The notes below the pieces were generated by a model. It worked only from the letters and a program-made list of their open reading frames with translations, made no database searches and was not told the DNA's origin. Source: Brumimicrobium oceani (lineage in GTDB: Bacteria; Bacteroidota; Bacteroidia; Flavobacteriales_D; Crocinitomicaceae). From it: 64,000 bases of DNA. This document shows positions 1 through 64,000 of this stretch, piece after piece; position 1 is the stretch's first letter; each line of letters opens with the position of its first letter. The stretch is taken from NCBI RefSeq assembly GCF_003143775.1, contig NZ_QFRJ01000002.1, positions 392,501-456,500 on the forward strand. The letters run 5' to 3'. A program made the position numbers and the translations under genes.

Positions 1-1
1 T

Positions 2-2344
2 CTAGTTCTGTCCAGCTATGGTCACGTAAGGGATCTTGCAAAAAAAGGAGTGGCGATTGATATCGAAAACAACTTCAAGCCGAATTATGAAGTGAGTCCA
101 GATAAAAAAACAATAGTTTCGGATTTAAAGAAACAAGTAAAAGCAGCGGACACTGTGTGGCTAGCGACGGATGAGGACCGTGAGGGTGAGGCGATTTCTT
201 GGCACCTTTACGAAACTTTGAAATTAAAAAACAAGGACACTAAAAGAATAACTTTTAACGAAATTACAAAAGTTGCTGTTCAAAAAGCAATAGAGGAACC
301 ACGAGAAATCAATCAAGAATTAGTTAACGCCCAACAAGCCAGAAGAGTATTGGACAGATTAGTGGGATTTGAACTTTCACCTGTATTATGGAAAAAGGTA
401 AAACCTAGCTTATCTGCCGGTCGAGTTCAATCCGTAGCCGTTCGATTAATTGTTGAGCGCGAAAGAGAAATAATGAAATTCACTCCTGAAAGCTATTTTC
501 GTGTAGTTGGTGATTTTGCAAAAGAAAAAGACAAAGTATCTGCAACATTAGCACATAATATAGGTACGGACAAAGAGGTAGAATCGTTTTTAAAAGATTG
601 CGATAAAGCCACTTTAAAAGTAACTGAGGTAACAAAAAAACCAGGAACTAAAAATCCGAGCGCTCCATTCATCACCTCAACACTTCAACAAGAAGCCAGT
701 TTAAAATTAGGATTTAGTGTTTCGCGAACAATGAGAGTTGCACAAAGTTTGTACGAATCTGGCCTCATCACATACATGAGAACAGATAGTGTAAATCTAT
801 CCGAAACAGCAATGGAAGGTGCAAAAAGTACCATCATTAAAGATTACGGTAAAGAATACAGTAACCCTAAGAAGTTTAAAAGTAAAAGTGCAGGAGCACA
901 AGAGGCACACGAGGCTATTCGACCAACAGATTTTGGTGTTTCTTCTGTAAACAAAGGGAATGATGAAGATCGTTTATACGATTTGATTTGGAAAAGATCA
1001 ATCGCTTCTCAAATGAGTCCCGCAAAACTAGAAAGAACTACAATTAAAATTGGAGCACCTGAAGTACAAGACATCTTTGTAGCCAAAGGAGAAGTAATAA
1101 AATTTGATGGTTTTCTAAAAGTCTACCTTGAATCACAAATGGATGATGACGAGGAAGAAGACAAAGCATTAGAAGGATTACTTCCGGATTTAAAAGAAGG
1201 TACAGAGCTTTCCACTTTATCTGTTGTAGCGCGTGAAAGATTTACGAAAGCCGCTCCACGTTATGTTGAAGCTTCTTTAGTAAAAAAGTTAGAGGAATTA
1301 GGAATAGGAAGACCTTCCACTTATGCACCAACAATTTCAACTATTCAAAAAAGAGGTTATGTTGAAAAACTTGAACGCGAGGGAACTGAAAGAAGCTACC
1401 TCGTCTATACATTAGATGATTCAGGCACAAGAAAAGAAGAGGCGACAGAAATAACGGGAAGAGACCGTAACAAACTTTCCCCTTCAGACATAGGCATGGT
1501 GGTCACAGATTTCTTGGTAGAGCATTTTGGTGAAATATTAAGTTACAACTTCACGGCAGAAGTAGAACAAGAATTTGATGAAATCGCAAACGGCCTCAAA
1601 GAATGGACGGAAATGATAAAAAGATTCTACGACCCATTCCACCAAACCGTCGAACATACACTAGAACACTCAGAACGAGCTTCTGGAGAGCGTTACTTGG
1701 GAGAACATCCTAAAACAGGAGAAAAAGTAATAGTTAGAATAGGACGTTATGGCCCAATGGCTCAAATTGGAGACACCGAGGAAGAAGGAGACAAAAAAGC
1801 TAGATTTGCAAGTCTTCGCCCTACGCAGTCTATTGAAACCATAACATTTGAGGAGGTCATGGACTTATTCAAACTTCCAAGGAACCTAGGTGAATTTGAG
1901 GACAAAGTGGTTAAAGCCAATATTGGAAGATTTGGTCCTTATGTTCAACATGATGGAAAATTTGTTTCCATTAAAGAAGACGATCCAATGAGTATCGAAT
2001 TAGACCGTGCAATTGAACTCATAAAAACGAAAAGAATAGAAGACGCCAAAAAACTACTGAAAACTTTCCCTGAAGACGACAAAATGCAGTTATTGATTGG
2101 TCGTTGGGGACCTTATTTAAAAATAGGAAAAGATAATTTTAAACTTCCTAAGGAAATAAAAGATGACGAAGAAAAAGTAAAGCAACTATCTTACGAGGAA
2201 TGCATCGAAATTTCAGAAAATCAACCAAAGAAAACTGGAAGAGGCAGAACCGCAGCGAAAAAGACAACAACAAAAAAAGCCGCAGCCAAAAAGCCTGCAG
2301 CAAAGAAGAAAGCAACTAAAAAGGCTGCTCCTAAGAAAAAATAA
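2..2344 (+). CDS. topA: DNA topoisomerase I (type IA), 5' end outside window
   Basis: Relaxes negative supercoils by cutting and rejoining one DNA strand. The frame is open from base 2, where it reads SSYGHVRDLAKKG, the conserved Toprim entry, so the GTG at 50 is an internal codon and roughly the first 20 residues lie upstream. Seen: Toprim acidic cluster DEDREGEAISWH (near 170-205), the catalytic tyrosine motif GLITYMRTDS (near 762-790), then three C-terminal GRxGP-type repeats (GRYGPMAQIG, GRFGPYVQHD, GRWGPYLKIG) in place of zinc fingers, and a Lys/Ala-rich tail that probably binds DNA. This tail and repeat type are usual for Bacteroidota TopA. A hairpin terminator follows. Confidence 0.97.
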   Translation, partial: LVLSSYGHVRDLAKKGVAIDIENNFKPNYEVSPDKKTIVSDLKKQVKAADTVWLATDEDREGEAISWHLYETLKLKNKDTKRITFNEITKVAVQKAIEEPREINQELVNAQQARRVLDRLVGFELSPVLWKKVKPSLSAGRVQSVAVRLIVEREREIMKFTPESYFRVVGDFAKEKDKVSATLAHNIGTDKEVESFLKDCDKATLKVTEVTKKPGTKNPSAPFITSTLQQEASLKLGFSVSRTMRVAQSLYESGLITYMRTDSVNLSETAMEGAKSTIIKDYGKEYSNPKKFKSKSAGAQEAHEAIRPTDFGVSSVNKGNDEDRLYDLIWKRSIASQMSPAKLERTTIKIGAPEVQDIFVAKGEVIKFDGFLKVYLESQMDDDEEEDKALEGLLPDLKEGTELSTLSVVARERFTKAAPRYVEASLVKKLEELGIGRPSTYAPTISTIQKRGYVEKLEREGTERSYLVYTLDDSGTRKEEATEITGRDRNKLSPSDIGMVVTDFLVEHFGEILSYNFTAEVEQEFDEIANGLKEWTEMIKRFYDPFHQTVEHTLEHSERASGERYLGEHPKTGEKVIVRIGRYGPMAQIGDTEEEGDKKARFASLRPTQSIETITFEEVMDLFKLPRNLGEFEDKVVKANIGRFGPYVQHDGKFVSIKEDDPMSIELDRAIELIKTKRIEDAKKLLKTFPEDDKMQLLIGRWGPYLKIGKDNFKLPKEIKDDEEKVKQLSYEECIEISENQPKKTGRGRTAAKKTTTKKAAAKKPAAKKKATKKAAPKKK

Positions 2345-2356
2345 TTTCAATTCTCT

Positions 2357-2396
2357 AAAACTGCACCCTTTTTCTTAAAGGGTGTAGTTTTATTAT
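2357..2396 (+). terminator. Rho-independent terminator after topA
   Basis: Inverted repeat with arms AAAACTGCACCCTTT and AAAGGGTGTAGTTTT (one mismatch) followed by TATTATTT. It lies 12 bases after the topA stop codon and before the next gene. Confidence 0.8.
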
Positions 2397-2426
2397 TTCA
2401 AACCAGTTCAACACAAGAATACGTGC

Positions 2427-3581
2427 ATGAAAGACATTTCAATCTACTTTCAAAACATTCCAAATAAAAAGAAATACGCTGAGGAAATGCTCGGCAACTC
2501 CATTTACTCCTACATCGGAGAAGAATTTCCCGTAATTGAAGAAAAAGGAACAGCAATCATTTATGTTCCAGAGTACAGGAACCATTCGGAGAAAATAGAA
2601 AACGATTATACCAATGATTTCAGAAGTCAGTTGTACAAGCTGTTTAAAGGAATCAATTGGACACACGCCATTTATGACTTGGGAACAATCGTTCCAGGAA
2701 AAGAAATTAAAGATACAGCATACGCTATTCAAACAGTATGTCAAGAATTAATTAAAAAAGACATAATTCCAATTATAGTTGGTGGGACACAAGATTTGAC
2801 CAATGCCATTTATAAAGCCTACGAACAGTTAGAGCAAATGGTCAACCTTACAACCATAGATAACAAACTTGACTTGGGAGACATAGATCAAAGTATTAAT
2901 CATGAAGGGTGGCTGAGCCATGTGCTATTGCACAAACCGTGTTTCCTATTCAATTATACCAATATTGGCGCGCAGAACCACTACGTTTCAAACAAAACAC
3001 TAGATCTATTCAACGAACTTTATTTTGATATTTGTCGACTTGGAGAAATCAATCAGTCCATACAAATAGCAGAACCATTTATGCGAAACACAGATATATT
3101 GAGTTTTGACCTATCCAGCGTAAGAGCCAGTGATTTGCAGAATAACAATTATAGCGCACCAAATGGAATCTTTGCCAACGAAGCTTGTCAACTCACGCGA
3201 TATGCTGGGATTAGTGACAAACTCTCGAGTTTTGGTATATTCAACTATTACAGTAATCAACACAAAGTAACAGATGAATTAGTTGCGCAGCTCATTTGGT
3301 ATTTTAATGAAGGCTATGCACACAGAAAAGGAGATTTCCCTATAGGCAGTAAAAAATCATACACCAAATTCAGAGTATTCTTGGAGGAGCTCAAAGAGGA
3401 AATTGTTTTTTATAAAAGTAACAAGTCAGGCCGATGGTGGATTGAAGTTCCTTATCCTGGATCCAAAAGATCAAAGTTCATGCGTCATCAGATGATACCT
3501 TGCAGTTATGAAACCTATCAGGAATCAATGCAAGGAGAAATTCCAGACCTATGGTGGAAAACCTATCAAAAATTAGTTTGA
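2427..3581 (+). CDS. arginase/formimidoylglutamase-superfamily protein, metal site degenerate
   Basis: A 384-residue protein of the ureohydrolase (arginase/agmatinase/formimidoylglutamase) superfamily, often annotated formimidoylglutamase in Bacteroidota and commonly found beside topA. The superfamily motifs can be located but are altered: GGDH reads GGTQD (residues 119-123), DAHxD reads DNKLD (145-149, His replaced by Lys) and SxDxD reads SFDLSS (second Asp lost, near 226-231). The two-manganese site is therefore probably incomplete, and hydrolase activity is doubtful. No hut genes are near. Start ATG at 2427 is well placed after the topA terminator. It could be a structural or regulatory protein; superfamily call sure, function unknown. 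Confidence 0.75.
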   Translation: MKDISIYFQNIPNKKKYAEEMLGNSIYSYIGEEFPVIEEKGTAIIYVPEYRNHSEKIENDYTNDFRSQLYKLFKGINWTHAIYDLGTIVPGKEIKDTAYAIQTVCQELIKKDIIPIIVGGTQDLTNAIYKAYEQLEQMVNLTTIDNKLDLGDIDQSINHEGWLSHVLLHKPCFLFNYTNIGAQNHYVSNKTLDLFNELYFDICRLGEINQSIQIAEPFMRNTDILSFDLSSVRASDLQNNNYSAPNGIFANEACQLTRYAGISDKLSSFGIFNYYSNQHKVTDELVAQLIWYFNEGYAHRKGDFPIGSKKSYTKFRVFLEELKEEIVFYKSNKSGRWWIEVPYPGSKRSKFMRHQMIPCSYETYQESMQGEIPDLWWKTYQKLV

Positions 3582-3736
3582 CACTATTCAAAACATTAAA
3601 AATCCATGAATTTTCATAAAAAACTGCATTTCCCATTTTATTTATTTCCTAATTACATTTTTTTAACTACTTTAGTCGACTGATGCAGCAAGGTATTGCG
3701 ACATCACATGCATAAACCATTGAAAAAAAGCTATAT

Positions 3737-4663
3737 ATGAAAAGACTTTTATTTATTTCAATTTTATTATCCTCAGGAGTATTTTACACATACGGCCAGC
3801 AGGATAAAATTTTGACCCATTTTATTTTTGATAAAATGAGCATCAACCCAGGAGCAACAGGAGTTGGTATGTCACATGAAGTTTGTGGAACAATGATTTA
3901 CCGAAATCAATGGGACAAATTTAACGGAGCACCGAATTCGGTATTAGCAAATGCTGAAGCGAACATCTCTCGTTATTTCCCAAGTGCAGCAGGTATTTCT
4001 TTTTACCATGATGCTATTGGATTCTCACGTCAAAACAATGTTACCTTAAATTATTCTTATCACCAATCTCTAGCTAATGGTACTTTAGGTATTGGAGCAG
4101 CTGTTGGTCTGAATAGTTTTGGAATGAGTCCTACATGGGTTACACCAGATGGAAACCCAGACGATGGCTCTCTTCCACAATCAAAATCTCAAGCAACATT
4201 TGATGCAAATTTTGGACTTTACTACATGTCATTTAACGGATGGTATGCAGGAATTTCATCAACTCATCTACCGGCTTTAGAGATTACTGATTTAAACTTC
4301 AATACATCTCGCCACTATTATGCAATGGGGGGTTACCGAATGGACAATGCCCTCGACATGGATGATTTAAGCTTAGAAGCAAACGGATTAATTAGGTCTG
4401 ATCTTAAATTTATAAGTGCTGACATTAACGTTCGCGCCGTATGGGATGACACCTTCTATGGTGGAATAACTTACAGAACCACAGATGCAATCGGTATAAT
4501 GGCGGGATTAAACTGGAACTCATTTACATTTGGATACTCTTACGATATCACAGTAAACAGAGTATCTAGTGTTTCAGCAGGATCTCACGAACTAATGGTG
4601 AAATACTGTTATCCATTACCTCCAATTCCAATCACAAAGTCTAGAAGTCCAAGGTATTTATAA
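3737..4663 (+). CDS. porP: PorP/SprF family type IX secretion outer-membrane protein
   Basis: A 308-residue protein with a signal peptide (MKRLLFISILLSSGVFYTYG) and a body of alternating short strands expected of an outer-membrane barrel. The early segment with DKMSINPGATG is typical of the PorP/SprF family. In Porphyromonas the operon order is porP-porK-porL-porM-porN, and the same order is seen here with the gld names, which supports the role as an outer-membrane component or surface-protein attachment factor of T9SS. SprF paralogues are numerous, so the exact orthology with PorP is by context. It begins 155 bases after the previous gene, enough for its own promoter; TACTTTAG near 3668 is a one-mismatch -7 candidate. 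Confidence 0.9.
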   Translation: MKRLLFISILLSSGVFYTYGQQDKILTHFIFDKMSINPGATGVGMSHEVCGTMIYRNQWDKFNGAPNSVLANAEANISRYFPSAAGISFYHDAIGFSRQNNVTLNYSYHQSLANGTLGIGAAVGLNSFGMSPTWVTPDGNPDDGSLPQSKSQATFDANFGLYYMSFNGWYAGISSTHLPALEITDLNFNTSRHYYAMGGYRMDNALDMDDLSLEANGLIRSDLKFISADINVRAVWDDTFYGGITYRTTDAIGIMAGLNWNSFTFGYSYDITVNRVSSVSAGSHELMVKYCYPLPPIPITKSRSPRYL

Positions 4664-4775
4664 TAACTTAAAAATAATCTGTAACCATTTTGGTAGCTTT
4701 CTCGTTATACTGTCATAAGTAAAAGAACACCTTTAAAATTGTTAGTGAGAAACTGGAAAGTAAAAACAAGGTAGA

Positions 4776-6320
4776 ATGAAAAAATTATTAATTATAAGTT
4801 TAATCAGTTTAATGCTTGCATCTTGTAGTACAAGATCAGGATATTTAACTGGAGTTCAAGGTAGACAAGTCTACTATCCTGAAGTTCCATTAGGAATGGT
4901 TTATATTCCTCAAGGTTCTTATATCATGGGGCAAAATGATGAGGATGTTCCTTTCATGCATCAGACTATTTCAAAGACAGTTACTATATCTGCCTTTTAC
5001 ATGGATCAAACGGAAATCACTAATAATGAATACCGTCAGTTTGTTTGGTGGGTAAGAGATTCAATCGCAAGAAGAATGATCTATGAAAATATCGAAGAAG
5101 ATAAGGAAGCTGACCGTTTCTTAAACTATCAGGAAGAGTATTATGATGACGGGATCATGGAATGGGTTGAATACGAATCAAGCGACCGTTTTCAGAATGT
5201 TGATAAATTCTCTTTAAATTGGGACCGTGAATTTTCATACTATGACCCTATGTTAGTTCCTCTGCTATCAGAAATGTACTACCCTTCTGCACAACGTTTT
5301 TACAAAAGAAAAGAAATAGATGTTAGAAAGCTCAACTTCAAATACTATTGGATTGACCTTGTTGAAGCTGCCCGTAAAGGGAAGGTACACATCAAACCAG
5401 ATGGATACAACAATCAAGGGATAAAAACAGACATGGATCACAGAACACTAAGATCTGCAGATCATCCTTACACCCAAGAAAAAAGAGGTTTAGACAAAGA
5501 CATGGGAGTAATTAACAAATTAGGGCAAAACAACGCAATACGTGGACATGAGAATAGACAGCGTTTTGTGATAGATGAAACCATAAATGTATACCCTGAT
5601 ACATTAGTTTGGATCAGAGACTTTACCTATGCCTTCAACGATCCAATGACGAAAATGTATTTCTGGCATCCATCATACGACAACTATCCTGTAGTTGGAG
5701 TTACATGGCCACAAGCGAAAGCATTTAATATTTGGAGAACACAATTATTGAATGGTTGGTTGGAATCAATGGGCGAAATTTATGTTCATGACTTCCGTTT
5801 ACCAAGTGAAGCTGAATGGGAAAGAGCATCTAGAGGAGATTTAGATTTATCTGCCTACCCATGGGGAGGTCCATATATTCGAAACTCAGCGGGTTGTTTC
5901 TTAGGAAACTTTAAGCCAATGAGAGGAAGATATTCAGAAGACGGCGGTAATCAGACAGTAAAAGCCTTTTCATATAATCCAAATGGTTTCGGACTGTACT
6001 GTATGGCTGGAAATGTATCTGAATGGTGTGAAACAGCTTATGATGAATCTATGTATGAATTGTCACACGATCAAAACCCGGAGTATAGATACAATGCTTT
6101 AGACTGGGATCCACCAGCTATGAAGCGTAAAGTTATTCGAGGAGGATCTTGGAAAGACATAGGTTATTACCTACAAAACGGAACAAGAACTTACGAATAT
6201 AGAGATACTGCAAAATCATATATTGGATTTAGATCAGTAGCAACACACCTTGGAAGAGGTGGTAAAGATTTCTCAAAAGAAGGAGGTGAAGAATTAGACC
6301 AAGACCTACAATTGAGATAA
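4776..6320 (+). CDS. gldK: gliding motility lipoprotein GldK (T9SS ring component)
   Basis: A 514-residue lipoprotein: signal peptide with lipobox LASC, Cys17 predicted as the lipidated residue. The rest is a formylglycine-generating-enzyme (FGE-sulfatase) fold used structurally: VYIPQGSYIMGQND near 43, GVTWPQAKAFN near 307, RLPSEAEWERASRG near 349, MAGNVSEWCE near 413 and KVIRGGSWKD near 450. GldK with GldN forms the periplasmic ring under the outer membrane in the type IX secretion system. A 112-base gap separates it from the porP-like gene; gldL follows after 60 bases. No terminator is seen inside the cluster, so gldKLMN is probably cotranscribed. Confidence 0.97.
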   Translation: MKKLLIISLISLMLASCSTRSGYLTGVQGRQVYYPEVPLGMVYIPQGSYIMGQNDEDVPFMHQTISKTVTISAFYMDQTEITNNEYRQFVWWVRDSIARRMIYENIEEDKEADRFLNYQEEYYDDGIMEWVEYESSDRFQNVDKFSLNWDREFSYYDPMLVPLLSEMYYPSAQRFYKRKEIDVRKLNFKYYWIDLVEAARKGKVHIKPDGYNNQGIKTDMDHRTLRSADHPYTQEKRGLDKDMGVINKLGQNNAIRGHENRQRFVIDETINVYPDTLVWIRDFTYAFNDPMTKMYFWHPSYDNYPVVGVTWPQAKAFNIWRTQLLNGWLESMGEIYVHDFRLPSEAEWERASRGDLDLSAYPWGGPYIRNSAGCFLGNFKPMRGRYSEDGGNQTVKAFSYNPNGFGLYCMAGNVSEWCETAYDESMYELSHDQNPEYRYNALDWDPPAMKRKVIRGGSWKDIGYYLQNGTRTYEYRDTAKSYIGFRSVATHLGRGGKDFSKEGGEELDQDLQLR

Positions 6321-6380
6321 TCACACAAACAAGTAAATAAAACAAATAAATAAATCGTTAAACCTTAAAAATTAAAAACT

Positions 6381-7208
6381 ATGAAACCAGGAAGTAAAGG
6401 ATGGAAAAATTTTATGGCAAAGCTGTATGGAATTGGAGCGGCAGTAGTAATACTTGGAGCCCTATTTAAGATTATGCACTGGCCAGGGGCGGGACCTATG
6501 TTGGTTGTTGGACTTGGAACTGAAGCTTTAATCTTTATATTTTCTGCATTTGAGCCAATTCACGAAGACCCAAACTGGGAGCTTGTTTACCCAGAGTTAG
6601 CATTAGGAAATGATGAAAACTTCGACCCATCTGAATTACAAGCAGGAAAAGGTAGAGGCGGAAATGGAAATCAAGGTTCTGGGATTACTGGAGAACTTGA
6701 TTCTATGCTAGAAGATGCCAAAATCGACAGCGCACTTTTAGAGCGTTTAGGGGAAGGAATGAAAGCATTAGGAGACAATGCAGCGCAATTGAAGGGCGTT
6801 ACTTCAGCAGCGGCGGCAACAGATTCTTATGTAAGTAGTTTACAATCTGCATCAGATAAAGTTGCAAAATTGTCAGAATCTTATGAAAGAGCATCAGCTG
6901 CAATTTCAGGAATGACATCTTCAACTGAAGAAGGACAGTCATTCGGTGAGCAAATGCAAAAGGTATCTAAAAATCTTTCAGCACTGAATAATGTATACGA
7001 ATTACAATTAAAAGGTTCTTCTTCTCACTTAGAAGCAACTGAAAAATTCCAAGGTCAAGTAACTGAAATGATGGCTAACCTTTCCGATTCTGCAAAGGAT
7101 ACAAAACTTTACAAAGAAAATATGTCAATGTTAGCTAAGAACTTAACGGACTTAAATAATGTTTACGGTAACATGTTGAAAGCAATGACTGTAAAAGGTA
7201 ACGCTTAA
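6381..7208 (+). CDS. gldL: gliding motility protein GldL, inner-membrane motor subunit of T9SS
   Basis: A 275-residue protein with two N-terminal membrane helices (about residues 14-32 and 38-57) and a long cytoplasmic helical part. The conserved motif IMHWPGAGPMLVVGLGTEA is present, including the membrane glutamate (Glu48) that corresponds to the residue implicated in proton use in Flavobacterium GldL. The C-terminal 200 residues are rich in Ala, Ser, Leu and Glu with heptad-like spacing, consistent with a coiled-coil region. It pairs with GldM in a proton-driven motor that powers secretion and gliding. It lies between gldK and gldM as usual. Confidence 0.97.
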   Translation: MKPGSKGWKNFMAKLYGIGAAVVILGALFKIMHWPGAGPMLVVGLGTEALIFIFSAFEPIHEDPNWELVYPELALGNDENFDPSELQAGKGRGGNGNQGSGITGELDSMLEDAKIDSALLERLGEGMKALGDNAAQLKGVTSAAAATDSYVSSLQSASDKVAKLSESYERASAAISGMTSSTEEGQSFGEQMQKVSKNLSALNNVYELQLKGSSSHLEATEKFQGQVTEMMANLSDSAKDTKLYKENMSMLAKNLTDLNNVYGNMLKAMTVKGNA

Positions 7209-7273
7209 TTTCAACATCGAACTAAAATTCGAAAACATTAATTAATAAATTAATTCTTAAAATTTAATTACAA

Positions 7274-8980
7274 ATGGCAGGAGGAAAAGAAACCCCAAGA
7301 CAGAAGATGATCGGGATGATGTATCTCGTATTGACTGCTCTTTTGGCGCTTAACGTGTCAAAAGAGATAATTGCAGCATTTGTTACCATAAATGACAAGT
7401 TAGAAGCAAGTGGTGAGATTATAGATAACGCTACTGGTAACGTATATGGTACATTTGAAAGCAAAAGAGCAGCTATCCTAACAGACCCAAAAGCCGATAC
7501 AAGAGTTATCGACCTATGGCAAGGAAAGTCAGACTCTCTAAACGCATACACCAAAGATATCATTCACTATATTTTGAATGAATCCAACGACATGATCAAA
7601 AAAGTTGAAGGTGTTGACTGGGTATTAAAGCGACAAGGAGAAGATAGTCTAATTGTAGAACTTAAGTCATTAATGGGTATACAAGCAATGGACAACTATG
7701 ATGTGCCTACAGAAATGTTCATTGGAGGAAATCCGATGCAACCTAAGGAAAGAGGTTTAGCAATTTTAACCAACATCAATAAGTATAGAAATGCAGTTGC
7801 TGAATTAATGGGTAATTATACTAGCGGTAAAAATGTATACACTTTTACAGCTCCTGATGATATTTCTGGTTTGTCTGAAGCTTTAGCAACAGCAAATCCA
7901 GACGATACGTCAAGAATAGCGAATTACTATAAAGCAATGACACTTCCAGAAGTGATTGAAGTGAAAGATGCAGGAAAACCTAAAATGGTTCCATGGCCTT
8001 CAGCTATGTTTGACCATGCACCCGTAGTAGCTGCAGCAGCAATGTTTACAGCATTAAAATTGGACGTGTTAAACAGCGAAAGTTCGGCAGCAGAATTCTT
8101 ACTTTCCAAAGTTGATGCACCTACATTTAACTTTAACAAAATTGAACCTTTGGCTTTTGCAAGAACAGGATATGTTAACGCTGGAGATTCGTTAGATTTA
8201 AATGTAATGATAGCGGCATATGACACAACTGATGTTGCTCCGCTAAAATATGGAATTAACGATTCTGTGCCTTCAAATTGGAAGGAAACCACAGGAAAAA
8301 TTCCATTGGATGTAAGTTCACCTGGAAACTACCATGTAACGGGAACCATTGGAGTGAAAGAAAAAGGAGAAGTAATTCCTAAGGCTTGGGACTTCAGATA
8401 TACTGTTGGTAAACCATCAGGAACTGTATCTCTTCCTCAGATGAATGTACTTTACAGAGGTTACGCCAACCAAGTGGAAGGTGCAGCTTCAGGATTCCCT
8501 AACTACTCTTTATCTGGAGCAAGTAATGTATCGATCTCAAAATCATCTACTGGATATATCGCTAGTCCAGGATCTGCAAGAGAGGCAACTATTAACATTG
8601 CAGGTGTAGCTGAGGATGGAAGTAGCAGTAACTTAGGTAGTTTTAAATTTCGTGTAATGAACTTACCAAAACCATCACTAAGTTTGGGAAGATTAAATGA
8701 TGGCGACGATGCAACTACCGCACAACTTAGAGCCTCAAGACAATTATTTGCTGGTTATCCACCAGAAATTCCATTAGAAGCTAAGTTCAGTGTAGTTTCT
8801 TGGGAAGTGAACGCAACTGGCGCTCCAAGAGCCGCTCAAGGAACAGGTTCTAACCTTTCAGGTGATGCACTTAGAATAATATCTAATGCACAGCCTGGTG
8901 GAACAATCACAATTACTGCTCGATATAAAGAGCCAAGTGGAAAGATCCTACGTCAAGGGGCAACTTTTAAAGTAAAATAA
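7274..8980 (+). CDS. gldM: gliding motility protein GldM, periplasm-spanning motor subunit of T9SS
   Basis: A 568-residue protein that starts MAGGKETPRQKMIGMMYLVL, the hallmark GldM N-terminus, with one membrane helix (about residues 13-33, ending ALLALNVSKE) that packs inside the GldL ring. The long periplasmic part is expected to form successive beta domains that reach the GldK/GldN ring; the segments starting near SLPQMNVLYRGY and KPSLSLGRLNDGDD match the later domains. Slightly longer than the Flavobacterium homologue. gldN follows after 19 bases. The function is inferred from the family and gene order. Confidence 0.97.
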   Translation: MAGGKETPRQKMIGMMYLVLTALLALNVSKEIIAAFVTINDKLEASGEIIDNATGNVYGTFESKRAAILTDPKADTRVIDLWQGKSDSLNAYTKDIIHYILNESNDMIKKVEGVDWVLKRQGEDSLIVELKSLMGIQAMDNYDVPTEMFIGGNPMQPKERGLAILTNINKYRNAVAELMGNYTSGKNVYTFTAPDDISGLSEALATANPDDTSRIANYYKAMTLPEVIEVKDAGKPKMVPWPSAMFDHAPVVAAAAMFTALKLDVLNSESSAAEFLLSKVDAPTFNFNKIEPLAFARTGYVNAGDSLDLNVMIAAYDTTDVAPLKYGINDSVPSNWKETTGKIPLDVSSPGNYHVTGTIGVKEKGEVIPKAWDFRYTVGKPSGTVSLPQMNVLYRGYANQVEGAASGFPNYSLSGASNVSISKSSTGYIASPGSAREATINIAGVAEDGSSSNLGSFKFRVMNLPKPSLSLGRLNDGDDATTAQLRASRQLFAGYPPEIPLEAKFSVVSWEVNATGAPRAAQGTGSNLSGDALRIISNAQPGGTITITARYKEPSGKILRQGATFKVK

Positions 8981-8999
8981 TAGATAAAAAAAAGAAGTC

Positions 9000-10004
9000 A
9001 TGAAGAATTTATTGCTTTCGACAATGTTGATTTTTAGCTTAAGCACTTTTGCTCAAGTGAATGGTGGACCAATTAATAGCCGAACAGAAACAGGCGTTAT
9101 TGATGGAGTTTATCTTAAATCCAACATACCAACCAAGCGGCTAATCCCATATCCATATATCCGTGAAGCGGATGCGATTTGGAGTAAACGTGTATGGAGA
9201 GCAATTGATCTTCGTGAGAAAATCAATCGTCCGTTGTACTATCCTTTAGATGAAATTACTCCTCCCGATTTAGAAACCGGAGAAAGTCAGTGGATTCGAA
9301 ACGATAACAGATGGAGTTTATGGACGGTAATTCGTCAGCACGTTCTATCAGGTGACTTAACAGTTTATTCCGATTATAATCCAATCAGATTTTCTGTTCA
9401 TGATGGTGATAAATTCAAATATCCTATAATACCAGAGCAAGGGAAGAACTATTCCACTGATCCTGAATACAAGGAGGAGTTAACTGGTTATTTAGGAAAC
9501 CTTGGACCAATGCCGTTAGATCCACTTTTGAACATGTATAGAGAGGACTCCATTGGTCTTGACGGACAACCGGTTTATCCAGCAAGAGACACAAATTGGT
9601 ATACCTCTGAAGACATCATTCAATACAGATTGAAAGAAGATTGGATTTTCGATAAACAACGTTCGGTAATGGATGTTCGAATATTAGGAATCGCACCTGT
9701 AGTGCATGATAAAGACGATAATGGTACAATTACCGGAACTAAAGTAATGTTCTGGCTATATTTCCCTACAGACTGTCGTTATGTTTTTAATAACTACTTC
9801 GTATATAACGAAAGTAATGGATCAAGATGGATGAGTTTTGATGACTACTTCATGAAACGCAGATTCAGTTCTTTTATTTATAAGGAGGAAAATGTGTACG
9901 ACAGAAGTGTCGAGAAATACCGTGTTGGTGTAGATGCATTGATGGAATCACAAAGAATTACAGAAGACATTAGAAATATCGAACATGATGTTTGGAGTTA
10001 CTAA
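9000..10004 (+). CDS. gldN: gliding motility protein GldN, periplasmic ring component of T9SS
   Basis: A 334-residue exported protein with a cleavable signal peptide (MKNLLLSTMLIFSLSTFAQ). The family motifs are clear: a stretch with READAIWSKRVWRAIDLREK, then PLYYPLDEI, and near the end WMSFDDYFMKRRFSSFIYKE. GldN binds GldK to build the ring below the outer membrane. It is the last gene of the gldKLMN run; a strong hairpin terminator starts 18 bases after the stop codon. In some species gldN and gldO are duplicated; only one copy is present here. Confidence 0.96.
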   Translation: MKNLLLSTMLIFSLSTFAQVNGGPINSRTETGVIDGVYLKSNIPTKRLIPYPYIREADAIWSKRVWRAIDLREKINRPLYYPLDEITPPDLETGESQWIRNDNRWSLWTVIRQHVLSGDLTVYSDYNPIRFSVHDGDKFKYPIIPEQGKNYSTDPEYKEELTGYLGNLGPMPLDPLLNMYREDSIGLDGQPVYPARDTNWYTSEDIIQYRLKEDWIFDKQRSVMDVRILGIAPVVHDKDDNGTITGTKVMFWLYFPTDCRYVFNNYFVYNESNGSRWMSFDDYFMKRRFSSFIYKEENVYDRSVEKYRVGVDALMESQRITEDIRNIEHDVWSY

Positions 10005-10022
10005 TAGTTAAAAAATGATTTT

Positions 10023-10056
10023 AAAGCCTTGGTGGAAACATCAAGGCTTTTTTATT
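10023..10056 (+). terminator. Rho-independent terminator of the gldKLMN operon
   Basis: Stem AAAGCCTTGGTG / CATCAAGGCTTT with a GAAA tetraloop, followed by TTTTTATTT. One G-T pair; otherwise perfect. It marks the 3' end of the gld cluster. Confidence 0.9.
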
Positions 10057-10242
10057 TCTACTGAATTTGAACGAAACTACAAGTATTAAGCTGACGAATA
10101 AATAGTAAAGCTTAACAATTGCGGATCACTTGATTTCAGAAAGCAAAACTTTACGAAAGAACACTAGCCACTAACCTATCTAGAACAAATTTGATTTATC
10201 TCTTTTGAGTTAAAAATTAAATTCTGAATCAGGATAAATGAC

Positions 10243-10250
10243 TACTTTTG
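10243..10250 (+). promoter_or_regulatory. -7 promoter box TACTTTTG for the ferredoxin gene
   Basis: Matches the Bacteroidota -7 consensus TAnnTTTG exactly, 16 bases before the ATG. No TTG is seen at the ideal -33 spacing. Confidence 0.6.
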
Positions 10251-10266
10251 TATCAAAATTAAAGGA

Positions 10267-10590
10267 ATGGAAGAAAATGTAACTGTTTATATAATTGATC
10301 GTGAAGGAGAAAAACATGAATTGTTAGCACCAACGGACATGAATATGAATATCATGGAGCTCTGTAAGTCTTATGAGCTACCTGTTGAAGGAACTTGCGG
10401 AGGAATGGCGATGTGCGCGTCTTGTCAGTGTTACTTGGAATCTGACCACGAATTAGATGAACAAAGTGATGCGGAATTAGATATGCTTGATCAAGCCTTC
10501 TTTGTTGAGGATAACAGTAGATTAGGATGTCAAATAGACATTACCGAAGCCATTGATAATATTGTTTTGAGATTGGCCCCTGAAGCCTAG
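10267..10590 (+). CDS. 2Fe-2S ferredoxin, adrenodoxin type
   Basis: A 107-residue electron carrier. The cluster ligands fit the adrenodoxin/Isc-Fdx pattern: Cys44, Cys50, Cys53 and Cys88 (C-x5-C-x2-C ... C). The segment VEGTCGGMAMCASCQCYLES and the acidic helix ELDEQSDAELDMLDQA are typical. It has its own promoter and a shared terminator with nadE, which is transcribed towards it. There are no iron-sulfur assembly genes beside it, so the redox partner cannot be told from context. Confidence 0.93.
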   Translation: MEENVTVYIIDREGEKHELLAPTDMNMNIMELCKSYELPVEGTCGGMAMCASCQCYLESDHELDEQSDAELDMLDQAFFVEDNSRLGCQIDITEAIDNIVLRLAPEA

Positions 10591-10596
10591 CATTAT

Positions 10597-10623
10597 AAAA
10601 GGTATAATTACTTTATACCTTTT
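10597..10623. terminator. bidirectional terminator between ferredoxin gene and nadE
   Basis: Perfect 11-bp inverted repeat AAAAGGTATAA / TTATACCTTTT with a 5-base loop. The nadE stop codon (minus strand, 10608-10610) lies in the loop, so the hairpin overlaps the last nadE codons. It ends in a T run on both strands. Confidence 0.75.
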
Positions 10624-11387
10624 AAATTACATACAGGAATTGGCTTCATTTTATGTTGGTTAATACTGTTTAATTTTTCGTAGATACTTAGAACTTCCAT
10701 TTGGCGCTCTGACAGCTCACTTCTATCGCCGTTGAAACTCATGGCAAACTCTAATTCATCATAACTAGCACCTATTTGATCTTCATCGTTTCTTTCATCT
10801 CCCCAAAGTCCATCCGTTGGCTTTGCTGCTAGGATTTCGTCAATAACTTCCAGATGACTAGCCAATTCAAATACCTCAGATTTTAAGAGGTCCCCAATTG
10901 GATTAAGGTCTACTCCTCCATCCCCATATTTAGTAAAAAAACCAATACCAAAATCCTCTATTTTGTTTCCTGTTCCTGTTATCAAAAGCCCATTTGCTTG
11001 TCCAATAGCGTAAAGAGTAGTCATTCTTAAGCGCGCACGCGAATTGGCCATGGCTAATTGATTATCATTTACATATTCGGGTAAAGCAGATTCAAAACAC
11101 TCAAAAGATTGAGTCAAATCAATTTTTAATCCACTAACATTATCAAATTTATCTGTTAACTCATCAATTTGCTTTTGCGCACGATTAAATTCCGATTGAG
11201 CCTGCCGAATGGGCATATTCAATAAAATAACTTTCTTATTAGTCCTCGCACACAAAGATGCAACTACTGCTGAATCTACTCCTCCAGAAACACCTACGAT
11301 AAATCCATTAACCGGAATATCCTTTATATAAACATTAAGCCAGTCAATGATATGACTGGCTACTTTATTGCTATTAAATGAACTCAT
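10608..11387 (-). CDS. nadE: ammonia-dependent NAD+ synthetase
   Basis: A 259-residue ATP-pyrophosphatase that amidates nicotinic acid adenine dinucleotide to NAD+. The PP-loop SGGVDS is at residues 34-39 (within GVSGGVDSAVVASL). Further motifs seen: LRMTTLYAIGQ, GTGNKIEDFGIGFFTKYGDG and DLNPIGDLLKSEV. There is no N-terminal glutaminase domain, so ammonia is the nitrogen donor. It starts 3 bases after the stop of the upstream outer-membrane barrel gene, so they are cotranscribed. The terminator hairpin overlaps its 3' end. Confidence 0.96.
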   Translation of the reverse strand: MSSFNSNKVASHIIDWLNVYIKDIPVNGFIVGVSGGVDSAVVASLCARTNKKVILLNMPIRQAQSEFNRAQKQIDELTDKFDNVSGLKIDLTQSFECFESALPEYVNDNQLAMANSRARLRMTTLYAIGQANGLLITGTGNKIEDFGIGFFTKYGDGGVDLNPIGDLLKSEVFELASHLEVIDEILAAKPTDGLWGDERNDEDQIGASYDELEFAMSFNGDRSELSERQMEVLSIYEKLNSINQHKMKPIPVCNLKGIK

Positions 11388-11390
11388 TGA

Positions 11391-12221
11391 TTAAAATAAT
11401 ACAGACAATTTTAACATTAACTGTCCTTGTTTTAAACTTGGTGCATAATATGTTCTAGTATCATTTTCTGAAGGCTTCTTAGGATCTGGAATCTGATACA
11501 AGGACAACGCTTTTTCATCATCTCCAAACACTGCTCCACTTTGCTGAAAAACTTCTGAGAAACCATAATAATATCCCAATTCAGCCACTAAAACAGTATT
11601 ACCCGATAGATTGTATTCTGCTCCACCTGCGATTCCAATTGAACCTTTATAGAATGACATAGCCCCAGGAGATTTCATATCTTCTAACTCAGTTACCCCC
11701 GCTGGGTCTCCCTCAAGATTGAATGCTTGCCCCTCATTATTAGTGCGTGTTGTGAGCAGAAAACTATTTCTTACTCCAAACTTTCCATAATAGCGCATAT
11801 ATCCCATAAAATTAGTTTGGAATTTTAGCATAACAGGAAGGCTCAGATAAATACTTTTGTGCTTTCTTGAATCCACTCTGAAATTATTGTCTACATTTTC
11901 TGGATTATAATCTTTGAATTGCAGAATATCTTTATCTCTATAATCTAAATAAAGCACTTCATTGTAAGAGGTTGTAAATCGATTAAAATCAAACTCTATT
12001 CCTGTTGCTAAACCAATATTTTTTGAAAAATTCCAGTCCAAGGACATTCCAACGATAAAATCGCCCCCAACCTTTGAGTCTATCGTATTTGTTTGAGGAT
12101 CATTAATATTTATCGCCCCCCCAAATGTCAGTCCTGCCAAAACTTTTTTATCTGCTGCATCTTGTGCATTTGCAGTAAACATCAGTCCTGCTATTAATGA
12201 GAAAGTCAGTATTTTTTTCAT
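11391..12221 (-). CDS. outer-membrane beta-barrel protein (porin-like, PorT-type family)
   Basis: A 276-residue protein with a signal peptide (MKKILTFSLIAGLMFTANA) and an 8- to 10-strand barrel pattern: alternating hydrophobic/polar strands such as GLATGIEFDFNRF, YLSLPVMLKFQT, TVLVAELGYYYGF and a final strand LMLKLSVLF ending in Phe, as expected for Bam-inserted barrels. It belongs to the broad outer-membrane beta-barrel domain group. It is the first gene of an operon with nadE and is divergent from gldB (93-base gap). The substrate or role is unknown. Confidence 0.75.
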   Translation of the reverse strand: MKKILTFSLIAGLMFTANAQDAADKKVLAGLTFGGAININDPQTNTIDSKVGGDFIVGMSLDWNFSKNIGLATGIEFDFNRFTTSYNEVLYLDYRDKDILQFKDYNPENVDNNFRVDSRKHKSIYLSLPVMLKFQTNFMGYMRYYGKFGVRNSFLLTTRTNNEGQAFNLEGDPAGVTELEDMKSPGAMSFYKGSIGIAGGAEYNLSGNTVLVAELGYYYGFSEVFQQSGAVFGDDEKALSLYQIPDPKKPSENDTRTYYAPSLKQGQLMLKLSVLF

Positions 12222-12314
12222 ACTTTTGGTATTAGTTAATAATTTCAGTTTTGTCTTTGTCGTTCAGAAAAGTAAAGAACATTCTATGACAGTTGACAAA
12301 AATAATCATATTTC

Positions 12315-13319
12315 ATGAACAATAGATTACCATTATCTGCAATTCTTTTGATATCAGCGTTTTTTTACGGATGTTCATCCAATCCTTTAGATGTAGAATT
12401 GACTAAGGAAGAAGTTACTGTAAATTATATAAATGTAGATCAACAATTTTACAAGCAAGCACAAGAAGTAGTTTCTAAAAAATTTCAAGCTTTAGAAAAT
12501 CAGTTAGGAGAACTGTTTTTATATGAAGTAAGTCAAAATATTCGTCAAAATATAACAGATTCTTCTTACAAAGAGATTTACAACTTCTATAATTCCGATT
12601 ACATTTCTGAACTTGAAGAAGAGAAACAAACATTGCTTCCTCAGCTTCCATCACATGAAAAGGCAATGGATAGAGGTTTTGCTTATTTGAATCATCATTT
12701 TGGCCAGCAACTAGTTCCTGAAAATATTTTCTATATCAACAAGTTGTTCAGTAACATATCCTGCTCTGACATAAATATTGCCGTCGGATTAGAAAATTAT
12801 ATTTCTCCAGATAGTGAGGTGATCGCTACTATACCTAATGAAGAGCTCTACCAATGGCAAAAAAACAGAATGCAAATTGAATTCTTGGAAAGGGACATTC
12901 TATTAAATTGGATTCAGGTGCAATTGTTTGACGAATTAGATGCGAATTTAGCCGAACATCTCATTCAAGCAGGAAAAATACTATATGTACTCAATGCGGC
13001 TTTTCCAAACTCTAAGGAAGCCTATGTTTTGAGGTACAGCGATCAACAATATAACTGGGCTCTAGAAAATGAAGCCTCTGTGTGGAACTATCTAGTAGAG
13101 CAACAAATGCTATTTAAAACGGACATTAGTGCAAGAACAAATTTCCTGAACGAAGGCCCAACAACAGTGGGACTTTCAAAAGACTCACCTGATAGAATTG
13201 GACAATTTTTAGGATATAGAATTGTTAAAGGATACATGTCTAATAACAAAGCATTATCTTTGCAAGAGTTAATAAAGACACAATATAACACGATTTTACA
13301 AACATACGAGATTCAATAA
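12315..13319 (+). CDS. gldB: gliding motility lipoprotein GldB
   Basis: A 334-residue lipoprotein; signal peptide MNNRLPLSAILLISAFFYGC with the predicted lipidated Cys20. Family features include the segment ending LPSHEKAMDRGFAYLNHHFG, the region around NIFYINKLFSNI, and the late motif RIGQFLGYRIVKGYM. The next gene is gldC after only 3 bases, and the divergent nadE operon is also near gldB in other Flavobacteriia, which supports the call. GldB is needed for gliding in Flavobacterium; its biochemical role is not settled. Confidence 0.92.
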   Translation: MNNRLPLSAILLISAFFYGCSSNPLDVELTKEEVTVNYINVDQQFYKQAQEVVSKKFQALENQLGELFLYEVSQNIRQNITDSSYKEIYNFYNSDYISELEEEKQTLLPQLPSHEKAMDRGFAYLNHHFGQQLVPENIFYINKLFSNISCSDINIAVGLENYISPDSEVIATIPNEELYQWQKNRMQIEFLERDILLNWIQVQLFDELDANLAEHLIQAGKILYVLNAAFPNSKEAYVLRYSDQQYNWALENEASVWNYLVEQQMLFKTDISARTNFLNEGPTTVGLSKDSPDRIGQFLGYRIVKGYMSNNKALSLQELIKTQYNTILQTYEIQ

Positions 13320-13322
13320 GTT

Positions 13323-13676
13323 ATGAATGAAGATAAGATTACGAAAACCTCAGAGATTTCTGTTAATGTAGGTACTAATGAAAACAACGTACCTGTTAGA
13401 ATGATTTGGTCAGCGCAAGATGGAGATATTGAAAAGGCTGAAGCCAGTGCAATGTTTCTTTCAATGTGGGACCCCAAGGAGAAAAACACAATGAAAATAG
13501 ATTTGTGGACCAAAGACCTTTCTATTGAAGAGATGAAACAATTCTTCCACCAAACACTGGTGACCATGGCTGATACATTTGAAAAAGCCACAGGTGAAAA
13601 AAATATTACAGAAGACTTAAGAGATTATTGCTATCATTTTGCAGAGAAAATGGAGATCTTACCAGAAAACGATTAG
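13323..13676 (+). CDS. gldC: gliding motility protein GldC
   Basis: A 117-residue soluble protein without a signal peptide. It has the GldC core: EISVNVGTNENNVPVRMIWS, then AMFLSMWDPKEKNTMKIDLW and a C-terminal helical part ending EKMEILPEND. It follows gldB after 3 bases and is followed by a terminator. In Flavobacterium gldC mutants glide poorly but are not fully blocked; the protein is thought to help assembly or stability of the apparatus. Confidence 0.93.
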   Translation: MNEDKITKTSEISVNVGTNENNVPVRMIWSAQDGDIEKAEASAMFLSMWDPKEKNTMKIDLWTKDLSIEEMKQFFHQTLVTMADTFEKATGEKNITEDLRDYCYHFAEKMEILPEND

Positions 13677-13727
13677 GAGTAGTTTTTTTTGAAAGAAATT
13701 GTAAGTTCCTGAACGCTCATTAAAAAA

Positions 13728-13757
13728 GCGCGAATATTTAGTATTCGTGCTTTTTTT
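13728..13757 (+). terminator. Rho-independent terminator of gldB-gldC
   Basis: Stem GCGCGAATA / TATTCGTGC (one G-T pair) followed by seven T residues. Confidence 0.9.
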
Positions 13758-13957
13758 ATTGGTTAGTCTTTTAATCCTAATTATTCATGAATTTCCTATT
13801 AGAAAGCCAAACTGCCTGCTAACTTTAGAAATGCTCGAAATTTTTAACATCCAAAATTGGGGTTGCACTTCTGGGCCCTAAAAGCATCTGTGCTTCCGAA
13901 ATATATTGACATTATGACTTTTCATGACCTAAACCCATGAATAATTCGGGTTAATGC

Positions 13958-15568
13958 TTAAAATGATTTCCCAAAACGACGCAAATACCTAACAAGGGTA
14001 AGCATTAGAATCAGAAGGCTAATAAAAGCGAACGAACGTCCCATTACATCACCGTAAGTAATATAAAAGGTAGGCTCATCATTCAATTGAATCGTTTCTC
14101 TAAAGGCATCATGTTCCCAATAATTAGTAGCTTGGACAACATCTCCTCGTTGATTAATCACACATGATATTCCTGTATTTGCTGATCGAACAACATATCT
14201 TCCTGTCTCCACAGCTCGTAATCTTGCTATACTTGCATGCTGTTTATGCCCAGCAGTATTTTCCCACCATCCATCATTTGTAATTATAAAAATAACCTCT
14301 GCTCCTTTTCTACATTGTTCGGCTACCATTCCACCATACAAAGATTCGTAACAAATAATTGGCGCAAAAGTAAATCCGTTAGTATTTAAAACACGCGGTT
14401 CTTTTTCAACACCTAAGGTCCCTGAAGTTCCACCGTTTTGTATTGAAAGTTTCTCCAAAAATGGAAACCATTTTGTAAATGGAATTTTTTCAACTCCTAA
14501 AACCAGTTCCGATTTGTGCACAAACGCTGGAGGTTTCTTATTTGAAATCAGCACGGAGGTATTATATGACTCATAGAAGAACTCGGAACCAGGAATGGGC
14601 TTAGCCGCAGGACTATTCTTTTCTTTAAAAACTTTATAAGTAGAAGCTCCAGTAAACAGAGCGGTATTCCCCCAGCTTTTCACTACCGATTGCAAATAAT
14701 TCATTGCATCGTTTTCATGGTACTTCTCTTCATTAAAACTTTTTGCAATGGCAGTTTCTGGACCTAAAACTACTGCCGTATTGGGCGTAACAAGTTCATT
14801 TGCTTTTAGGATACTTTTATCCAGCTGATTTTTTAAATCTGAATCAAACTTTTCATTATAAGGATCGATATTAGGTTGGGTAACTACAACTTCAATTGGG
14901 TTCTCCTTCTCTTGATATGCGGTATAGCTCCAATAAGAAAAAACTGAAGGTATAAGAATTAAAGCCAAGGACAAGTATATCAACGGGGTCTGTACTTGAA
15001 AAGATTCTTTGGCAAATACGAGGTTAGTTATTATTTTAAAAATAAGTAAGTTGACCAATAGCACCCAAAATGTACCACCAAGAATTCCAGTATATGCGTA
15101 CCATTGTACTATTTCTGGAATCGTAGCAAAGGTATTACCTACATTGATCCATGGCCAACTTAATTCCCAGTGGTAATGAATGTACTCTAAGCCTATCCAA
15201 AAAAATAGGAGTCCAATATACCCTTCTTTTTGTCCAACATATTTTTTAGTCCAATGGAACAATAAAAATACCATCGCCATAATAAAACCATTAAGAAAGT
15301 ACGCCAGAATTGCTCCCCCTTCTCCCCCTATAGAATAGTAAATCCAATAGGTCGAGCCCAGATTATAAATAAAGAAGGTAATATAAGCGTGCAGCAGAAC
15401 TTTTGAAGAGCGATACTTTTCGCGATAAATATTGTGTTCCACCAGTAATAGGGGAACCCAAGCTAAAAAGACCAAGGGAAATAGACTCCCTGTATGTGGA
15501 AATGAGATGGTCATCAACAAACCACTTAAAACACTCAATAAATATCTTTGTAAACGTGAAAATTTCAT
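13958..15568 (-). CDS. lnt: apolipoprotein N-acyltransferase
   Basis: Adds the third acyl chain to the N-terminal cysteine of lipoproteins in the inner membrane. About eight membrane helices lie in the N-terminal 220 residues, followed by a periplasmic nitrilase-like domain with the catalytic triad visible: Glu in VVLGPETAIA, Lys in VLGVEKIPFTKW and Cys in FAPIICYESLYG. One last membrane helix lies near the C-terminus (FAFISLLILMLTLV). I chose the ATG at 15568; the frame can be extended to a TTG at 15592, but that TTG is part of a promoter box. The likely substrates include GldK and GldB of this window. Confidence 0.96.
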   Translation of the reverse strand: MKFSRLQRYLLSVLSGLLMTISFPHTGSLFPLVFLAWVPLLLVEHNIYREKYRSSKVLLHAYITFFIYNLGSTYWIYYSIGGEGGAILAYFLNGFIMAMVFLLFHWTKKYVGQKEGYIGLLFFWIGLEYIHYHWELSWPWINVGNTFATIPEIVQWYAYTGILGGTFWVLLVNLLIFKIITNLVFAKESFQVQTPLIYLSLALILIPSVFSYWSYTAYQEKENPIEVVVTQPNIDPYNEKFDSDLKNQLDKSILKANELVTPNTAVVLGPETAIAKSFNEEKYHENDAMNYLQSVVKSWGNTALFTGASTYKVFKEKNSPAAKPIPGSEFFYESYNTSVLISNKKPPAFVHKSELVLGVEKIPFTKWFPFLEKLSIQNGGTSGTLGVEKEPRVLNTNGFTFAPIICYESLYGGMVAEQCRKGAEVIFIITNDGWWENTAGHKQHASIARLRAVETGRYVVRSANTGISCVINQRGDVVQATNYWEHDAFRETIQLNDEPTFYITYGDVMGRSFAFISLLILMLTLVRYLRRFGKSF

Positions 15569-15589
15569 AGCTGAATAATTCGATTCATG

Positions 15590-15597
15590 CAAAGATA
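15590..15597 (-). promoter_or_regulatory. -7 promoter box TATCTTTG for lnt
   Basis: Exact TAnnTTTG match on the minus strand, 21 bases before the lnt ATG. Its TTG is in frame with lnt and can be mistaken for a start codon. Confidence 0.6.
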
Positions 15598-15645
15598 ATA
15601 CACCCTAATTGTTTAAGCGCCGTTTCAGCTGAATTTAACTAGAAT

Positions 15646-18021
15646 TTACTTGATTACGTTTATGTATCCATTGATTTTTTTCACTTCAATATCATGAGCA
15701 TCTACATACTCAATTTTCCAGATGTAAGTACCATCACGAACTAATTTATTGTTGTAGGTACCATCCCATCTAAAATCTACCTCATCTGAACTAAACATTA
15801 ACTCACCCCATCGGTTGAAAATTTCTATTCTCATCTCTACAATACCTACTGAACTCGCTCTAAAATAATTGTTATAGCGGTTTTGTGTTCCTGGAGTAAA
15901 GGTGTTTGGAATATAAAGGTAAACCTCTTCTAAAATCACAATAGTCTTGGTTAAGGAATCAATACAGCCTTTATCGTCGGTTGCAATGAGCTGCACATCA
16001 TAGGTTCCCGGCGTATAATAAGTATTATTTGGATGTACCATCGTAGAAGTTGCACCATTCCCTAAATCCCAATAATATGTATTTCCATTGGAAGTCAAAT
16101 TTTGAAAAGTGATGGGTAGACCAATAAACTTAGGTTCTGTAATCGCGTTAAAATTAACCTCAGGTTTTACCACCACTACTTTCGTTTCTGCTTTTACTTG
16201 AAAAGTTTGACAATCGTCTTTTACAATCACAGTGTATTCTGTCGTTTCATTTGGGTTAACCCAAATACTAGCAACTGTTTCACCAGAATGAGGCCACTCA
16301 TAGTAATAATTGCCAAAACCACCGCTGGCATTAACATTCAACAAAACAGAATCTCCAGGACAAACTTCTTGGTTGGGTGTGATATCAAGCAATAATGGAG
16401 GACTCAATATGGTAATCTTTACCGTCGTAGTGTCACTCACACCACACTGGTCAGTTACCACAACAGAGTAAATAGATGTAGCTGGGGCTGCTACAGTAAT
16501 ATCCGGTGAACTTCCGATCAAATTCATTGAAGGATTAAACCACTCATAAGTATAAAGGCCGGCTCCCCCCACAGCGTCTACTGTTAAGTCATAAGGAACA
16601 TAAGGGCATTGTTCTATGATATCCTCTGTTGCCTCTATTTCTAAAGGATCATAGACCGGAACATCAATAACAACAGTGGCCGTTGCCGTTTCATTTAAGC
16701 AATCATCAGTCACCTCAACAGTATAGCTTTGAGTAGTCAAAGGGCTTACAAAAATTGATTCAGTTGTTTCTCCAGTATTCCACGAGTATGTATAGCCACC
16801 ACCTCCACCTTGAGCTTGGGCAACCAGTTCTATTTCCTCTCCTGGACAAAGAACGTCTACTGGTTCAAGGATGACAGAAACAGGCTCAACAGGCTGTATA
16901 AATAACTCCACAGATTGAAAATCAGAATTTCCACAGGGATCATCAATTTGAAATTGAATCACAAGATTAGCTGTTCCCGTTAAAGCGGGATTATTAAGCG
17001 CATCCACTGTAAAAGTAATTGATGTTTGACCTGGTGAGAAACTGATACTGTTCGGAACATTCGAATAATCTAAACCTTCCACCGCTGACCCTGAAAGACT
17101 AATTGGAATTGTTAAGGCTTGATTAACCATGTTTCCAGATCTTTCAATAGTAACTTCAGCACTGGTACAGTTTTGAGCCATTGTTTGCCCATCGCCATAA
17201 GGGTCACTGGTAAGTTGATAACTCACTTGTACTGGTTGAACACTATTTAAACTGTTTTTTTCGAGAAATATACCTGAGTCGTAGATGGCGTCACCAACAT
17301 CTGCAACAGCAATAATCAGATGATAAGTTTCTCCACATTGAACCTTAGAAACAGCTTCCAAAGGAACTGTAAAGCCATCATATTGCACAAAGAAAGGATC
17401 CGTATTTTGAGGAGATTGGCTTCCATCACCATTTGCTTGATAATAAGTAGGATTATTTGTACTATTCACATTATTGATAGCTACTGGTTGATTTGTACCA
17501 GGTATAATTGCCATGTTCTGTGTTCCTCCAGGAATTCCTGGTCCAGAAATAAAAAATGCAAAGACATCATTGAACTGAGAGCCCACAAACTCTGGATATT
17601 CTTCAGAAGCAAAAACATATTTAAATCGAACAGTGTCGGAATATGGAATAAAATCAAATTCGAGCAGTGTAGCATTAAAGGTGGTCTCACCTACTAAATT
17701 GGTTAGCTGTCCGTAACCACTTGCATTATTGTCCATTCCTGAATTCGCTTTATCGTTGGGACCATGCGGACCGTCAGGACCTTGATAAATTGTACCTGTT
17801 GTCATGATGATTCCTTCGTCTATCCCAATACTTGCGTTTGTAGCATCAAAAGTTCCAATAGCACTTGTAGCTCCAGAGTAGCTTACATTAGAAACATCGA
17901 CACCCGTTCCAAGTAAAACATTTTGCACCAATTGATTTGGGTTTTGACCGCCATTCGTGACCAATTGCCCCCATCCTATGGAAGTCAAAATTAATGTAAG
18001 AATTAAGAGAATTGTTTTCAT
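15646..18021 (-). CDS. large secreted surface protein: choice-of-anchor L, Ig/PKD-like repeats, T9SS type B sorting domain
   Basis: A 791-residue exported protein. Signal peptide MKTILLILTLILTSIGWGQ. Domains in order: choice-of-anchor L-like part (about 20-270, with FDFIPYSDTVRFKYVFASEEYPEF), a Calx-beta-like part (about 270-380), three Ig/PKD-like repeats of about 90 residues each with the recurring core YxWxxxGET...YTVxVTDDC (about 385-665), a PKD domain (YYWDLGNGATS ... TPGTYDVQLIATDDKGC), and the type B sorting domain (TFTPGTQNRYNNYF ... MRIEIFNRWGELMF ... WDGTYNNKLVRDGTYIW). Type B domains send proteins through T9SS, so the gldKLMN products likely secrete it. Probably an adhesin; the ligand is unknown. 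Confidence 0.9.
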   Translation of the reverse strand: MKTILLILTLILTSIGWGQLVTNGGQNPNQLVQNVLLGTGVDVSNVSYSGATSAIGTFDATNASIGIDEGIIMTTGTIYQGPDGPHGPNDKANSGMDNNASGYGQLTNLVGETTFNATLLEFDFIPYSDTVRFKYVFASEEYPEFVGSQFNDVFAFFISGPGIPGGTQNMAIIPGTNQPVAINNVNSTNNPTYYQANGDGSQSPQNTDPFFVQYDGFTVPLEAVSKVQCGETYHLIIAVADVGDAIYDSGIFLEKNSLNSVQPVQVSYQLTSDPYGDGQTMAQNCTSAEVTIERSGNMVNQALTIPISLSGSAVEGLDYSNVPNSISFSPGQTSITFTVDALNNPALTGTANLVIQFQIDDPCGNSDFQSVELFIQPVEPVSVILEPVDVLCPGEEIELVAQAQGGGGGYTYSWNTGETTESIFVSPLTTQSYTVEVTDDCLNETATATVVIDVPVYDPLEIEATEDIIEQCPYVPYDLTVDAVGGAGLYTYEWFNPSMNLIGSSPDITVAAPATSIYSVVVTDQCGVSDTTTVKITILSPPLLLDITPNQEVCPGDSVLLNVNASGGFGNYYYEWPHSGETVASIWVNPNETTEYTVIVKDDCQTFQVKAETKVVVVKPEVNFNAITEPKFIGLPITFQNLTSNGNTYYWDLGNGATSTMVHPNNTYYTPGTYDVQLIATDDKGCIDSLTKTIVILEEVYLYIPNTFTPGTQNRYNNYFRASSVGIVEMRIEIFNRWGELMFSSDEVDFRWDGTYNNKLVRDGTYIWKIEYVDAHDIEVKKINGYINVIK

Positions 18022-18076
18022 CTATAAGTACAACGCATTAAAAACATTTTAGTTGTTATTTTAACAAAAAATAAGC

Positions 18077-18084
18077 CAAAGATA
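18077..18084 (-). promoter_or_regulatory. -7 promoter box TATCTTTG for the adhesin gene
   Basis: Exact match to TAnnTTTG on the minus strand, giving a leader of roughly 50 bases before the start at 18021. Confidence 0.55.
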
Positions 18085-18304
18085 TGACGATTAGTTATTA
18101 CTGGTAAATTACAAATAAATTGGGAAATTATATAATTTTCGTAAAGAAATAAAATACAAGCTACTTTTGAATGAGCTACAACTACCTTTTTATTAGAAAT
18201 GAATGACATAGCAAATCAGCACCTCTCCATTGTCCTGCCATTGCAATTGACCAGCGTTTTGCTAATTTAACGTTTTTATAGCTTAGTTCATTCGTTATAA
18301 AATG

Positions 18305-18312
18305 TATTTTTG
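18305..18312 (+). promoter_or_regulatory. -7 promoter box TATTTTTG for the M23 peptidase gene
   Basis: Exact TAnnTTTG match, 12 bases before the chosen ATG. Its last three bases form an in-frame TTG at 18310 that extends the reading frame artificially. Confidence 0.6.
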
Positions 18313-18324
18313 CGGACAGTTATT

Positions 18325-19191
18325 ATGAAAAAACCGGAAAAGAAGAAAAGGAAAAGTTGGTTTAAACGTTCAACAAGGGTTGTTGGAATGGACCCTGTAA
18401 CTTTTGAGGAATGGTGGAGAGTTAAAATAAACCGTATTCAGTTAATTAGCATTTCTTTGATTTTTGTAATCGTTTTATTTTTATTCAATTACTTGATTTT
18501 TTCCTATACCCCCGCAGGATACCTTTTACCTGAAAACATAAAGAACAGAAACAAACAAAAGATTGAATTTACGGCAACACGCGTGGCTAACTTAGAGCAT
18601 AAACTTGTTGCCCAAGAAAACTATATCAAGAACCTCCAAAATGTGATACTGGGAGAGGTTTCTATTGATTCTATTTACACTGCAAGTTTAAATGATGAAA
18701 CACAAAACAATTCCAATATAATTGTGGACACCACTATTTCTAAAGCGGAAAAACAATTGGATGAAAACATTAGAAACAATCAAGAGAAATTAAAAGAATC
18801 AAACGATCAACTTTTCGATCATTTATTTCTTTATGACCCAGTATCTGGTGAGGTAAGCCAGAAATTTAGAATACCTAACCATCCAGGAGTAGATATTGTC
18901 ACAAAGAAAGGCGAACAAATAAAAGCTTGTTTAAATGGAATTGTTCTGCATTCTTCCTATGACGACAAAGATGGTCATACGGTGATCTTAAGTCACGAAA
19001 ATGAGATTATTTCCGTTTATAAACACGCGGAAAAAGTATATGTAAATGTTGGCGATAAGGTAACCCGTGGTAAAGCTATAGGAGTTGTCGGAAACACAGG
19101 AGAACGCAGTACTGGTCCGCATCTTCATTTTGAGTTATGGAGCGATTTAGGACCTTTAAATCCCATGGACTACTTTTCATTTGGTAAGTAA
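18325..19191 (+). CDS. M23 (LytM-type) peptidase, membrane anchored
   Basis: A 288-residue protein: a very basic N-terminus (KKPEKKKRKSWFKR), one membrane helix (about residues 42-62, ISISLIFVIVLFLFNYLIF), a helical coiled-coil-like linker, and a C-terminal LytM domain. Zinc ligands expected for the family are visible: His and Asp in NHPGVDI and the HLH of TGPHLHFELW. It probably cuts or regulates peptidoglycan hydrolysis on the periplasmic side. ATG at 18325 was chosen over the TTG at 18310, which is part of the promoter box. It is monocistronic. Confidence 0.92.
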   Translation: MKKPEKKKRKSWFKRSTRVVGMDPVTFEEWWRVKINRIQLISISLIFVIVLFLFNYLIFSYTPAGYLLPENIKNRNKQKIEFTATRVANLEHKLVAQENYIKNLQNVILGEVSIDSIYTASLNDETQNNSNIIVDTTISKAEKQLDENIRNNQEKLKESNDQLFDHLFLYDPVSGEVSQKFRIPNHPGVDIVTKKGEQIKACLNGIVLHSSYDDKDGHTVILSHENEIISVYKHAEKVYVNVGDKVTRGKAIGVVGNTGERSTGPHLHFELWSDLGPLNPMDYFSFGK

Positions 19192-19546
19192 GTCTTGAAA
19201 TTACGTTTACAACAACTTTCAATTTGCCCTAACAGGAAATACCATATACAGGATTTATTTTGCATCCATGAAAGGAATTTTATATGGAATATTGGTTTGT
19301 TTTTCATTTGAATAACATTTGGACATTTAATTTCTTATATCCCAGACCATAATTGATATTCAGCATAGAAATGGCAGATGATAATTTACTTAGGTGATGA
19401 AAAATTGGTCATCTGAATTTGAATCATTCCAGTTCTTCCTTTTTGACAATGCAGCGTTTTAAAAGCGCACTTTTTTCATTTCAATTTTTTCAGTACTTTT
19501 GCAATCCTTAAAATAGAAAAATAACACACTCGAAATTACAATATAT
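19192..19546. other. intergenic region upstream of ppa
   Basis: No gene is supported. A 14-codon ATG frame at 19268 is too short to call. An inverted repeat CAGATGA / TCATCTG (near 19373-19417) and the -7 box TACTTTTG at 19494-19501 are seen. Confidence 0.5.
19494..19501 (+). promoter_or_regulatory. -7 promoter box TACTTTTG for ppa
   Basis: Exact TAnnTTTG match 45 bases before the ppa ATG. Confidence 0.55.
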
Positions 19547-20242
19547 ATGAAAGATGAAGTAGCAAAATTAGCAGAAGCTCTAAAACAGCGCTTTGTGGCG
19601 CACCCATGGCATGGAATCACAATTGGTGAAAAACAGCCCGAATTAATCAATGCATTTATTGAAATTGTCCCTTCAGATGCTATCAAATATGAAGTAGATA
19701 AAGAAAGTGGATATTTAATGGTTGATCGTCCACAGAAGTTTTCAAATTACATGCCTTGTATGTATGGTTTTGTTCCACAAACACTTTGTGACAAAAGTGT
19801 TGCCGAATTTGCGAACGAAAAAACGGGAAGAACAAACATTGTTGGTGATAATGACCCATTAGATATTTGTGTATTATCTGAACGTGAGGTAAATTGTGGT
19901 AACATAATCGCAGAATGTATTCCTGTTGGGGGCTTTAGAATGATTGATGGTGGTGAGGCAGATGATAAAATCATCGCTGTTTTGAAAGACGACCAAGTTT
20001 ATGGCGAAATGACATCAATTGATCAAATTCCTCAAAGGGTGCTGGAAAGAGTAAAGCACTTCTTTTTAACATACAAAGACTTAGGAGGAAATTCGAAAAA
20101 CGTTGAAATTACGCATACCTATGGAGCTGAAGAAGCTAAAGAAGTGATTCGTAGAAGTTCATTAGACTACATCGAAAAACATGGTGATGCAGACACTCTT
20201 TTAGCGGAGGCTTTGGCAGGAGTTTTGCAAAGCAAAGTTTAA
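19547..20242 (+). CDS. ppa: inorganic pyrophosphatase (family I)
   Basis: A 231-residue soluble enzyme that hydrolyses pyrophosphate to phosphate. The family I signature is seen in DNDPLDICVLSE, with further metal/substrate positions in YEVDKESGYLMVDRP, MIDGGEADDKIIAVL and VKHFFLTYKDL. It is longer than the E. coli enzyme at the N-terminus (HPWHGITIGEKQPE), as is usual for the Bacteroidota branch. It has its own promoter and terminator and so is monocistronic. Confidence 0.96.
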   Translation: MKDEVAKLAEALKQRFVAHPWHGITIGEKQPELINAFIEIVPSDAIKYEVDKESGYLMVDRPQKFSNYMPCMYGFVPQTLCDKSVAEFANEKTGRTNIVGDNDPLDICVLSEREVNCGNIIAECIPVGGFRMIDGGEADDKIIAVLKDDQVYGEMTSIDQIPQRVLERVKHFFLTYKDLGGNSKNVEITHTYGAEEAKEVIRRSSLDYIEKHGDADTLLAEALAGVLQSKV

Positions 20243-20281
20243 GATTGACAAATACTTTACGTTAATAAAGAACGTTTATTA

Positions 20282-20311
20282 AGAGGAAAGAGGATATCTT
20301 TCCTCTTTTTT
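20282..20311 (+). terminator. Rho-independent terminator of ppa
   Basis: Stem AGAGGAAAG / CTTTCCTCT followed by a run of eight T residues. The frame of the next gene can be extended back to a TTG inside this T run, which argues against that start. Confidence 0.9.
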
Positions 20312-20343
20312 TGTATTCAAAATTAACTTACATTCAAATTGTT

Positions 20344-21807
20344 ATGCGAATTTTCATAAGTCTTTTTCTGTTATCCTTCCATATTCTTGGACATACGCAA
20401 ATAATATTTGATAAAATCAGTCATGATTTTGAAGAAATCAATGGAAATGATCAACGATATGTAGATATCTACCTAAAGAATAACACAAATAAAGAAGTTT
20501 TTATCCTAAGTGTAAAAACACCTATGGAAGTATCTTCCCTTCAAAAAAGTGACAGAATACAGGCAGATAGTTCTGCTGTTATTCGCTTTCATATTAACAA
20601 TAGATCAAAAGGTAAGTTTAATTATTCAATCCCAGTTTATACAAGCGCAAGTAATGAGGCGACCACAATTCTTTTGAAAGGAAGAATAGTGTCCTTACCG
20701 ATGTCAAATAGCTTAACCGCCTGTCCAAGCTTTGGACAAAAACCACCTCAAGGCAACCCTATGGATTTTATGTTAACCGTAGAAACAATAGATAAAACCA
20801 CAGGTGAAAAATTAGGAAGGTCGAGAGTTGCCATCATTCAAAATGGAACAGCTATTGGGAAGTGGCCTACCTCAAAGGATGGTGAATTAAAAATCAAGCT
20901 ACCCCTCGGCATTACTTATTTCTACGCTACACATGACGGTTACTATCCCGATGAACTCGCTCAATATGTCAACTTCAAAAACAATTTTGTGACTTTAGCT
21001 TTAACGAAAAAAGAGATGCCTAAAGAGGAAATAATCGCTGAAGAAATAACGGAAATTACAAAAGAGCCGGAAAGTATTCTTGAGGAACTGCACGAGCAAC
21101 GCATAATTATAATTGAAGAGAATCAGCCAGAAACAGATTTATCCGATTTCATTGAAGAGACTCCAGAGGAGGTCAAAGAGGAGAAAATCGCAAAAGAAAC
21201 CATTCCAGAATATGATAAAATAGATAAGGACAACTTCGATTTAAAATATTTCAAACCTATTAATGTTGTTTTTGTATTAGATGTTTCTTCCTCCATGAAC
21301 AGATATGATAGGGCAGAATTACTAAAGTATTCACTAGATCAACTGCTAGGAATGTTGAGACCAGAAGACAAAATCGGATTGGTTTCTTATTCATCAGATG
21401 CGCAAGTTTTATTGAATCCAACTCCTGGGGATCAAAAGGAAGTTATTTCTAAAGTTGTTCAAAAGCTAAAAATATCTGGACAAACCGCTGGAGGTAAAGG
21501 AATAAAATTAGGATATAAGCAAGTAAATAAAAACTCATCTGTAGGAGTCCAAAATCATTTAATCATTATAACAGATGGGGCCTTTAATCAGGATTCAGGG
21601 AATTATAAAAAATACATTGAAAAGAATTTCGATAAATACAATACCACTATGAGCGTAGTTGGAATAAAAACTAATTCTAAGTCAGAAGAAAGCATGAGAG
21701 AAGCCGCAGAGTTGGGAAATGGCAGATTTGTCTTGATTGAAAAATTGGTTGATGCTCAGAATAAACTGAAGGAAGAAGTTCGTCTATCCACCTTCAAAGC
21801 TAATTAG
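20344..21807 (+). CDS. von Willebrand factor A domain protein with DUF1573-like N-terminus
   Basis: A 487-residue exported protein starting MRIFISLFLLSFHILGHTQ (signal peptide). N-terminal part (about 20-115) resembles the DUF1573/ASH beta-sandwich (FDKISHDFEEINGNDQRYVD). Next is a carboxypeptidase-regulatory-like part (GEKLGRSRVAII ... ATHDGYYPDELAQYV), an acidic linker very rich in Glu (about 230-300), and a C-terminal VWA domain with MIDAS motif DVSSSMN and later IITDGAFNQD. VWA domains bind partners through a metal ion; the target is unknown. The ATG at 20344 was chosen over a TTG at 20311 that lies in the ppa terminator. The stop codon lies within the left end of an inverted-repeat element. 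Confidence 0.85.
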   Translation: MRIFISLFLLSFHILGHTQIIFDKISHDFEEINGNDQRYVDIYLKNNTNKEVFILSVKTPMEVSSLQKSDRIQADSSAVIRFHINNRSKGKFNYSIPVYTSASNEATTILLKGRIVSLPMSNSLTACPSFGQKPPQGNPMDFMLTVETIDKTTGEKLGRSRVAIIQNGTAIGKWPTSKDGELKIKLPLGITYFYATHDGYYPDELAQYVNFKNNFVTLALTKKEMPKEEIIAEEITEITKEPESILEELHEQRIIIIEENQPETDLSDFIEETPEEVKEEKIAKETIPEYDKIDKDNFDLKYFKPINVVFVLDVSSSMNRYDRAELLKYSLDQLLGMLRPEDKIGLVSYSSDAQVLLNPTPGDQKEVISKVVQKLKISGQTAGGKGIKLGYKQVNKNSSVGVQNHLIIITDGAFNQDSGNYKKYIEKNFDKYNTTMSVVGIKTNSKSEESMREAAELGNGRFVLIEKLVDAQNKLKEEVRLSTFKAN

Positions 21808-21974
21808 TGGATGGTCGGAAACAGAAGATTTTTATAAAATAAATTATTTTTGATGAGAGTTTGATTTATTTTTATGAGGTGATGCCTTAGCATCAGGCGA
21901 TTAAAAATAAAGGGAACTATCGCAAAAAGAAATATTTTTAATTTTGATGTGTTTCCGACCAGACACTAATTAGT
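21800..21974. repeat. inverted-repeat element, copy A (MITE- or structured-RNA-like)
   Basis: Perfect 12-bp terminal inverted repeats TGGTCGGAAACA (21812-21823) and TGTTTCCGACCA (21950-21961). They are flanked by a 9-bp direct repeat CTAATTAGT (21800-21808 and 21966-21974) that looks like a target duplication. Inside is a second hairpin: TTTATTTTTA (21865-21874) pairs with TAAAAATAAA (21902-21911) and TGATGC with GCATCA. A related element is at 53805-53954. No open reading frame inside. Confidence 0.75.
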
Positions 21975-22035
21975 ACACTTCTCGTATAAGTAAAAATACA
22001 GCGAAAGTTCTTCTGCAACCAAATCCTCAAAAAAT

Positions 22036-22068
22036 AAAGCAGGAAATATTAAATATATTCCCTGCTTT
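22036..22068. terminator. hairpin terminator between VWA gene and folE
   Basis: Stem AAAGCAGGAAATAT / ATATTCCCTGCTTT with one mismatch and a short AT loop. It can serve convergent genes; T tracts are short on both sides. Confidence 0.5.
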
Positions 22069-22174
22069 AACTCTTATTGTATAATTCTATCAATTCACGA
22101 AGTATTGCATCGATTAAGCACAGAAAACCAGTGTTCTCAACACCTAATAAGGTCAGCAATATTCTCGAAAAGTA

Positions 22175-22768
22175 TTAATGTAATTTCGCTTGAATTAGAT
22201 TAATAAACTCCTTACGCGTGCTGTCATTTGACATAAACAGACCTTTAAAGGCAGAAGTTGTAGTTGACGAATTTTGTTTTTCAACGCCGCGCATTTGCAT
22301 ACACATGTGACTACATTCCAATACAACCGCAACCCCTTTTGGTTCTAGTGTTCTTTGAATACAATCGCGAATTTCTAATGTCAATCTCTCCTGTACTTGT
22401 AAACGACGTGCGTAAGCATCTACTATTCTGGGCAGTTTACTCAACCCAACTATTTTCCCATCAGGTATATATGCAATATGTGCTTTCCCGAAAAAAGGTA
22501 ACATGTGATGTTCACACTGAGAATAAACTTCAATATCTTTTACAATTACCATTTCAGAATAATCTTCTTGAAACAAGGCACTTCTTAGGATTTCATCCGG
22601 ATTTTGTTTGTAACCTTGTGTTAAAAACTGCACAGATTTAGCCACTCTTTCTGGAGTTTTAAGTAAACCTTCTCTGCTTGGGTCCTCCCCTAAATCTGCT
22701 AAAACACTTTTATAAACTTCGGTAAGTTTATCAGTTACCTCTTGATTATATTCAAATTTACTTTCCAT
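22175..22768 (-). CDS. folE: GTP cyclohydrolase I
   Basis: A 197-residue enzyme that turns GTP into 7,8-dihydroneopterin triphosphate, the first step to folate and to 7-deazaguanines. The zinc and catalytic motifs are present: [38 protein letters not shown] and the second cysteine in [13 protein letters not shown]. It starts 20 bases after queD, with which it shares an operon, so its product may feed QueD directly. No other folate genes are near. Confidence 0.97.
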
Positions 22769-22788
22769 TAAAAATTGATTTTATGTAG

Positions 22789-23220
22789 CTAGAATGGTTC
22801 GTTCCCCCCATAATATTCTACGTAATTGTTTTCGGTTTCTTCTAATCTAATTTTCGCTAAAACTCCACCAGCCTTTTTAATTGGCTCTTCGATTTCTTCC
22901 CAAATCTTCATTACTAAATTTTCTGTAGATGCCAGTACCCCATTCATAAAAGGAACATCTAAATTTAGATTTTTATGATCTAATGCTTCAACCACATACT
23001 CCTTCATGATTTTACTTAAGTCCTTAAGATTAATCACAAAACCAGTATCCACATTGGGAACTCCTTTTACCGTAACGAAAATATTAAAATTATGTCCGTG
23101 CCAATTTTTGTTGCTGCATTTTCCAAATACGGCTTCATTTTTCTCATCGCTCCATTCCTCGTTCCACAATTTATGTGCAGCGTTGAAATGTTCTCTGCGT
23201 GTAATGTAAACTGTTTTCAA
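22789..23220 (-). CDS. queD: 6-carboxytetrahydropterin synthase / PTPS family
   Basis: A 143-residue member of the 6-pyruvoyl-tetrahydropterin synthase family. Zinc-binding histidines are seen in HFNAAHKL and in NWHGHNF; the catalytic Cys is in GKCSNKNWHGH and the late His in ALDHKNLN. Next to folE this most likely acts in the queuosine (preQ0) pathway, converting dihydroneopterin triphosphate to 6-carboxytetrahydropterin. queE and queC are not in the window. The family also contains PTPS proper, so the symbol rests on bacterial context. Confidence 0.9.
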   Translation of the reverse strand: MKTVYITRREHFNAAHKLWNEEWSDEKNEAVFGKCSNKNWHGHNFNIFVTVKGVPNVDTGFVINLKDLSKIMKEYVVEALDHKNLNLDVPFMNGVLASTENLVMKIWEEIEEPIKKAGGVLAKIRLEETENNYVEYYGGNEPF

Positions 23221-23238
23221 TTGTAAAAATTTTAGCTA

Positions 23239-23246
23239 CAAAGATA
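23239..23246 (-). promoter_or_regulatory. -7 promoter box TATCTTTG for queD-folE
   Basis: Exact TAnnTTTG match on the minus strand 18 bases before the queD ATG; a TTTG lies 16 bases further upstream as a possible -33 element. Confidence 0.6.
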
Positions 23247-23292
23247 GTAAACGTTCAAGAAACAAAATTGTTTATTGGTTTTAATTAGAAAG

Positions 23293-23317
23293 CAAAAAAA
23301 ACGCCTTTAACAGCGTT
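23293..23317 (-). terminator. terminator of the small secreted protein gene
   Basis: On the minus strand AACGC / GCGTT stem with an 8-base loop is followed by eight T residues. It lies about 90 bases after the gene at 23404-23757. Confidence 0.65.
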
Positions 23318-23403
23318 GTACATATTTAATCTATAAAAGTTAGTTTAACAAAGGAGTGGCAATTCTGCTTTCCTCTGCGTGAATAGCCTAGTAACTCGGC
23401 ATC

Positions 23404-23757
23404 CTAAGCTTCAACAATAAGCGTTTTCATTCTAATTTCGGCATCCGTGTTTAATTTCACATAGTACTTCCCTGGAGATAATCCTTTTAAATCAATCTCG
23501 AAAGACTCGTTATCTGTTTTAACATAGCTGTAGTAAATTGACTTTCCTCTGGGATCAATCAATGCAATACTTGTAAAACTTTCGTCTACACCTTTTACTA
23601 AAACACCCAACTTATCAGCTTGAATAATTTGAATATTAAACACTATCTCGCTCTTTGAACTGTCTATTGTTGTTTTTCTTAAGGGCTCTCCTTCTCCACT
23701 GTAAGACATCGCAATATTTGCTATCAACATTGCGGCAATAATCGTTAATTTTTTCAT
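23404..23757 (-). CDS. small secreted beta-sandwich protein, function unknown
   Basis: A 117-residue protein starting MKKLTIIAAMLIANIAMS (signal peptide). The mature part of about 95 residues is a single small beta domain with the pattern KGVDESFTSIALIDPRG ... FEIDLKGLSPGKYYVKL ... IRMKTLIVEA. This layout resembles the type A T9SS sorting domain (or DUF3244), but there is no cargo domain in front of it. The ATG at 23757 was chosen over a longer frame because a signal peptide starts there and a promoter box is at 23791. Not recognised further. Confidence 0.7.
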   Translation of the reverse strand: MKKLTIIAAMLIANIAMSYSGEGEPLRKTTIDSSKSEIVFNIQIIQADKLGVLVKGVDESFTSIALIDPRGKSIYYSYVKTDNESFEIDLKGLSPGKYYVKLNTDAEIRMKTLIVEA

Positions 23758-23790
23758 TCTTTCTTTTGTTTTTATTTTTATTATTTGTGA

Positions 23791-23798
23791 CAAATGTA
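23791..23798 (-). promoter_or_regulatory. promoter of the small secreted protein gene
   Basis: Box TACATTTG on the minus strand with an ATTG about 21 bases upstream as the -33 element; 33 bases before the ATG. Confidence 0.55.
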
Positions 23799-23915
23799 CT
23801 ACACAAATCTGGGTAAAAACAATGGTTTTGAATGATTTAATGGAGATTTAACGTGGTTAATATTGCGGTAATAATTGAATAGATTTTGGTGATGTTTTGG
23901 AAATATTGGAGTCTA

Positions 23916-24192
23916 CTAAAACAAATCAGAATGGGTTCCGGTTCTAACAACTGTAATCAGCTTTATTGTATCGTTTTGGTCCCAAATCAAGAGCCAGTCT
24001 GGCTCAATATGACATTCCCGAAAGACCTTTATAATTTCCTTTTAATTTATGTGCTTTGAATTTTCTAGGGAGTTTTCCTTTAGACTCCAACATAACAATG
24101 ACAGACTTAAAAGCCTCCATATTTAAACCTCTCTTCTGGGCTAATTTAATGTCTTTTTTAATCTTACCTACATATTCAATTTTGTAACTCAT
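23916..24192 (-). pseudogene. YafQ/RelE-family toxin, frameshifted
   Basis: The intact N-terminal frame (24192 down to 24004) gives MSYKIEYVGKIKKDIKLAQK ... HKLKGNYKG and then stops after an aberrant LSGMSY. If one base is removed in the segment 24021-24027, the frame continues FRECHIEPDWLLIWDQNDTI ... TVVRTGTHSDLF and stops at 23916, giving a 91-residue protein of normal YafQ length and including the conserved C-terminal RTGTHSDLF. So the gene looks like a YafQ-type mRNA interferase inactivated by a 1-base insertion. The ATG overlaps the antitoxin stop (ATGA). Sequencing error is an alternative. Confidence 0.85.
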
Positions 24193-24410
24193 ATACCCAA
24201 CTCTTCAAATAATTCATCTGAATTTTTCACTTTGAATGTTTTTCCCGCACGACTTTCCTCAATTGCTTTTTTGGTTTCAGCATTGTATTCTGCTCGCGGT
24301 TCTTCAACAATACTTAACTCTTCAATTTTGGCAAAAGGAAGCGTTTTCACAAAAGCAATAAAAGCTCGTGCTGCTTTACTATTTGTATCTACTTTGATAA
24401 TTGTTGACAT
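24189..24410 (-). CDS. putative antitoxin (DUF2683-like) of the YafQ pair
   Basis: A 73-residue protein starting MSTIIKVDTNSKAARAFIAF, with a middle part VEEPRAEYNAETKKAIEESR and a C-terminal acidic segment ending SDELFEELGI. The pattern fits the small antitoxin proteins that precede YafQ-like toxins in Bacteroidota: N-terminal part for DNA binding or dimerisation, C-terminal part for toxin wrapping. It overlaps the toxin start by 4 bases. Start at 24410 was chosen because a longer frame adds a non-conserved hydrophobic leader. It remains intact although the toxin is broken. Confidence 0.75.
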   Translation of the reverse strand: MSTIIKVDTNSKAARAFIAFVKTLPFAKIEELSIVEEPRAEYNAETKKAIEESRAGKTFKVKNSDELFEELGI

Positions 24411-24552
24411 GATTACTGTTTTAAGCAAAAACATGAAAAGTTTAGTAGATAGAGAAATCAATTAAAGCATTTAAATAACAGCATTCTCCCAACCAAAGAT
24501 CCAACTCAAATTTCCAAACTTGATAATCCCTACTCAATACTTAACACTGCTA

Positions 24553-25296
24553 TTACCAAACAAATATATCATCCAAAATTCTTCCTCCTGAGCCGCGACC
24601 AGAGAACAATTCTTCTACAAGTTTACGAATGTCTTTGTTGGAATAATAATCCTTCGCTTTTCCTTTCGGCATTTCTTGCTGTATATTTTTCTTGGATAAA
24701 CTCTTCACCTCTTTTGCGAAGTAGACCACTCCCCCATCCTCTAAAGCCAAGCCCAAAATTGCACCTGGCAAACCATTAAATGACTCTGGACCAACAGAAG
24801 GAACGATTTTCTCGGCATACCAAGCATAAATATTTGTTGAATCGTTGGCTACCCAAAGTGCTTGTTTCGTTTCAAACCCAGCAATTGTTCTTCGGTTTTC
24901 TGTAATGATCCATTCTCTTTGTTTAAGTGTATCCTTTAAATAAATTTCTGCTCCGTAATAGAGGAATTGACGTTCCATTTTATTCGAATTTAAATTCTGA
25001 TACGTTGTATTTTTCATCGTAGACCACTCTCTGTCTTCATCTCCTACTTCTGGCAAAACAGGTTTAAAAAGGGATGTTGAGTCATTAAAATACAGAATAT
25101 ATTCATCCGTTTTTGGTTTTTTCATCCAATCTTTATTATTCCCCATCGTTTGAGCACCTTCGTAGCGCTTTTCTAAATTCGTTCTTTTCTCAAAAACGAT
25201 TTCGCCTGAATAAATTGCCTGACCAAAAGACCAAGTAGTCAAGAACAAAAAAGCAATTCCTACTATAATTCTAGAACCATCTACCCCTGCCTTCAT
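24553..25296 (-). CDS. GLPGLI family protein
   Basis: A 247-residue exported protein of the GLPGLI family, named after the motif that reads GLPGAI here (in SFNGLPGAILGLALEDGG). Signal peptide near residues 8-25 (RIIVGIAFLFLTTWSFGQ). The preceding part holds RTIAGFETKQALW and IYAWYAEKIVPSVGPESF, both typical. Function of the family is unknown. The start overlaps the 3' end of the upstream outer-membrane receptor gene by 26 bases, so both are translated from one mRNA. GLPGLI genes next to receptor-like barrels are common in Bacteroidota. Confidence 0.88.
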   Translation of the reverse strand: MKAGVDGSRIIVGIAFLFLTTWSFGQAIYSGEIVFEKRTNLEKRYEGAQTMGNNKDWMKKPKTDEYILYFNDSTSLFKPVLPEVGDEDREWSTMKNTTYQNLNSNKMERQFLYYGAEIYLKDTLKQREWIITENRRTIAGFETKQALWVANDSTNIYAWYAEKIVPSVGPESFNGLPGAILGLALEDGGVVYFAKEVKSLSKKNIQQEMPKGKAKDYYSNKDIRKLVEELFSGRGSGGRILDDIFVW

Positions 25297-28027
25297 CTGC
25301 TTTTGTTTTATTATTATTGAATCTTAATGTTGCTCCTACCATAAAGTAACGTGCTATTATTCTACTGCGAGTATCTGTAATAATATTGGTTCCCACATTT
25401 CTAGAGATCCCAATATTCTGATTAAATATATCGTAAACTGATGCATTAATGACCAAATTTCCTGTCTTCAAGAATCGTCTGTTCAATTTTGCATTCCAAA
25501 TAAATGGAGTTGCATTAAAGCCTTCTGCTCTTCTGGAATTAATTTCATAAACCGCATCTGTTTCTACAAAGAACCTAAAAGGCAGTTCATAAAAAATGGA
25601 GGCTTTGTACCTTTGAACTGTATAAGGTTCATTTAATCCCATAGATAAATTACTGCGTGGATCATTATAACTCAATATGGCGCTAATGCTAAGTTCAATT
25701 GAATCAGAGCGCATTTCAAGACCTAATTCTGCATCTATATTATAGTTTTCCGTAGTATTTTTCTCATTGTTGATTTCGGAATTAAAACTAGTATACCCCC
25801 CTGATGCTTGTGGCCTTAAGGTTAATAGTTTTTTGAAGATAGGAATTCCTCCACCGGCATAAAAACCACTGTAAATATTTCCATCCACGTTAATAGCTGT
25901 TGCCACTGACTGTCCTGTTGGTGTGTATATTATTGAGTTGGAGAAATCATTATCAAAGTAATTCATATACAATCCACTGTAAACGTAGCTCTGCTTTAAA
26001 GCGTTCCATTTGTTATAGTTTACACTTAATTTATGTGAATAATTGGGTTCTAAATTCGGGTTTCCTATCACTAAACTATTTGGATCTGTATTGTCTCTCA
26101 CCGGTTGAAGCTGATTTAAACTGGGTTGATCAGACGTAGTTTTATACACAAATTGGATTCTGTGCGCATTTGAGAATTTATAATAATACTCCAAATAAGG
26201 TAGAATATTATCCACATTTTGATTAATATTAGTATTATTGATATTGTTAAAATTATCAATTACGACATTTCTGAAACGCGCTCCCGCTTCTAAAGTATGC
26301 TTTCTATCTTTAAACAAGATTCCTAAAGCTCCTCTATTTTCCAATCTTGTATTGCTGAAATCGTTACTATACAATTCCGCATAATCATCATATCCCGATG
26401 CTGTTCTATTAAATGTAGACGTTGCCTGTTCACCGTAAAAATAATCCAATCTGTATTGGAATTTAAGTCTAAAACTTCTCGTAATTGGTTCCATGTAATC
26501 CACAATCAAGCGGTGACCTGTGGTATTGTTGACCATGTTTCTTTTTTGGTCATAAACAGAATCAGGAATATTAAACTGTCCAAAAAACAAGTCGGAATTT
26601 AGTGTATTATTCCTATCAGTTTCCGTGTAGCCTAATTGATAAACAACATCTAGTTCTCTAAATCGCTTATCAAATTTTTTATTTAATTCTAATTCTACGT
26701 TACCTTCTAATCCATCAGCTTCAGATTCATTTCTCACATTGGTGGCGCTAAATCTCTGTTCGTTCTTCGTAAGAAAATCGCTTGTATTTGTTGTTAATGA
26801 AGATTCATTTCTTAAAACAAGGTTAGACTTCAATTTCAATTTTGTTTTGTCATTCACATCATATTCAAAATCCATGTTTACGGTATGAGATTGCTGTAAT
26901 TGATCAGTAAATGAAGAATCTCTTTTCAGGTAAGTCGTATCTGCAAAAAAGAATTCAGAAGTTCGAACCTGTTCAGTTGTTAAACGACTGTCATTATAAG
27001 TATAGTTTACATTCATTTTTATTTTCTCAGAAAGTTTATTCGAAAAATAAAAACCACCTTTGTAATTCTCCGGCAAACCATTCAAACGGCTGGTATTCAT
27101 TATGGAACCCCAACCACCAGACATTTCATTAGTCAATCCAAAACGCGATGCATCTCTATAACTAAATCCGGTGTTAGGCGTATTGGAACCCAATGCGAAA
27201 ACAGAGACTTTAAGGTCTTTATTGAAATAGTTTGCCAAGACTTCACCTTCGTAGAAACCACTTCCATTGGGCAAATCATCAAAATATTCAGAGTTAAAGC
27301 CGCCACTTCCTGCCACTTTTCCAAAATATCCTTTCTTGGCATCGTCTTTTAATTTTACGTCTAAAACTTGAATTTTGTCTTCTGAATTTCCACCGGAGGT
27401 TTCATCCTCGGCTTCATAAACCTCTATTTTATCAACACCTTCCGCAGTTAAATTTCGAGTGGCAATAGTTGGGTCAGAACCAAAAAACTCATCTCCATCA
27501 ACCAGAACTTTTGTCACCTTTCGACCTTGTGAACTTACATTTCCATCATCATCTACTTGCAAGCCAGGTAAATTTTTCAATAAATCTTCCACCATTGCAT
27601 TTTGCTTTGTTGCAAAAGAATCTGCCACATATACCAAAGTATCTCCCCTGAAATAAATCGGTTCTTTATTCGCATAAACAACCACTTCGTCTAACTGTGT
27701 AGCTTGCTCTGGAAGGATAATATTTGGAATATGAATTTCATTATTTTCTTCGGATCCAATAATATAGAAACGTTTTTCATCGAAATCGTGATGAGAAACA
27801 ATTAGCTCCATGGTATCGATAGGAACACCTTGTAGATTGTAAGTTCCATCTGCTTCGCTACGCGTGTACCCCATCAATAACCCATCAGAAAGTCGAACAG
27901 CCATTATCACGGCATTTTCTAATGGTTTGTCATTTAAAGTATCATTTACAACTCCCGTAAACTTCATTTCTTGTGAATAAGAGAGGGAAGTGAACAGAAT
28001 AAGGAATAAGGCCAGTAATCTTTTCAT
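25271..28027 (-). CDS. outer-membrane beta-barrel (TonB-receptor-like) with carboxypeptidase-regulatory N-terminus
   Basis: A 918-residue outer-membrane protein. Signal peptide MKRLLALFLILFTSLSYS; then a carboxypeptidase-regulatory-like domain (about 20-105, GVVNDTLNDKPLENAVIMA), a plug-like domain (about 110-220, with VEDLLKNLPGLQVDDDGNVS and KVLVDGDEFFG) and a large barrel of the OMP_b-brl_3 type ending in a strand with YFMVGATLRFNN. No TonB box is obvious. Start 28027 was preferred because the GTG at 28048 overlaps the promoter box. Pairing with GLPGLI protein suggests a shared, unknown role. Confidence 0.88.
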   Translation of the reverse strand: MKRLLALFLILFTSLSYSQEMKFTGVVNDTLNDKPLENAVIMAVRLSDGLLMGYTRSEADGTYNLQGVPIDTMELIVSHHDFDEKRFYIIGSEENNEIHIPNIILPEQATQLDEVVVYANKEPIYFRGDTLVYVADSFATKQNAMVEDLLKNLPGLQVDDDGNVSSQGRKVTKVLVDGDEFFGSDPTIATRNLTAEGVDKIEVYEAEDETSGGNSEDKIQVLDVKLKDDAKKGYFGKVAGSGGFNSEYFDDLPNGSGFYEGEVLANYFNKDLKVSVFALGSNTPNTGFSYRDASRFGLTNEMSGGWGSIMNTSRLNGLPENYKGGFYFSNKLSEKIKMNVNYTYNDSRLTTEQVRTSEFFFADTTYLKRDSSFTDQLQQSHTVNMDFEYDVNDKTKLKLKSNLVLRNESSLTTNTSDFLTKNEQRFSATNVRNESEADGLEGNVELELNKKFDKRFRELDVVYQLGYTETDRNNTLNSDLFFGQFNIPDSVYDQKRNMVNNTTGHRLIVDYMEPITRSFRLKFQYRLDYFYGEQATSTFNRTASGYDDYAELYSNDFSNTRLENRGALGILFKDRKHTLEAGARFRNVVIDNFNNINNTNINQNVDNILPYLEYYYKFSNAHRIQFVYKTTSDQPSLNQLQPVRDNTDPNSLVIGNPNLEPNYSHKLSVNYNKWNALKQSYVYSGLYMNYFDNDFSNSIIYTPTGQSVATAINVDGNIYSGFYAGGGIPIFKKLLTLRPQASGGYTSFNSEINNEKNTTENYNIDAELGLEMRSDSIELSISAILSYNDPRSNLSMGLNEPYTVQRYKASIFYELPFRFFVETDAVYEINSRRAEGFNATPFIWNAKLNRRFLKTGNLVINASVYDIFNQNIGISRNVGTNIITDTRSRIIARYFMVGATLRFNNNKTKADEGRGRWF

Positions 28028-28047
28028 TTGTGATTGTTTTCTGTTCA

Positions 28048-28055
28048 CAAAAATA
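28048..28055 (-). promoter_or_regulatory. -7 promoter box TATTTTTG for the receptor/GLPGLI operon
   Basis: Exact TAnnTTTG match on the minus strand, 20 bases before the chosen ATG. Confidence 0.6.
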
Positions 28056-28108
28056 ATCTAATCATTTCAGTACAGGGGCATTTATATGTTGAGCTGCAAT
28101 TTCCAATG

Positions 28109-28190
28109 ATTAATGTTTAATTATTAATGTTTAACGTTATTAATGTTTAAGGTTATTAATGTTTAAGGTTTAATTATTAATGGTTAACAC
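28109..28190. repeat. 16-bp tandem repeat, AT-rich
   Basis: Three consecutive units TTATTAATGTTTAAGG (first with CG at the end) at 28121-28168, with degenerate half-units on both sides (28109-28120 and 28174-28190). Units differ at one or two bases. Downstream to 28356 there is no gene. Confidence 0.85.
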
Positions 28191-28356
28191 CCAGAGCACT
28201 TAATTTCAACTGTGTCGAAATTGTGGTTTGTTTACTATGAAAAACAAGTGCAGCGCAACAACGACAACCGTTAAACATTATATTACAAATTTGCATCTGA
28301 ACTTATAGAAAAGGTTCATTTGAGCTATTTCAAAATTATCAATTGTTAATTATCAA

Positions 28357-28385
28357 TTGTCGATTGTCTTTTTTCTTTAATTTTG
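28357..28385 (+). promoter_or_regulatory. promoter of rsgA-dtd-mazG operon
   Basis: TTG (28357-28359), 18-base spacer, then TAATTTTG (28378-28385), a full match to the Bacteroidota -33/-7 arrangement. Confidence 0.6.
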
Positions 28386-28411
28386 AAGCATACAAAGAAA
28401 TAGAGTAGAAT

Positions 28412-29338
28412 TTGAAGAAAGGAAAAGTTATAAAGTCGACAGGTAAATGGTACATCATTGAGTTAGAAAACGGTGAAATCATCAACGCTGGAATTCGTGG
28501 AAAAATACGATTGAAAGGATTAAAAACTACAAATCCAGTGGCCGCTGGCGATGAAGTGATGATTACAGAGAATGAAGATGGGACTGGAGTAATTTCAGAA
28601 ATTCTTCCGCGGCAAAATTACATTGTTCGGAAATCTATAAATCTCTCTAAGCAGTCGCACATCTTAGCTGCGAATGTTGATAGGGCTTACCTATTGGTAA
28701 CACTTTTTGCTCCTGAAACTCATTTGGCTTTTATTGACCGTTTTTTGGTTGCTGCTGAAGCCTATCGAATTCCTGTGACTTTACTTTTTAATAAAATTGA
28801 TATTTACGAAGGAGATGAAATTCAGGTCGTGGATGAAATAATGGCCATGTATGAAAGCATTGGCTATTCCTGCGAGAAAATTTCTGCTTTAAACAAATCA
28901 AATATTGATTTTCTAAGAAAGGACATTAAAGACAAGCAAGTAATGATTGCTGGACATAGTGGGACCGGAAAAAGTACTTTGATTAATGCTTTGGACAGTA
29001 ACTTGGATATTAAAACTGCAGAAATTTCTATTCATCACTTGCAAGGACAGCACACCACAACTTTTGCAGAAATGCATAAATTGCAAACTGGCGGCTATAT
29101 TATTGACACGCCCGGAATTCGTGCTTTTGGAGTCATTGACTTGGATAAAAAAGTCATGAGTCATTATTTCCCAGAAATGCGTGCTTTAATGAACGAATGT
29201 AAATATCACAATTGTCAGCACCTTAACGAACCAGAATGTGTGATAAAAGATGCGGTTGAAGAAGGAGAAATAGAAGCTTCACGTTACAACACTTATGTTG
29301 ATTTAATGACGGAAGATCAAACTCAAAACTACAGATAA
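28412..29338 (+). CDS. rsgA: ribosome small-subunit-dependent GTPase A
   Basis: A 308-residue circularly permuted GTPase that acts in late maturation of the 30S subunit. N-terminal OB fold (GKVIKSTGKWYIIELENGE), then G motifs in permuted order: NKID (G4), a G5-like SALN, GHSGTGKSTLINAL (G1) and DTPGI (G3). A C-terminal zinc site is seen in CKYHNCQHLNEPEC. The start is a TTG at 28412; no in-frame ATG exists that would keep the OB fold. dtd and the mazG-like gene follow closely as an operon. Confidence 0.95.
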   Translation: MKKGKVIKSTGKWYIIELENGEIINAGIRGKIRLKGLKTTNPVAAGDEVMITENEDGTGVISEILPRQNYIVRKSINLSKQSHILAANVDRAYLLVTLFAPETHLAFIDRFLVAAEAYRIPVTLLFNKIDIYEGDEIQVVDEIMAMYESIGYSCEKISALNKSNIDFLRKDIKDKQVMIAGHSGTGKSTLINALDSNLDIKTAEISIHHLQGQHTTTFAEMHKLQTGGYIIDTPGIRAFGVIDLDKKVMSHYFPEMRALMNECKYHNCQHLNEPECVIKDAVEEGEIEASRYNTYVDLMTEDQTQNYR

Positions 29339-29351
29339 AAATTACAGGTAA

Positions 29352-29804
29352 ATGAAAGTAGTGATTCAAAGAACAACGGAAGCCAGCGTGACAATAGAGC
29401 ATAAAATCACTGGGCAAATTGGAAATGGATTAATGATTTTATTAGGAATTGCGGCTGATGATACTGATGATGACATTGAATGGCTGTGTAGAAAGTTGAC
29501 TAATTTACGCATCTTTTCTGACGAGGAAGGACTGATGAATCTCAGCATTCAAGATATAAAAGGCGAGTTTTTGGTGGTTTCTCAGTTCACTTTACACGCC
29601 AAAACCAAGAAAGGAAACCGCCCAAGTTTTATTCATGCGGCAAAACCAGATATCGCTATTCCAATCTATGAAAAATTCAAAAAAGTCTTAGCCATCGTAA
29701 GTGGATGCAAAGTAGAAAGCGGAGAATTTGGTGCTGACATGAAAGTTTCACTTGTGAATGATGGTCCGGTAACGATAACGATTGACACTAAAAACAAAGA
29801 ATAA
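29352..29804 (+). CDS. dtd: D-aminoacyl-tRNA deacylase
   Basis: A 150-residue enzyme that removes D-amino acids (and Gly from tRNA-Ala) from tRNA. The two signature motifs are present: SQFTLHA (near residues 78-84) and the Gly-cis-Pro motif NDGPVTI near the C-terminus (about 136-142). It follows rsgA after 13 bases and overlaps the next start codon by one base (TAATG), so the three genes form an operon. Confidence 0.96.
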
Positions 29805-30130
29805 TGAAGATTTCTGAACTACAAACTACAGTTGACAATTGGATCAAAGAACATGGCGTTCGTTATTTTGATGAACTCACCAATACCGCTGTTTTAATGG
29901 AAGAAGTGGGCGAAGTGGCTAGAATTATGTCAAGAAGATATGGTGAACAAAGCGAAAAAGAATCTGATAAAAACAAAGATTTAGGCGATGAATTGGCAGA
30001 TGTTCTTTTCGTGTTGACTTGCATTGCCAATCAGACTGGAGTAGATTTAACGGAAGCTTTGGCTAAGAATTTAGAGAAGAAAACGAAGCGGGATGGGGAA
30101 AGGCATCATGGGAATGAAAAGCTTTTTTAA
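29804..30130 (+). CDS. MazG-like nucleotide pyrophosphohydrolase
   Basis: A 108-residue single-domain MazG-like protein. The metal-binding helices are visible: EEVGEVARIMSRRYGEQ (EExxE) and DLGDELADVLFVL (ExxD). Such proteins hydrolyse (d)NTPs or modified nucleotides to monophosphates; the preferred substrate is unknown. It is much shorter than E. coli MazG (two domains) and belongs to the small MazG-like group. Translationally coupled to dtd. Confidence 0.9.
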   Translation: MKISELQTTVDNWIKEHGVRYFDELTNTAVLMEEVGEVARIMSRRYGEQSEKESDKNKDLGDELADVLFVLTCIANQTGVDLTEALAKNLEKKTKRDGERHHGNEKLF

Positions 30131-30244
30131 TGATTAATTCAAAAAGTTTACTTGCAATTTAGCTTTCATTCAAAAAGAATTCTTGAACTGTCCTAAACCT
30201 AATGAGCAAAAGACCTAAACTAGATTTTAATTGTCATTTATCGA

Positions 30245-30274
30245 TTGTGAATTGTGAATTGAAAATTATCTTTG
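30245..30274 (+). promoter_or_regulatory. promoter of rluF
   Basis: TTG (30245-30247), 19-base spacer, TATCTTTG (30267-30274). The ATG is only 4 bases downstream of the box, so the transcript is predicted to have almost no leader. Confidence 0.7.
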
Positions 30275-30278
30275 CCCT

Positions 30279-31004
30279 ATGAAAGAAACACGCATCAATA
30301 AATATTTAAGTGAAGCCGGACATTGTTCTCGTAGAGCAGCGGATAAACTGATTGAACAAAACCGCGTAACCATCAATGGAGTTGTACCAGAAATGGGAAC
30401 TAAAGTTCAACCGGGAGATGTGGTTGCTGTTGATGGGAAAAATATCGACAACAAAAACAGAAAAAATATTTATATTGCTTTAAACAAACCCATTGGAATT
30501 GTTTGTACGACAGACACACGTGTTGAACCAGACAACATTATCGACTTCATGAACTATCCAGAGCGAATTTTCCCAATTGGACGTCTAGATAAACCAAGTG
30601 AAGGATTAATTTTATTGACTAATGACGGAGATATCGTAAACAAGATTCTGCGTGCGAGCAACAATCATGAAAAGGAATATATTGTTTCTGTTGACAAGCC
30701 AATAACTCAAGATTTTATAGATAAAATGGGAAATGGTGTTCCCATTCTGGATACCATCACCAACAAATGCATCGTTGAACAACTCAATAAGCGCACATTT
30801 AAGATTATCTTGACACAAGGATTAAACAGACAGATTCGCCGTATGTGTGAATATTTCGATTATGAAGTAACGGCCTTAAAACGCGTTCGAATTATGAACA
30901 TTTTACTGGAAGACACACCTGTTGGAGAATGGCGTTATTTATCGGAGCAAGAATTTGGAAGATTGAGTGAATTGATTGATTATTCGAAAAAAACACCAGA
31001 TTAA
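30279..31004 (+). CDS. rluF: 23S rRNA pseudouridine synthase, RluF-like
   Basis: A 241-residue RsuA/RluB/E/F family enzyme. N-terminal S4 RNA-binding domain (RINKYLSEAGHCSRRAADKL) and catalytic domain with the active Asp in GRLDKPSEGLILLTNDGD. The late motif RQIRRMCEYFDYEVTALKRVRI is like RluF. In E. coli RluF modifies U2604 of 23S rRNA; the exact site here is inferred. RluB or RluE type activity cannot be excluded. It has its own promoter immediately upstream. Confidence 0.88.
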   Translation: MKETRINKYLSEAGHCSRRAADKLIEQNRVTINGVVPEMGTKVQPGDVVAVDGKNIDNKNRKNIYIALNKPIGIVCTTDTRVEPDNIIDFMNYPERIFPIGRLDKPSEGLILLTNDGDIVNKILRASNNHEKEYIVSVDKPITQDFIDKMGNGVPILDTITNKCIVEQLNKRTFKIILTQGLNRQIRRMCEYFDYEVTALKRVRIMNILLEDTPVGEWRYLSEQEFGRLSELIDYSKKTPD

Positions 31005-31030
31005 TGGTTTGAGAGTTTTTTGATTTACTG

Positions 31031-31109
31031 TGTTACGGACGATTTGCAAATCGTCCGTAACAGAGCAAATGAAAAATAAGATTACCTGATATACAAATCG
31101 TCCCTACGA
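31031..31109. repeat. REP-like palindrome cluster upstream of trxB
   Basis: A perfect 32-bp palindrome at 31031-31062, made of arms TGTTACGGACGATTTG and CAAATCGTCCGTAACA, with a further half-site ACAAATCGTCCCTACGA at 31093-31109. The same GATTTG/CAAATC core with the same extra half-site is found at 32367-32409 after trxB. Confidence 0.85.
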
Positions 31110-31363
31110 CAAAAACTTAGTGCATCTCGGCTAAATTCTTCTCCTCCCTTTTTTCTCTTCTCTGTGTATCTCTGTGAAATCACTCACATTCGACAAGCTC
31201 AGTGCAAAGCCTTTTATCTCTGTGTAAAAAAAGTGCCAAAGGCACTCTCACAAAACCTTTGCGAACCTCTGCCCCTCCGCGCCTCTCCTGCGTAATTCTT
31301 TCCTTTTTTCAGCATTACAATTGTTCGGCAACTAATGTTACTTTTTTTACGGATAAAATTTCT
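31110..31363. other. non-coding stretch rich in repeat fragments upstream of trxB
   Basis: No gene seen. It contains short motifs that resemble dispersed repeat debris: CTCTGTGTATCTCTGTG near 31159, TTCGACAAGCTCAGTG near 31188, a hairpin AGTGCC-AAA-GGCACT near 31230, and a pyrimidine-rich run at 31260-31310. Confidence 0.5.
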
Positions 31364-31371
31364 TAAATTTG
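31364..31371 (+). promoter_or_regulatory. -7 promoter box TAAATTTG for trxB
   Basis: Exact TAnnTTTG match 24 bases before the trxB ATG. Confidence 0.55.
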
Positions 31372-31395
31372 GACTTCTAAAAAATTAATAAGAAC

Positions 31396-32346
31396 ATGAG
31401 CAAAATAGAAAATATAGATTGCCTTATCATTGGGTCTGGTCCTGCGGGATATACTGCAGCAATATATGCAGCACGTGCAGATATGAATCCTGTTATGTAT
31501 CAAGGACTTCAACCAGGTGGACAATTAACAACAACAAATGAAGTAGAGAATTTTCCTGGATATCCTGACGGAGTTACTGGACCTGAAATGATGGTTCAAC
31601 TCCAAAAACAAGCCGAACGTTTTAAAACGGATGTTCGCACAGGCTTTATTTCTAAAGTTGATTTCTCTGGTCCAATTCACAAATGCTGGGCAGAAGATGG
31701 AACGGAAATTCACGCGAAAACTGTAATTATTTCCACTGGAGCTGCAGCAATGTACCTAGGATTAGAGTCAGAACAAAAATACCTTAAAATGGGTGGTGGA
31801 GTTTCTGCTTGTGCAGTATGTGATGGATTTTTCTATAAAAACCAAGAAACTGTAATTGTTGGAGCTGGTGATACGGCATGTGAAGAAGCGCACTATCTTT
31901 CAAAATTATGTTCGAAAGTAACGATGTTAGTTCGTCGTGACGAGTTCCGTGCTTCTAAAATCATGGAAGACAGAGTAAGAAACACACCAAACATTGAAAT
32001 CCTTGTAAACACAGAAGCTGTTGAAGTTTTAGGTGATGACAATGGTGTTACTGGAGCACGTGTAATCAACAATAAAACGAAGGAAACAATGGATATTCCT
32101 TGTACTGGTTTCTTCGTTGCTATTGGACACAAGCCAAATACAGAGATATTTAAAGATTACATCAATTTAGATGAAACTGGTTACATCAAATATGAAAAAC
32201 CAGGAACTTCTTTAACAAATGTACCTGGTGTATTTGTTTCAGGAGATGCAGCAGACAATGTTTACCGTCAAGCTGTTACTGCAGCAGGAACAGGTTGTAT
32301 GGCGGCATTAGATGCTGAGAGATATTTAGCTGCTCTAGAGGGGTAG
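31396..32346 (+). CDS. trxB: thioredoxin-disulfide reductase
   Basis: A 316-residue flavoprotein that uses NADPH to reduce thioredoxin. Seen: FAD-binding GSGPAGYTAAIYAARA near the N-terminus, GGQLTTTNEVENFPGYP, redox-active cysteines in ACAVCDG (Cys139 and Cys142), NADPH-binding GAGDTACEEAHYLS, and the C-terminal FAD motif GVFVSGDAADNVYRQAVTAAGTG. It is monocistronic and is flanked on both sides by palindromic repeats. Confidence 0.97.
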   Translation: MSKIENIDCLIIGSGPAGYTAAIYAARADMNPVMYQGLQPGGQLTTTNEVENFPGYPDGVTGPEMMVQLQKQAERFKTDVRTGFISKVDFSGPIHKCWAEDGTEIHAKTVIISTGAAAMYLGLESEQKYLKMGGGVSACAVCDGFFYKNQETVIVGAGDTACEEAHYLSKLCSKVTMLVRRDEFRASKIMEDRVRNTPNIEILVNTEAVEVLGDDNGVTGARVINNKTKETMDIPCTGFFVAIGHKPNTEIFKDYINLDETGYIKYEKPGTSLTNVPGVFVSGDAADNVYRQAVTAAGTGCMAALDAERYLAALEG

Positions 32347-32366
32347 TTTGAACTTTATGGGTATTT

Positions 32367-32409
32367 GTATGGGCGATTTGCAAATCGCCCTTACAAATCG
32401 CCCATACGA
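32367..32409. repeat. REP-like palindrome cluster downstream of trxB
   Basis: Perfect 20-bp palindrome GGGCGATTTG/CAAATCGCCC (32371-32390) followed after 3 bases by a half-site ACAAATCGCCCATACGA. The outer arms GTATGGGCGATTTG and CAAATCGCCCATAC can also pair, so alternative hairpins are possible. It could act as a terminator-like structure between convergent trxB and the HAD gene. Confidence 0.85.
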
Positions 32410-32417
32410 ATCGACTG

Positions 32418-33122
32418 TTATATCCCTAAAATCAATGGTGGCAACTCTTCAAGGTGTTCAACCCTTTCCAATCCTATTTTTCCTTCATGCGTTTTATTTG
32501 GATCAAATAAAACACCGCGGATTCCAGAATTTTCGGCACCTACAACATCTGCATTAATGTCATCACCTATCATAATAGAATTAGCAGCTTTTGCATTCGT
32601 TCGTTTCAATGCACCTTCGAACACCAGCGGATGTGGTTTTGCCTTACCAACTTCTTCACTGCATAAAACATCGTCAAAAAAATGTAGAATTCCACTATTT
32701 TTTAACTTAGTGAATTGGACCTCCTTAAAACCGTTTGTAATGATATGTAAATTATAGTTCTCGTTCTTTAAATCTGTTAACACTTCTTTTGTAGATGGGA
32801 ATAGATGCGTTTGAAAAGGAGAGATTTCCAAATAGCGATCACTCATCTGCTCCCCCATTTTTAGATTATCAATTTGAAATTCTTTTAATGTTTCAGAAAA
32901 CCTACCATTTCGCAATTGTATCTTGTCTATTTTCCCCTGAGCGTAATCTCTCCAAAAACGGGCGTTGACCTCTCGATAAACATCTAAAAAAGTATTAAAT
33001 GAAGATGAATGATCACTCAGTTTCAACTCATCATAAATGATTTTCAATGCACTCTCTGAGTTTTTATCAAAATCCCACAGCGTTCTGTCTAGATCAAAAA
33101 AAACATCTTTTATAAAATTCAT
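32418..33122 (-). CDS. YjjG-like HAD-family nucleotidase
   Basis: A 234-residue haloacid-dehalogenase-type phosphatase. Motif I is DVFFDLDRTLWDFDKN, motif II is seen in HIITNGFKEVQ, motif III Lys in GKAKPHPLVF and motif IV in MIGDDINADVVGAENSG. It fits the YjjG group, which removes phosphate from non-canonical pyrimidine nucleotides. The ATG at 33122 overlaps the stop of the upstream membrane protein gene by 4 bases, so a longer start is unlikely. Confidence 0.9.
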   Translation of the reverse strand: MNFIKDVFFDLDRTLWDFDKNSESALKIIYDELKLSDHSSSFNTFLDVYREVNARFWRDYAQGKIDKIQLRNGRFSETLKEFQIDNLKMGEQMSDRYLEISPFQTHLFPSTKEVLTDLKNENYNLHIITNGFKEVQFTKLKNSGILHFFDDVLCSEEVGKAKPHPLVFEGALKRTNAKAANSIMIGDDINADVVGAENSGIRGVLFDPNKTHEGKIGLERVEHLEELPPLILGI

Positions 33123-33586
33123 AACACTAAATCTTTTATGAAATAAGTTCCACCAGTAATAATGAAACAATCTATCGTGAGGAACAATATGATTAAAGGA
33201 AAAGTTTGCTTGTAGTGCTTATAGAATTTTGCAGTAATGATTGTTCCTACAGGGATAGATAAAAACAAGGGAAAAGCCCAATAGGTAAAAATTCTACCAA
33301 TTTTTTGTTTATATTTTATTACGTTCCTGTTGGTCTTGGTAAATTTCCTTTTTACTGGAATCACCTTCCCCTTCTGCTTCGCTTTTTTAACCCTCTTGGA
33401 GTGTCTTTCAACGGAAAGATTCATGAAGTAACTACTTCCAAAATAAAAGAGTGTTGCTGAAATATATCCACCAATTGAACACGCAATGAAAGTCTCCCAA
33501 AACGTTAATCCTGCAGCAGGTCCTGCTAAGGGAGTAAACATGAACTTCCAAGAACTAAACAATGCGAAACTAAGATAAGTCCACAT
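33119..33586 (-). CDS. small membrane protein, function unknown
   Basis: A 155-residue protein with about four membrane segments: residues 1-20, 27-50, 102-118 and 131-148 in rough terms. Between the second and third there is a strongly basic loop (HSKRVKKAKQKGKVIPVKRK), which should lie in the cytoplasm. No catalytic motif is seen. It sits between upp and the HAD nucleotidase in a probable operon (7 bases after upp, 4-base overlap with the next gene), so a nucleotide-salvage link is possible but only by position. Confidence 0.75.
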   Translation of the reverse strand: MWTYLSFALFSSWKFMFTPLAGPAAGLTFWETFIACSIGGYISATLFYFGSSYFMNLSVERHSKRVKKAKQKGKVIPVKRKFTKTNRNVIKYKQKIGRIFTYWAFPLFLSIPVGTIITAKFYKHYKQTFPLIILFLTIDCFIITGGTYFIKDLVL

Positions 33587-33592
33587 AAAAAT

Positions 33593-34246
33593 TTAGACTT
33601 TTTCTCCGTAAGCCAAATCGCCAGCATCACCTAAACCAGGAACGATATAAGAATGAGCTGTTAATTCTGAATCTACGGCACCAACCCAAATCTTGGTAGA
33701 TTTAGGCAACTTTTTTTCAATAAAGTTTAACCCCTGCTCCGTGGCAATACCAAAAACCAAGTGTACTTGCTTTGGTGTTCCATATTTTTTCAAAACTTGA
33801 TAAACAGCGGCCAAGGAGTTACCTGTCGCCAGCATTGGGTCACTGATAATTAAAACCTTTCCATCCAAGCTTGGTGAAGCACAGTATTCAACATCTATTT
33901 CAAAATCCTCTTTCGTTGTGTGTCTTCTGTAAGCGCTTACAAAAGCCGAGTCTGCCTTATCGAAATAATTCAACAATCCTTGATGCATTGGTACTCCAGC
34001 GCGTAAAATCGTCGCCAAAACAATATCATCATCGCAAGTACTCATTATCGCCTCTCCTAACGGAGTAGTAATTTCTTTTTCAGAATACTTTAAGGTTTTG
34101 GAAAGTTCATAAGCCATTATTTCGGCAATACGTTCAATATTTCTACGAAAACGCAGGCGGTCTTTTTGCACTTTTGCGTCACGAATTTCAGAAAGAAATT
34201 GATTGAAAATGGAATTATTTTTTGAGAAGTCAGTTATCATAGCCAT
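33593..34246 (-). CDS. upp: uracil phosphoribosyltransferase
   Basis: A 217-residue salvage enzyme that makes UMP from uracil and PRPP. The PRPP-binding loop is VLIISDPMLATGNSL, the early conserved part TILRAGVPMHQGLL is present, and the uracil-binding C-terminus reads VPGLGDAGDLAYGEKV. Two close ATG codons (34246 and 34240) are possible. It is the first gene of a unit with the membrane protein and the HAD nucleotidase. Confidence 0.96.
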   Translation of the reverse strand: MAMITDFSKNNSIFNQFLSEIRDAKVQKDRLRFRRNIERIAEIMAYELSKTLKYSEKEITTPLGEAIMSTCDDDIVLATILRAGVPMHQGLLNYFDKADSAFVSAYRRHTTKEDFEIDVEYCASPSLDGKVLIISDPMLATGNSLAAVYQVLKKYGTPKQVHLVFGIATEQGLNFIEKKLPKSTKIWVGAVDSELTAHSYIVPGLGDAGDLAYGEKV

Positions 34247-34477
34247 AAATTTACCGCTAAATTACTAGCTTCTTACAATATCGAGATAATTATATTGGAT
34301 TTTTTTAAAGTTACATGACTATGATTTGAAAGCTCGCCGCAGCACCTTGCTTAAAAAACAAGCTTTAGATTGTGTAATTTATTGAATTTGTGTTTAGTTT
34401 GGCACCTTATCGAAATGAAATCTAATGGATTTCATGTTCCGGCAGAACGTGATTACGGAATTATTTCAAATGAACAA

Positions 34478-34888
34478 TTAAACACTCGCCATGTAAGATT
34501 GCAAAATAATTGTTGCACTTACCTCATCGATTAATTCTTTTTGTTGTCTTTTCTTTTTCGAGACTCCCCCTGCAATCAAGGATTGCATCGCCATTTTGGA
34601 AGTAAATCTTTCGTCCATCATTACAATTTGTAGACTTGGAAATTGTTTATCTAAGGCTTCTTTGAATAAACGAACGTTTTGAGAACTGTGAGAATCTTCC
34701 ATATTTAATCGTTTGGGCTCACCCAAAACCAGGGTCCCCACATTTTTTTCCTTTACTGTTTTCAATAAGAACGTCATTACTTCTCTCGTAGCTACAGTTG
34801 TTAAACCCGATGCAATGATGTTGTTTTCATCCGTAATTGCGATTCCTGTTCGTTTCATTCCGAAATCAATTGCTAAAATTCTTTTCAT
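34478..34888 (-). CDS. ruvX: putative pre-16S rRNA nuclease / Holliday junction resolvase-like RuvX (YqgF)
   Basis: A 136-residue RNase H-fold protein. The three acidic positions of the family are seen: ILAIDFGMKRTGIA (Asp8), VLGEPKRLNME and the late LIDEVSATIIL; DERFTSKMA is also typical. YqgF proteins process the 5' end of 16S rRNA; the resolvase name is older. The start codon directly abuts the stop of the upstream M1 peptidase gene (34889), so the two are cotranscribed. Confidence 0.95.
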   Translation of the reverse strand: MKRILAIDFGMKRTGIAITDENNIIASGLTTVATREVMTFLLKTVKEKNVGTLVLGEPKRLNMEDSHSSQNVRLFKEALDKQFPSLQIVMMDERFTSKMAMQSLIAGGVSKKKRQQKELIDEVSATIILQSYMASV

Positions 34889-37288
34889 CTATTCTTTTAT
34901 AAATTTTTGCTTACTCAATAAGTTGTTTTGATTGTATAAGGCTATGAAATAAATTCCCTTAGGGAATTCCTTTGTAGACACAAGCATTTCGCTTTCCAGC
35001 ATAGGCAGGTCACTCATGATTTTACCCTTGCTGTCCATAATTTTTATTTGTTTGTGGGCATGAACTTCATCCCAACTGATATGCAGAAGACCTTTCGTAG
35101 GATTTGGGTATATTTTCATTTGATTCAATGGGGCTTCTCCTGTTGTTCCCAAAGCACTTTTACGAAACCCAAAAGTATATTCTCCTTTATGCACCTCGGA
35201 CAACTCCATTCTTCCATAACCATCTGTTAAATTCCCTTGAGTATATGCTTCATAATGCCCGTATTTTTGCCATGCTGTTTTTTGATTTGGTCTCCACAAC
35301 AAAACTATACTGTCTTCGTGAAATGAAATTCCGTTATGGTCTGTCATTAAACCTACATCCAAATTTCCACTGGCAGTATTTCGTCCATCATAAAACAATC
35401 TTGCTTTTGCTTTGAAGCTATTTGAAATAATTCCATCTACTTTCCAATAACGATCTGGCGAAATAACATATTCAAAACCTAAATTTGAATGATCAAAACC
35501 ATCAGGTTCCACTCTGTAATGTTCAATTCTCAACATAGAAGAATCCTCTTCCTCTTGTACATTGAGGTAGAAATAAGCATAATTCAACTGTGCAGAAGTA
35601 GGTGAATTGACAATCAAATTCTCACCAGTTACAGCGTTCAACAATCTGCTGTCTTTGTTCAAGTAGACCATAACCGGAGAGAAAGGTACGAGAACGTCCA
35701 CATTTTGTGCTGCTCCTGAAATTGTTCTTTCTACAGAAAATGTGTTCCAGTTAGCATCCACAAAGGTTATTTGAACGGGAACATCATCGAAATAATTAGG
35801 AGCCTCAAATAGTTTTTGCTGTATAAAAACTTTCACATCGATCTGACTCCCTTGTGTGTCCACAATAAAAGAATCTACTTCGAAGCCGTTAAATCCTGGA
35901 TTAAAAACGTAGTTATCAAAAAAGTTATTAGCGTTATAGCCCGTAGAATTTATCAGTTCATCTCTAAAATCTTCAGCATTTATACTTTTGAATGCATAAT
36001 TGCTTTGAATAGATTTAAGCCCCGCAAAAAAATCTGTATCTCCCATGTGAGAACGCAAATTATGCATTAACGTTGCGCCCTTGCTGTAAGTATGGGAACC
36101 GTATGTTGCATTATGAGGAACTCCAGATATGGGTAAAAAACCTCCATCTTGAAAGTGAGCTTTCTGAATCACATCTCGGTGTACACCTTTCAATTCATCG
36201 ATATATCTGTCATAGTCATAAACATGTTCTAAGAAAATAGATTCACTATAAGAAGCCAGGCCTTCGTTGATCCACATGTCTTCTGCGGTTCTACAAGTCA
36301 CTAAATTCCCCCACCAATGATGCGAAAGTTCGTGCGCCATTAAGGTTTCGTAATTTAAGCTTCCATCTGTAGCAAATTTAGGATACATCACACATGTAGC
36401 GTGTTCCATCGCTCCGCCATTAAAAGGAACCAAGGCAAATGCAATTTTATTCCAGACGTAAGGTCCGTAATTGTCTTCGTAGGCATCCATAGCACCAAAC
36501 AAATTAACGAAGGAACTTTTCATATCTGAAGTGTCTTGCGGAGTTGCAATCAGCATTACAGGTGTTTGGCTATTGGTTAAACTGCTGGTATAAGTTTGCG
36601 CAACATGCGTATAAGGCGCGGCACCCACACAAGCTAAATAGGTTGGAATCTCATCTTCTAAAATCCATCGGCGAATGTTTTCGTTATTTGCACCCACGCT
36701 TTCGCTTTCTATAAAACCATTGCTGTAGGCTGTAATGGATTGAGGTGTTGTAATTTCAATATCATAAGTTGCGCGTTCTTCGAAATTATCAAAACAAGGA
36801 TGCCATGTTCTTCCATAGTTGTGAGGTTCCGATTGAAAGGCGACGCCTAAATTGTATGCATAATTTCCAGAAAAGTAAAATCCACCAAAGCCTGAAGGAT
36901 CTTTTTGCGGCGTTCCATGATAAAAAATAGAAACAGAGTCCTGATCTCCTTGGCTTAATACGCTGGCAAGATGCACACGTAAAAGGGTATCATTATAATT
37001 GTAAGTCAAGTGATTTGTTCCAGATTTCACAGAGTCGATTGAAAATTTTAGTAAATCGAGAGAAATACCATCAATGCCATTCATTTTACTTTCAAAGCTT
37101 ACTTTACACGAAGCGGTTAAAATTTGAGAAGACATTTGCGTTAAGTCCATTTCTATTTGATAATTGAGCACATCAATGGTGTCGCTGCGCATATTATCAA
37201 TTTCCCCATTGCTTTGAGAAAAACTTAAAGAAAAGTGGGTAAGAACTAGAATTATTGAAAATAGAAGTGTTTTAAATGTCCTCATCAT
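34889..37288 (-). CDS. secreted M1 family metallopeptidase with T9SS type A sorting domain
   Basis: A 799-residue exported aminopeptidase-type enzyme. Signal peptide near the start (TLLFSIILVLTHFSLSFS). N-terminal M1 beta domain; zinc motif HELSHH in ETLMAHELSHHWWGNL with the downstream Glu in WINEGLASYSE; GGAMEHATCVM fits the GxMEN substrate motif with Asn replaced by His. C-terminal region has a fibronectin-like part and a type A T9SS sorting domain (MKIYPNPTKGLLHISW ... GIYFIALYN). So it is probably secreted by the gldKLMN system. The start was set at 37288; a frame extension to 37399 would run over the divergent gene. Confidence 0.92.
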   Translation of the reverse strand: MMRTFKTLLFSIILVLTHFSLSFSQSNGEIDNMRSDTIDVLNYQIEMDLTQMSSQILTASCKVSFESKMNGIDGISLDLLKFSIDSVKSGTNHLTYNYNDTLLRVHLASVLSQGDQDSVSIFYHGTPQKDPSGFGGFYFSGNYAYNLGVAFQSEPHNYGRTWHPCFDNFEERATYDIEITTPQSITAYSNGFIESESVGANNENIRRWILEDEIPTYLACVGAAPYTHVAQTYTSSLTNSQTPVMLIATPQDTSDMKSSFVNLFGAMDAYEDNYGPYVWNKIAFALVPFNGGAMEHATCVMYPKFATDGSLNYETLMAHELSHHWWGNLVTCRTAEDMWINEGLASYSESIFLEHVYDYDRYIDELKGVHRDVIQKAHFQDGGFLPISGVPHNATYGSHTYSKGATLMHNLRSHMGDTDFFAGLKSIQSNYAFKSINAEDFRDELINSTGYNANNFFDNYVFNPGFNGFEVDSFIVDTQGSQIDVKVFIQQKLFEAPNYFDDVPVQITFVDANWNTFSVERTISGAAQNVDVLVPFSPVMVYLNKDSRLLNAVTGENLIVNSPTSAQLNYAYFYLNVQEEEDSSMLRIEHYRVEPDGFDHSNLGFEYVISPDRYWKVDGIISNSFKAKARLFYDGRNTASGNLDVGLMTDHNGISFHEDSIVLLWRPNQKTAWQKYGHYEAYTQGNLTDGYGRMELSEVHKGEYTFGFRKSALGTTGEAPLNQMKIYPNPTKGLLHISWDEVHAHKQIKIMDSKGKIMSDLPMLESEMLVSTKEFPKGIYFIALYNQNNLLSKQKFIKE

Positions 37289-37365
37289 TATTTTATTTAA
37301 AGTAACAATTGTACGAATGATGGACGAATTTAGTGTTAAATGAAAGAAAAACGAAAGGAAGTCCT

Positions 37366-37373
37366 TAATTTTG
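37366..37373 (+). promoter_or_regulatory. -7 promoter box TAATTTTG before the gene at 37379
   Basis: Exact TAnnTTTG match ending 5 bases before the ATG at 37379. If used, the transcript is nearly leaderless and the upstream ATG at 37340 is not translated. Confidence 0.5.
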
Positions 37374-37378
37374 TTTTC

Positions 37379-37966
37379 ATGACAAAGGAACAAGCTCAAC
37401 TTTTTTTTCCGTATTCACCGGGTGATGATTTGGAAGACCTGTGGGAACAACGCCTATTCGAACAAAAGCAGTTTTTTTTGATGCGCCCCCCAATTCATTT
37501 AGTTTGGAAATCCAAGTTAAAGAAGTTAGAGCAGGAATATATCGCTTTTTTGACACTCACCCACCAAGAAAAAGAATCACTAAAACCTAAAGGAAATACT
37601 GGAATCAGTTTAAGTTTTCCTAATGATTTTTTATCTGCTTTTAATCAATTCCACAAAGAAAGAAACGCTCATAAATCGGAATTACTGAAAGCCCAAAACT
37701 ATCCTGATCTTGTTGAAGCCACAGAAAATTGGCTACAAACTGAACTTAGTTTTGCCACATATTGGAAACTCGAAGCAACAGCACTCAATGATATTGAAGT
37801 AATTCGAAGTAAAGAACCCGATCCAATGGAGCTATTAGAGGAACTAAAAAATACACAAAACTTAATAAATTCGAGCTTGATTAGCGACCTAAAACAGAAC
37901 TACAATATTCTCTCTGAAAACATGAAGAAAGAAGTAAAAAGATTAACTTTGTTGTCGAAAATATAG
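37379..37966 (+). CDS. conserved hypothetical protein, helical
   Basis: A 195-residue soluble protein starting MTKEQAQLFFPYSPGDDLED. It is predicted to be mostly helical and charged, with motifs FEQKQFFLMRPPIHLVWKSK and a C-terminal KKEVKRLTLLSK. No known catalytic pattern. An in-frame ATG at 37340 would add 13 residues, but a promoter box lies between the two. It is followed after 2 bases by a DUF493 gene and then by a membrane protein gene, so the three form an operon. Not recognised. Confidence 0.75.
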   Translation: MTKEQAQLFFPYSPGDDLEDLWEQRLFEQKQFFLMRPPIHLVWKSKLKKLEQEYIAFLTLTHQEKESLKPKGNTGISLSFPNDFLSAFNQFHKERNAHKSELLKAQNYPDLVEATENWLQTELSFATYWKLEATALNDIEVIRSKEPDPMELLEELKNTQNLINSSLISDLKQNYNILSENMKKEVKRLTLLSKI

Positions 37967-37968
37967 AT

Positions 37969-38235
37969 ATGGAAGGACAATTTGACAAATTAAAAATACA
38001 GCTAGATTTACAAGAATGGCCAAGGCTTTATCTCTTTAAATTCATTTCTCCTAGCGACAATAAAAAAATTGCGCTCATCACTGGAATGTTTGATGAAAAC
38101 TCGGATATTAAAATTCGCCCATCAAGCAAAGGTACTTACACCAGCATAAGTGTTAAGGAAGTAATGATGAGTTCCGAACGGGTAATTGACCTTTATGAAA
38201 AGGCATCAAAAATTGACGGTGTAATTATATTATAA
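37969..38235 (+). CDS. DUF493 family protein (YbeD-like)
   Basis: An 88-residue protein with a small alpha-beta fold of the DUF493/YbeD type: WPRLYLFKFISPSDNKK, then SSKGTYTSISVKEVMMSSERVIDLYEKASKIDGVIIL. E. coli YbeD sits near the lipoate genes and is thought to be regulatory; no lip genes are seen here. The stop overlaps the next start by one base (TAATG). Confidence 0.88.
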   Translation: MEGQFDKLKIQLDLQEWPRLYLFKFISPSDNKKIALITGMFDENSDIKIRPSSKGTYTSISVKEVMMSSERVIDLYEKASKIDGVIIL

Positions 38236-38630
38236 TGATGTTATTAGTAATTGATATTCAACAAACAATCGCCAACATAGCTTGGATCACTTTGTTTATT
38301 TTACTTTTCTTAATAGGCTATAGAATTGTTGTTCACAGAATGAAACGTGGCCAAATAGAAAAAAAGCTTTATTTGACTTTACATCCGATAGAAAAAGATC
38401 CTGCAAACGGTGTTGTTCCAATTTTTATAGAAATGAACACACCAATGAATGTAGAGCTTTCGGTTTTTTCAACTGATGACAGCTTTAACAAGGTAATAGA
38501 AAGTAAAACATTTAAGAAAGGCGGAAACGTAATTCAATTAGACACAACAAAGCTTGAGAATGGTTTCTATTTTTACCAAGCAAAAACAGAAAATCAAAAA
38601 ACACGAAAGCTCATTGAGATCAGAAATTAA
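38235..38630 (+). CDS. single-pass membrane protein with C-terminal beta domain
   Basis: A 131-residue protein with one membrane helix (about residues 14-33, IAWITLFILLFLIGYRIVV), then a basic stretch (HRMKRGQIEKK) and a beta-rich domain (VVPIFIEMNTPMNVELSVFS ... ENGFYFYQAKTENQKTRKL) that resembles a type A T9SS sorting domain in its strand order. The basic residues after the helix suggest the beta domain is cytoplasmic, which would be odd for such a fold. Coupled to the DUF493 gene. Function unknown. Confidence 0.7.
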   Translation: MMLLVIDIQQTIANIAWITLFILLFLIGYRIVVHRMKRGQIEKKLYLTLHPIEKDPANGVVPIFIEMNTPMNVELSVFSTDDSFNKVIESKTFKKGGNVIQLDTTKLENGFYFYQAKTENQKTRKLIEIRN

Positions 38631-38689
38631 AGGCTTATAATTGTAACGGAAAGGAATTGTTTCCATTATATCACTAGCAAACAAAAGAC

Positions 38690-39328
38690 ATGAAAAAACT
38701 AATCGTTCTATCTATTATTCTTGTTACTGGATTTACTACTCAAGCACAAGTAGACTTTGCACCAAAATCTTCTTTCAAGGTGGAAGTTGGTCTTCCTAAC
38801 AACGCCAGCAACTTTGCTTTTCGTGATCTTATGCAAGGATTAGTTGTGGTTACTCCATCTTTTCAACATACGCTTGACAACACCTTAACTTTCGCAGTAG
38901 GATTGCGTTATGGCTTCTTCAATGTAAATGAATTTAAAAATAACATTGACATGACAGGAGGCGTTCACCTAGCAGGAGTTTTTGGAAAAATTGGTCAAGA
39001 AAAGTTCTATGGTAATTTCGGAATTGATTATGGAATAAGGTTTGGCTACTCAGCAAATATTTTTGACACCAACATTAACGAGGTAAAACTTGGAAAACCT
39101 CTTGTTGAAGACGCTGCTTTTATTGAGCCTACGCTTGGATTATCATTGATGGCAACGGAAAGAACTTCTTTTAGACTTGCTCTTGGTTATGCAATTCATG
39201 ATTTTGTTTTCTCTCCAAATCAAATGGGAATGGAGAAATTTAGTGGAATCAAGGATTCAAAACTAGATAGTAGAACAAGCTATTTCACTATTGGGTTTGG
39301 TTATTCATATTATTTTGGAGTACAGTAA
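38690..39328 (+). CDS. outer-membrane beta-barrel protein, function unknown
   Basis: A 212-residue protein with a signal peptide (MKKLIVLSIILVTGFTTQA) and an eight-strand barrel-like pattern: strands such as FKVEVGLPNN, LTFAVGLRYGFFNV, FYGNFGIDYGIRFGYSA, TSFRLALGYAI, ending YFTIGFGYSYYFGVQ. It is 59 bases after the previous gene; a small hairpin (GGAAAGGAATTGTTTCC near 38650) lies in the gap. No specific family recognised. Confidence 0.75.
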   Translation: MKKLIVLSIILVTGFTTQAQVDFAPKSSFKVEVGLPNNASNFAFRDLMQGLVVVTPSFQHTLDNTLTFAVGLRYGFFNVNEFKNNIDMTGGVHLAGVFGKIGQEKFYGNFGIDYGIRFGYSANIFDTNINEVKLGKPLVEDAAFIEPTLGLSLMATERTSFRLALGYAIHDFVFSPNQMGMEKFSGIKDSKLDSRTSYFTIGFGYSYYFGVQ

Positions 39329-39451
39329 TATTCTGGATAGAAATACATCAAAATAAACACCTTGGAATTATGCACTATTTTAAAAACTATTTCAATAGTG
39401 AGAATAGCATGAAACAAAGGTGAATATATAAATGCTACAATGCGAAGCAAA

Positions 39452-40366
39452 CTACTTCCCTACTCTTTTCACCCAGTCTTCTTCGCGTTTTAAAAAGCGA
39501 GCAAACTTATTGGGTAATGCAATTTCAAAGATTAGTTCTTCCTTGCTTTTAGGATGCCTAAATGAAATTCCTACCGCGGCTAAAAACAAGCCTTTATGCT
39601 TTAAGGTAAAGCCCTTCTCCCCATATTGCTTATCGCCCACAATAGGAAAACCTAAGCGGGAAAGATGAATTCTTAATTGATGCTTTCTTCCCGTATGAGG
39701 AGAAAGTTTTAGCAAAGAAATCCATTCATTTTTTACCGAAGGAAAAACCGCCAAGGACTCGAAATAAGTTAGCGCCTCTTTTCCATTAATGTCGCTGTTC
39801 AATTTACCCCTTCCTTCCAACCTTCCTTGAACAATTGCTTGATAATGTTTCTTAACCTCTCTTCTTTCGAAAACATGCCCAAGCTCCACTCTTGTACTAT
39901 GGGTTTTCGCAACAATTACAATGCCGTGAGTGGGTGCATCCAATCTATGCACGGGTAAGGGAACAGGAAGATAGTCTTTGGCATTGCTTCTCTTTAAATG
40001 ATTTGGCAAAGCATTCTGTAGTGTTTTGAAAGTATTTCCTGAAACAGGAATACCCGCCGGTTTTTCAACAATTGCTAATTCATTGTCTTCATAAATTATA
40101 TTTAGATCAATTTCAAAAACACGGTGAGCTGCAACACTGTTTTCATAAATAATAATTTGGTCGCCTTCTTGCACATAATCTCCTGAGTGGGTCCGTTTGC
40201 CATTTAAGGTTATTTGTTGTCTTGATAAGGCTTTTTTGATTCCTTTTCGGGAAGAAATAGTATCTAGCTTGCCCACCAAATAGTCATAAATTCTTGTTTC
40301 TTGTTCACAATTTTCAACGGTCAACTTTTCAATTTCAGTTTTATGAAAAGAAGGAATAACAGTCAT
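39452..40366 (-). CDS. RluA family pseudouridine synthase
   Basis: A 304-residue RNA pseudouridine synthase. N-terminal S4 domain (about 35-85, IKKALSRQQITLNGKRTHSG) and the RluA catalytic domain with the active Asp in VHRLDAPTHGIVIVAKT, plus LKLSPHTGRKHQLRIHLSRLGFPIVGDKQYG near 220-255. The residue after HRLD differs from the common RxTSG version, as in several Bacteroidota paralogues. The RNA site cannot be told from the sequence. Confidence 0.93.
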   Translation of the reverse strand: MTVIPSFHKTEIEKLTVENCEQETRIYDYLVGKLDTISSRKGIKKALSRQQITLNGKRTHSGDYVQEGDQIIIYENSVAAHRVFEIDLNIIYEDNELAIVEKPAGIPVSGNTFKTLQNALPNHLKRSNAKDYLPVPLPVHRLDAPTHGIVIVAKTHSTRVELGHVFERREVKKHYQAIVQGRLEGRGKLNSDINGKEALTYFESLAVFPSVKNEWISLLKLSPHTGRKHQLRIHLSRLGFPIVGDKQYGEKGFTLKHKGLFLAAVGISFRHPKSKEELIFEIALPNKFARFLKREEDWVKRVGK

Positions 40367-40416
40367 TGCACTTATTTAAAAACAGGGATTCGTAGATAAA
40401 ATAAACTAAAACTTAG

Positions 40417-41742
40417 TTATTCAAAGAAAACTTTAATGTCTTGCGCTTGAACACGAGATCTCACCCAAGTATTTACGCGCTTTTTCTCTTCTGCATCAAG
40501 TCCAACAGAGTCTACTGTAAAAAGCACCAATGCTGTTTCGTACGGTGTTTTTAAAGAGTCTTTAAATTTAAATGAGCTTGCATAGGTACAAGTCTCAAAT
40601 TGAGGGTAAATCGCACGAATTTCATCCAACAAAACACGTCCCATGTATTGATTTTTTTGAATACTATCTAATGTAGCATCGCGTCTTTTTACTTCACTCA
40701 ACAAATGTGAAAGTTCTTCTCTCAGTTTCAATGTTTCATCATTGTTGTTACTTGAGAAATTGGAAAAAGAGAGTCCTTGTTTGATGATAACATTTGCATC
40801 ATCAATATCAAAATTATGTACTTTTTCAGAGATCACCTGCTTTTGGTTTTCGTTTAACTCCGTACCACCATAAACTAAAGTGATTTGTCTAGCACTTTGA
40901 TTCACATCGCTTTTTAGCAAATAATTCCCTTCAAAAAGGCTTACATTAGCAATATAGTTATTGGCTTTTTCTGAGAACTTCTCGTTTTGAACTAATCCAT
41001 AACCAAAATATATACTAGGAAGAAGAACAGCTACACTCACAGCTGTGATCCAACGATTGATTTTAGTTTTTTGCTTTACATCCACCACAGTTCTTATTGG
41101 CAACTTTAGCAACTGGGTAACAATAGCAGAGGCTATTGCGATAAAAACAGTATTAATGGTAAACAAATATAAGGCACCAAAAAAGAAGTGAAATTGGCCA
41201 GTAGCCAATCCGTAACCTGCTGTACACAGAGGTGGCATGAGGGCCGTTGCAATCGCTACTCCAGGAATAACGTTTCCTTTATTTTTACTGGTGATAGCGA
41301 TAATTCCTGCAACACCTCCAAAAAATGCAATAATTACATCATATATGGTCGGACTTGTTCTCGCTAACAATTCCGACTGTGCGGTTGACAATGGGCTCAA
41401 TAAAAAGTAAAGAAAAGAAGCAACTAAACTGGCACCCACGGCAAATGAGAAGTTTTTGATTGCTTTCCTAAATAAATCAAAATCGTAGGTAGCAATACTG
41501 TAACCCATAACGTTAATTGGTCCCATAAGAGGAGAAATAAGCATGGCTCCAATAATTACAGCTGTTGAATTGACATTCAATCCCACGGAAGCCACAACAA
41601 TGGCAAAAACCAAAATCCAAAGGTTTGTACCTTTAAATCTTAACCCTTTTAAGATTTCAGCATGAATAAAGTCATGAGATTCAACTTCTGAATCTAAACT
41701 AAAGTAATCGGTAATTTTTCTAAAAGCTTCCGCTGGAGTCAT
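40417..41742 (-). CDS. DUF389 family membrane protein (TIGR00341-like)
   Basis: A 441-residue inner-membrane protein. The DUF389 core is clear: GTNLWILVFAIVVASVGLN, STAVIIGAMLISPLMGPI, GVAGIIAITSKNKGNVIPGV and ATALMPPLCTAGYGLATG, over about six membrane helices (about 45-245). The C-terminal half is soluble and beta/alpha, with a coiled-coil-like part (LKLREELSHLLSEVKRRDATL). Function of the family is not known. ATG 41742 was chosen over an upstream ATG near 41775 that overlaps the promoter box. Confidence 0.9.
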   Translation of the reverse strand: MTPAEAFRKITDYFSLDSEVESHDFIHAEILKGLRFKGTNLWILVFAIVVASVGLNVNSTAVIIGAMLISPLMGPINVMGYSIATYDFDLFRKAIKNFSFAVGASLVASFLYFLLSPLSTAQSELLARTSPTIYDVIIAFFGGVAGIIAITSKNKGNVIPGVAIATALMPPLCTAGYGLATGQFHFFFGALYLFTINTVFIAIASAIVTQLLKLPIRTVVDVKQKTKINRWITAVSVAVLLPSIYFGYGLVQNEKFSEKANNYIANVSLFEGNYLLKSDVNQSARQITLVYGGTELNENQKQVISEKVHNFDIDDANVIIKQGLSFSNFSSNNNDETLKLREELSHLLSEVKRRDATLDSIQKNQYMGRVLLDEIRAIYPQFETCTYASSFKFKDSLKTPYETALVLFTVDSVGLDAEEKKRVNTWVRSRVQAQDIKVFFE

Positions 41743-41761
41743 TATATTAGGATATTTAGAC

Positions 41762-41769
41762 CAAATATA
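41762..41769 (-). promoter_or_regulatory. -7 promoter box TATATTTG for the DUF389 gene
   Basis: Exact TAnnTTTG match on the minus strand, 19 bases before the chosen ATG. Confidence 0.55.
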
Positions 41770-42250
41770 ATACAACCCTGATAAAATTAGAGAATTGCAA
41801 AAAAATAAATATTTCAGCAGAGCACGTTAACTCATTAGTACTTCTTAGAAAATAGAGCAATTACTCGTGATTAGATTTGGTCTTATTTTTTACTAGAATC
41901 TGCATGACCTCTTCGCGATAATCAAAAGTTGAATCTTGAATGGTTTCACATGAATCGAACGACATATTTTTAAAAATAGTGATTAAGGGACACCTCTTTT
42001 GTCGGCCAGAAAAATATACAGTAATTCAAAATAAAAACCAAGCTCAAAGCTCTCAACATAGACTTATGTCCTTGCAATAAAACTGCTTAAATTAGATTTA
42101 ATTAATAAAACTCACCCCGATAAATAAGCCAAAAGAAAGAATACAATCTCACGCTAACTACTTTTGTCGATCAGTTCTAAATTCAAAAAGAGAATCCAAA
42201 GAACTTTTCAACAAAATGACGCTTTCATTTTTATTGAAGAAGATAAGCAT
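41770..42250. other. intergenic region, possible 34-codon ORF
   Basis: About 480 bases without a firm gene. On the minus strand 41861-41965 an ATG frame of 34 codons begins MSFDSCETIQDSTFDYREEV; its codon pattern is gene-like but there is no terminator or homology to judge it. On the plus strand a box TACTTTTG at 42159-42166 may be a second, more distant promoter for the flavin reductase gene. Confidence 0.35.
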
Positions 42251-42258
42251 TACCTTTG
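42251..42258 (+). promoter_or_regulatory. -7 promoter box TACCTTTG for the flavin reductase gene
   Basis: Exact TAnnTTTG match 24 bases before the ATG. Its TTG (42256-42258) is in frame with the gene and can be mistaken for a start. Confidence 0.55.
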
Positions 42259-42282
42259 ACGACTTGCAAAAAAAAGACTGAT

Positions 42283-43179
42283 ATGTTAACATTAGAGCCG
42301 AAAGAACTTCCAATTCCAAAATTACATCATTATTTATTAGGAGCCATAGGACCTCGTCCAATTGCGTTTGCTTCTACAATCGATGAAAATGGAACTCCTA
42401 ATTTAGCTCCGTTTAGTTTCTTTAATATTTTTAGTGCCAACCCTCCTATTTTGGTTTTCTCGCCAGCAAATAGTGGGCGTACTGGGAAAACTAAGGACAC
42501 TTACGAGAATGTAAAAAAAGTAGCGGAATGTGTAATTAACATTGTGAATTATGACATGGTGGAGCAAATGAGCTTATGTTCCTCTCCTTACGACATTAAC
42601 ATCAATGAATTTGAGAAAAGTGGCCTTACTCCAATTCCATCAGAAAAAGTAAAACCATTTCGTGTAAAGGAATCTCCTGTTCAATTAGAATGTAAAGTGA
42701 TTGAAGTAAAAGAACTAGGAACTGGTGGAGGAGCTGGAAACTTAGTGATATGTGAAGTCATTAAAATTCATATCAACAAAGAGATTTTAGATGAAAATCA
42801 AATGATAGACCAGCATAAAATTGATTTGGTGTCAAGAATGGGAGGAAATTGGTATTGCCGCGCCAACAAAGACTCAATGTTTGAGGTTGAAAAACCTGTT
42901 ACGGCCATTGGAATCGGTTATGATAATATTCCAGAAGATATTCGCACGAGTGAGATTTTAACAGGAAATGATTTTGGTAAACTAGGGAGCGTAGAAACCC
43001 TACCCAACGAAACTGATGTTAACGAGCACAAATTAATTGAATTATCAGAACTTTTTGTAACTTTAGAAGACGAACCAGCCAAATTAGAGGTAGAATTACA
43101 TAAATTAGCGAAAGAATATTTAGCTAAAAATGAAATTGAAGCCGCTTGGATGACATTATTAGCATTTAATAACCAATAA
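42283..43179 (+). CDS. flavin reductase-like domain protein
   Basis: A 298-residue soluble flavoprotein of the flavin reductase/FMN-binding split-barrel group (DIM6/NTAB-like). FMN-binding features: LLGAIGPRPIAFASTIDENG, NLAPFSFFNIFSANPP and the late SRMGGNWYCRA. The extra C-terminal helical segment of about 50 residues (LSELFVTLEDEPAKLEVEL) is seen in the longer subfamily. ATG 42283 was chosen; the TTG at 42256 is inside the promoter box. Followed after 16 bases by the DUF3127 gene, so they may be cotranscribed. Confidence 0.88.
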   Translation: MLTLEPKELPIPKLHHYLLGAIGPRPIAFASTIDENGTPNLAPFSFFNIFSANPPILVFSPANSGRTGKTKDTYENVKKVAECVINIVNYDMVEQMSLCSSPYDININEFEKSGLTPIPSEKVKPFRVKESPVQLECKVIEVKELGTGGGAGNLVICEVIKIHINKEILDENQMIDQHKIDLVSRMGGNWYCRANKDSMFEVEKPVTAIGIGYDNIPEDIRTSEILTGNDFGKLGSVETLPNETDVNEHKLIELSELFVTLEDEPAKLEVELHKLAKEYLAKNEIEAAWMTLLAFNNQ

Positions 43180-43195
43180 AATAAACAACAACATT

Positions 43196-43570
43196 ATGTT
43201 AAGCATTTCAGGAATTGTAAAAGTAAAAAAGGATACTGAGCAAATCACAGAGAAATTTAAGAAAAGAGAATTCGTAGTAACAGATGGATCAGGAAACTAT
43301 CCTCAAGATATTTTATTTCAATTGACACAAGAGCGTGTTGACTTATTGGATAATATCAACGTAAATGACGCGGTGAATGTAACTTTCAATTTAAGAGGTC
43401 GTGAGTGGACAAACCCTCAAGGTGAAGTAAAATACTTCAACTCTCTTGATGTTTGGAGATTAGAGAAAAGCCAAGGTGGTGGAGCTCCTACTCCAATGGA
43501 TATCGCTCCAGCAAGTGCTGATAAGGCGGAGACGTTGGTAGACGAAGGAGACGACGACCTTCCTTTTTGA
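43196..43570 (+). CDS. DUF3127 protein with SSB-like acidic C-terminal tail
   Basis: A 124-residue protein. Residues 1-90 are the DUF3127 domain (SISGIVKVKKDTEQITEKF, KREFVVTDGSGNYPQDI, VNVTFNLRGREW), a beta-rich fold compatible with an OB fold. It ends after a flexible linker in DEGDDDLPF, which closely resembles the tip of bacterial SSB (DDDIPF) used to recruit DNA repair and replication enzymes. DUF3127 is common in Bacteroidota. I infer a nucleic-acid-binding role; the tail is seen directly. Ends 16 bases after the flavin reductase gene, and a 71-bp hairpin follows the stop. Confidence 0.85.
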   Translation: MLSISGIVKVKKDTEQITEKFKKREFVVTDGSGNYPQDILFQLTQERVDLLDNINVNDAVNVTFNLRGREWTNPQGEVKYFNSLDVWRLEKSQGGGAPTPMDIAPASADKAETLVDEGDDDLPF

Positions 43571-43640
43571 TTAGAAGACGCGATAACGGCGTTGGAGTAA
43601 ATTTTAAAATTAACTCCGCCTTGTTCTAGCGCCTTCTAAT
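43570..43640. repeat. 71-bp imperfect hairpin after the DUF3127 gene
   Basis: Outer arms ATTAGAAGACGC (43570-43581) and GCGCCTTCTAAT (43629-43640, one mismatch), middle arms GGC / GCC, and a central near-palindrome GGAGTAAATTTT/AAAATTAACTCC. The outer arm begins with the last base of the stop codon. No T run follows, so it is not a simple terminator. Confidence 0.7.
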
Positions 43641-43687
43641 TCAAAAATTGAGATTTAGGAATAAACATTAGATTTGAATTTTAAAAT

Positions 43688-43728
43688 CCCCATTTGATGA
43701 GATTGTATCTTGTTGGTGGGGTTTTTTT
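43688..43728 (+). terminator. terminator of the flavin reductase-DUF3127 unit
   Basis: Stem CCCCA / TGGGG with a long 24-base loop followed by seven T residues. Confidence 0.55.
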
Positions 43729-43748
43729 ATTGGATTTTATGATTCTGG

Positions 43749-43815
43749 AAGGAGATTAATTGGTGGAAACCCAAGGCCACGAGAAGCTTCGCTAAATCTC
43801 GCGGCAGCCCTTGGG
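43749..43815 (+). repeat. hairpin repeat family, copy 1
   Basis: AAGGAGATT at 43749-43757, 12-base spacer, then a hairpin: CCCAAGG (43770-43776) with CCTTGGG (43809-43815), inner stem CCACGAGA with TCTCGCGG (one A-C mismatch), loop AGCTTCGCTAAA, bulge CAGC. A second copy in the same direction is at 44891-44956 and a diverged inverted copy at 44615-44667. Confidence 0.8.
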
Positions 43816-43852
43816 GGCCTGCAATGCAATATTACAATGATGAAAAAAAACA

Positions 43853-44488
43853 TTAATCATCTCGAATTGGAAGAGTATATCTATACGAAAGCATGAAGCG
43901 TCCTATTGCAAAAATACCAGCACCCAATACATCACCCAAACCATCTGCTTCAAAATCAGTACTGACATCGGCAACTAAACCAAAACCATGTAATTCACTC
44001 TGTCTGTAATACAATTCTGCACGGAACAATAATAATGGTAAGAAGAAATAAGTTTCGCTTCTATGAGAGAATTGGTATTCATCAATGTCCTTTATATGTA
44101 CTTTGTTTATATATTTTTGATAATTAAAATGTGGAATTACAAACATTGCAAAATCGAGCTTCTTTCTTCGAAGAAGATTAACTCCTATCTGGATAGTTCC
44201 AGAATACCCCTCTACTCTTGACCAAAGAGTTTTATTTGGATTTGAACTGTAAAAGGATTTAAAAAAAGATTGATCTGTTTTAAATTCAAGACCAAAAATA
44301 TATCTATTCGGAAACAAAACCTGATAAGTTAATGAACTGGAAACACCAGCGTAATCTTTCGTTCCTGTCTGTGCAAAAACTCCTCCTGCCAAACTAAACG
44401 AGTGCTCAGGTTTTGGAGTTATTGGTGGATGTTGACCATAAGAAAAATAGACTATAAAAAAGAATAGAAGAAGGAAGAATTGTCGCAT
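43853..44488 (-). CDS. outer-membrane beta-barrel protein, function unknown
   Basis: A 211-residue protein with a signal peptide (MRQFFLLLFFFIVYFSYG) and a barrel-like strand pattern: HSFSLAGGVFAQTG, YIFGLEFKTDQSFF, GTIQIGVNLLRR, FAMFVIPHFNYQ, FFLPLLLFRAELYYRQ, ending FAIGRFMLSYRYTL. No motif of a known enzyme. It is alone between repeats: copy 1 of the hairpin family lies just after its stop codon and copies 2 and 3 lie upstream of its start. The gene and its flanks may therefore be accessory. Confidence 0.72.
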   Translation of the reverse strand: MRQFFLLLFFFIVYFSYGQHPPITPKPEHSFSLAGGVFAQTGTKDYAGVSSSLTYQVLFPNRYIFGLEFKTDQSFFKSFYSSNPNKTLWSRVEGYSGTIQIGVNLLRRKKLDFAMFVIPHFNYQKYINKVHIKDIDEYQFSHRSETYFFLPLLLFRAELYYRQSELHGFGLVADVSTDFEADGLGDVLGAGIFAIGRFMLSYRYTLPIRDD

Positions 44489-44890
44489 AAGCTGTTGTTT
44501 TCAAGAGTTAAAGATAAAGTATAAATCTAAAACTTTATTATTATTACTCAAGTTTCGCACCTCTAATTTAGAGGGTTTTATCAATAAAAAATAGCATGAA
44601 AACCAAGGTAAACACCAGCTACCGCGAGATTATTCTCGTGGTAGTCTGAATCCTTGTTATAATCTACCTTAAAACTACAAATAATTTCAAAAACCTACTA
44701 CCACTACTCCCTTTAAAATTTCTCTTTCTCCGCTATAATCAACAGTACTGCTGCACGGACAACCTTCTGGTCGAAAAATTAATCTCTGAATTTACAGGTG
44801 GATTAACATCAATTTTGGAGCGAATAATATTCTTTTAAAGATGTTTGAATCTGTTATTTGTGGATAGACATATTTGATTTATAATTCTTA
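44489..44890. other. non-coding region upstream of the barrel gene
   Basis: No gene in about 400 bases besides the inverted hairpin repeat at 44615-44667. A one-mismatch -7 box (TATCTTTA on the minus strand, near 44508) could serve the barrel gene. Confidence 0.5.
44615..44667 (-). repeat. hairpin repeat family, copy 3 (inverted, diverged)
   Basis: Read on the minus strand it runs AAGGTAGATT, then AAGG, then an 11-bp stem CTACCACGAGA / TCTCGCGGTAG (one G-T pair) with a 4-base loop. The shared core with copies 1 and 2 is CCACGAGAA ... TCTCGCGGYAGC, with a shorter loop. The CCCAAGG outer arm is only partly kept. Confidence 0.65.
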
Positions 44891-44956
44891 AAGGAGATTT
44901 AAGTATGAAAACCCAAGGCCACGAGAAGTTGCGCTAAATCTCGCGGCAGCTTGGGG
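44891..44956 (+). repeat. hairpin repeat family, copy 2
   Basis: Same order and spacing as copy 1: AAGGAGATT (44891-44899), 12-base spacer, CCCAAGG (44912-44918), CCACGAGA / TCTCGCGG stem, loop AGTTGCGCTAAA, CAGC bulge and TTGGGG. The loop differs from copy 1 at three bases while both stems are kept. About 150 bases follow with no gene before the next start. Confidence 0.8.
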
Positions 44957-45106
44957 GATTGAGAACAGCACCTAAATCGGCTCCGAAAACAGATTTCCTT
45001 AAAAAGTGCAACTTCAGATTCAAATCCCTAATTAAAAGTTAAAACCATCAATTCCCATAACAAATTCAACCATAAATTGTATTATGTTTACATAACAAGT
45101 TTAAAT

Positions 45107-46096
45107 ATGAAAAATACAAAATATTCTATACTCGAACTCGCAATGGTGAATGAAAACACATCACACGAGGATGTTTTTAAGAACAGCGTTGAAGTCGCTC
45201 AAAAAGCCGAGGAGTTGGGTTATCATAGATTTTGGTTAGCTGAACATCACAACATGGTGAGTATTGCGAGTTCGGCAACAGTTGTTTTAATGGGACATAT
45301 TGCCGCTAAAACGAATTCAATTCGCGTTGGATCTGGAGGAATAATGCTTCCTAATCATTCTCCATTGGTAGTTTCTGAACAACTGGGAACCTTAGGAAAT
45401 CTATTTCCAAACCGTATGGATTTAGGTTTGGGTCGCGCGCCTGGAACAGACCAAGTAACAGCGCATGCCATACGAAGCGACAGAATGCAATCTGTTCACA
45501 AATTCCCCCAAGAAGTGGATGAAATTCAAGGTTATTTTGAGAATACTTCTACATCGACAAAGGTTCGCGCAACTGTGGCTGAAGGCGTTAATGTTCCTAT
45601 TTATATTTTAGGCTCGAGTACTGACAGCGCGCACTTGGCTGCAAAAAAAGGATTGCCTTATGTTTTTGCGAGTCACTTTGCTCCTGCCCAACTGCACAAT
45701 GCTTTGGCGATTTATCACAATGAATTTCAGCCTTCAAAATATTTGGATAAGCCATACACAATTGCCGCTGTAAATATTATTGCTGCTGAAACATCTGAAG
45801 AAGCAGAACGTCGTTCAACAAGTATGTACAGAATGATGTTGGGAGTTTTAACGCAACAATTAGATTACATGAGGGCTCCAATTGATATGAATGATGAAAT
45901 TCGCCAATTGCGCAGTCATCCGGCTTTACAACAAATGTTGAATTACACATTTGTGGGAGATAAAAATGAGATCAGAGAGAAAACGAAGAAGTTTATTGAA
46001 GAAACTGGAGTGGATGAGATCATGACGACATCGTATTTGTACCATCAAGAAGATAGGTTAGAGTCGATTAGGATATTTGCTGAGATTTTTAAATAA
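45107..46096 (+). CDS. LLM class flavin-dependent oxidoreductase (MsnO8-like)
   Basis: A 329-residue bacterial-luciferase-like TIM-barrel enzyme. Family motifs: YHRFWLAEHHNMVSIASSAT, RVGSGGIMLPNHSPLVVSEQ, LGTLGNLFPNRMDLGLGRAPG and LGSSTDSAHLAAKKGLPYVFAS. The group uses reduced flavin (FMNH2) and oxygen or F420; the substrate is unknown. Start ATG 45107 was chosen over a TTG at 45077 because MKNTKYSILELAM is the usual N-terminus. Its 3' end overlaps a long AT-rich inverted repeat. Confidence 0.92.
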   Translation: MKNTKYSILELAMVNENTSHEDVFKNSVEVAQKAEELGYHRFWLAEHHNMVSIASSATVVLMGHIAAKTNSIRVGSGGIMLPNHSPLVVSEQLGTLGNLFPNRMDLGLGRAPGTDQVTAHAIRSDRMQSVHKFPQEVDEIQGYFENTSTSTKVRATVAEGVNVPIYILGSSTDSAHLAAKKGLPYVFASHFAPAQLHNALAIYHNEFQPSKYLDKPYTIAAVNIIAAETSEEAERRSTSMYRMMLGVLTQQLDYMRAPIDMNDEIRQLRSHPALQQMLNYTFVGDKNEIREKTKKFIEETGVDEIMTTSYLYHQEDRLESIRIFAEIFK

Positions 46097-46230
46097 TTAC
46101 GAATTAGAAAAACAATTACGAATTACGAATTAGAGAAATTACGAATTGATTTGGAACATTGCCTTTGGCAATGAACAGGAAGTGAAATTTCAAAATTCGT
46201 AATTCAAAGATTCGTAATTCGTAATTAATT
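46094..46230. repeat. long AT-rich inverted repeat built from ATTACGAATT units
   Basis: Left arm 46094-46147 carries five ATTACGAATT-type units; right arm 46194-46230 carries the complementary AATTCGTAAT units; the centre has TTGCC-TTT-GGCAA. The two arms pair over roughly 40 bases with a few mismatches. It lies between the oxidoreductase and thrS. Confidence 0.75.
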
Positions 46231-46320
46231 AAATCCGCAGTTTCCTCATACATTATTACTTCTTAACAAACCAAGGAATATTTTAAAGTCTACGAGAGGT
46301 CAAAATTCAAATGATTCTCG

Positions 46321-46328
46321 TATTTTTG
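46321..46328 (+). promoter_or_regulatory. -7 promoter box TATTTTTG for thrS operon
   Basis: Exact TAnnTTTG match, 27 bases before the thrS ATG. This leader is too short for a T-box or L20-type leader. Confidence 0.6.
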
Positions 46329-46355
46329 CACCTCAAAACAAGGTAGAGACAAACT

Positions 46356-48311
46356 ATGAGTATTAAAGTTACACTTCCAGACGGAACTGTTAAGGAGGTT
46401 GAAAAAGGAACAACTTCTTTGGACATTGCCAGAGGCATAAGCGAAGGTTTAGCAAGAAACGTACTTGCTGCCGAAGTAAATAATGAAGTAATCGATGCAA
46501 TGCGTCCGATTGAAACTGACAGTACCTTAAAGTTGCTCACCTGGAATGATAAAGAAGGAAAATCTACAATGTGGCATTCCTCTGCACACCTGATGGCTGA
46601 GGCTTTAGAGAGTTTATATCCTGGAATTAAACTAGCGATAGGACCACCAATAAAAAGTGGTTTTTATTACGATGTAGATTTCATGGACTACAATTTTGCT
46701 GAAAAAGACTTAGAGAAAGTAGAGAAAAAGATGAAGGAGCTGGCCAAAAAGAAAAGCGAATTTATCCGTGAAGAAATGTCTAAAGAAGATGCGATTGCTT
46801 ACTTCAAAAAGAAGCAAGATCCATACAAGTTAGAATTACTTGAAGACTTAGAAGATGGCTCGATAACTTTCTACACACAAGGAGAATTTACAGATTTATG
46901 TAGAGGTCCACATATTCCACATACAGGAATTATAAAATCAATAAAATTAACATCTATCGCCGGAGCTTATTGGCGTGGGGATGAAAAAAATAAACAGTTA
47001 ACGCGTATTTATGGAATTACTTTCCTTAAAAATGCCGAACTGAATGAATATTTAGAAAAATTAGAACTAGCGCGTCAACGTGACCACAGAAAACTAGGAA
47101 AAGAATTAGAATTATTCACTTTTTCACAAACTGTAGGTCAAGGTTTACCACTTTGGTTACCGAAAGGAGCTGAACTGCGTTTACGTTTGGAGAACTTTTT
47201 GAAAAAAGTACAAGAACACAGAGGTTATGAGCAAGTGATTACGCCACATATTGGTAGTAAAAAATTGTATGAAACTTCTGGTCATTATGCAAAATATGGA
47301 GCAGATTCATTCCAACCAATTAATACTCCTGATGAAAACGAGGAGTTTTTGTTGAAGCCAATGAATTGTCCGCATCATTGTGAGATTTTTAAAGCCAAAC
47401 CTCACTCCTACCGTGAACTTCCAATTCGCTATGCAGAATTTGGAACAGTTTATCGTTATGAACAAAGTGGGGAATTACATGGATTAACGAGAGTTCGTGG
47501 ATTCACACAAGATGATGCGCATATTTTCTGTATGCCTGAGCAGGTAAAAGAAGAATTTCAGAATGTAATTGACATTGTACTATACATATTCAAAACGCTG
47601 GACTTCAAGAAATTTACAGCACAAATTTCGTTACGTGATCAGGAAGATCATTCAAAATATATTGGAAGTGATGAAAACTGGGAGAAAGCAGAAAACGCAA
47701 TTCTTGAAGCCGTTAAAGAAAAAGATTTAAATACAGTAATTGAATATGGCGAAGCTGCATTTTACGGACCAAAATTAGACTTCATGGTTGAAGATGCTTT
47801 GGGAAGAGAATGGCAATTGGGAACAATTCAAGTAGATTACAATTTACCAGAAAGGTTTGAATTAGAATACGTTGGAGCGGATAATCAGAAGCACAGACCG
47901 GTGATGATTCACAGAGCGCCATTTGGATCTATGGAAAGATTTGTTGCCGTATTGTTAGAACATTGTGCGGGAGACTTCCCATTGTGGTTAAGCTCAGAGC
48001 AATATGCGATACTTCCTATTAGTGAAAATTTCAATGAATACGCAGAAAAAGTTTCGAAAGTTTTAAAAAATTCCGATATTCGCGGCTTCATAGATGATAG
48101 AAACGAAAAGGTAGGTAAAAAAATTCGTGAAGCAGAGATGGGAAAAACACCGTTTATGCTTATCGTTGGTGAAAAAGAAATGGAAACGAACACAATCTCT
48201 GTGCGTCAAAGAGGTGCTGGAGATTTGGGTTCAATGCCAATTGAAGACTTCATTAAAATAATCAATAAATTAGTTGAAGAAGAGTTAAGTCATGAAGATT
48301 TAAATGCTTAA
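46356..48311 (+). CDS. thrS: threonyl-tRNA synthetase
   Basis: A 651-residue class II aminoacyl-tRNA synthetase. Domains: TGS (about 1-62), second editing-type domain with [11 protein letters not shown] (about 72-230), catalytic core with zinc ligands in [10 protein letters not shown] and [11 protein letters not shown] (about 270-545), and anticodon-binding domain (about 550-645). The class II motif 2 is in [20 protein letters not shown]. It begins the conserved cluster thrS-infC-rpmI-rplT. Length is normal for the family. Confidence 0.98.
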
Positions 48312-48327
48312 CGGATAAAAAGAATAA

Positions 48328-48870
48328 ATGAGAAAACCAAGAAGAACATTTAAGCCAAGGCAAGAAGATCCTAATAGAATCAATGATCGCATTCGCGTTC
48401 CACAGATTCGCTTAGTTGGCGATGGGCAGGAACCTCAGATCATGGATACAAAAGATGCTATTAAACTAGCAGACGAACAAGATTTAGATTTAGTAGAGAT
48501 TTCTCCAAAAGCTAATCCCCCGGTTTGTAAAATCATGGACTATAAAAAGTTCTTGTACAACCAAAAGAAAAAGGAAAAGGAACTAAAAGCGAAGCAGTCT
48601 AAGGTTACCATTAAGGAAATTCGTTTTGGACCAAACACGGAGGAGCATGATTTTAATTTCAAATTAGATCACGCCAAGAAATTCTTACAAGAAGGAGCTA
48701 AAGTAAAAGCTTTTGTATTCTTTAGAGGTCGTGCCATTGTTTTTAAGGACCGTGGTGAGATTCTACTTTTGCGTTTTGCTCAAGAGCTTGCTGAATACGG
48801 AACTCTTGAATTGATGCCTAAACTAGAAGGGAAGAGAATGACAATTATGATTAATCCGAAGAAGGATTAA
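48328..48870 (+). CDS. infC: translation initiation factor IF-3
   Basis: A 180-residue factor that binds the 30S subunit and checks initiator tRNA and start codon. N-terminal domain ([20 protein letters not shown]), linker ([18 protein letters not shown]) and C-terminal domain ([33 protein letters not shown]). Here the start codon is ATG, whereas E. coli infC uses a rare AUU for autoregulation. It lies 16 bases after thrS. Confidence 0.98.
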
Positions 48871-48909
48871 TTACCAAAATACTAGTGAGTAAACATAAAA
48901 AGTGAGAAT

Positions 48910-49107
48910 ATGCCAAAAATGAAAACAAAATCCAGTGCGAAGAAGAGATTCCAAGTAACTGGTAGTGGGAAGATTAAGAGAAAGCACGCTTTCAAAAGTC
49001 ACATCCTTACTAAAAAAGCAAAAAAACAAAAGCGTAACTTAACAAAAACTGGATATGTAACAAAAGCGGACCAGCCAAATGTTAAGATCATGCTTTGCAT
49101 GAAGTAA
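48910..49107 (+). CDS. rpmI: 50S ribosomal protein L35
   Basis: A 65-residue basic protein starting [20 protein letters not shown], which is the standard L35 N-terminus; the [20 protein letters not shown] segment is also typical. It lies between infC and rplT in the usual order, 39 bases after infC. Confidence 0.98.
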
Positions 49108-49210
49108 AATTTTTCTGTCATGGTGACAGAGGTTAGTATTTAAACCCGGTGATGAGTAACTAAGACTTCTGGAAAATTGAAGCACTTTATTATCAAAAAA
49201 CATTAAGAAT

Positions 49211-49558
49211 ATGCCAAGATCAGTAAATCACGTAGCGGCTAGAGCAAGAAGAAAATCAGTAATGAAACTTGCGAAAGGTTACTTCGGTAGAAGAAAAAAC
49301 GTTTGGACAGTAGCGAAAAATGCTGTTGAAAAAGGATTAGTTTACGCTTATAGAGATCGTAAACAAAAGAAAAGAAAATTCCGTTCATTATGGATTATGC
49401 GTATCAACGCAGGAGCTAGACAACACGGAATGAGCTATTCTCAATTTATGGGGTTATATAACAAAAGTGAGTTAGAATTGAACAGAAAAGTTCTTGCTGA
49501 CTTAGCAATGAATCACCCAAGTGCATTCAAAGCTGTTGTAGATTCTGTAAAAAAATAA
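49211..49558 (+). CDS. rplT: 50S ribosomal protein L20
   Basis: A 115-residue basic protein starting [20 protein letters not shown], with [20 protein letters not shown] and [21 protein letters not shown]20 is an early assembly protein of the 50S subunit. A terminator follows. It is 103 bases after rpmI; I see no pseudoknot operator by eye in this gap, so autogenous control cannot be judged. Confidence 0.98.
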
Positions 49559-49582
49559 ATTATTCATCACTCACTAGGAAAG

Positions 49583-49617
49583 CCGAGATTGTCGAAAGAC
49601 CTTCTCGGTTTTTTTAT
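49583..49617 (+). terminator. terminator of the thrS-infC-rpmI-rplT operon
   Basis: Stem CCGAG / CTCGG with inner GTC-GAAA-GAC pairing, then seven T residues. Confidence 0.85.
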
Positions 49618-49660
49618 ACTTTATTTTTTGGCTAAATCTCCAAGAATACAATCAATTTTA

Positions 49661-49668
49661 TATCTTTG
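49661..49668 (+). promoter_or_regulatory. -7 promoter box TATCTTTG for tRNA-Leu
   Basis: Exact TAnnTTTG match 15 bases before the tRNA 5' end. No TTG at the ideal -33 distance. Confidence 0.6.
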
Positions 49669-49683
49669 TAGCATCAAAAAAAC

Positions 49684-49767
49684 GCCCAGGTGCTGAAATT
49701 GGTAGACAGGCATGGTTGAGGGCCATGTGTCCATTAGGACGTGAGGGTTCGACTCCCTCTCTGGGCA
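49684..49767 (+). tRNA. tRNA-Leu (anticodon GAG)
   Basis: An 84-nt type II tRNA. Acceptor GCCCAGG pairs with TCTGGGC (one G-T). The anticodon stem CATGG / CCATG encloses loop TTGAGGG, anticodon GAG. A variable arm (TGTCCATTAGGACG) and T arm GAGGG-TTCGACT-CCCTC follow. CCA is not encoded; the discriminator is A. Confidence 0.95.
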
Positions 49768-49768
49768 C

Positions 49769-49807
49769 AAAAAGCGGAATAAAAACCAAGTTTTTATTCC
49801 GCTTTTT
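49769..49807. terminator. terminator after tRNA-Leu
   Basis: Perfect 18-bp inverted repeat, arms AAAAAGCGGAATAAAAAC and GTTTTTATTCCGCTTTTT, with a 3-base loop. Works in both directions; it begins 2 bases after the tRNA. Confidence 0.85.
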
Positions 49808-50115
49808 ACTTCAATCTCATTCTGCTTCTCAATCTTCATATCGCCTTTCATTTTCCCCTCATTTTCATTCTGCTTCTCATTCTGATTTAAATATTCTCTT
49901 CATCGCTTTTCCCCTCCACGCTGTTTCCGCTTCTCCATCTATACTCCCCTTAACTACTCCGAAAACCTAGCGTTGAAATCTTATTCAGAAGTGCATCATG
50001 CCGCTGAAATTATTGGTAGAATTTAAAAAACCCAAACTATTCACCGTGGTAAATATATTATCTTACTTTAACACTTTATAATTGGCTGATGTATTACACA
50101 TTGAAAAAGAAGATT
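49808..50115. other. pyrimidine-rich non-coding stretch
   Basis: No gene is supported. On the plus strand 49810-49960 is strikingly rich in C and T with the direct repeat CATTCTGCTTCTCA occurring twice (near 49819 and 49868). After it the sequence is AT-rich without structure. Confidence 0.5.
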
Positions 50116-50123
50116 TATCTTTG
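50116..50123 (+). promoter_or_regulatory. -7 promoter box TATCTTTG upstream of the EamA gene
   Basis: Exact TAnnTTTG match; it predicts a leader of about 125 bases, which contains complementary CCTGTG / CACAGG segments (near 50161 and 50213). Confidence 0.5.
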
Positions 50124-50253
50124 TCTTTCTTATAACTATATATATTTATTCCTTAGGTAGCCTGTGATTTTTATATTTCAATAATTATTAAAAACAAAAC
50201 TCAAATTCACCAGCACAGGTATTTAAATTATTCATTTCTTAATTCAGTTTACA

Positions 50254-51153
50254 TTGAAAAATATTTTCGGAAACCGTTGGTTTTTGCTCATTATACTGGC
50301 ATTAACTTGGGGAAGCTCGTTTATAATGATTAAAAAATCATTGCTCGAATTTTCTCCTTATGAAATTGGTTCACTTCGTGTATTAATATCTGGTATAATC
50401 CTATCTATGATAGGCATTCCTGTTATTCGTAAAATGAATAGAGTAACTCTTTTTTATGTAGCGCTAGCTGGATTATTCGGAAATTTCTTACCCCTTTACC
50501 TTTTCCCCATGGCTCAAACACATATTAGCAGCTCTTTAGCTGGAGTACTTGATTCTTTGGTACCTATTTTTGTGCTTATACTTGGCTTTTTATTCTATGG
50601 GGTCAAAACCCAAATTTCTCAAATTTTTGGTGCTATAATTGGTTTTTTCGGTGCAGCAACGCTCATGTATTTCTCAGAATCAAACACGGAGGAAACACAA
50701 ATTGGGTACGCGCTAATGGTGGTATTTGCAACCGTTTGTTATGCTGTTGCTGCTTTAATAATAAAAGATAAACTCAGCAAATTAACATCAATAGAACTTA
50801 CTGCAAGTATGTTTACTTTATGGGCGATTCCTGCTTTGGTCATACTTCTTTCCTCTGGCTTTACAAAAAACCATAATTTTGATTATGAAACACTTACTGC
50901 TTTTGGATTCGTGAGTATACTTGCCATTTTTGGAACTACGATTGCTATAGTATTGTATTACAAACTAATCCAAGACACAAGTCCTATTTTCGCCAGTAGT
51001 GTTTCTTACCTGCTCCCTATTTTTGCCGTTATGTGGGGATTAATCGATGGTGAAAAATTTAGTCCTTGGTACATATTTAGTGGAGTCCTCATTCTCATCG
51101 GTGTATATTTAATCCGAGAAAAGAAAAAGAAGCCAAAAATGGTACCCAGATAA
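50254..51153 (+). CDS. EamA/DMT family transporter
   Basis: A 299-residue inner-membrane protein with ten predicted membrane helices in two EamA repeats of about 140 residues. Repeat 1 begins FLLIILALTWGSSFIMIKKS with LRVLISGIILSMIG; repeat 2 includes ALMVVFATVCYAVAALIIKD and ends SGVLILIGVYLIRE followed by a basic tail (KKKKPKM). Such transporters export metabolites or amino acids; the substrate is unknown. The start is a TTG at 50254; no upstream in-frame ATG keeps the first helix. Confidence 0.9.
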   Translation: MKNIFGNRWFLLIILALTWGSSFIMIKKSLLEFSPYEIGSLRVLISGIILSMIGIPVIRKMNRVTLFYVALAGLFGNFLPLYLFPMAQTHISSSLAGVLDSLVPIFVLILGFLFYGVKTQISQIFGAIIGFFGAATLMYFSESNTEETQIGYALMVVFATVCYAVAALIIKDKLSKLTSIELTASMFTLWAIPALVILLSSGFTKNHNFDYETLTAFGFVSILAIFGTTIAIVLYYKLIQDTSPIFASSVSYLLPIFAVMWGLIDGEKFSPWYIFSGVLILIGVYLIREKKKKPKMVPR

Positions 51154-51225
51154 TATTTCTCAGCGGGAATCCAACAATTTGTTGTTCTTTATAGATCTTA
51201 GCTCAATATGAATTTACTTAAATGT

Positions 51226-51233
51226 TATTTTTG
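51226..51233 (+). promoter_or_regulatory. -7 promoter box TATTTTTG for the second M23 gene
   Basis: Exact TAnnTTTG match ending 4 bases before the ATG at 51238, so the transcript would be nearly leaderless. Confidence 0.55.
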
Positions 51234-51237
51234 CAGT

Positions 51238-52944
51238 ATGACAACAACTAGACACATTTTACTCCTATTGTTCATCTGTTTTAGCTATCTATCAAACGCT
51301 CAGAAATTTGATTATTCAAAGTATGATTTACACGCTCCTATGGATATACCGATGGTCTTGGCTGCAAACTTTGGGGAGTTGAGAACGAATCATTTTCATA
51401 CGGGAATAGATATCAAAACTTATAGGAAATCAGGATACAACATTCTCAGTATAGAAGATGGGTACGTTTCTAGAATTAAAGTTTCTCCTTGGGGTTATGG
51501 CCATGTTGTTTATATTGATCATTATAACGGACTAACCTCGGTTTATGCTCATTGTGAAGCATTCGTGGGTGACCTGGCTGAGCTAGCGTATGATCAGCAA
51601 GAAAGACAAATGGGCTTTGAGGTTGATTACTATCCAGCGAAAGATTCGTTAAAAGTCAAAAAAGGTCAAATCATCGCCAAATCAGGAAATACTGGAGGGA
51701 GTTCCGCACCACATTTACATTTCGAAATTAGAGAAACCGTTACAGAACATGCCTTAAACCCATTACTGTTTGGCTTTGACATCGCAGATACGCAAAAACC
51801 CACAATTCGCAGATTAAAGGTTTATGCCTTAACTGAGGAAGGATATAGAGTTCCTAACAAATCAAAAACTTATACAGTTTCTGGAGGAAATGGAAACTAT
51901 AGCATTCCTGAGAACACTATACATGTGGACGCCAATTACGCCTCATCCCGAGGAGGAATTGGATTTTCTTTTGATGTTATAGATAAATTAGATGGTGCTA
52001 ATAATGTTTGTGGAATAAATGAAGCTTTTCTCATTGTTAACAGCGACACCGTTTTTAGTCAAAATATGGAGCATATTTCATTTTTATCTAATCGCCAAAT
52101 CAATACACACAAAGACTATGAAGAATATCATAATAGAAGGCGCCATTATCAAAAAGCATTTAAGACAAAACATAATCCGCTGCCTATTTATCGGACGATG
52201 AAAAACAATGGAATATTGAAAGTAGATCCTGGACAAAGCTACCCTATTCAATACATCTCGAAAGATGCCTATGGAAACAAAAGTCAAATAGAATTCACTT
52301 TAAAAGTTGGAGAAGGACAAAAAGCAAAAGAGCAGCAAATGTTTCAGCAAAAGGAAATACTCTATCCTGACAGTGCATTTTTAAGCTATGATGACCATCA
52401 TTATATTTTATTTCCGCCAGGAATTCTGTATGAACCTACTCCACTGATCATCGAATCTTCAAAAAATTTAATCCAATTTGGTAGCGACCTTATTCCTCTT
52501 CAAGAAACTTTTAAACTAATGTTACCCGCAATATCTAATCAAAAAAAGAACAAACAATACATACAGAGAGAATCTCGTTATGGGACAAAATATGCAGAGG
52601 GAGGAATTGTTAAAGATGGTTGGATCACTGCAAGGATAAAATCGTTTGGAAATTTTTCAGTTGAAATAGACACCATTGCTCCAGTCATTAAAGCAAGAAA
52701 CTTCTCGAATCATACTAAGGTTGGCAATAAGCGACTTTCTTGGAGTATTTCTGAGAAAGGTTCGGGGTTAACTGATTATGACATCTACATCGATAATGAA
52801 TGGCAATTATTAAAATACGAACCCAAAAGCATACAATTCTATTTTGACGTCCCTGAATGGATGAATGGAAAAAAATCTGTAATCATAAGAGCAATAGATG
52901 CCTGTGGTAACAAGTCGACAGAGACTTATGAGCTCAATTTTTAA
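51238..52944 (+). CDS. secreted M23 family metallopeptidase
   Basis: A 568-residue exported protein. Signal peptide near residues 1-22 (TTTRHILLLLFICFSYLSNA). The M23 domain is N-terminal (about 35-185): NHFHTGIDIKT carries the His and Asp ligands and GGSSAPHLHFEIRE the HxH; YIDHYNGLTSVYAHCEAF is typical. The remaining 380 residues form beta-rich domains of unknown role that are normal in the Bacteroidota form. It probably acts on peptidoglycan. ATG 51238 was chosen over 51208 because of the signal peptide and the promoter box. Confidence 0.9.
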   Translation: MTTTRHILLLLFICFSYLSNAQKFDYSKYDLHAPMDIPMVLAANFGELRTNHFHTGIDIKTYRKSGYNILSIEDGYVSRIKVSPWGYGHVVYIDHYNGLTSVYAHCEAFVGDLAELAYDQQERQMGFEVDYYPAKDSLKVKKGQIIAKSGNTGGSSAPHLHFEIRETVTEHALNPLLFGFDIADTQKPTIRRLKVYALTEEGYRVPNKSKTYTVSGGNGNYSIPENTIHVDANYASSRGGIGFSFDVIDKLDGANNVCGINEAFLIVNSDTVFSQNMEHISFLSNRQINTHKDYEEYHNRRRHYQKAFKTKHNPLPIYRTMKNNGILKVDPGQSYPIQYISKDAYGNKSQIEFTLKVGEGQKAKEQQMFQQKEILYPDSAFLSYDDHHYILFPPGILYEPTPLIIESSKNLIQFGSDLIPLQETFKLMLPAISNQKKNKQYIQRESRYGTKYAEGGIVKDGWITARIKSFGNFSVEIDTIAPVIKARNFSNHTKVGNKRLSWSISEKGSGLTDYDIYIDNEWQLLKYEPKSIQFYFDVPEWMNGKKSVIIRAIDACGNKSTETYELNF

Positions 52945-53136
52945 AGCGTACTTTTAAATAAAGCCCTTTTTTGCCGCAATTTACAATCACTATTATTTAC
53001 TCTCTTCGTCTCGATAAATAAAGAAAAACACAGTTTTCGTATTGTTAGAGGCCAACATAAAGTAAGAAACAAAAATTCTATTTTATTAAAATATAGGATT
53101 TCAAAAAATCTGAGTATTTTAGTAAAAAGAAAGAAT

Positions 53137-53793
53137 ATGAAATTTTTTATAGATACAGCAAATTTAGCTGAAATTAAAGAAGCAAATGATTTAGGGATTT
53201 TGGACGGTGTTACCACAAATCCTTCGTTAATGGCCAAAGAAAACATCACCGGAAAAGATGCTATTCTCAAACACTATAGAGACATTTGTCAAATAGTAAA
53301 TGGACCTGTTAGTGCAGAGGTAATTGCAACAGATTTCAAAGGAATGGCGCAAGAAGGTGAGCGTTTATCAGATTTGCATCACAACATAGTTGTGAAAGTT
53401 CCGATGACACCAGAGGGAGTTAAAGCTATTAGGTACTTCTCGAACAACAAAATCAGAACAAATTGTACATTAATTTTCTCTGCAGGTCAAGCACTTTTAG
53501 CAGCAAAAGCTGGAGCAACTTATGTTTCACCTTTTGTGGGAAGATTAGATGATATTTCAGCTGACGGCATAGGACTAATTGCGCAAATCAGAAGTATATA
53601 CAATAATTACGATTTTGATACCCAGATTTTGGCTGCATCAGTGCGTCACCCTATGCACATCATTGACTGTGCTGAAATTGGTGCAGACGTTATGACCGCC
53701 CCTCTAAAAGCAATAATGCAACTTGCCCAACATCCACTTACTGATAGTGGATTAGCCAAGTTTTTAGCAGATTATGACAAAGGCAACAAATAG
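53137..53793 (+). CDS. fsa: fructose-6-phosphate aldolase / small transaldolase
   Basis: A 218-residue TIM-barrel enzyme of the MipB/TalC (short transaldolase) group. Features: [32 protein letters not shown], the Schiff-base Lys in [12 protein letters not shown] and [14 protein letters not shown]. The group includes both transaldolases and F6P aldolases, so the reaction cannot be fixed by eye. Often labelled fsa in Bacteroidota. It is monocistronic; an inverted-repeat element begins 11 bases after its stop. Confidence 0.93.
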
Positions 53794-53804
53794 CCAGCGG
53801 AAAA

Positions 53805-53954
53805 ACGGAAACAAACAGGTTTCATAAAGTATTTATTTGATGAGGGTTATTTTTTACTGGATAGATTTGCAATACTAATGATTGTGAATCTATCCAGTAA
53901 AAAATAAAGTATACCATCGAAAAAGGAATATTTAGAATTTTTAAGCGTTTCCGT
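53805..53954. repeat. inverted-repeat element, copy B
   Basis: Ends ACGGAAAC (53805-53812) and GTTTCCGT (53947-53954). Inside is a perfect 21-bp hairpin, arms 53847-53867 and 53887-53907, with a 19-base loop. Sequence shared with copy A (21800-21974): TTTGATGAGnGTT on the left, AAAAATAAAG, ATCGnAAAA, AATATTT and AATTTT on the right, in the same order and spacing. The central arms differ from copy A but still pair. No target duplication is obvious. Confidence 0.75.
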
Positions 53955-53999
53955 CCAATATTAGTTCTGCTAGTTAATTTTTATTTCAACAATAATAAA

Positions 54000-54028
54000 A
54001 ACCAAGATCTCATATTTAAATCTTGGTT
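54000..54028. repeat. hairpin just upstream of the glycosyltransferase gene
   Basis: Perfect 9-bp stem AACCAAGAT / ATCTTGGTT with an 11-base loop, 16 bases before the ATG. There is no T run after it. It could be a weak terminator or a leader structure. Confidence 0.5.
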
Positions 54029-54043
54029 CCCTAGTTTTATTTG

Positions 54044-54952
54044 ATGCTTTCCATACTTATCCCAGTATATAATTTTGATTGCGTAGCTCTTGTTAAAGCG
54101 CTTCATGAGCAATGTATAGAATTAACGATAAACTTTGAAGTATTGGTCTTAGACGATACATCGACTAAGTTCAAAGAAGAAAACAGATGTCTAAATGCGC
54201 TCGTAAATTGCGCATATATCGAATCGGATATTCACTTTGGAAGAGCTAAAATCAGAAATGAATTAGGACGAAGAGCGAAGTACGATCATTTATTATTCAT
54301 TGATTCAGACGCCCTCGTTGACACTCGTGATTTTATTCAAAAGTATATAGAAAACAAAGATAAAGCACAAGTCGTCATTGGAGGAATGAAATATAGCAAA
54401 ACCCCGCCAAAAGAAAACGCCTTACGCTGGCACTACGGCACAGAAAGAGAGTATCAATTGGCATCTATAAGAAATTTGAAACCTTATAACTCACTAATTA
54501 GCTTCAATATTATGCTAAGAAAAGAGGTGTTTTTAAAATACCCTTTCGACGAAGGTAGTATAGACCTAAATAAAAGTGAATACGGTCATGAAGACACCTT
54601 ACTTGGATTAAAATTTAAGAAGAACCTTATTAAGGTTTTACACATTGACAATCAACTTGTTCATGATTATCATGAAACCAATGAGGGATTTTTATCCAAT
54701 AGCTTAATTGCTGTTGAAAAATATGTGTACAACCCGATATTCCAAAAAAGTGAAATCGTAGAACAGATTAAAATTTTTAGAGTATTTGAAAAAACAAAAT
54801 CCTTAGGACTTGTTGGAATATTAGGCCTTATCTACGAACGTTTAGGGAAGAGAATTAAAAAAAGATTGTTTCAGCCAGAACCACCAATCAAACTATTTGA
54901 TTTATACCGTTTAAGCTACTTGGCGAAAATTTACAAAAAAAGTAGAGATTGA
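54044..54952 (+). CDS. glycosyltransferase family 2
   Basis: A 302-residue GT-A fold glycosyltransferase. N-terminal MLSILIPVYNFDCVALVKAL, nucleotide-sugar Asp in VLVLDDTSTKF, the DxD-like motif LLFIDSDALVD and the acceptor/catalytic region YGHEDTLLGLKFKKN. No membrane helix; the basic C-terminal part (RLGKRIKKRLFQPE) could associate with the membrane. It is alone, with no polysaccharide cluster near, so the product is unknown. ATG 54044 was taken; a TTG directly before it is also in frame. Confidence 0.9.
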   Translation: MLSILIPVYNFDCVALVKALHEQCIELTINFEVLVLDDTSTKFKEENRCLNALVNCAYIESDIHFGRAKIRNELGRRAKYDHLLFIDSDALVDTRDFIQKYIENKDKAQVVIGGMKYSKTPPKENALRWHYGTEREYQLASIRNLKPYNSLISFNIMLRKEVFLKYPFDEGSIDLNKSEYGHEDTLLGLKFKKNLIKVLHIDNQLVHDYHETNEGFLSNSLIAVEKYVYNPIFQKSEIVEQIKIFRVFEKTKSLGLVGILGLIYERLGKRIKKRLFQPEPPIKLFDLYRLSYLAKIYKKSRD

Positions 54953-54969
54953 ACTTAATCAACCTCTAC
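54934..54969 (-). terminator. terminator of hsp20, overlapping the glycosyltransferase 3' end
   Basis: On the minus strand AGTAGAGGTTGA / TCAATCTCTACT (one mismatch) followed by seven T residues. The stem overlaps the last codons of the convergent glycosyltransferase gene. Confidence 0.8.
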
Positions 54970-55004
54970 TCTCTATTAACACCATTAAACTAACACTCTT
55001 TCTA

Positions 55005-55430
55005 TTAACTGCCTTTTACCTCAATTTTCTTAACAATTTTCTTTTTCGTTTCAGGTTTAGGAACCGTTACACTCAAAACTCCATCTTTATAGTCTGCTTC
55101 GATATTTTGTCCATCCACGTCTTTCGGTAAAGTAAAAGATCTAGTAAATTCACCATAGGAAAATTCTCTATGCGTATAGTTTTCCTCTTCAAACTCTGAA
55201 GAGTTTTTCGCTTCACCGCGAATCGAAAGCTTGTTTCCATCTAATTCAATATGAATATTCTCTTTATTGAATCCAGGAACAGCCATTTCAACAACATAGT
55301 CCTCATCTCTTTCAATAATATTCACAGCAACTTGAGATGATTTGTTTGTTTGACGCTTATTAAACAATTCTTCGTCTAATCCACTTAAAAACGATGGTAA
55401 AAACCCACTATTCATTCTTGACATTTCCAT
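55005..55430 (-). CDS. small heat-shock protein (Hsp20 / alpha-crystallin family)
   Basis: A 141-residue chaperone that holds unfolded proteins in an ATP-independent way. The alpha-crystallin domain is at about 30-128: VNIIERDEDYVVEMAVPGFN, NIHIELDGNKLSIRGEAK, EFSYGEFTRSFTLPKDVDGQ and ADYKDGVLSVTVPKPE. The C-terminal tail is basic with KKIEVKGS, an IxV-like motif for oligomer contacts. No heat-shock promoter or CIRCE element is seen upstream. Terminator is shared in space with the glycosyltransferase 3' end. Confidence 0.95.
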   Translation of the reverse strand: MEMSRMNSGFLPSFLSGLDEELFNKRQTNKSSQVAVNIIERDEDYVVEMAVPGFNKENIHIELDGNKLSIRGEAKNSSEFEEENYTHREFSYGEFTRSFTLPKDVDGQNIEADYKDGVLSVTVPKPETKKKIVKKIEVKGS

Positions 55431-55621
55431 AATTTTATATTTTAAAATTTTGTTTTCTAATTTGATTTGTAACTATCAAAATGAATACCAATAGAATTTC
55501 GCCACTTTTTCAGCGTCAAAAAGCCAAAAAGGTAGATGACGTACGCCAATAAGTCAGCTTATAATCCAAAAACACGACATATTGACCGATTAGCTTAAGA
55601 GACAAAGGAGAAACTCTCTAA

Positions 55622-55972
55622 TTAGTACTTTTTAAGCAAGAACATTTCCTCTGTACTGTATTCAAACCACCCGATATCATAAAGCCAATTATAAACCCTA
55701 CCTTCTTTATTCGTATTTTGATGCGTATAGTAATTGAAATGAAACTTTTTCTTATCCAATTCTACCCTTTTTATTTTGACGAAATGATTCTTTGAACCCA
55801 GGAGTTCATAAATAATTGAGCGATTTCTGTGCAGCATTTTATCGATATCTTTTGCTACCAAGGCGGTCTTCCGGCGTAAATCCGTATGGTAATAATTCTT
55901 ACATTTTAGGGAGCAAAATAATTTATCGGATCTACCCACAAGCCTTTTGGAACATATTTTACAATTTTTCAT
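55622..55972 (-). CDS. Zn-ribbon hypothetical protein
   Basis: A 116-residue protein with an N-terminal zinc ribbon: Cys4, Cys7, Cys20 and Cys24 (CKIC ... CSLKC). A helical region (RRKTALVAKDIDKMLHRNRS) and a C-terminal beta-rich part with aromatic residues (FHFNYYTHQN, YNWLYDIGWFEYS) follow. Proteins with this layout are widespread hypothetical proteins in Flavobacteriia; they may bind nucleic acid. A 112-bp tandem repeat lies in its upstream region. Function unknown. Confidence 0.8.
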   Translation of the reverse strand: MKNCKICSKRLVGRSDKLFCSLKCKNYYHTDLRRKTALVAKDIDKMLHRNRSIIYELLGSKNHFVKIKRVELDKKKFHFNYYTHQNTNKEGRVYNWLYDIGWFEYSTEEMFLLKKY

Positions 55973-56130
55973 AATTAGATGATTTCAAGTTTATCAATTG
56001 ATTTAGCCTTACGCTTCCATTTAAGTTAGTGAAAAATAATTGTTATCATAAACTATTTATACAACAATCTTTCGCAATATCTTCATAACTCATACTTCTC
56101 ACAGCAATCAAAACTCACTTATCATTGAGT

Positions 56131-56432
56131 CTAAAGGTTTTTAACGGTTAATATCCGATGGCAAATAATTATTCCAGAAAAAATCCAGAAATCTGGATAT
56201 TACAGAATTCACAAAAATCTCAAACTCTTGCTATGAGACCCTCTAAAGGTTTTTAACGGTTAATAACCGATGGTAAATGGTACGTTCGAAAGAAACACAG
56301 AAATACGAAAATTACAGAATCCACAAAAACCTCAATCTCTTGCTATGAGACCCTCTAAAGGTTTTTAACGGTTAATAACCGATAGTAAATAGTTATTCCA
56401 TTGGAACCCAAAAATCCGATAACAAAGGGGAA
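56131..56432. repeat. 112-bp tandem repeat, two full units and a partial third
   Basis: Units begin CTAAAGGTTTTTAACGGTTA at 56131, 56243 and 56355, giving a constant 112-base period. The first 36 bases of each unit are nearly identical and include CGGTT-AAT-AACCG; the middle is variable; the last third again agrees (ATTACAGAATnCACAAAAA, CTCTTGCTATGAGACCCT). A degenerate half-unit may precede 56131. It lies between the symporter stop and the Zn-ribbon start, so it is upstream of the latter. No CRISPR repeat/spacer pattern. Confidence 0.9.
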
Positions 56433-56443
56433 AAACAAAAGCC

Positions 56444-57916
56444 TTAGACTTTTTTCTTAGAAAACAACCACAAGCCCAAATAACAGAGAAGACCATTTAC
56501 ACCAAGTATCTCATGACCAGATTTATAACCATCAAACCAATCACCTTCATAAGTTTTAAAAACATAAATGAAAATTGGTACAACTAAGCAAACAATCCAA
56601 GTCAAATTATCATTAACACGTCTTTTACTAATTATACCAAAGAAAAATAATCCCAAAAGAGGTCCATAGGTGTATCCTGCTAAAATAAATAAGGTATTGA
56701 TTACATCTTGCTCTTTAAATGCATTAGCAAGCAATATCACGACAAATAAAATGAAAGTCATGGAGATATGAATGTACTTTCTAATCCGCTCTGCTTTTGC
56801 TTTATTCTCCCAAGTATCCACACGAAACAAGTCGACACTAGTCGAAGTGGTGAGTGAAGTTAGTGCTGAATCTGCGGAAGAATAGGCTGCAGCAACTAAT
56901 CCAAGCAAGAAAGTAATTCCAATCATTGTTCCCAAGCCCCCTTCTAGCGCAATAAGAGGGAAAAGACGATCTGTCTGTTTATCTGCATCCATACCTTGAA
57001 TCGAAGCTAAAATATCTGGATTTTCTTGAGCGTAAAGAAACAGAAGTCCACCTAAAACTAAAAACACAAAATTGACTACAAACAGTATTATAGAAAACCA
57101 CATCATATTCTTTTTAGCCTCCTTTTCATTCCGACAACTAAGGTTTTTTTGCATCATATCTTGATCCAGACCAGTCATTCCGACGGTAATAAATAAACCA
57201 CCTAAAATACCTTTTAGAACATAATTATTATCTTTTACATTATCCGTCACGAACCAATCTGTCATTCCCAAAGACTTTAAACCAACCGTAACTTCTTCGA
57301 TCCCCCCTATGGATTGTGTAATGAGTACAACACTCACGATCAATGCCAACAACATGAATAAAGTTTGCAAGGTATCTGTCCAAACAATAGTTTTTATTCC
57401 CCCTCTATAGGTGTAAACGTAAATTAACAGCAGTGTTACAAGCACTGACACCTCAAACGGAATTCCATAACTACTTAAAACAAAATAATCAAGTATATCA
57501 GCTACTAGGAACAAGCGAACAGATGCGCCAAGAATACGTGAGATCAAGAAGAAACCTGCACCAACTTTGTGGGTTTTAGGACCATATCTTCCCCCCAGAT
57601 AAGAATAAATTGAAGTTAAATTTAACTTATAATATAATGGGAGCAACACAAATGAAATAATTGCATAGCCAAGCATATAGCCAATTACAATTTGCATATA
57701 TGAAAACCCCGAAGAACCAACTAAACCAGGAATAGAAATAAAGGTAACTCCAGAAAGCGAAGCTCCTATCATTCCAAAACTTACCAAATACCATTTAGAA
57801 TTTCTATTTCCAGTAAAAAAAGCATCATTTTCGGCTCCCTTAGAGGTTAATCTAGAAATGATCAACAGAACTACGAAATAGGCAAGTATGATTGATAAAA
57901 TAAAGAATCCGCTCAT
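56444..57916 (-). CDS. sodium:solute symporter (SSS family)
   Basis: A 490-residue inner-membrane protein with about 13 helices. SSS features: SGVTFISIPGLVG near helix 2, GGRYGPKTHKVGAGFFLISR, and the late segment LVAAAYSSADSALTSLTTS, which carries Ser/Thr residues of the sodium site (TM8). It resembles the iodide/multivitamin/sialate-type group, but the substrate cannot be told. It stands alone; START-like gene lies 99 bases upstream on the same strand. A one-mismatch -7 box (TACATTTA) is near 57936. Confidence 0.92.
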   Translation of the reverse strand: MSGFFILSIILAYFVVLLIISRLTSKGAENDAFFTGNRNSKWYLVSFGMIGASLSGVTFISIPGLVGSSGFSYMQIVIGYMLGYAIISFVLLPLYYKLNLTSIYSYLGGRYGPKTHKVGAGFFLISRILGASVRLFLVADILDYFVLSSYGIPFEVSVLVTLLLIYVYTYRGGIKTIVWTDTLQTLFMLLALIVSVVLITQSIGGIEEVTVGLKSLGMTDWFVTDNVKDNNYVLKGILGGLFITVGMTGLDQDMMQKNLSCRNEKEAKKNMMWFSIILFVVNFVFLVLGGLLFLYAQENPDILASIQGMDADKQTDRLFPLIALEGGLGTMIGITFLLGLVAAAYSSADSALTSLTTSTSVDLFRVDTWENKAKAERIRKYIHISMTFILFVVILLANAFKEQDVINTLFILAGYTYGPLLGLFFFGIISKRRVNDNLTWIVCLVVPIFIYVFKTYEGDWFDGYKSGHEILGVNGLLCYLGLWLFSKKKV

Positions 57917-58015
57917 AATAATTAATTATGGGGATAAATGTACTTTAAATAAAATAAGGATTAACTAAATTTCAGTAGTAATAGTTAAGAGTAAACTGTT
58001 AAAAACAGAACCAAA

Positions 58016-58405
58016 CTAAGCACCTAAAACCCTGCGCAACTCCTCAATTGTACTTTCCCAATACAATTGAACCTCTTCCATTTCATCCTCTTCTGCAAAA
58101 CTGGTTAAATGTAATACTACAGCTTTGGTCATCGGATCAACTTTAAAACGTATTTCTACATAAGTGTCCAAGCCTTCTTCCTCATCTTCTAACCATTGAA
58201 ACTTAATATATTCGTTCTCCTTTTTACTAATCAATCGAGCAACTTCCTCACTTCCGTCCCAGTAAAACGTATAAATATCACCTTTGATGTTTACATCATC
58301 GGCAAACCACTCGCTTAAACCACTGGGAGTCATCACCATAGAATTCAAAACTTTGGAAGAAGTATTGAAAAGGTATTCTTGTTCGAACTTATTTTTTTTT
58401 GACAT
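58016..58405 (-). CDS. START-like / SRPBCC domain protein
   Basis: A 129-residue protein starting MSKKNKFEQEYLFNTSSKVL. It has the Bacteroidota START-like layout: TPSGLSEWFADDVN, YTFYWDGSEEVARLISK, IKFQWLEDEEEGLDTYVEIR, and a long C-terminal helix (VQLYWESTIEELRRVLG). The SRPBCC fold has a hydrophobic pocket; the ligand is unknown. Related to the AHSA1 group. The start at 58405 fits the family; two upstream in-frame starts (58426, 58444) would only add an Asn-rich leader. Confidence 0.88.
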   Translation of the reverse strand: MSKKNKFEQEYLFNTSSKVLNSMVMTPSGLSEWFADDVNIKGDIYTFYWDGSEEVARLISKKENEYIKFQWLEDEEEGLDTYVEIRFKVDPMTKAVVLHLTSFAEEDEMEEVQLYWESTIEELRRVLGA

Positions 58406-58932
58406 TTTGTTATTATTATTTCGCATTATCCTTAACTCAGACAATAAGTTGCAATATACTAAAAACTTTTAAAAGTTCTTTGCACAATCGCCCGAAAAGT
58501 AGTGATATAAGCACTTCCAATTCAAAAGGTTCTTCTTCCTTAAACCGTTGAATTTAGCCAACTAATCAGGGCCTTTGTGCAAATTCCTTAGTTAACAACT
58601 GAGCAAGCACAACCACATTATCAAATTGATAATTAACAACTTATACTGCTGTTTAATTTATTCTAAATGACGACCTGGTAATTTACCTGTAAACCCATCT
58701 AATCAAATATGTGATTGAACGGTTCACTAACGAGATTCTTCACAAATTGCAATTTTCAATAATACCATAAGAAAACCTATAGATTGTTAAATCCGATTAC
58801 TGCTTCAATTTGGCTTTCAATCTTCAAAAACACAAACGAAATATACACATCAAAAAAAACACACAACACACTGTTGTACAGCCATTTAAAAACAATGGAT
58901 GAAATAAATTTCAAGGAAGATCATTCAGGGTG
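58406..58932. other. intergenic region without supported genes
   Basis: About 520 AT-rich bases between the START-like gene and tRNA-Met. A plus-strand frame at 58784-58999 runs over the tRNA promoter and is not believed. No repeat or terminator is clear; a small palindrome ACTTTTAAAAGT is near 58464. Confidence 0.5.
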
Positions 58933-58962
58933 TTTGAAATTAAAAAAAAGCTATTATCTTTG
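58933..58962 (+). promoter_or_regulatory. promoter of tRNA-Met
   Basis: TTTG at 58933-58936, 18-base spacer, TATCTTTG at 58955-58962: both Bacteroidota boxes in full. The tRNA starts 41 bases downstream. Confidence 0.8.
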
Positions 58963-59002
58963 CACTCGCAATAGGAAAACCAATTATTGCTTTAAGTAAA
59001 AT

Positions 59003-59076
59003 GGCGAGGTAGCTCAGTTGGTTAGAGCGCAGGATTCATAACCCTGAGGTCGGGAGTTCAAATCTCCCTCTCGCTA
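59003..59076 (+). tRNA. tRNA-Met (anticodon CAT), elongator type
   Basis: A 74-nt tRNA. Acceptor GGCGAGG pairs with TCTCGCT (two G-T), D arm GCTC / GAGC, anticodon loop TTCATAA, T arm GGGAG-TTCAAAT-CTCCC. The initiator features (unpaired first base, three G-C pairs at the anticodon stem) are absent, so an elongator is likely. A lysidine-modified Ile tRNA also reads CAT, but is less likely here. CCA is not encoded. Confidence 0.93.
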
Positions 59077-59080
59077 CAAG

Positions 59081-59115
59081 AAAAAAGACCGTTTGTTGCC
59101 AAACGGTCTTTTTTT
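59081..59115 (+). terminator. terminator after tRNA-Met
   Basis: Stem AAAAAGACCGTTTG / CAAACGGTCTTTTT with loop TTGC and a run of seven T residues; 4 bases after the tRNA. Confidence 0.92.
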
Positions 59116-59633
59116 ATGCACTATTTTTTATAAACAGAGAATGACTCAACATGCTATTGAACTTCTTGTTAAGCTCAATTCGAACTCCCAAAGACTTAAC
59201 AATAATAAAAAATGGCTATCGGGTACTTTAGCCCAATCTACTTCATGAATAAAATTAGCATTATTAATTAGTGTTTTTCTTTTTGGAATTATTCATTCTT
59301 GTCTATTTCTGTTTGAATTCATGAACACGCTTCGCTTCGGTTCTTGTCTCCACTCCTAAAAGTCGATAATATTCCCGATAAAAAATCGGGACCGACAAGC
59401 TATGGAGCTTCCGCCATTACTAGCGACTACTATCACGCTCCACCTTTAAAAAAAGATAAAGCGCGTCCTAAAAAAGAAGAGTTTCCACCCTAATAACTAT
59501 TTGGGATTTCATATTGCAGTTATAAAACTTTAGATTTCAATAAAGTTAAAATGAGAATTCGCAAAGTAAAATTGAAATTAGGAGTTTAAATAATTTAGGG
59601 CAAAAGAAGACGATAGGTATTTAATAAAATACT
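59116..59633. other. non-coding region after tRNA-Met
   Basis: About 500 bases without a supported gene. A nested hairpin is at 59362-59396 (GTCG ... CGAC outside, CCCGAT-AAAAA-ATCGGG inside). The stretch 59338-59460 has a composition unlike the surrounding AT-rich sequence and could be the remains of a gene or mobile element, but nothing is recognised. Confidence 0.45.
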
Positions 59634-60800
59634 CTACTCAAGTTGCCCAACTGTGGGAAAATAAGCCTCATGCAATTGATCTATAAAACCAAATGCAAAC
59701 TTATATAAATTAGCATCAGTAGACATTAATAGGACCACCTCATTTTTTTCTACCTCATCCACAATATTGATATCACTCACATTTATTGGCTCGTCATAAC
59801 TATCAGGATAGATAGCGGCATTATAATACCAAAATTGGCCTTTATTAAACGCTTTTTGGGATAATCCCCAATTAAACATCCCCCAATAATAACTATCAGC
59901 AATTGTGAGCACTTTTGGCTGATTTGAAGACTTTTCTTCCTTAAATGAATAGTCTGGATAAGCCATTTCTAAATCTGGAATATTAAACATTAGATTCATG
60001 CCTTTTTCAATATCATCATCTGTATCCCTCATTCTACTTGATGTTTCTATTTCACCAAGAATTAATTCTGGTACCTTTTTATATTGAGAAATCGAGTTTA
60101 TATATTTAATGATGGAATCTGCTGCCAATAATTCACCATACTTACTCCAATGAATTCCTGTTTTGGGAAAAAGTGGATATTCTGAAGTTGATTTATTGTT
60201 TACAAACCATCTATTAAAATCTAAATAATGAATTTCTGACTTCATTAATTCATTATTATAAACTTCATAATTAGTGATTGTCTTATGACCAGGATTAAAT
60301 TCATCTGGTATAAAATCTGGATAAAAACTCCCTTTCCCAGGAGCAAAAACAACAATTAACTCTACTCCTTTTGTTCTTAATGTATCAGCAACACGTGCTA
60401 ATTTTACTACTTTTTCTTTTATTTTTTCACTCCCTATAAAGTTTCTTCCTAAATACTCTTTAATGTAGTTCTTTTCATATAAATAAGACGATTTACCAAT
60501 AATTACAGAGTTTGCTTTTGGAATATTAAACAATGAATAATAATATTGATTGTATAACCGAACAAATACAGGTCTTATGTAGAGGTTTTTCCCGATATAA
60601 TTCTCTTTTTCTTCTTGATAATCACCCTCAAACCACTTTGAAAGGGTAAACTCAGGATTTGAAGGCACAGAGTAAGCACCATTAAGCGGTTTAATTTTAA
60701 TCAATCCCGTTACATCCAAAAATAAAGGAAGCAAAATCAGACACAGTACTCCAATGAAAAGTCTATTCTTTGTTTTGATATTTGATTTCGATACTCCCAT
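59634..60800 (-). CDS. AlgX/AlgJ-like SGNH-fold protein, probable O-acetylation partner
   Basis: A 388-residue protein with one N-terminal signal anchor (about 12-32, LFIGVLCLILLPLFLDVTGL) and a periplasmic SGNH-like domain related to AlgX/AlgJ. The Ser of block I is in LTIADSYYWGMF, and the His of the catalytic motif is in KTGIHWSKYGELL. The Asp usually two residues before this His (DTHW) is Gly here. It starts 3 bases after the MBOAT gene stop, so the pair is an O-acetyltransferase unit for a glycan. The glycan is unknown. Confidence 0.85.
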   Translation of the reverse strand: MGVSKSNIKTKNRLFIGVLCLILLPLFLDVTGLIKIKPLNGAYSVPSNPEFTLSKWFEGDYQEEKENYIGKNLYIRPVFVRLYNQYYYSLFNIPKANSVIIGKSSYLYEKNYIKEYLGRNFIGSEKIKEKVVKLARVADTLRTKGVELIVVFAPGKGSFYPDFIPDEFNPGHKTITNYEVYNNELMKSEIHYLDFNRWFVNNKSTSEYPLFPKTGIHWSKYGELLAADSIIKYINSISQYKKVPELILGEIETSSRMRDTDDDIEKGMNLMFNIPDLEMAYPDYSFKEEKSSNQPKVLTIADSYYWGMFNWGLSQKAFNKGQFWYYNAAIYPDSYDEPINVSDINIVDEVEKNEVVLLMSTDANLYKFAFGFIDQLHEAYFPTVGQLE

Positions 60801-60802
60801 TT

Positions 60803-62224
60803 TTAAAATCTAAAATAAATAAATGGATTAAAACCAGACGAAGTAATCGAGATTAAGGACAACATTAATAACAAAACTGAAACCAGTGCAAAAGCAAAAT
60901 GGCTAGAGATTTTTAAAGACTCCTGAGCAAGGACAAAATTTTCAATTCTCTTTCCTCTCTTAAAAGCGGTGAAAAAGGAAAAGAAAATGGCAAATACAGA
61001 AATAAACCAAAATGTTGTAATTGTATCTGTGTCTGAATTAAAATCGAAAGTAAACAGTCTAGAAAGGTATATTTTAATTGATGTCAGGTCTTCGAGTCTG
61101 AAAATCACCCAACCTATCATCACAATAAAAAAGGTAATGAGCGTTGATAGAACAGCTCCAAGTTTATTTAAAACCCTAATTAAAAACAAACGATCTAGAA
61201 TTAAAAACAAACCGTGGTACGCCCCCCAAATTACGAAATTCCAAGCGGCACCATGCCACAAACCAGAGAGCAAGAAGACAATCCACAAATTAAAGAACAA
61301 CCTGCCTTTAGACTTCACACGATTTCCTCCAAGAGGAATATACAGATAATCCCTCATGAAAGCACCCAAGGTAATATGCCATCTTCGCCAGAATTCACTG
61401 ATATTTTTTGAAATATATGGGGAGTTAAAATTCTCTGGAAACCTGAACCCCATCATTCTTCCTAGTCCAATGGCCATATCCGAATACCCAGAGAAATCAA
61501 AATAAATTTGGAAGGTATAGGCCAGCATTCCTATCCATGCGCCCGTCATAGAAACCTCGCTCAATTCACTATCAAAAATTAAATCGGCCTGTTCTGCCAT
61601 AACATTAGCGATCAACACTTTCTTTGCTAAACCAATGCAGAATCTGTAAAACCCAATCAGTTTATCATCAATCACCTCTCTTCGATTCGTAATTTGATCC
61701 GCTATTGAACTAAATCGGACAATTGGACCCGCGATCATTTGTGGAAAAGACATGATATACATCAAATAGTCTGTGACTTTATTTAATGGCGCGTGTACCT
61801 TTCTATAAACGTCAATCGAATAAGTTAAGGTTTGAAAAGTATAAAATGAAATTCCAATAGGCAAAACAACAGCTGTCCAAGCCAATTCTGTGACACCGAA
61901 AGATGTTAGTATAGAATTTAGATTCTCGACAAAAAAATTAGCGTACTTAAAATAAGCCAAAAGTCCTAAATTCATTACTACTGAGATACCCAAAAGTAAT
62001 TTTCTTAGTTTAGTTTTCGCACTTTTATAAATCTGCTGAACCAGATAAAAATCAATAATAGTAGAACCTACAATAACAAATACGAATTTTGGTGCGCCCC
62101 AACTGTAAAATAGAATACTCGCTATTAGGATTACAAGATTCTTCCATTTTTTATTCGTCAGATTATAGACCAAAAGGAAAACGGGCAAGAAATACAGTAT
62201 AAATAGTGTAGTACTAAAAACCAT
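60803..62224 (-). CDS. MBOAT family O-acyltransferase (AlgI-like)
   Basis: A 473-residue polytopic membrane protein with about 11 helices. The MBOAT hallmarks are FPENFNSPYISKNISEFWRR, WHITLGAFMRDYLYIPLGGN and LLSGLWHGAAWNFVIWGAYHG with the invariant His. Homologues move acetyl groups across the inner membrane onto alginate, peptidoglycan or other glycans, together with an SGNH-type partner, which is the next gene. No alginate synthesis genes are near. Confidence 0.94.
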   Translation of the reverse strand: MVFSTTLFILYFLPVFLLVYNLTNKKWKNLVILIASILFYSWGAPKFVFVIVGSTIIDFYLVQQIYKSAKTKLRKLLLGISVVMNLGLLAYFKYANFFVENLNSILTSFGVTELAWTAVVLPIGISFYTFQTLTYSIDVYRKVHAPLNKVTDYLMYIMSFPQMIAGPIVRFSSIADQITNRREVIDDKLIGFYRFCIGLAKKVLIANVMAEQADLIFDSELSEVSMTGAWIGMLAYTFQIYFDFSGYSDMAIGLGRMMGFRFPENFNSPYISKNISEFWRRWHITLGAFMRDYLYIPLGGNRVKSKGRLFFNLWIVFLLSGLWHGAAWNFVIWGAYHGLFLILDRLFLIRVLNKLGAVLSTLITFFIVMIGWVIFRLEDLTSIKIYLSRLFTFDFNSDTDTITTFWFISVFAIFFSFFTAFKRGKRIENFVLAQESLKISSHFAFALVSVLLLMLSLISITSSGFNPFIYFRF

Positions 62225-62320
62225 TGTGCAAGTTTAATCAAATAATCAACTTTTCACAACAGAAAACTGAGCAAGATTACAGATAACTTTACCTGATTAA
62301 ACAGTGACAAGAAATAAACT

Positions 62321-62343
62321 AAAAAGAGCACCTTTCGGCGCTC
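62321..62343 (-). terminator. terminator of the 49-residue gene
   Basis: On the minus strand GAGCGCC-GAAA-GGTGCTC (one G-T pair) followed by TTTTT; 6 bases after the small gene stop. Confidence 0.88.
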
Positions 62344-62349
62344 CTTTAT

Positions 62350-62499
62350 CTAGTTTAAATGAATCAGTAACGACTCTTGTTTTGTTTTTTTAACCTCAAC
62401 ACTCTTGGAATAATTAAGAATGAATTGAAGTGTAGTTTGCGATGGTTGATGTTTACCCTCCACCATCTCGGGAGCTGTTTTAGAGTAACTGTTTGCCAT
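62350..62499 (-). CDS. small protein of 49 residues, function unknown
   Basis: The minus strand carries ATG at 62499 and TAG at 62350. The product begins MANSYSKTAPEMVEGKHQPS and ends KKTKQESLLIHLN, with a hydrophobic/helical middle (TTLQFILNYSKSVEV). Support for a real gene: a strong GNRA-loop terminator starts 6 bases after the stop, a palindrome lies just before the start, and codon use looks normal. No signal peptide. Short proteins with a PEMV...FILNYSKS layout may be widespread in Flavobacteriia but I cannot check this. Confidence 0.7.
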   Translation of the reverse strand: MANSYSKTAPEMVEGKHQPSQTTLQFILNYSKSVEVKKTKQESLLIHLN

Positions 62500-62513
62500 A
62501 AGCGCCTATAATT

Positions 62514-62536
62514 TAGTTCGATATATTAACGAACTA
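62514..62536. promoter_or_regulatory. palindrome upstream of the small gene
   Basis: Perfect 7-bp arms TAGTTCG (62514-62520) and CGAACTA (62530-62536) with a 9-base AT spacer, 14 bases before the ATG. It fits an operator for a dimeric repressor or a leader hairpin. No clear TAnnTTTG box is seen near it. Confidence 0.45.
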
Positions 62537-62633
62537 TCTTATCGTTTATTACATGTCCACTAAAAAAAATAAGAGTTCATCCTGAAATCCAAGAATAAAG
62601 CAATCTATTTAAGTGCTCTTTTCTTAGTGATTT

Positions 62634-62671
62634 AAAACAAAAAACCACCAATAACTTTTAAGTAATCAGTG
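62634..62671 (-). terminator. terminator of fabG
   Basis: On the minus strand a 13-bp stem, CCACTGATTACTT / AAGTTATTGGTGG (two G-T pairs, one mismatch), then TTTTTTG. Confidence 0.8.
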
Positions 62672-62709
62672 GCCTATATTCAGTATTATCTCCTGAGAAA
62701 ATAGCAATT

Positions 62710-63456
62710 TTACATTTGCATTCCTCCACAAACATTTATAGTTTGCCCAGTAATGTAAGTTGACATGTCAGAGCCTAGGAAAACCACAGCATTGGCAACA
62801 TCATCTGGTGAACCACCTCTTTTTAAAGGAATAGCACCTCTCCATTGTTCAACAACTTTAGGGTCCAGTACTTCTGTCATTTCAGTTTCAATAAATCCAG
62901 GAGCAATGGCATTGCATCGAATACCACGAGAACCAATTTCTTGAGCTACAGACTTTGTAAAACCAATCATTCCAGCTTTTGAGGCAGCATAGTTCGATTG
63001 CCCTGCATTTCCAGAGACTCCAACAACTGAAGACATATTGATAATGGAACCTTTTCTCGCTTTTAGCATAGGACGCTGAACAGCTTTAGTTAAATTAAAT
63101 GCAGATTTTAAATTGGTGTTAATCACTTCGTCCCACATTTCCTCTGTCATTCGCATCAATAAATTATCGCGTGTAATTCCCGCATTATTTACCAACACAT
63201 CAATGGTTCCAAACTCCTTAATTACATCATCAACCAATGCTTGAGCCGCATCAAAATTTGCTGCGTTGGATTTAAATCCTTTAACTACCCCACCATCCTT
63301 GGTTAATTCTGTAGCCAGTGCGTTGGCTTTTTCTTCCGACGATAAATAAGTGAAAGCAACCTTTGCTCCCTCAGCAACACATTTTTCAGCTATTGCTTTT
63401 CCTATTCCTCTTGAGGCACCTGTAATCAAAACTACTTTATCTTCTAATAACTTCAT
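62710..63456 (-). CDS. fabG: 3-oxoacyl-[acyl-carrier-protein] reductase
   Basis: A 248-residue short-chain dehydrogenase of fatty acid elongation. NADPH motif TGASRGIGKAIAEKC near the N-terminus, NNAGITRDNLLMRM, and the catalytic Ser-Tyr-Lys set: Ser in NMSSVVGVSGNAG, Tyr and Lys in SNYAASKAG. The C-terminal GQTINVCGGMQM is diagnostic of FabG. It has its own promoter and terminator and is separate from the other fab genes. Confidence 0.95.
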   Translation of the reverse strand: MKLLEDKVVLITGASRGIGKAIAEKCVAEGAKVAFTYLSSEEKANALATELTKDGGVVKGFKSNAANFDAAQALVDDVIKEFGTIDVLVNNAGITRDNLLMRMTEEMWDEVINTNLKSAFNLTKAVQRPMLKARKGSIINMSSVVGVSGNAGQSNYAASKAGMIGFTKSVAQEIGSRGIRCNAIAPGFIETEMTEVLDPKVVEQWRGAIPLKRGGSPDDVANAVVFLGSDMSTYITGQTINVCGGMQM

Positions 63457-63478
63457 TGCTGTTGTTTTTCAATTTGAA

Positions 63479-63486
63479 CAAATATA
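63479..63486 (-). promoter_or_regulatory. -7 promoter box TATATTTG for fabG
   Basis: Exact TAnnTTTG match on the minus strand, 22 bases before the fabG ATG. Confidence 0.6.
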
Positions 63487-63561
63487 ATATTCCGTAAATA
63501 TTGTTTTCACTTTTTCATAAAAAATCTAGAATCCATCATCGCTCCTAGTTTTCCTCACCTA

Positions 63562-64000
63562 TTATAAATTGGATAAGAACTCCATTGTATCTACACCATC
63601 TGCATAATCGTTTAAAGCAGGAGATTGCGCAGCACCAAATGGAAGATAATCTTTTCCGACAATAGCTTGAATTTTATCCTCATGCGCTGCCAAGTAGCTT
63701 TCTTTCTCTTCCTCTGATTCATAAAAATGATAATGCAATACAGCTACTGGAGCAAATAATTCTTTGATTTCGCGGGTAAGAATAAAACCATTCTCAATAA
63801 TTTTTTCTTGATTCATTAAATACACGGCCTTGTAATAATCGTAATTATTACCGTATTTGTTATGATTGATTACCTCACCAAAACCAACGATTGCGCCAAA
63901 TATATGATCCAAGTTATATCCTTTTGGCAACAATAAATGGGAAACATTTCTACAACCAAGACCATAATAGGTGAAGATATCTTTTCCCAATTCTTTAAGT
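63562..64000 (-). CDS. LuxC-type acyl-CoA reductase, C-terminal part (5' end outside window)
   Basis: The frame is open to the window edge (LKELGKDIFTYYGLGCRNVS), so the TTG at 63990 is not a start. The visible 146 residues match the C-terminal region of the Bacteroidota acyl-CoA reductase of the LuxC family: GKDIFTYYGLGCRNVSHLLL, NHNKYGNNYDYYKAVYLMNQ and the end LNDYADGVDTMEFLSNL. The enzyme reduces long-chain acyl-CoA or acyl groups to aldehyde with NADPH. Being next to fabG fits lipid metabolism, but each has its own promoter. Confidence 0.85.
   Translation of the reverse strand, partial: LKELGKDIFTYYGLGCRNVSHLLLPKGYNLDHIFGAIVGFGEVINHNKYGNNYDYYKAVYLMNQEKIIENGFILTREIKELFAPVAVLHYHFYESEEEKESYLAAHEDKIQAIVGKDYLPFGAAQSPALNDYADGVDTMEFLSNL

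Follow-up and report, generated by a model that had tools for sequence, protein, structure and literature searches.

The single-stranded DNA-binding protein (SSB) is a hub of bacterial DNA metabolism. For the SSB of E. coli, the accessible part of one source names Trp40, Trp54, Phe60 and Trp88 as the aromatic residues that stack with DNA (PMC8509808). According to the part of the report available, the SSB of phage HK620 needs its last six residues to bring the Sak4 recombinase to SSB-covered single-stranded DNA (ssDNA) (PMC5928155). In the available portion of a further source, an SSB from a Pantoea phage is reported to contain a DUF3127 domain (PMC8004638).

Phage members of the DUF3127 family are already called SSB by PHROG and RefSeq, and the cellular protein is still named only as a DUF. 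The literature was searched for DUF3127/PF11325, for paralogues and tails of SSB, for SSBs of phages in general and of Flavobacterium phages, and for gene essentiality in Bacteroides; among the entries listed, judged by titles and the beginnings of abstracts, there was no study of the cellular protein. Here we describe a cellular DUF3127 gene in a stretch of 64,000 nucleotides from Brumimicrobium oceani (the window). The analysis makes it probable that its product is an accessory SSB which covers ssDNA and recruits the enzymes that bind SSB tails. The features of the locus are:

42283..43179, + strand: flavin reductase-like gene (PF01613); the ATG at 42283 was chosen as start, the longest frame begins with TTG at 42256
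43196..43570, + strand: DUF3127 gene, 124 aa, starting with ATG; SSB-like OB domain, disordered linker and SSB-type tail
43199..43468, + strand: OB domain, residues 2-91, five strands with a helix between strands 3 and 4 (AlphaFold2 model; closest solved structures SSB/PriB)
43469..43546, + strand: linker, residues 92-117, predicted to be disordered and not conserved (column conservation, pLDDT)
43547..43567, + strand: acidic tail GDDDLPF, residues 118-124; the last six residues are those of the best-scoring SSB of the cell
43565..43650, + strand: long imperfect hairpin at the stop codon of the DUF3127 gene and beyond (z -5.6)

The OB domain and its relation to SSB and PriB

Residues 4-90 of the protein match the Pfam family DUF3127 (PF11325) with 87.2 bits against a curated cut-off of 27. 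The profile of PHROG 4932, whose name 'single strand DNA binding protein' is an annotation, covers residues 3-124 including the tail (E 8e-33, profile positions 2-117 of 117); PHROG 44, which carries the same name, is matched weakly (E 1.4e-4). An NCBIfam search returned no family for the DUF3127 gene or for the flavin reductase-like gene. The nearest relative on genome contigs is a protein of B. mesophilum with 99% identity. The hairpin at 43565-43650 is present at one place in the host genome; terminator prediction called none at this position, and the structure is possibly a transcript end or a processing site.

The AlphaFold2 model, based on 95 aligned sequences, has a mean pLDDT of 83.7, with 87 of the 124 residues at 90 or higher. 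In blocks of ten, pLDDT is 93-97 across residues 1-90, and it is below 50 at residues 95-115. The modelled secondary structure (E2-11, E22-30, E37-44, H45-51, E59-72, E78-91) corresponds to an OB topology. Using Foldseek, the 34 best rows were all bacterial SSBs (best E 5.1e-6), followed, among the matches listed, by RNA-editing OB proteins (9dei), MCM, Rim1 and PriB. VIA-align gave a tie between the best SSB (Z 12.7) and PriB (Z 12.3), and the identity to solved SSBs and PriBs is 6-19%. The preliminary description had called the domain OB-like, and structure prediction bears this out with a confident OB model whose closest solved structures are SSB and PriB.

A relation to SSB was also detected by profile methods. 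A profile-profile comparison with seven of the host's eight SSB-like proteins aligned residues 18-123 with 95.5% probability and an E of 1.5e-8, a value that holds for one comparison and in which the common tail raises the score. The alignment pairs GREWTNPQGEVKYFNSL with TRSWQDEAGVTKYTTEV of the SSB, and tail with tail. When the family profile was run against the sequences of solved structures, the best match was Deinococcus SSB (E 0.0013); with the single protein as query, no significant match was obtained (best E 0.81). The Pfam SSB profile (PF00436) did not match the window protein even at E up to 1, and weak matches were obtained in 22 of the 95 relatives (best E 0.0016). Judged by its sequence, the DUF3127 protein is SSB-like but stands outside the canonical SSB family.

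Trp71 is present in 99% of the 95 sequences and aligns with the Trp of the TRSW motif of the host SSB (TRSW/TRKW position), and on the basis of this alignment we take it to be the counterpart of Trp88 of E. coli SSB. Of the four stacking aromatics of the E. coli protein, the alignments show a counterpart for the Trp88-type position alone. Conserved positions of the domain also include the basic residues K23, R24 and R69.

The tie in the structural comparison bears on the possibility of a PriB-like primosome factor, that is, an SSB-fold dimer which hands ssDNA to PriA and has gained a tail. PriB chains lie within 1 Z of SSB, and the available part of the source reports that an engineered PriB with an SSB tail surpassed PriB in ssDNA binding and in stimulation of PriA (PMC8509808). 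However, PriB itself has no tail according to the same part of that source, the 14 solved sequences matched by the family profile at E up to 1 include SSBs but not one PriB, and several phage copies adjoin exonuclease and Erf genes. We consider a PriB-like factor unlikely.

The searches also brought up proteins of RNA metabolism, which would suit an RNA-binding OB-fold protein or a translation-related role. Weak matches to IF3_C were found in 35 of the 95 relatives (best E 0.0016) and were thus commoner than those to SSB, RimM was matched weakly in 7 of the 95 with the lowest E of all stray matches (0.00089), IF3 chains were weak matches (E 0.15-0.27) when the profile was run against solved structures, and the fold searches listed the RNA-editing OB proteins (9dei). 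Against this, all sequence matches to IF3_C and RimM are weak given that 95 proteins were scanned, neither fold search has an IF3 chain among its 50 listed matches, and the context of the phage genes is DNA metabolism. We also know of no role of the conserved SSB tail on RNA. Such a function appears highly improbable to us.

The C-terminal tail and the SSBs of the host

The C-terminus of the 124-aa protein reads LVDEGDDDLPF. The open reading frame and the predicted disorder of the linker confirm the earlier claim that the protein ends with DEGDDDLPF after a flexible linker. The conservation of the tail, proposed there as a check, turned out to be near-invariant in cellular relatives: all 80 relatives from genome contigs (best 80 of 424) end with [LI]PF, and all 35 relatives from other whole genomes end with PF, 34 of them with [LVM]PF and one with EAPF. 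These 35 comprise the 30 best-scoring loci of the matches in 222 genomes and 5 further genomes. Among the viral relatives with a stop codon (n=79, from the best 80 of 192), 63 end with [LIVMF]PF and one more with PPF; 64 of the 79 thus have a PF end and 15 do not, which indicates that not all phages require the tail.

As a control, the other open frames of at least 100 aa were inspected, and [LIVMF]PF ends were found in 2 of 714 at the genome-contig loci and in 5 of 662 at the viral loci. The whole-genome loci were left out of the control; their 10 matches all were DUF3127 proteins missed by the first search. With such frequencies set against a near-invariant tail, a chance acidic end as the origin of the tail was rejected. 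Averaged over alignment columns, conservation reaches 0.89 for the last five residues, compared with 0.66 for the domain and 0.27 for the linker. Since the tail is conserved while the linker drifts, we conclude that selection maintains the former and not the latter.

Both control matches at genome-contig loci are located on one contig (L139), which is filed under Peregrinibacteria and on which the DUF3127 gene adjoins a VapE-like primase and has no flavin reductase; this contig is probably a phage or misbinned. Several large proteins near DUF3127 genes have [LIVM]PF ends with acidic residues close by, which resembles mimicry of the SSB tail (L025:1626-3917, L139:5352-7565, L046:6583-8418, L076:7493-8491 and L021:4413-5417). 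The types represented are VapE/primase, Toprim, a possible AAA protein and a possible DNA methylase.

The host genome contains one DUF3127 gene and eight genes that match canonical SSB. The best-scoring SSB (L002) ends with SEDDDDDLPF, and its last six residues are the same as those of the DUF3127 protein. Six of the seven other SSB-like genes encode no acidic tail and the seventh ends with NENDF. Tail-less genes form two separate three-gene clusters (L003-L008, at G000:C1:335367-336546 and G000:C4:105983-107116), which are alike gene by gene and are possibly part of mobile or recombination elements. Across 24 further genomes from the phylum, 23 of 30 SSB matches, taken from 41 in these genomes, end with [LV]PF, and they are spread over 23 of the 24 genomes.

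Distribution in cells and phages

Of 395 genomes that sample the phylum, 222 gave a DUF3127 match. For the class the figure is about 96 of 98, the window's genome included, and a single copy is present in 216 of the 222; class and copy counts were made by eye on a list taken to be ordered with nearer kin first, in which 153 of the non-matching genomes do not appear. Only a Bacteroides had a match among 14 well-known control genomes. The genomes G292 and G391 are the only ones of the class among those listed without a DUF3127 match, and the best-matching SSB of G292 ends with DDLSF, not with PF. A plasmid-borne copy from Hymenobacter is annotated as 'DUF3127 domain-containing protein'. An origin of the cellular gene as a prophage remnant is not favoured, because the gene is near-universal in the class, is present in one copy in nearly all genomes that carry it and, on genome contigs, mostly has the same chromosomal neighbour.

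This neighbour is the flavin reductase. In the window, the upstream gene at 42283-43179 matches PF01613 with 78.6 bits and is separated from the DUF3127 gene by 16 nt, a gap that makes cotranscription of the two genes likely. A flavin reductase lies at most 200 nt upstream on the same strand in 67 of the best 80 of 424 genome-contig loci and about 1 kb upstream in 2 more; the remaining 11 are without it, one of them having no upstream DNA. The second most frequent neighbour was seen at 16 of 100 compared loci. At whole-genome loci the gene was present in 5 of 17 (taken from the 30 best-scoring), all of family f6, and in wider loci covering both strands in 1 of 20, also of f6. Outside the flavin-reductase group, the 14 largest clusters of neighbours in these 20 wider loci contained none common to several loci. 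None of the 64 viral loci with at least 1 kb of upstream sequence has a flavin reductase. As the gene is adjacent in only part of the group, the pairing is not general to the function of the DUF3127 protein. The cellular DUF3127 gene is not near replication genes, and a link of the flavin reductase through flavin-dependent steps of nucleotide supply would be a guess.

The phage genes are found in a different environment. Relatives are contained in 109 phage records, of which 108 are named after genera that we take to belong to Bacteroidota. In five annotated phages the RefSeq name is single strand DNA binding protein, and the genes in the vicinity include, for instance, Erf, NinG, RusA, an exonuclease, a helicase or a primase. 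When 146 neighbours at 25 viral loci were assigned to families, the named ones that recurred most often were exonucleases, helicases, primase/helicases, methyltransferases and Erf annealases; several of the most frequent families are nameless, and one protein may match several families. We searched 36 DUF3127-bearing phage records, consisting of 31 of the best 80 viral loci (contigs, which may be fragments) and five isolate phages described as complete, and found no canonical SSB over the cut-off. The only two sub-threshold SSB matches (E 1.9e-4 and 6.5e-4) were both inside DUF3127 genes. Other phages commonly have a canonical SSB, among them 80 Flavobacterium records, and 62 records in all give F. 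columnare as host. Phage DUF3127 members probably stand in for SSB.

In a phylogenetic tree host and phage copies are intermixed, with at least six label changes on well-supported branches, which indicates that exchange did occur; the bootstrap of this tree is not settled and many forks are open.

Proposed function and comparison with known systems

The preliminary description had left two readings side by side, a second SSB-like protein or a competitor for the partners of SSB. As a competing regulator, the protein would display its tail mainly to titrate SSB-binding enzymes and not to coat DNA. The identity of the last six residues with those of the host SSB and the stronger conservation of the tail (0.89) than of the domain on average (0.66) are in agreement with this. 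On the other hand, the domain, too, has conserved positions, namely Trp71 and the basic residues K23, R24 and R69, and the phage copies in recombination and replication modules without a canonical SSB over the cut-off suit an acting SSB better. We therefore give a competitor only a small probability. The same modules, in the 36 records, support the second SSB-like protein, which fits them better than the competitor does.

As an accessory SSB, the DUF3127 protein would coat ssDNA with its OB domain. The disordered linker would hold out the tail, and the tail would dock into the pockets with which genome-maintenance enzymes also receive the tail of SSB. In the cell the protein most likely acts alongside the main SSB and on part of the ssDNA, for example during repair, recombination or the restart of forks. 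For Bacteroidota phages, the gene context suggests that it is probably the phage's own SSB for exonuclease/annealase recombination and for replication. A broader picture, which we put forward tentatively, would be that the class possesses two SSB hubs with common partners which divide the work on ssDNA, and that many phages use DUF3127 as their only SSB and draw on the repair enzymes of the host. A near-universal second protein with the same tail in a large class would alter the way in which replication, repair and recombination are investigated in these bacteria. A second SSB-like protein would also explain how many phages of the class may manage without a canonical SSB.

Canonical SSB (PF00436; L002 in the host) and the DUF3127 protein have in common the OB fold, predicted for the latter, the flexible linker and the DDDLPF tail, and the GREW/TRSW region aligns. 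In contrast, they belong to separate Pfam and PHROG families, the DUF3127 protein does not match PF00436 over the cut-off, and both coexist in the cell. PriB resembles the DUF3127 protein in its SSB-type OB fold with tied Z, and differs, as far as the accessible part of the source describes it, by having neither linker nor tail (PMC8509808). The SSB family of lactococcal phage Orf14bIL67 is, in the available part of its description, likewise a phage SSB family distinct from bacterial SSB (PMC3208561); the Pfam family Phage_SSB gave a weak match in only 1 of the 95 DUF3127 members (E 0.011).

The phage DUF3127 proteins of PHROG 4932 belong to the same family as the window protein over nearly the full length; examples are those of Flavobacterium phages 11b, Fpv5 and mumin9-1, Cellulophaga phage Nekkels_1 and Tenacibaculum phage Gundel_1. 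Unlike the cellular proteins, they have a phage gene context, no flavin reductase neighbour (0/64) and, in 15 of 79 cases, no PF end. The SSB of phage HK620 is described as a bona fide SSB for which recruitment was shown by experiment in the part of the report available (PMC5928155), whereas for the DUF3127 protein we infer the role. Together with Sak4, the HK620 protein provides a precedent for recruitment by the tail, and in several phages with DUF3127 an Erf or exonuclease gene is found close by.
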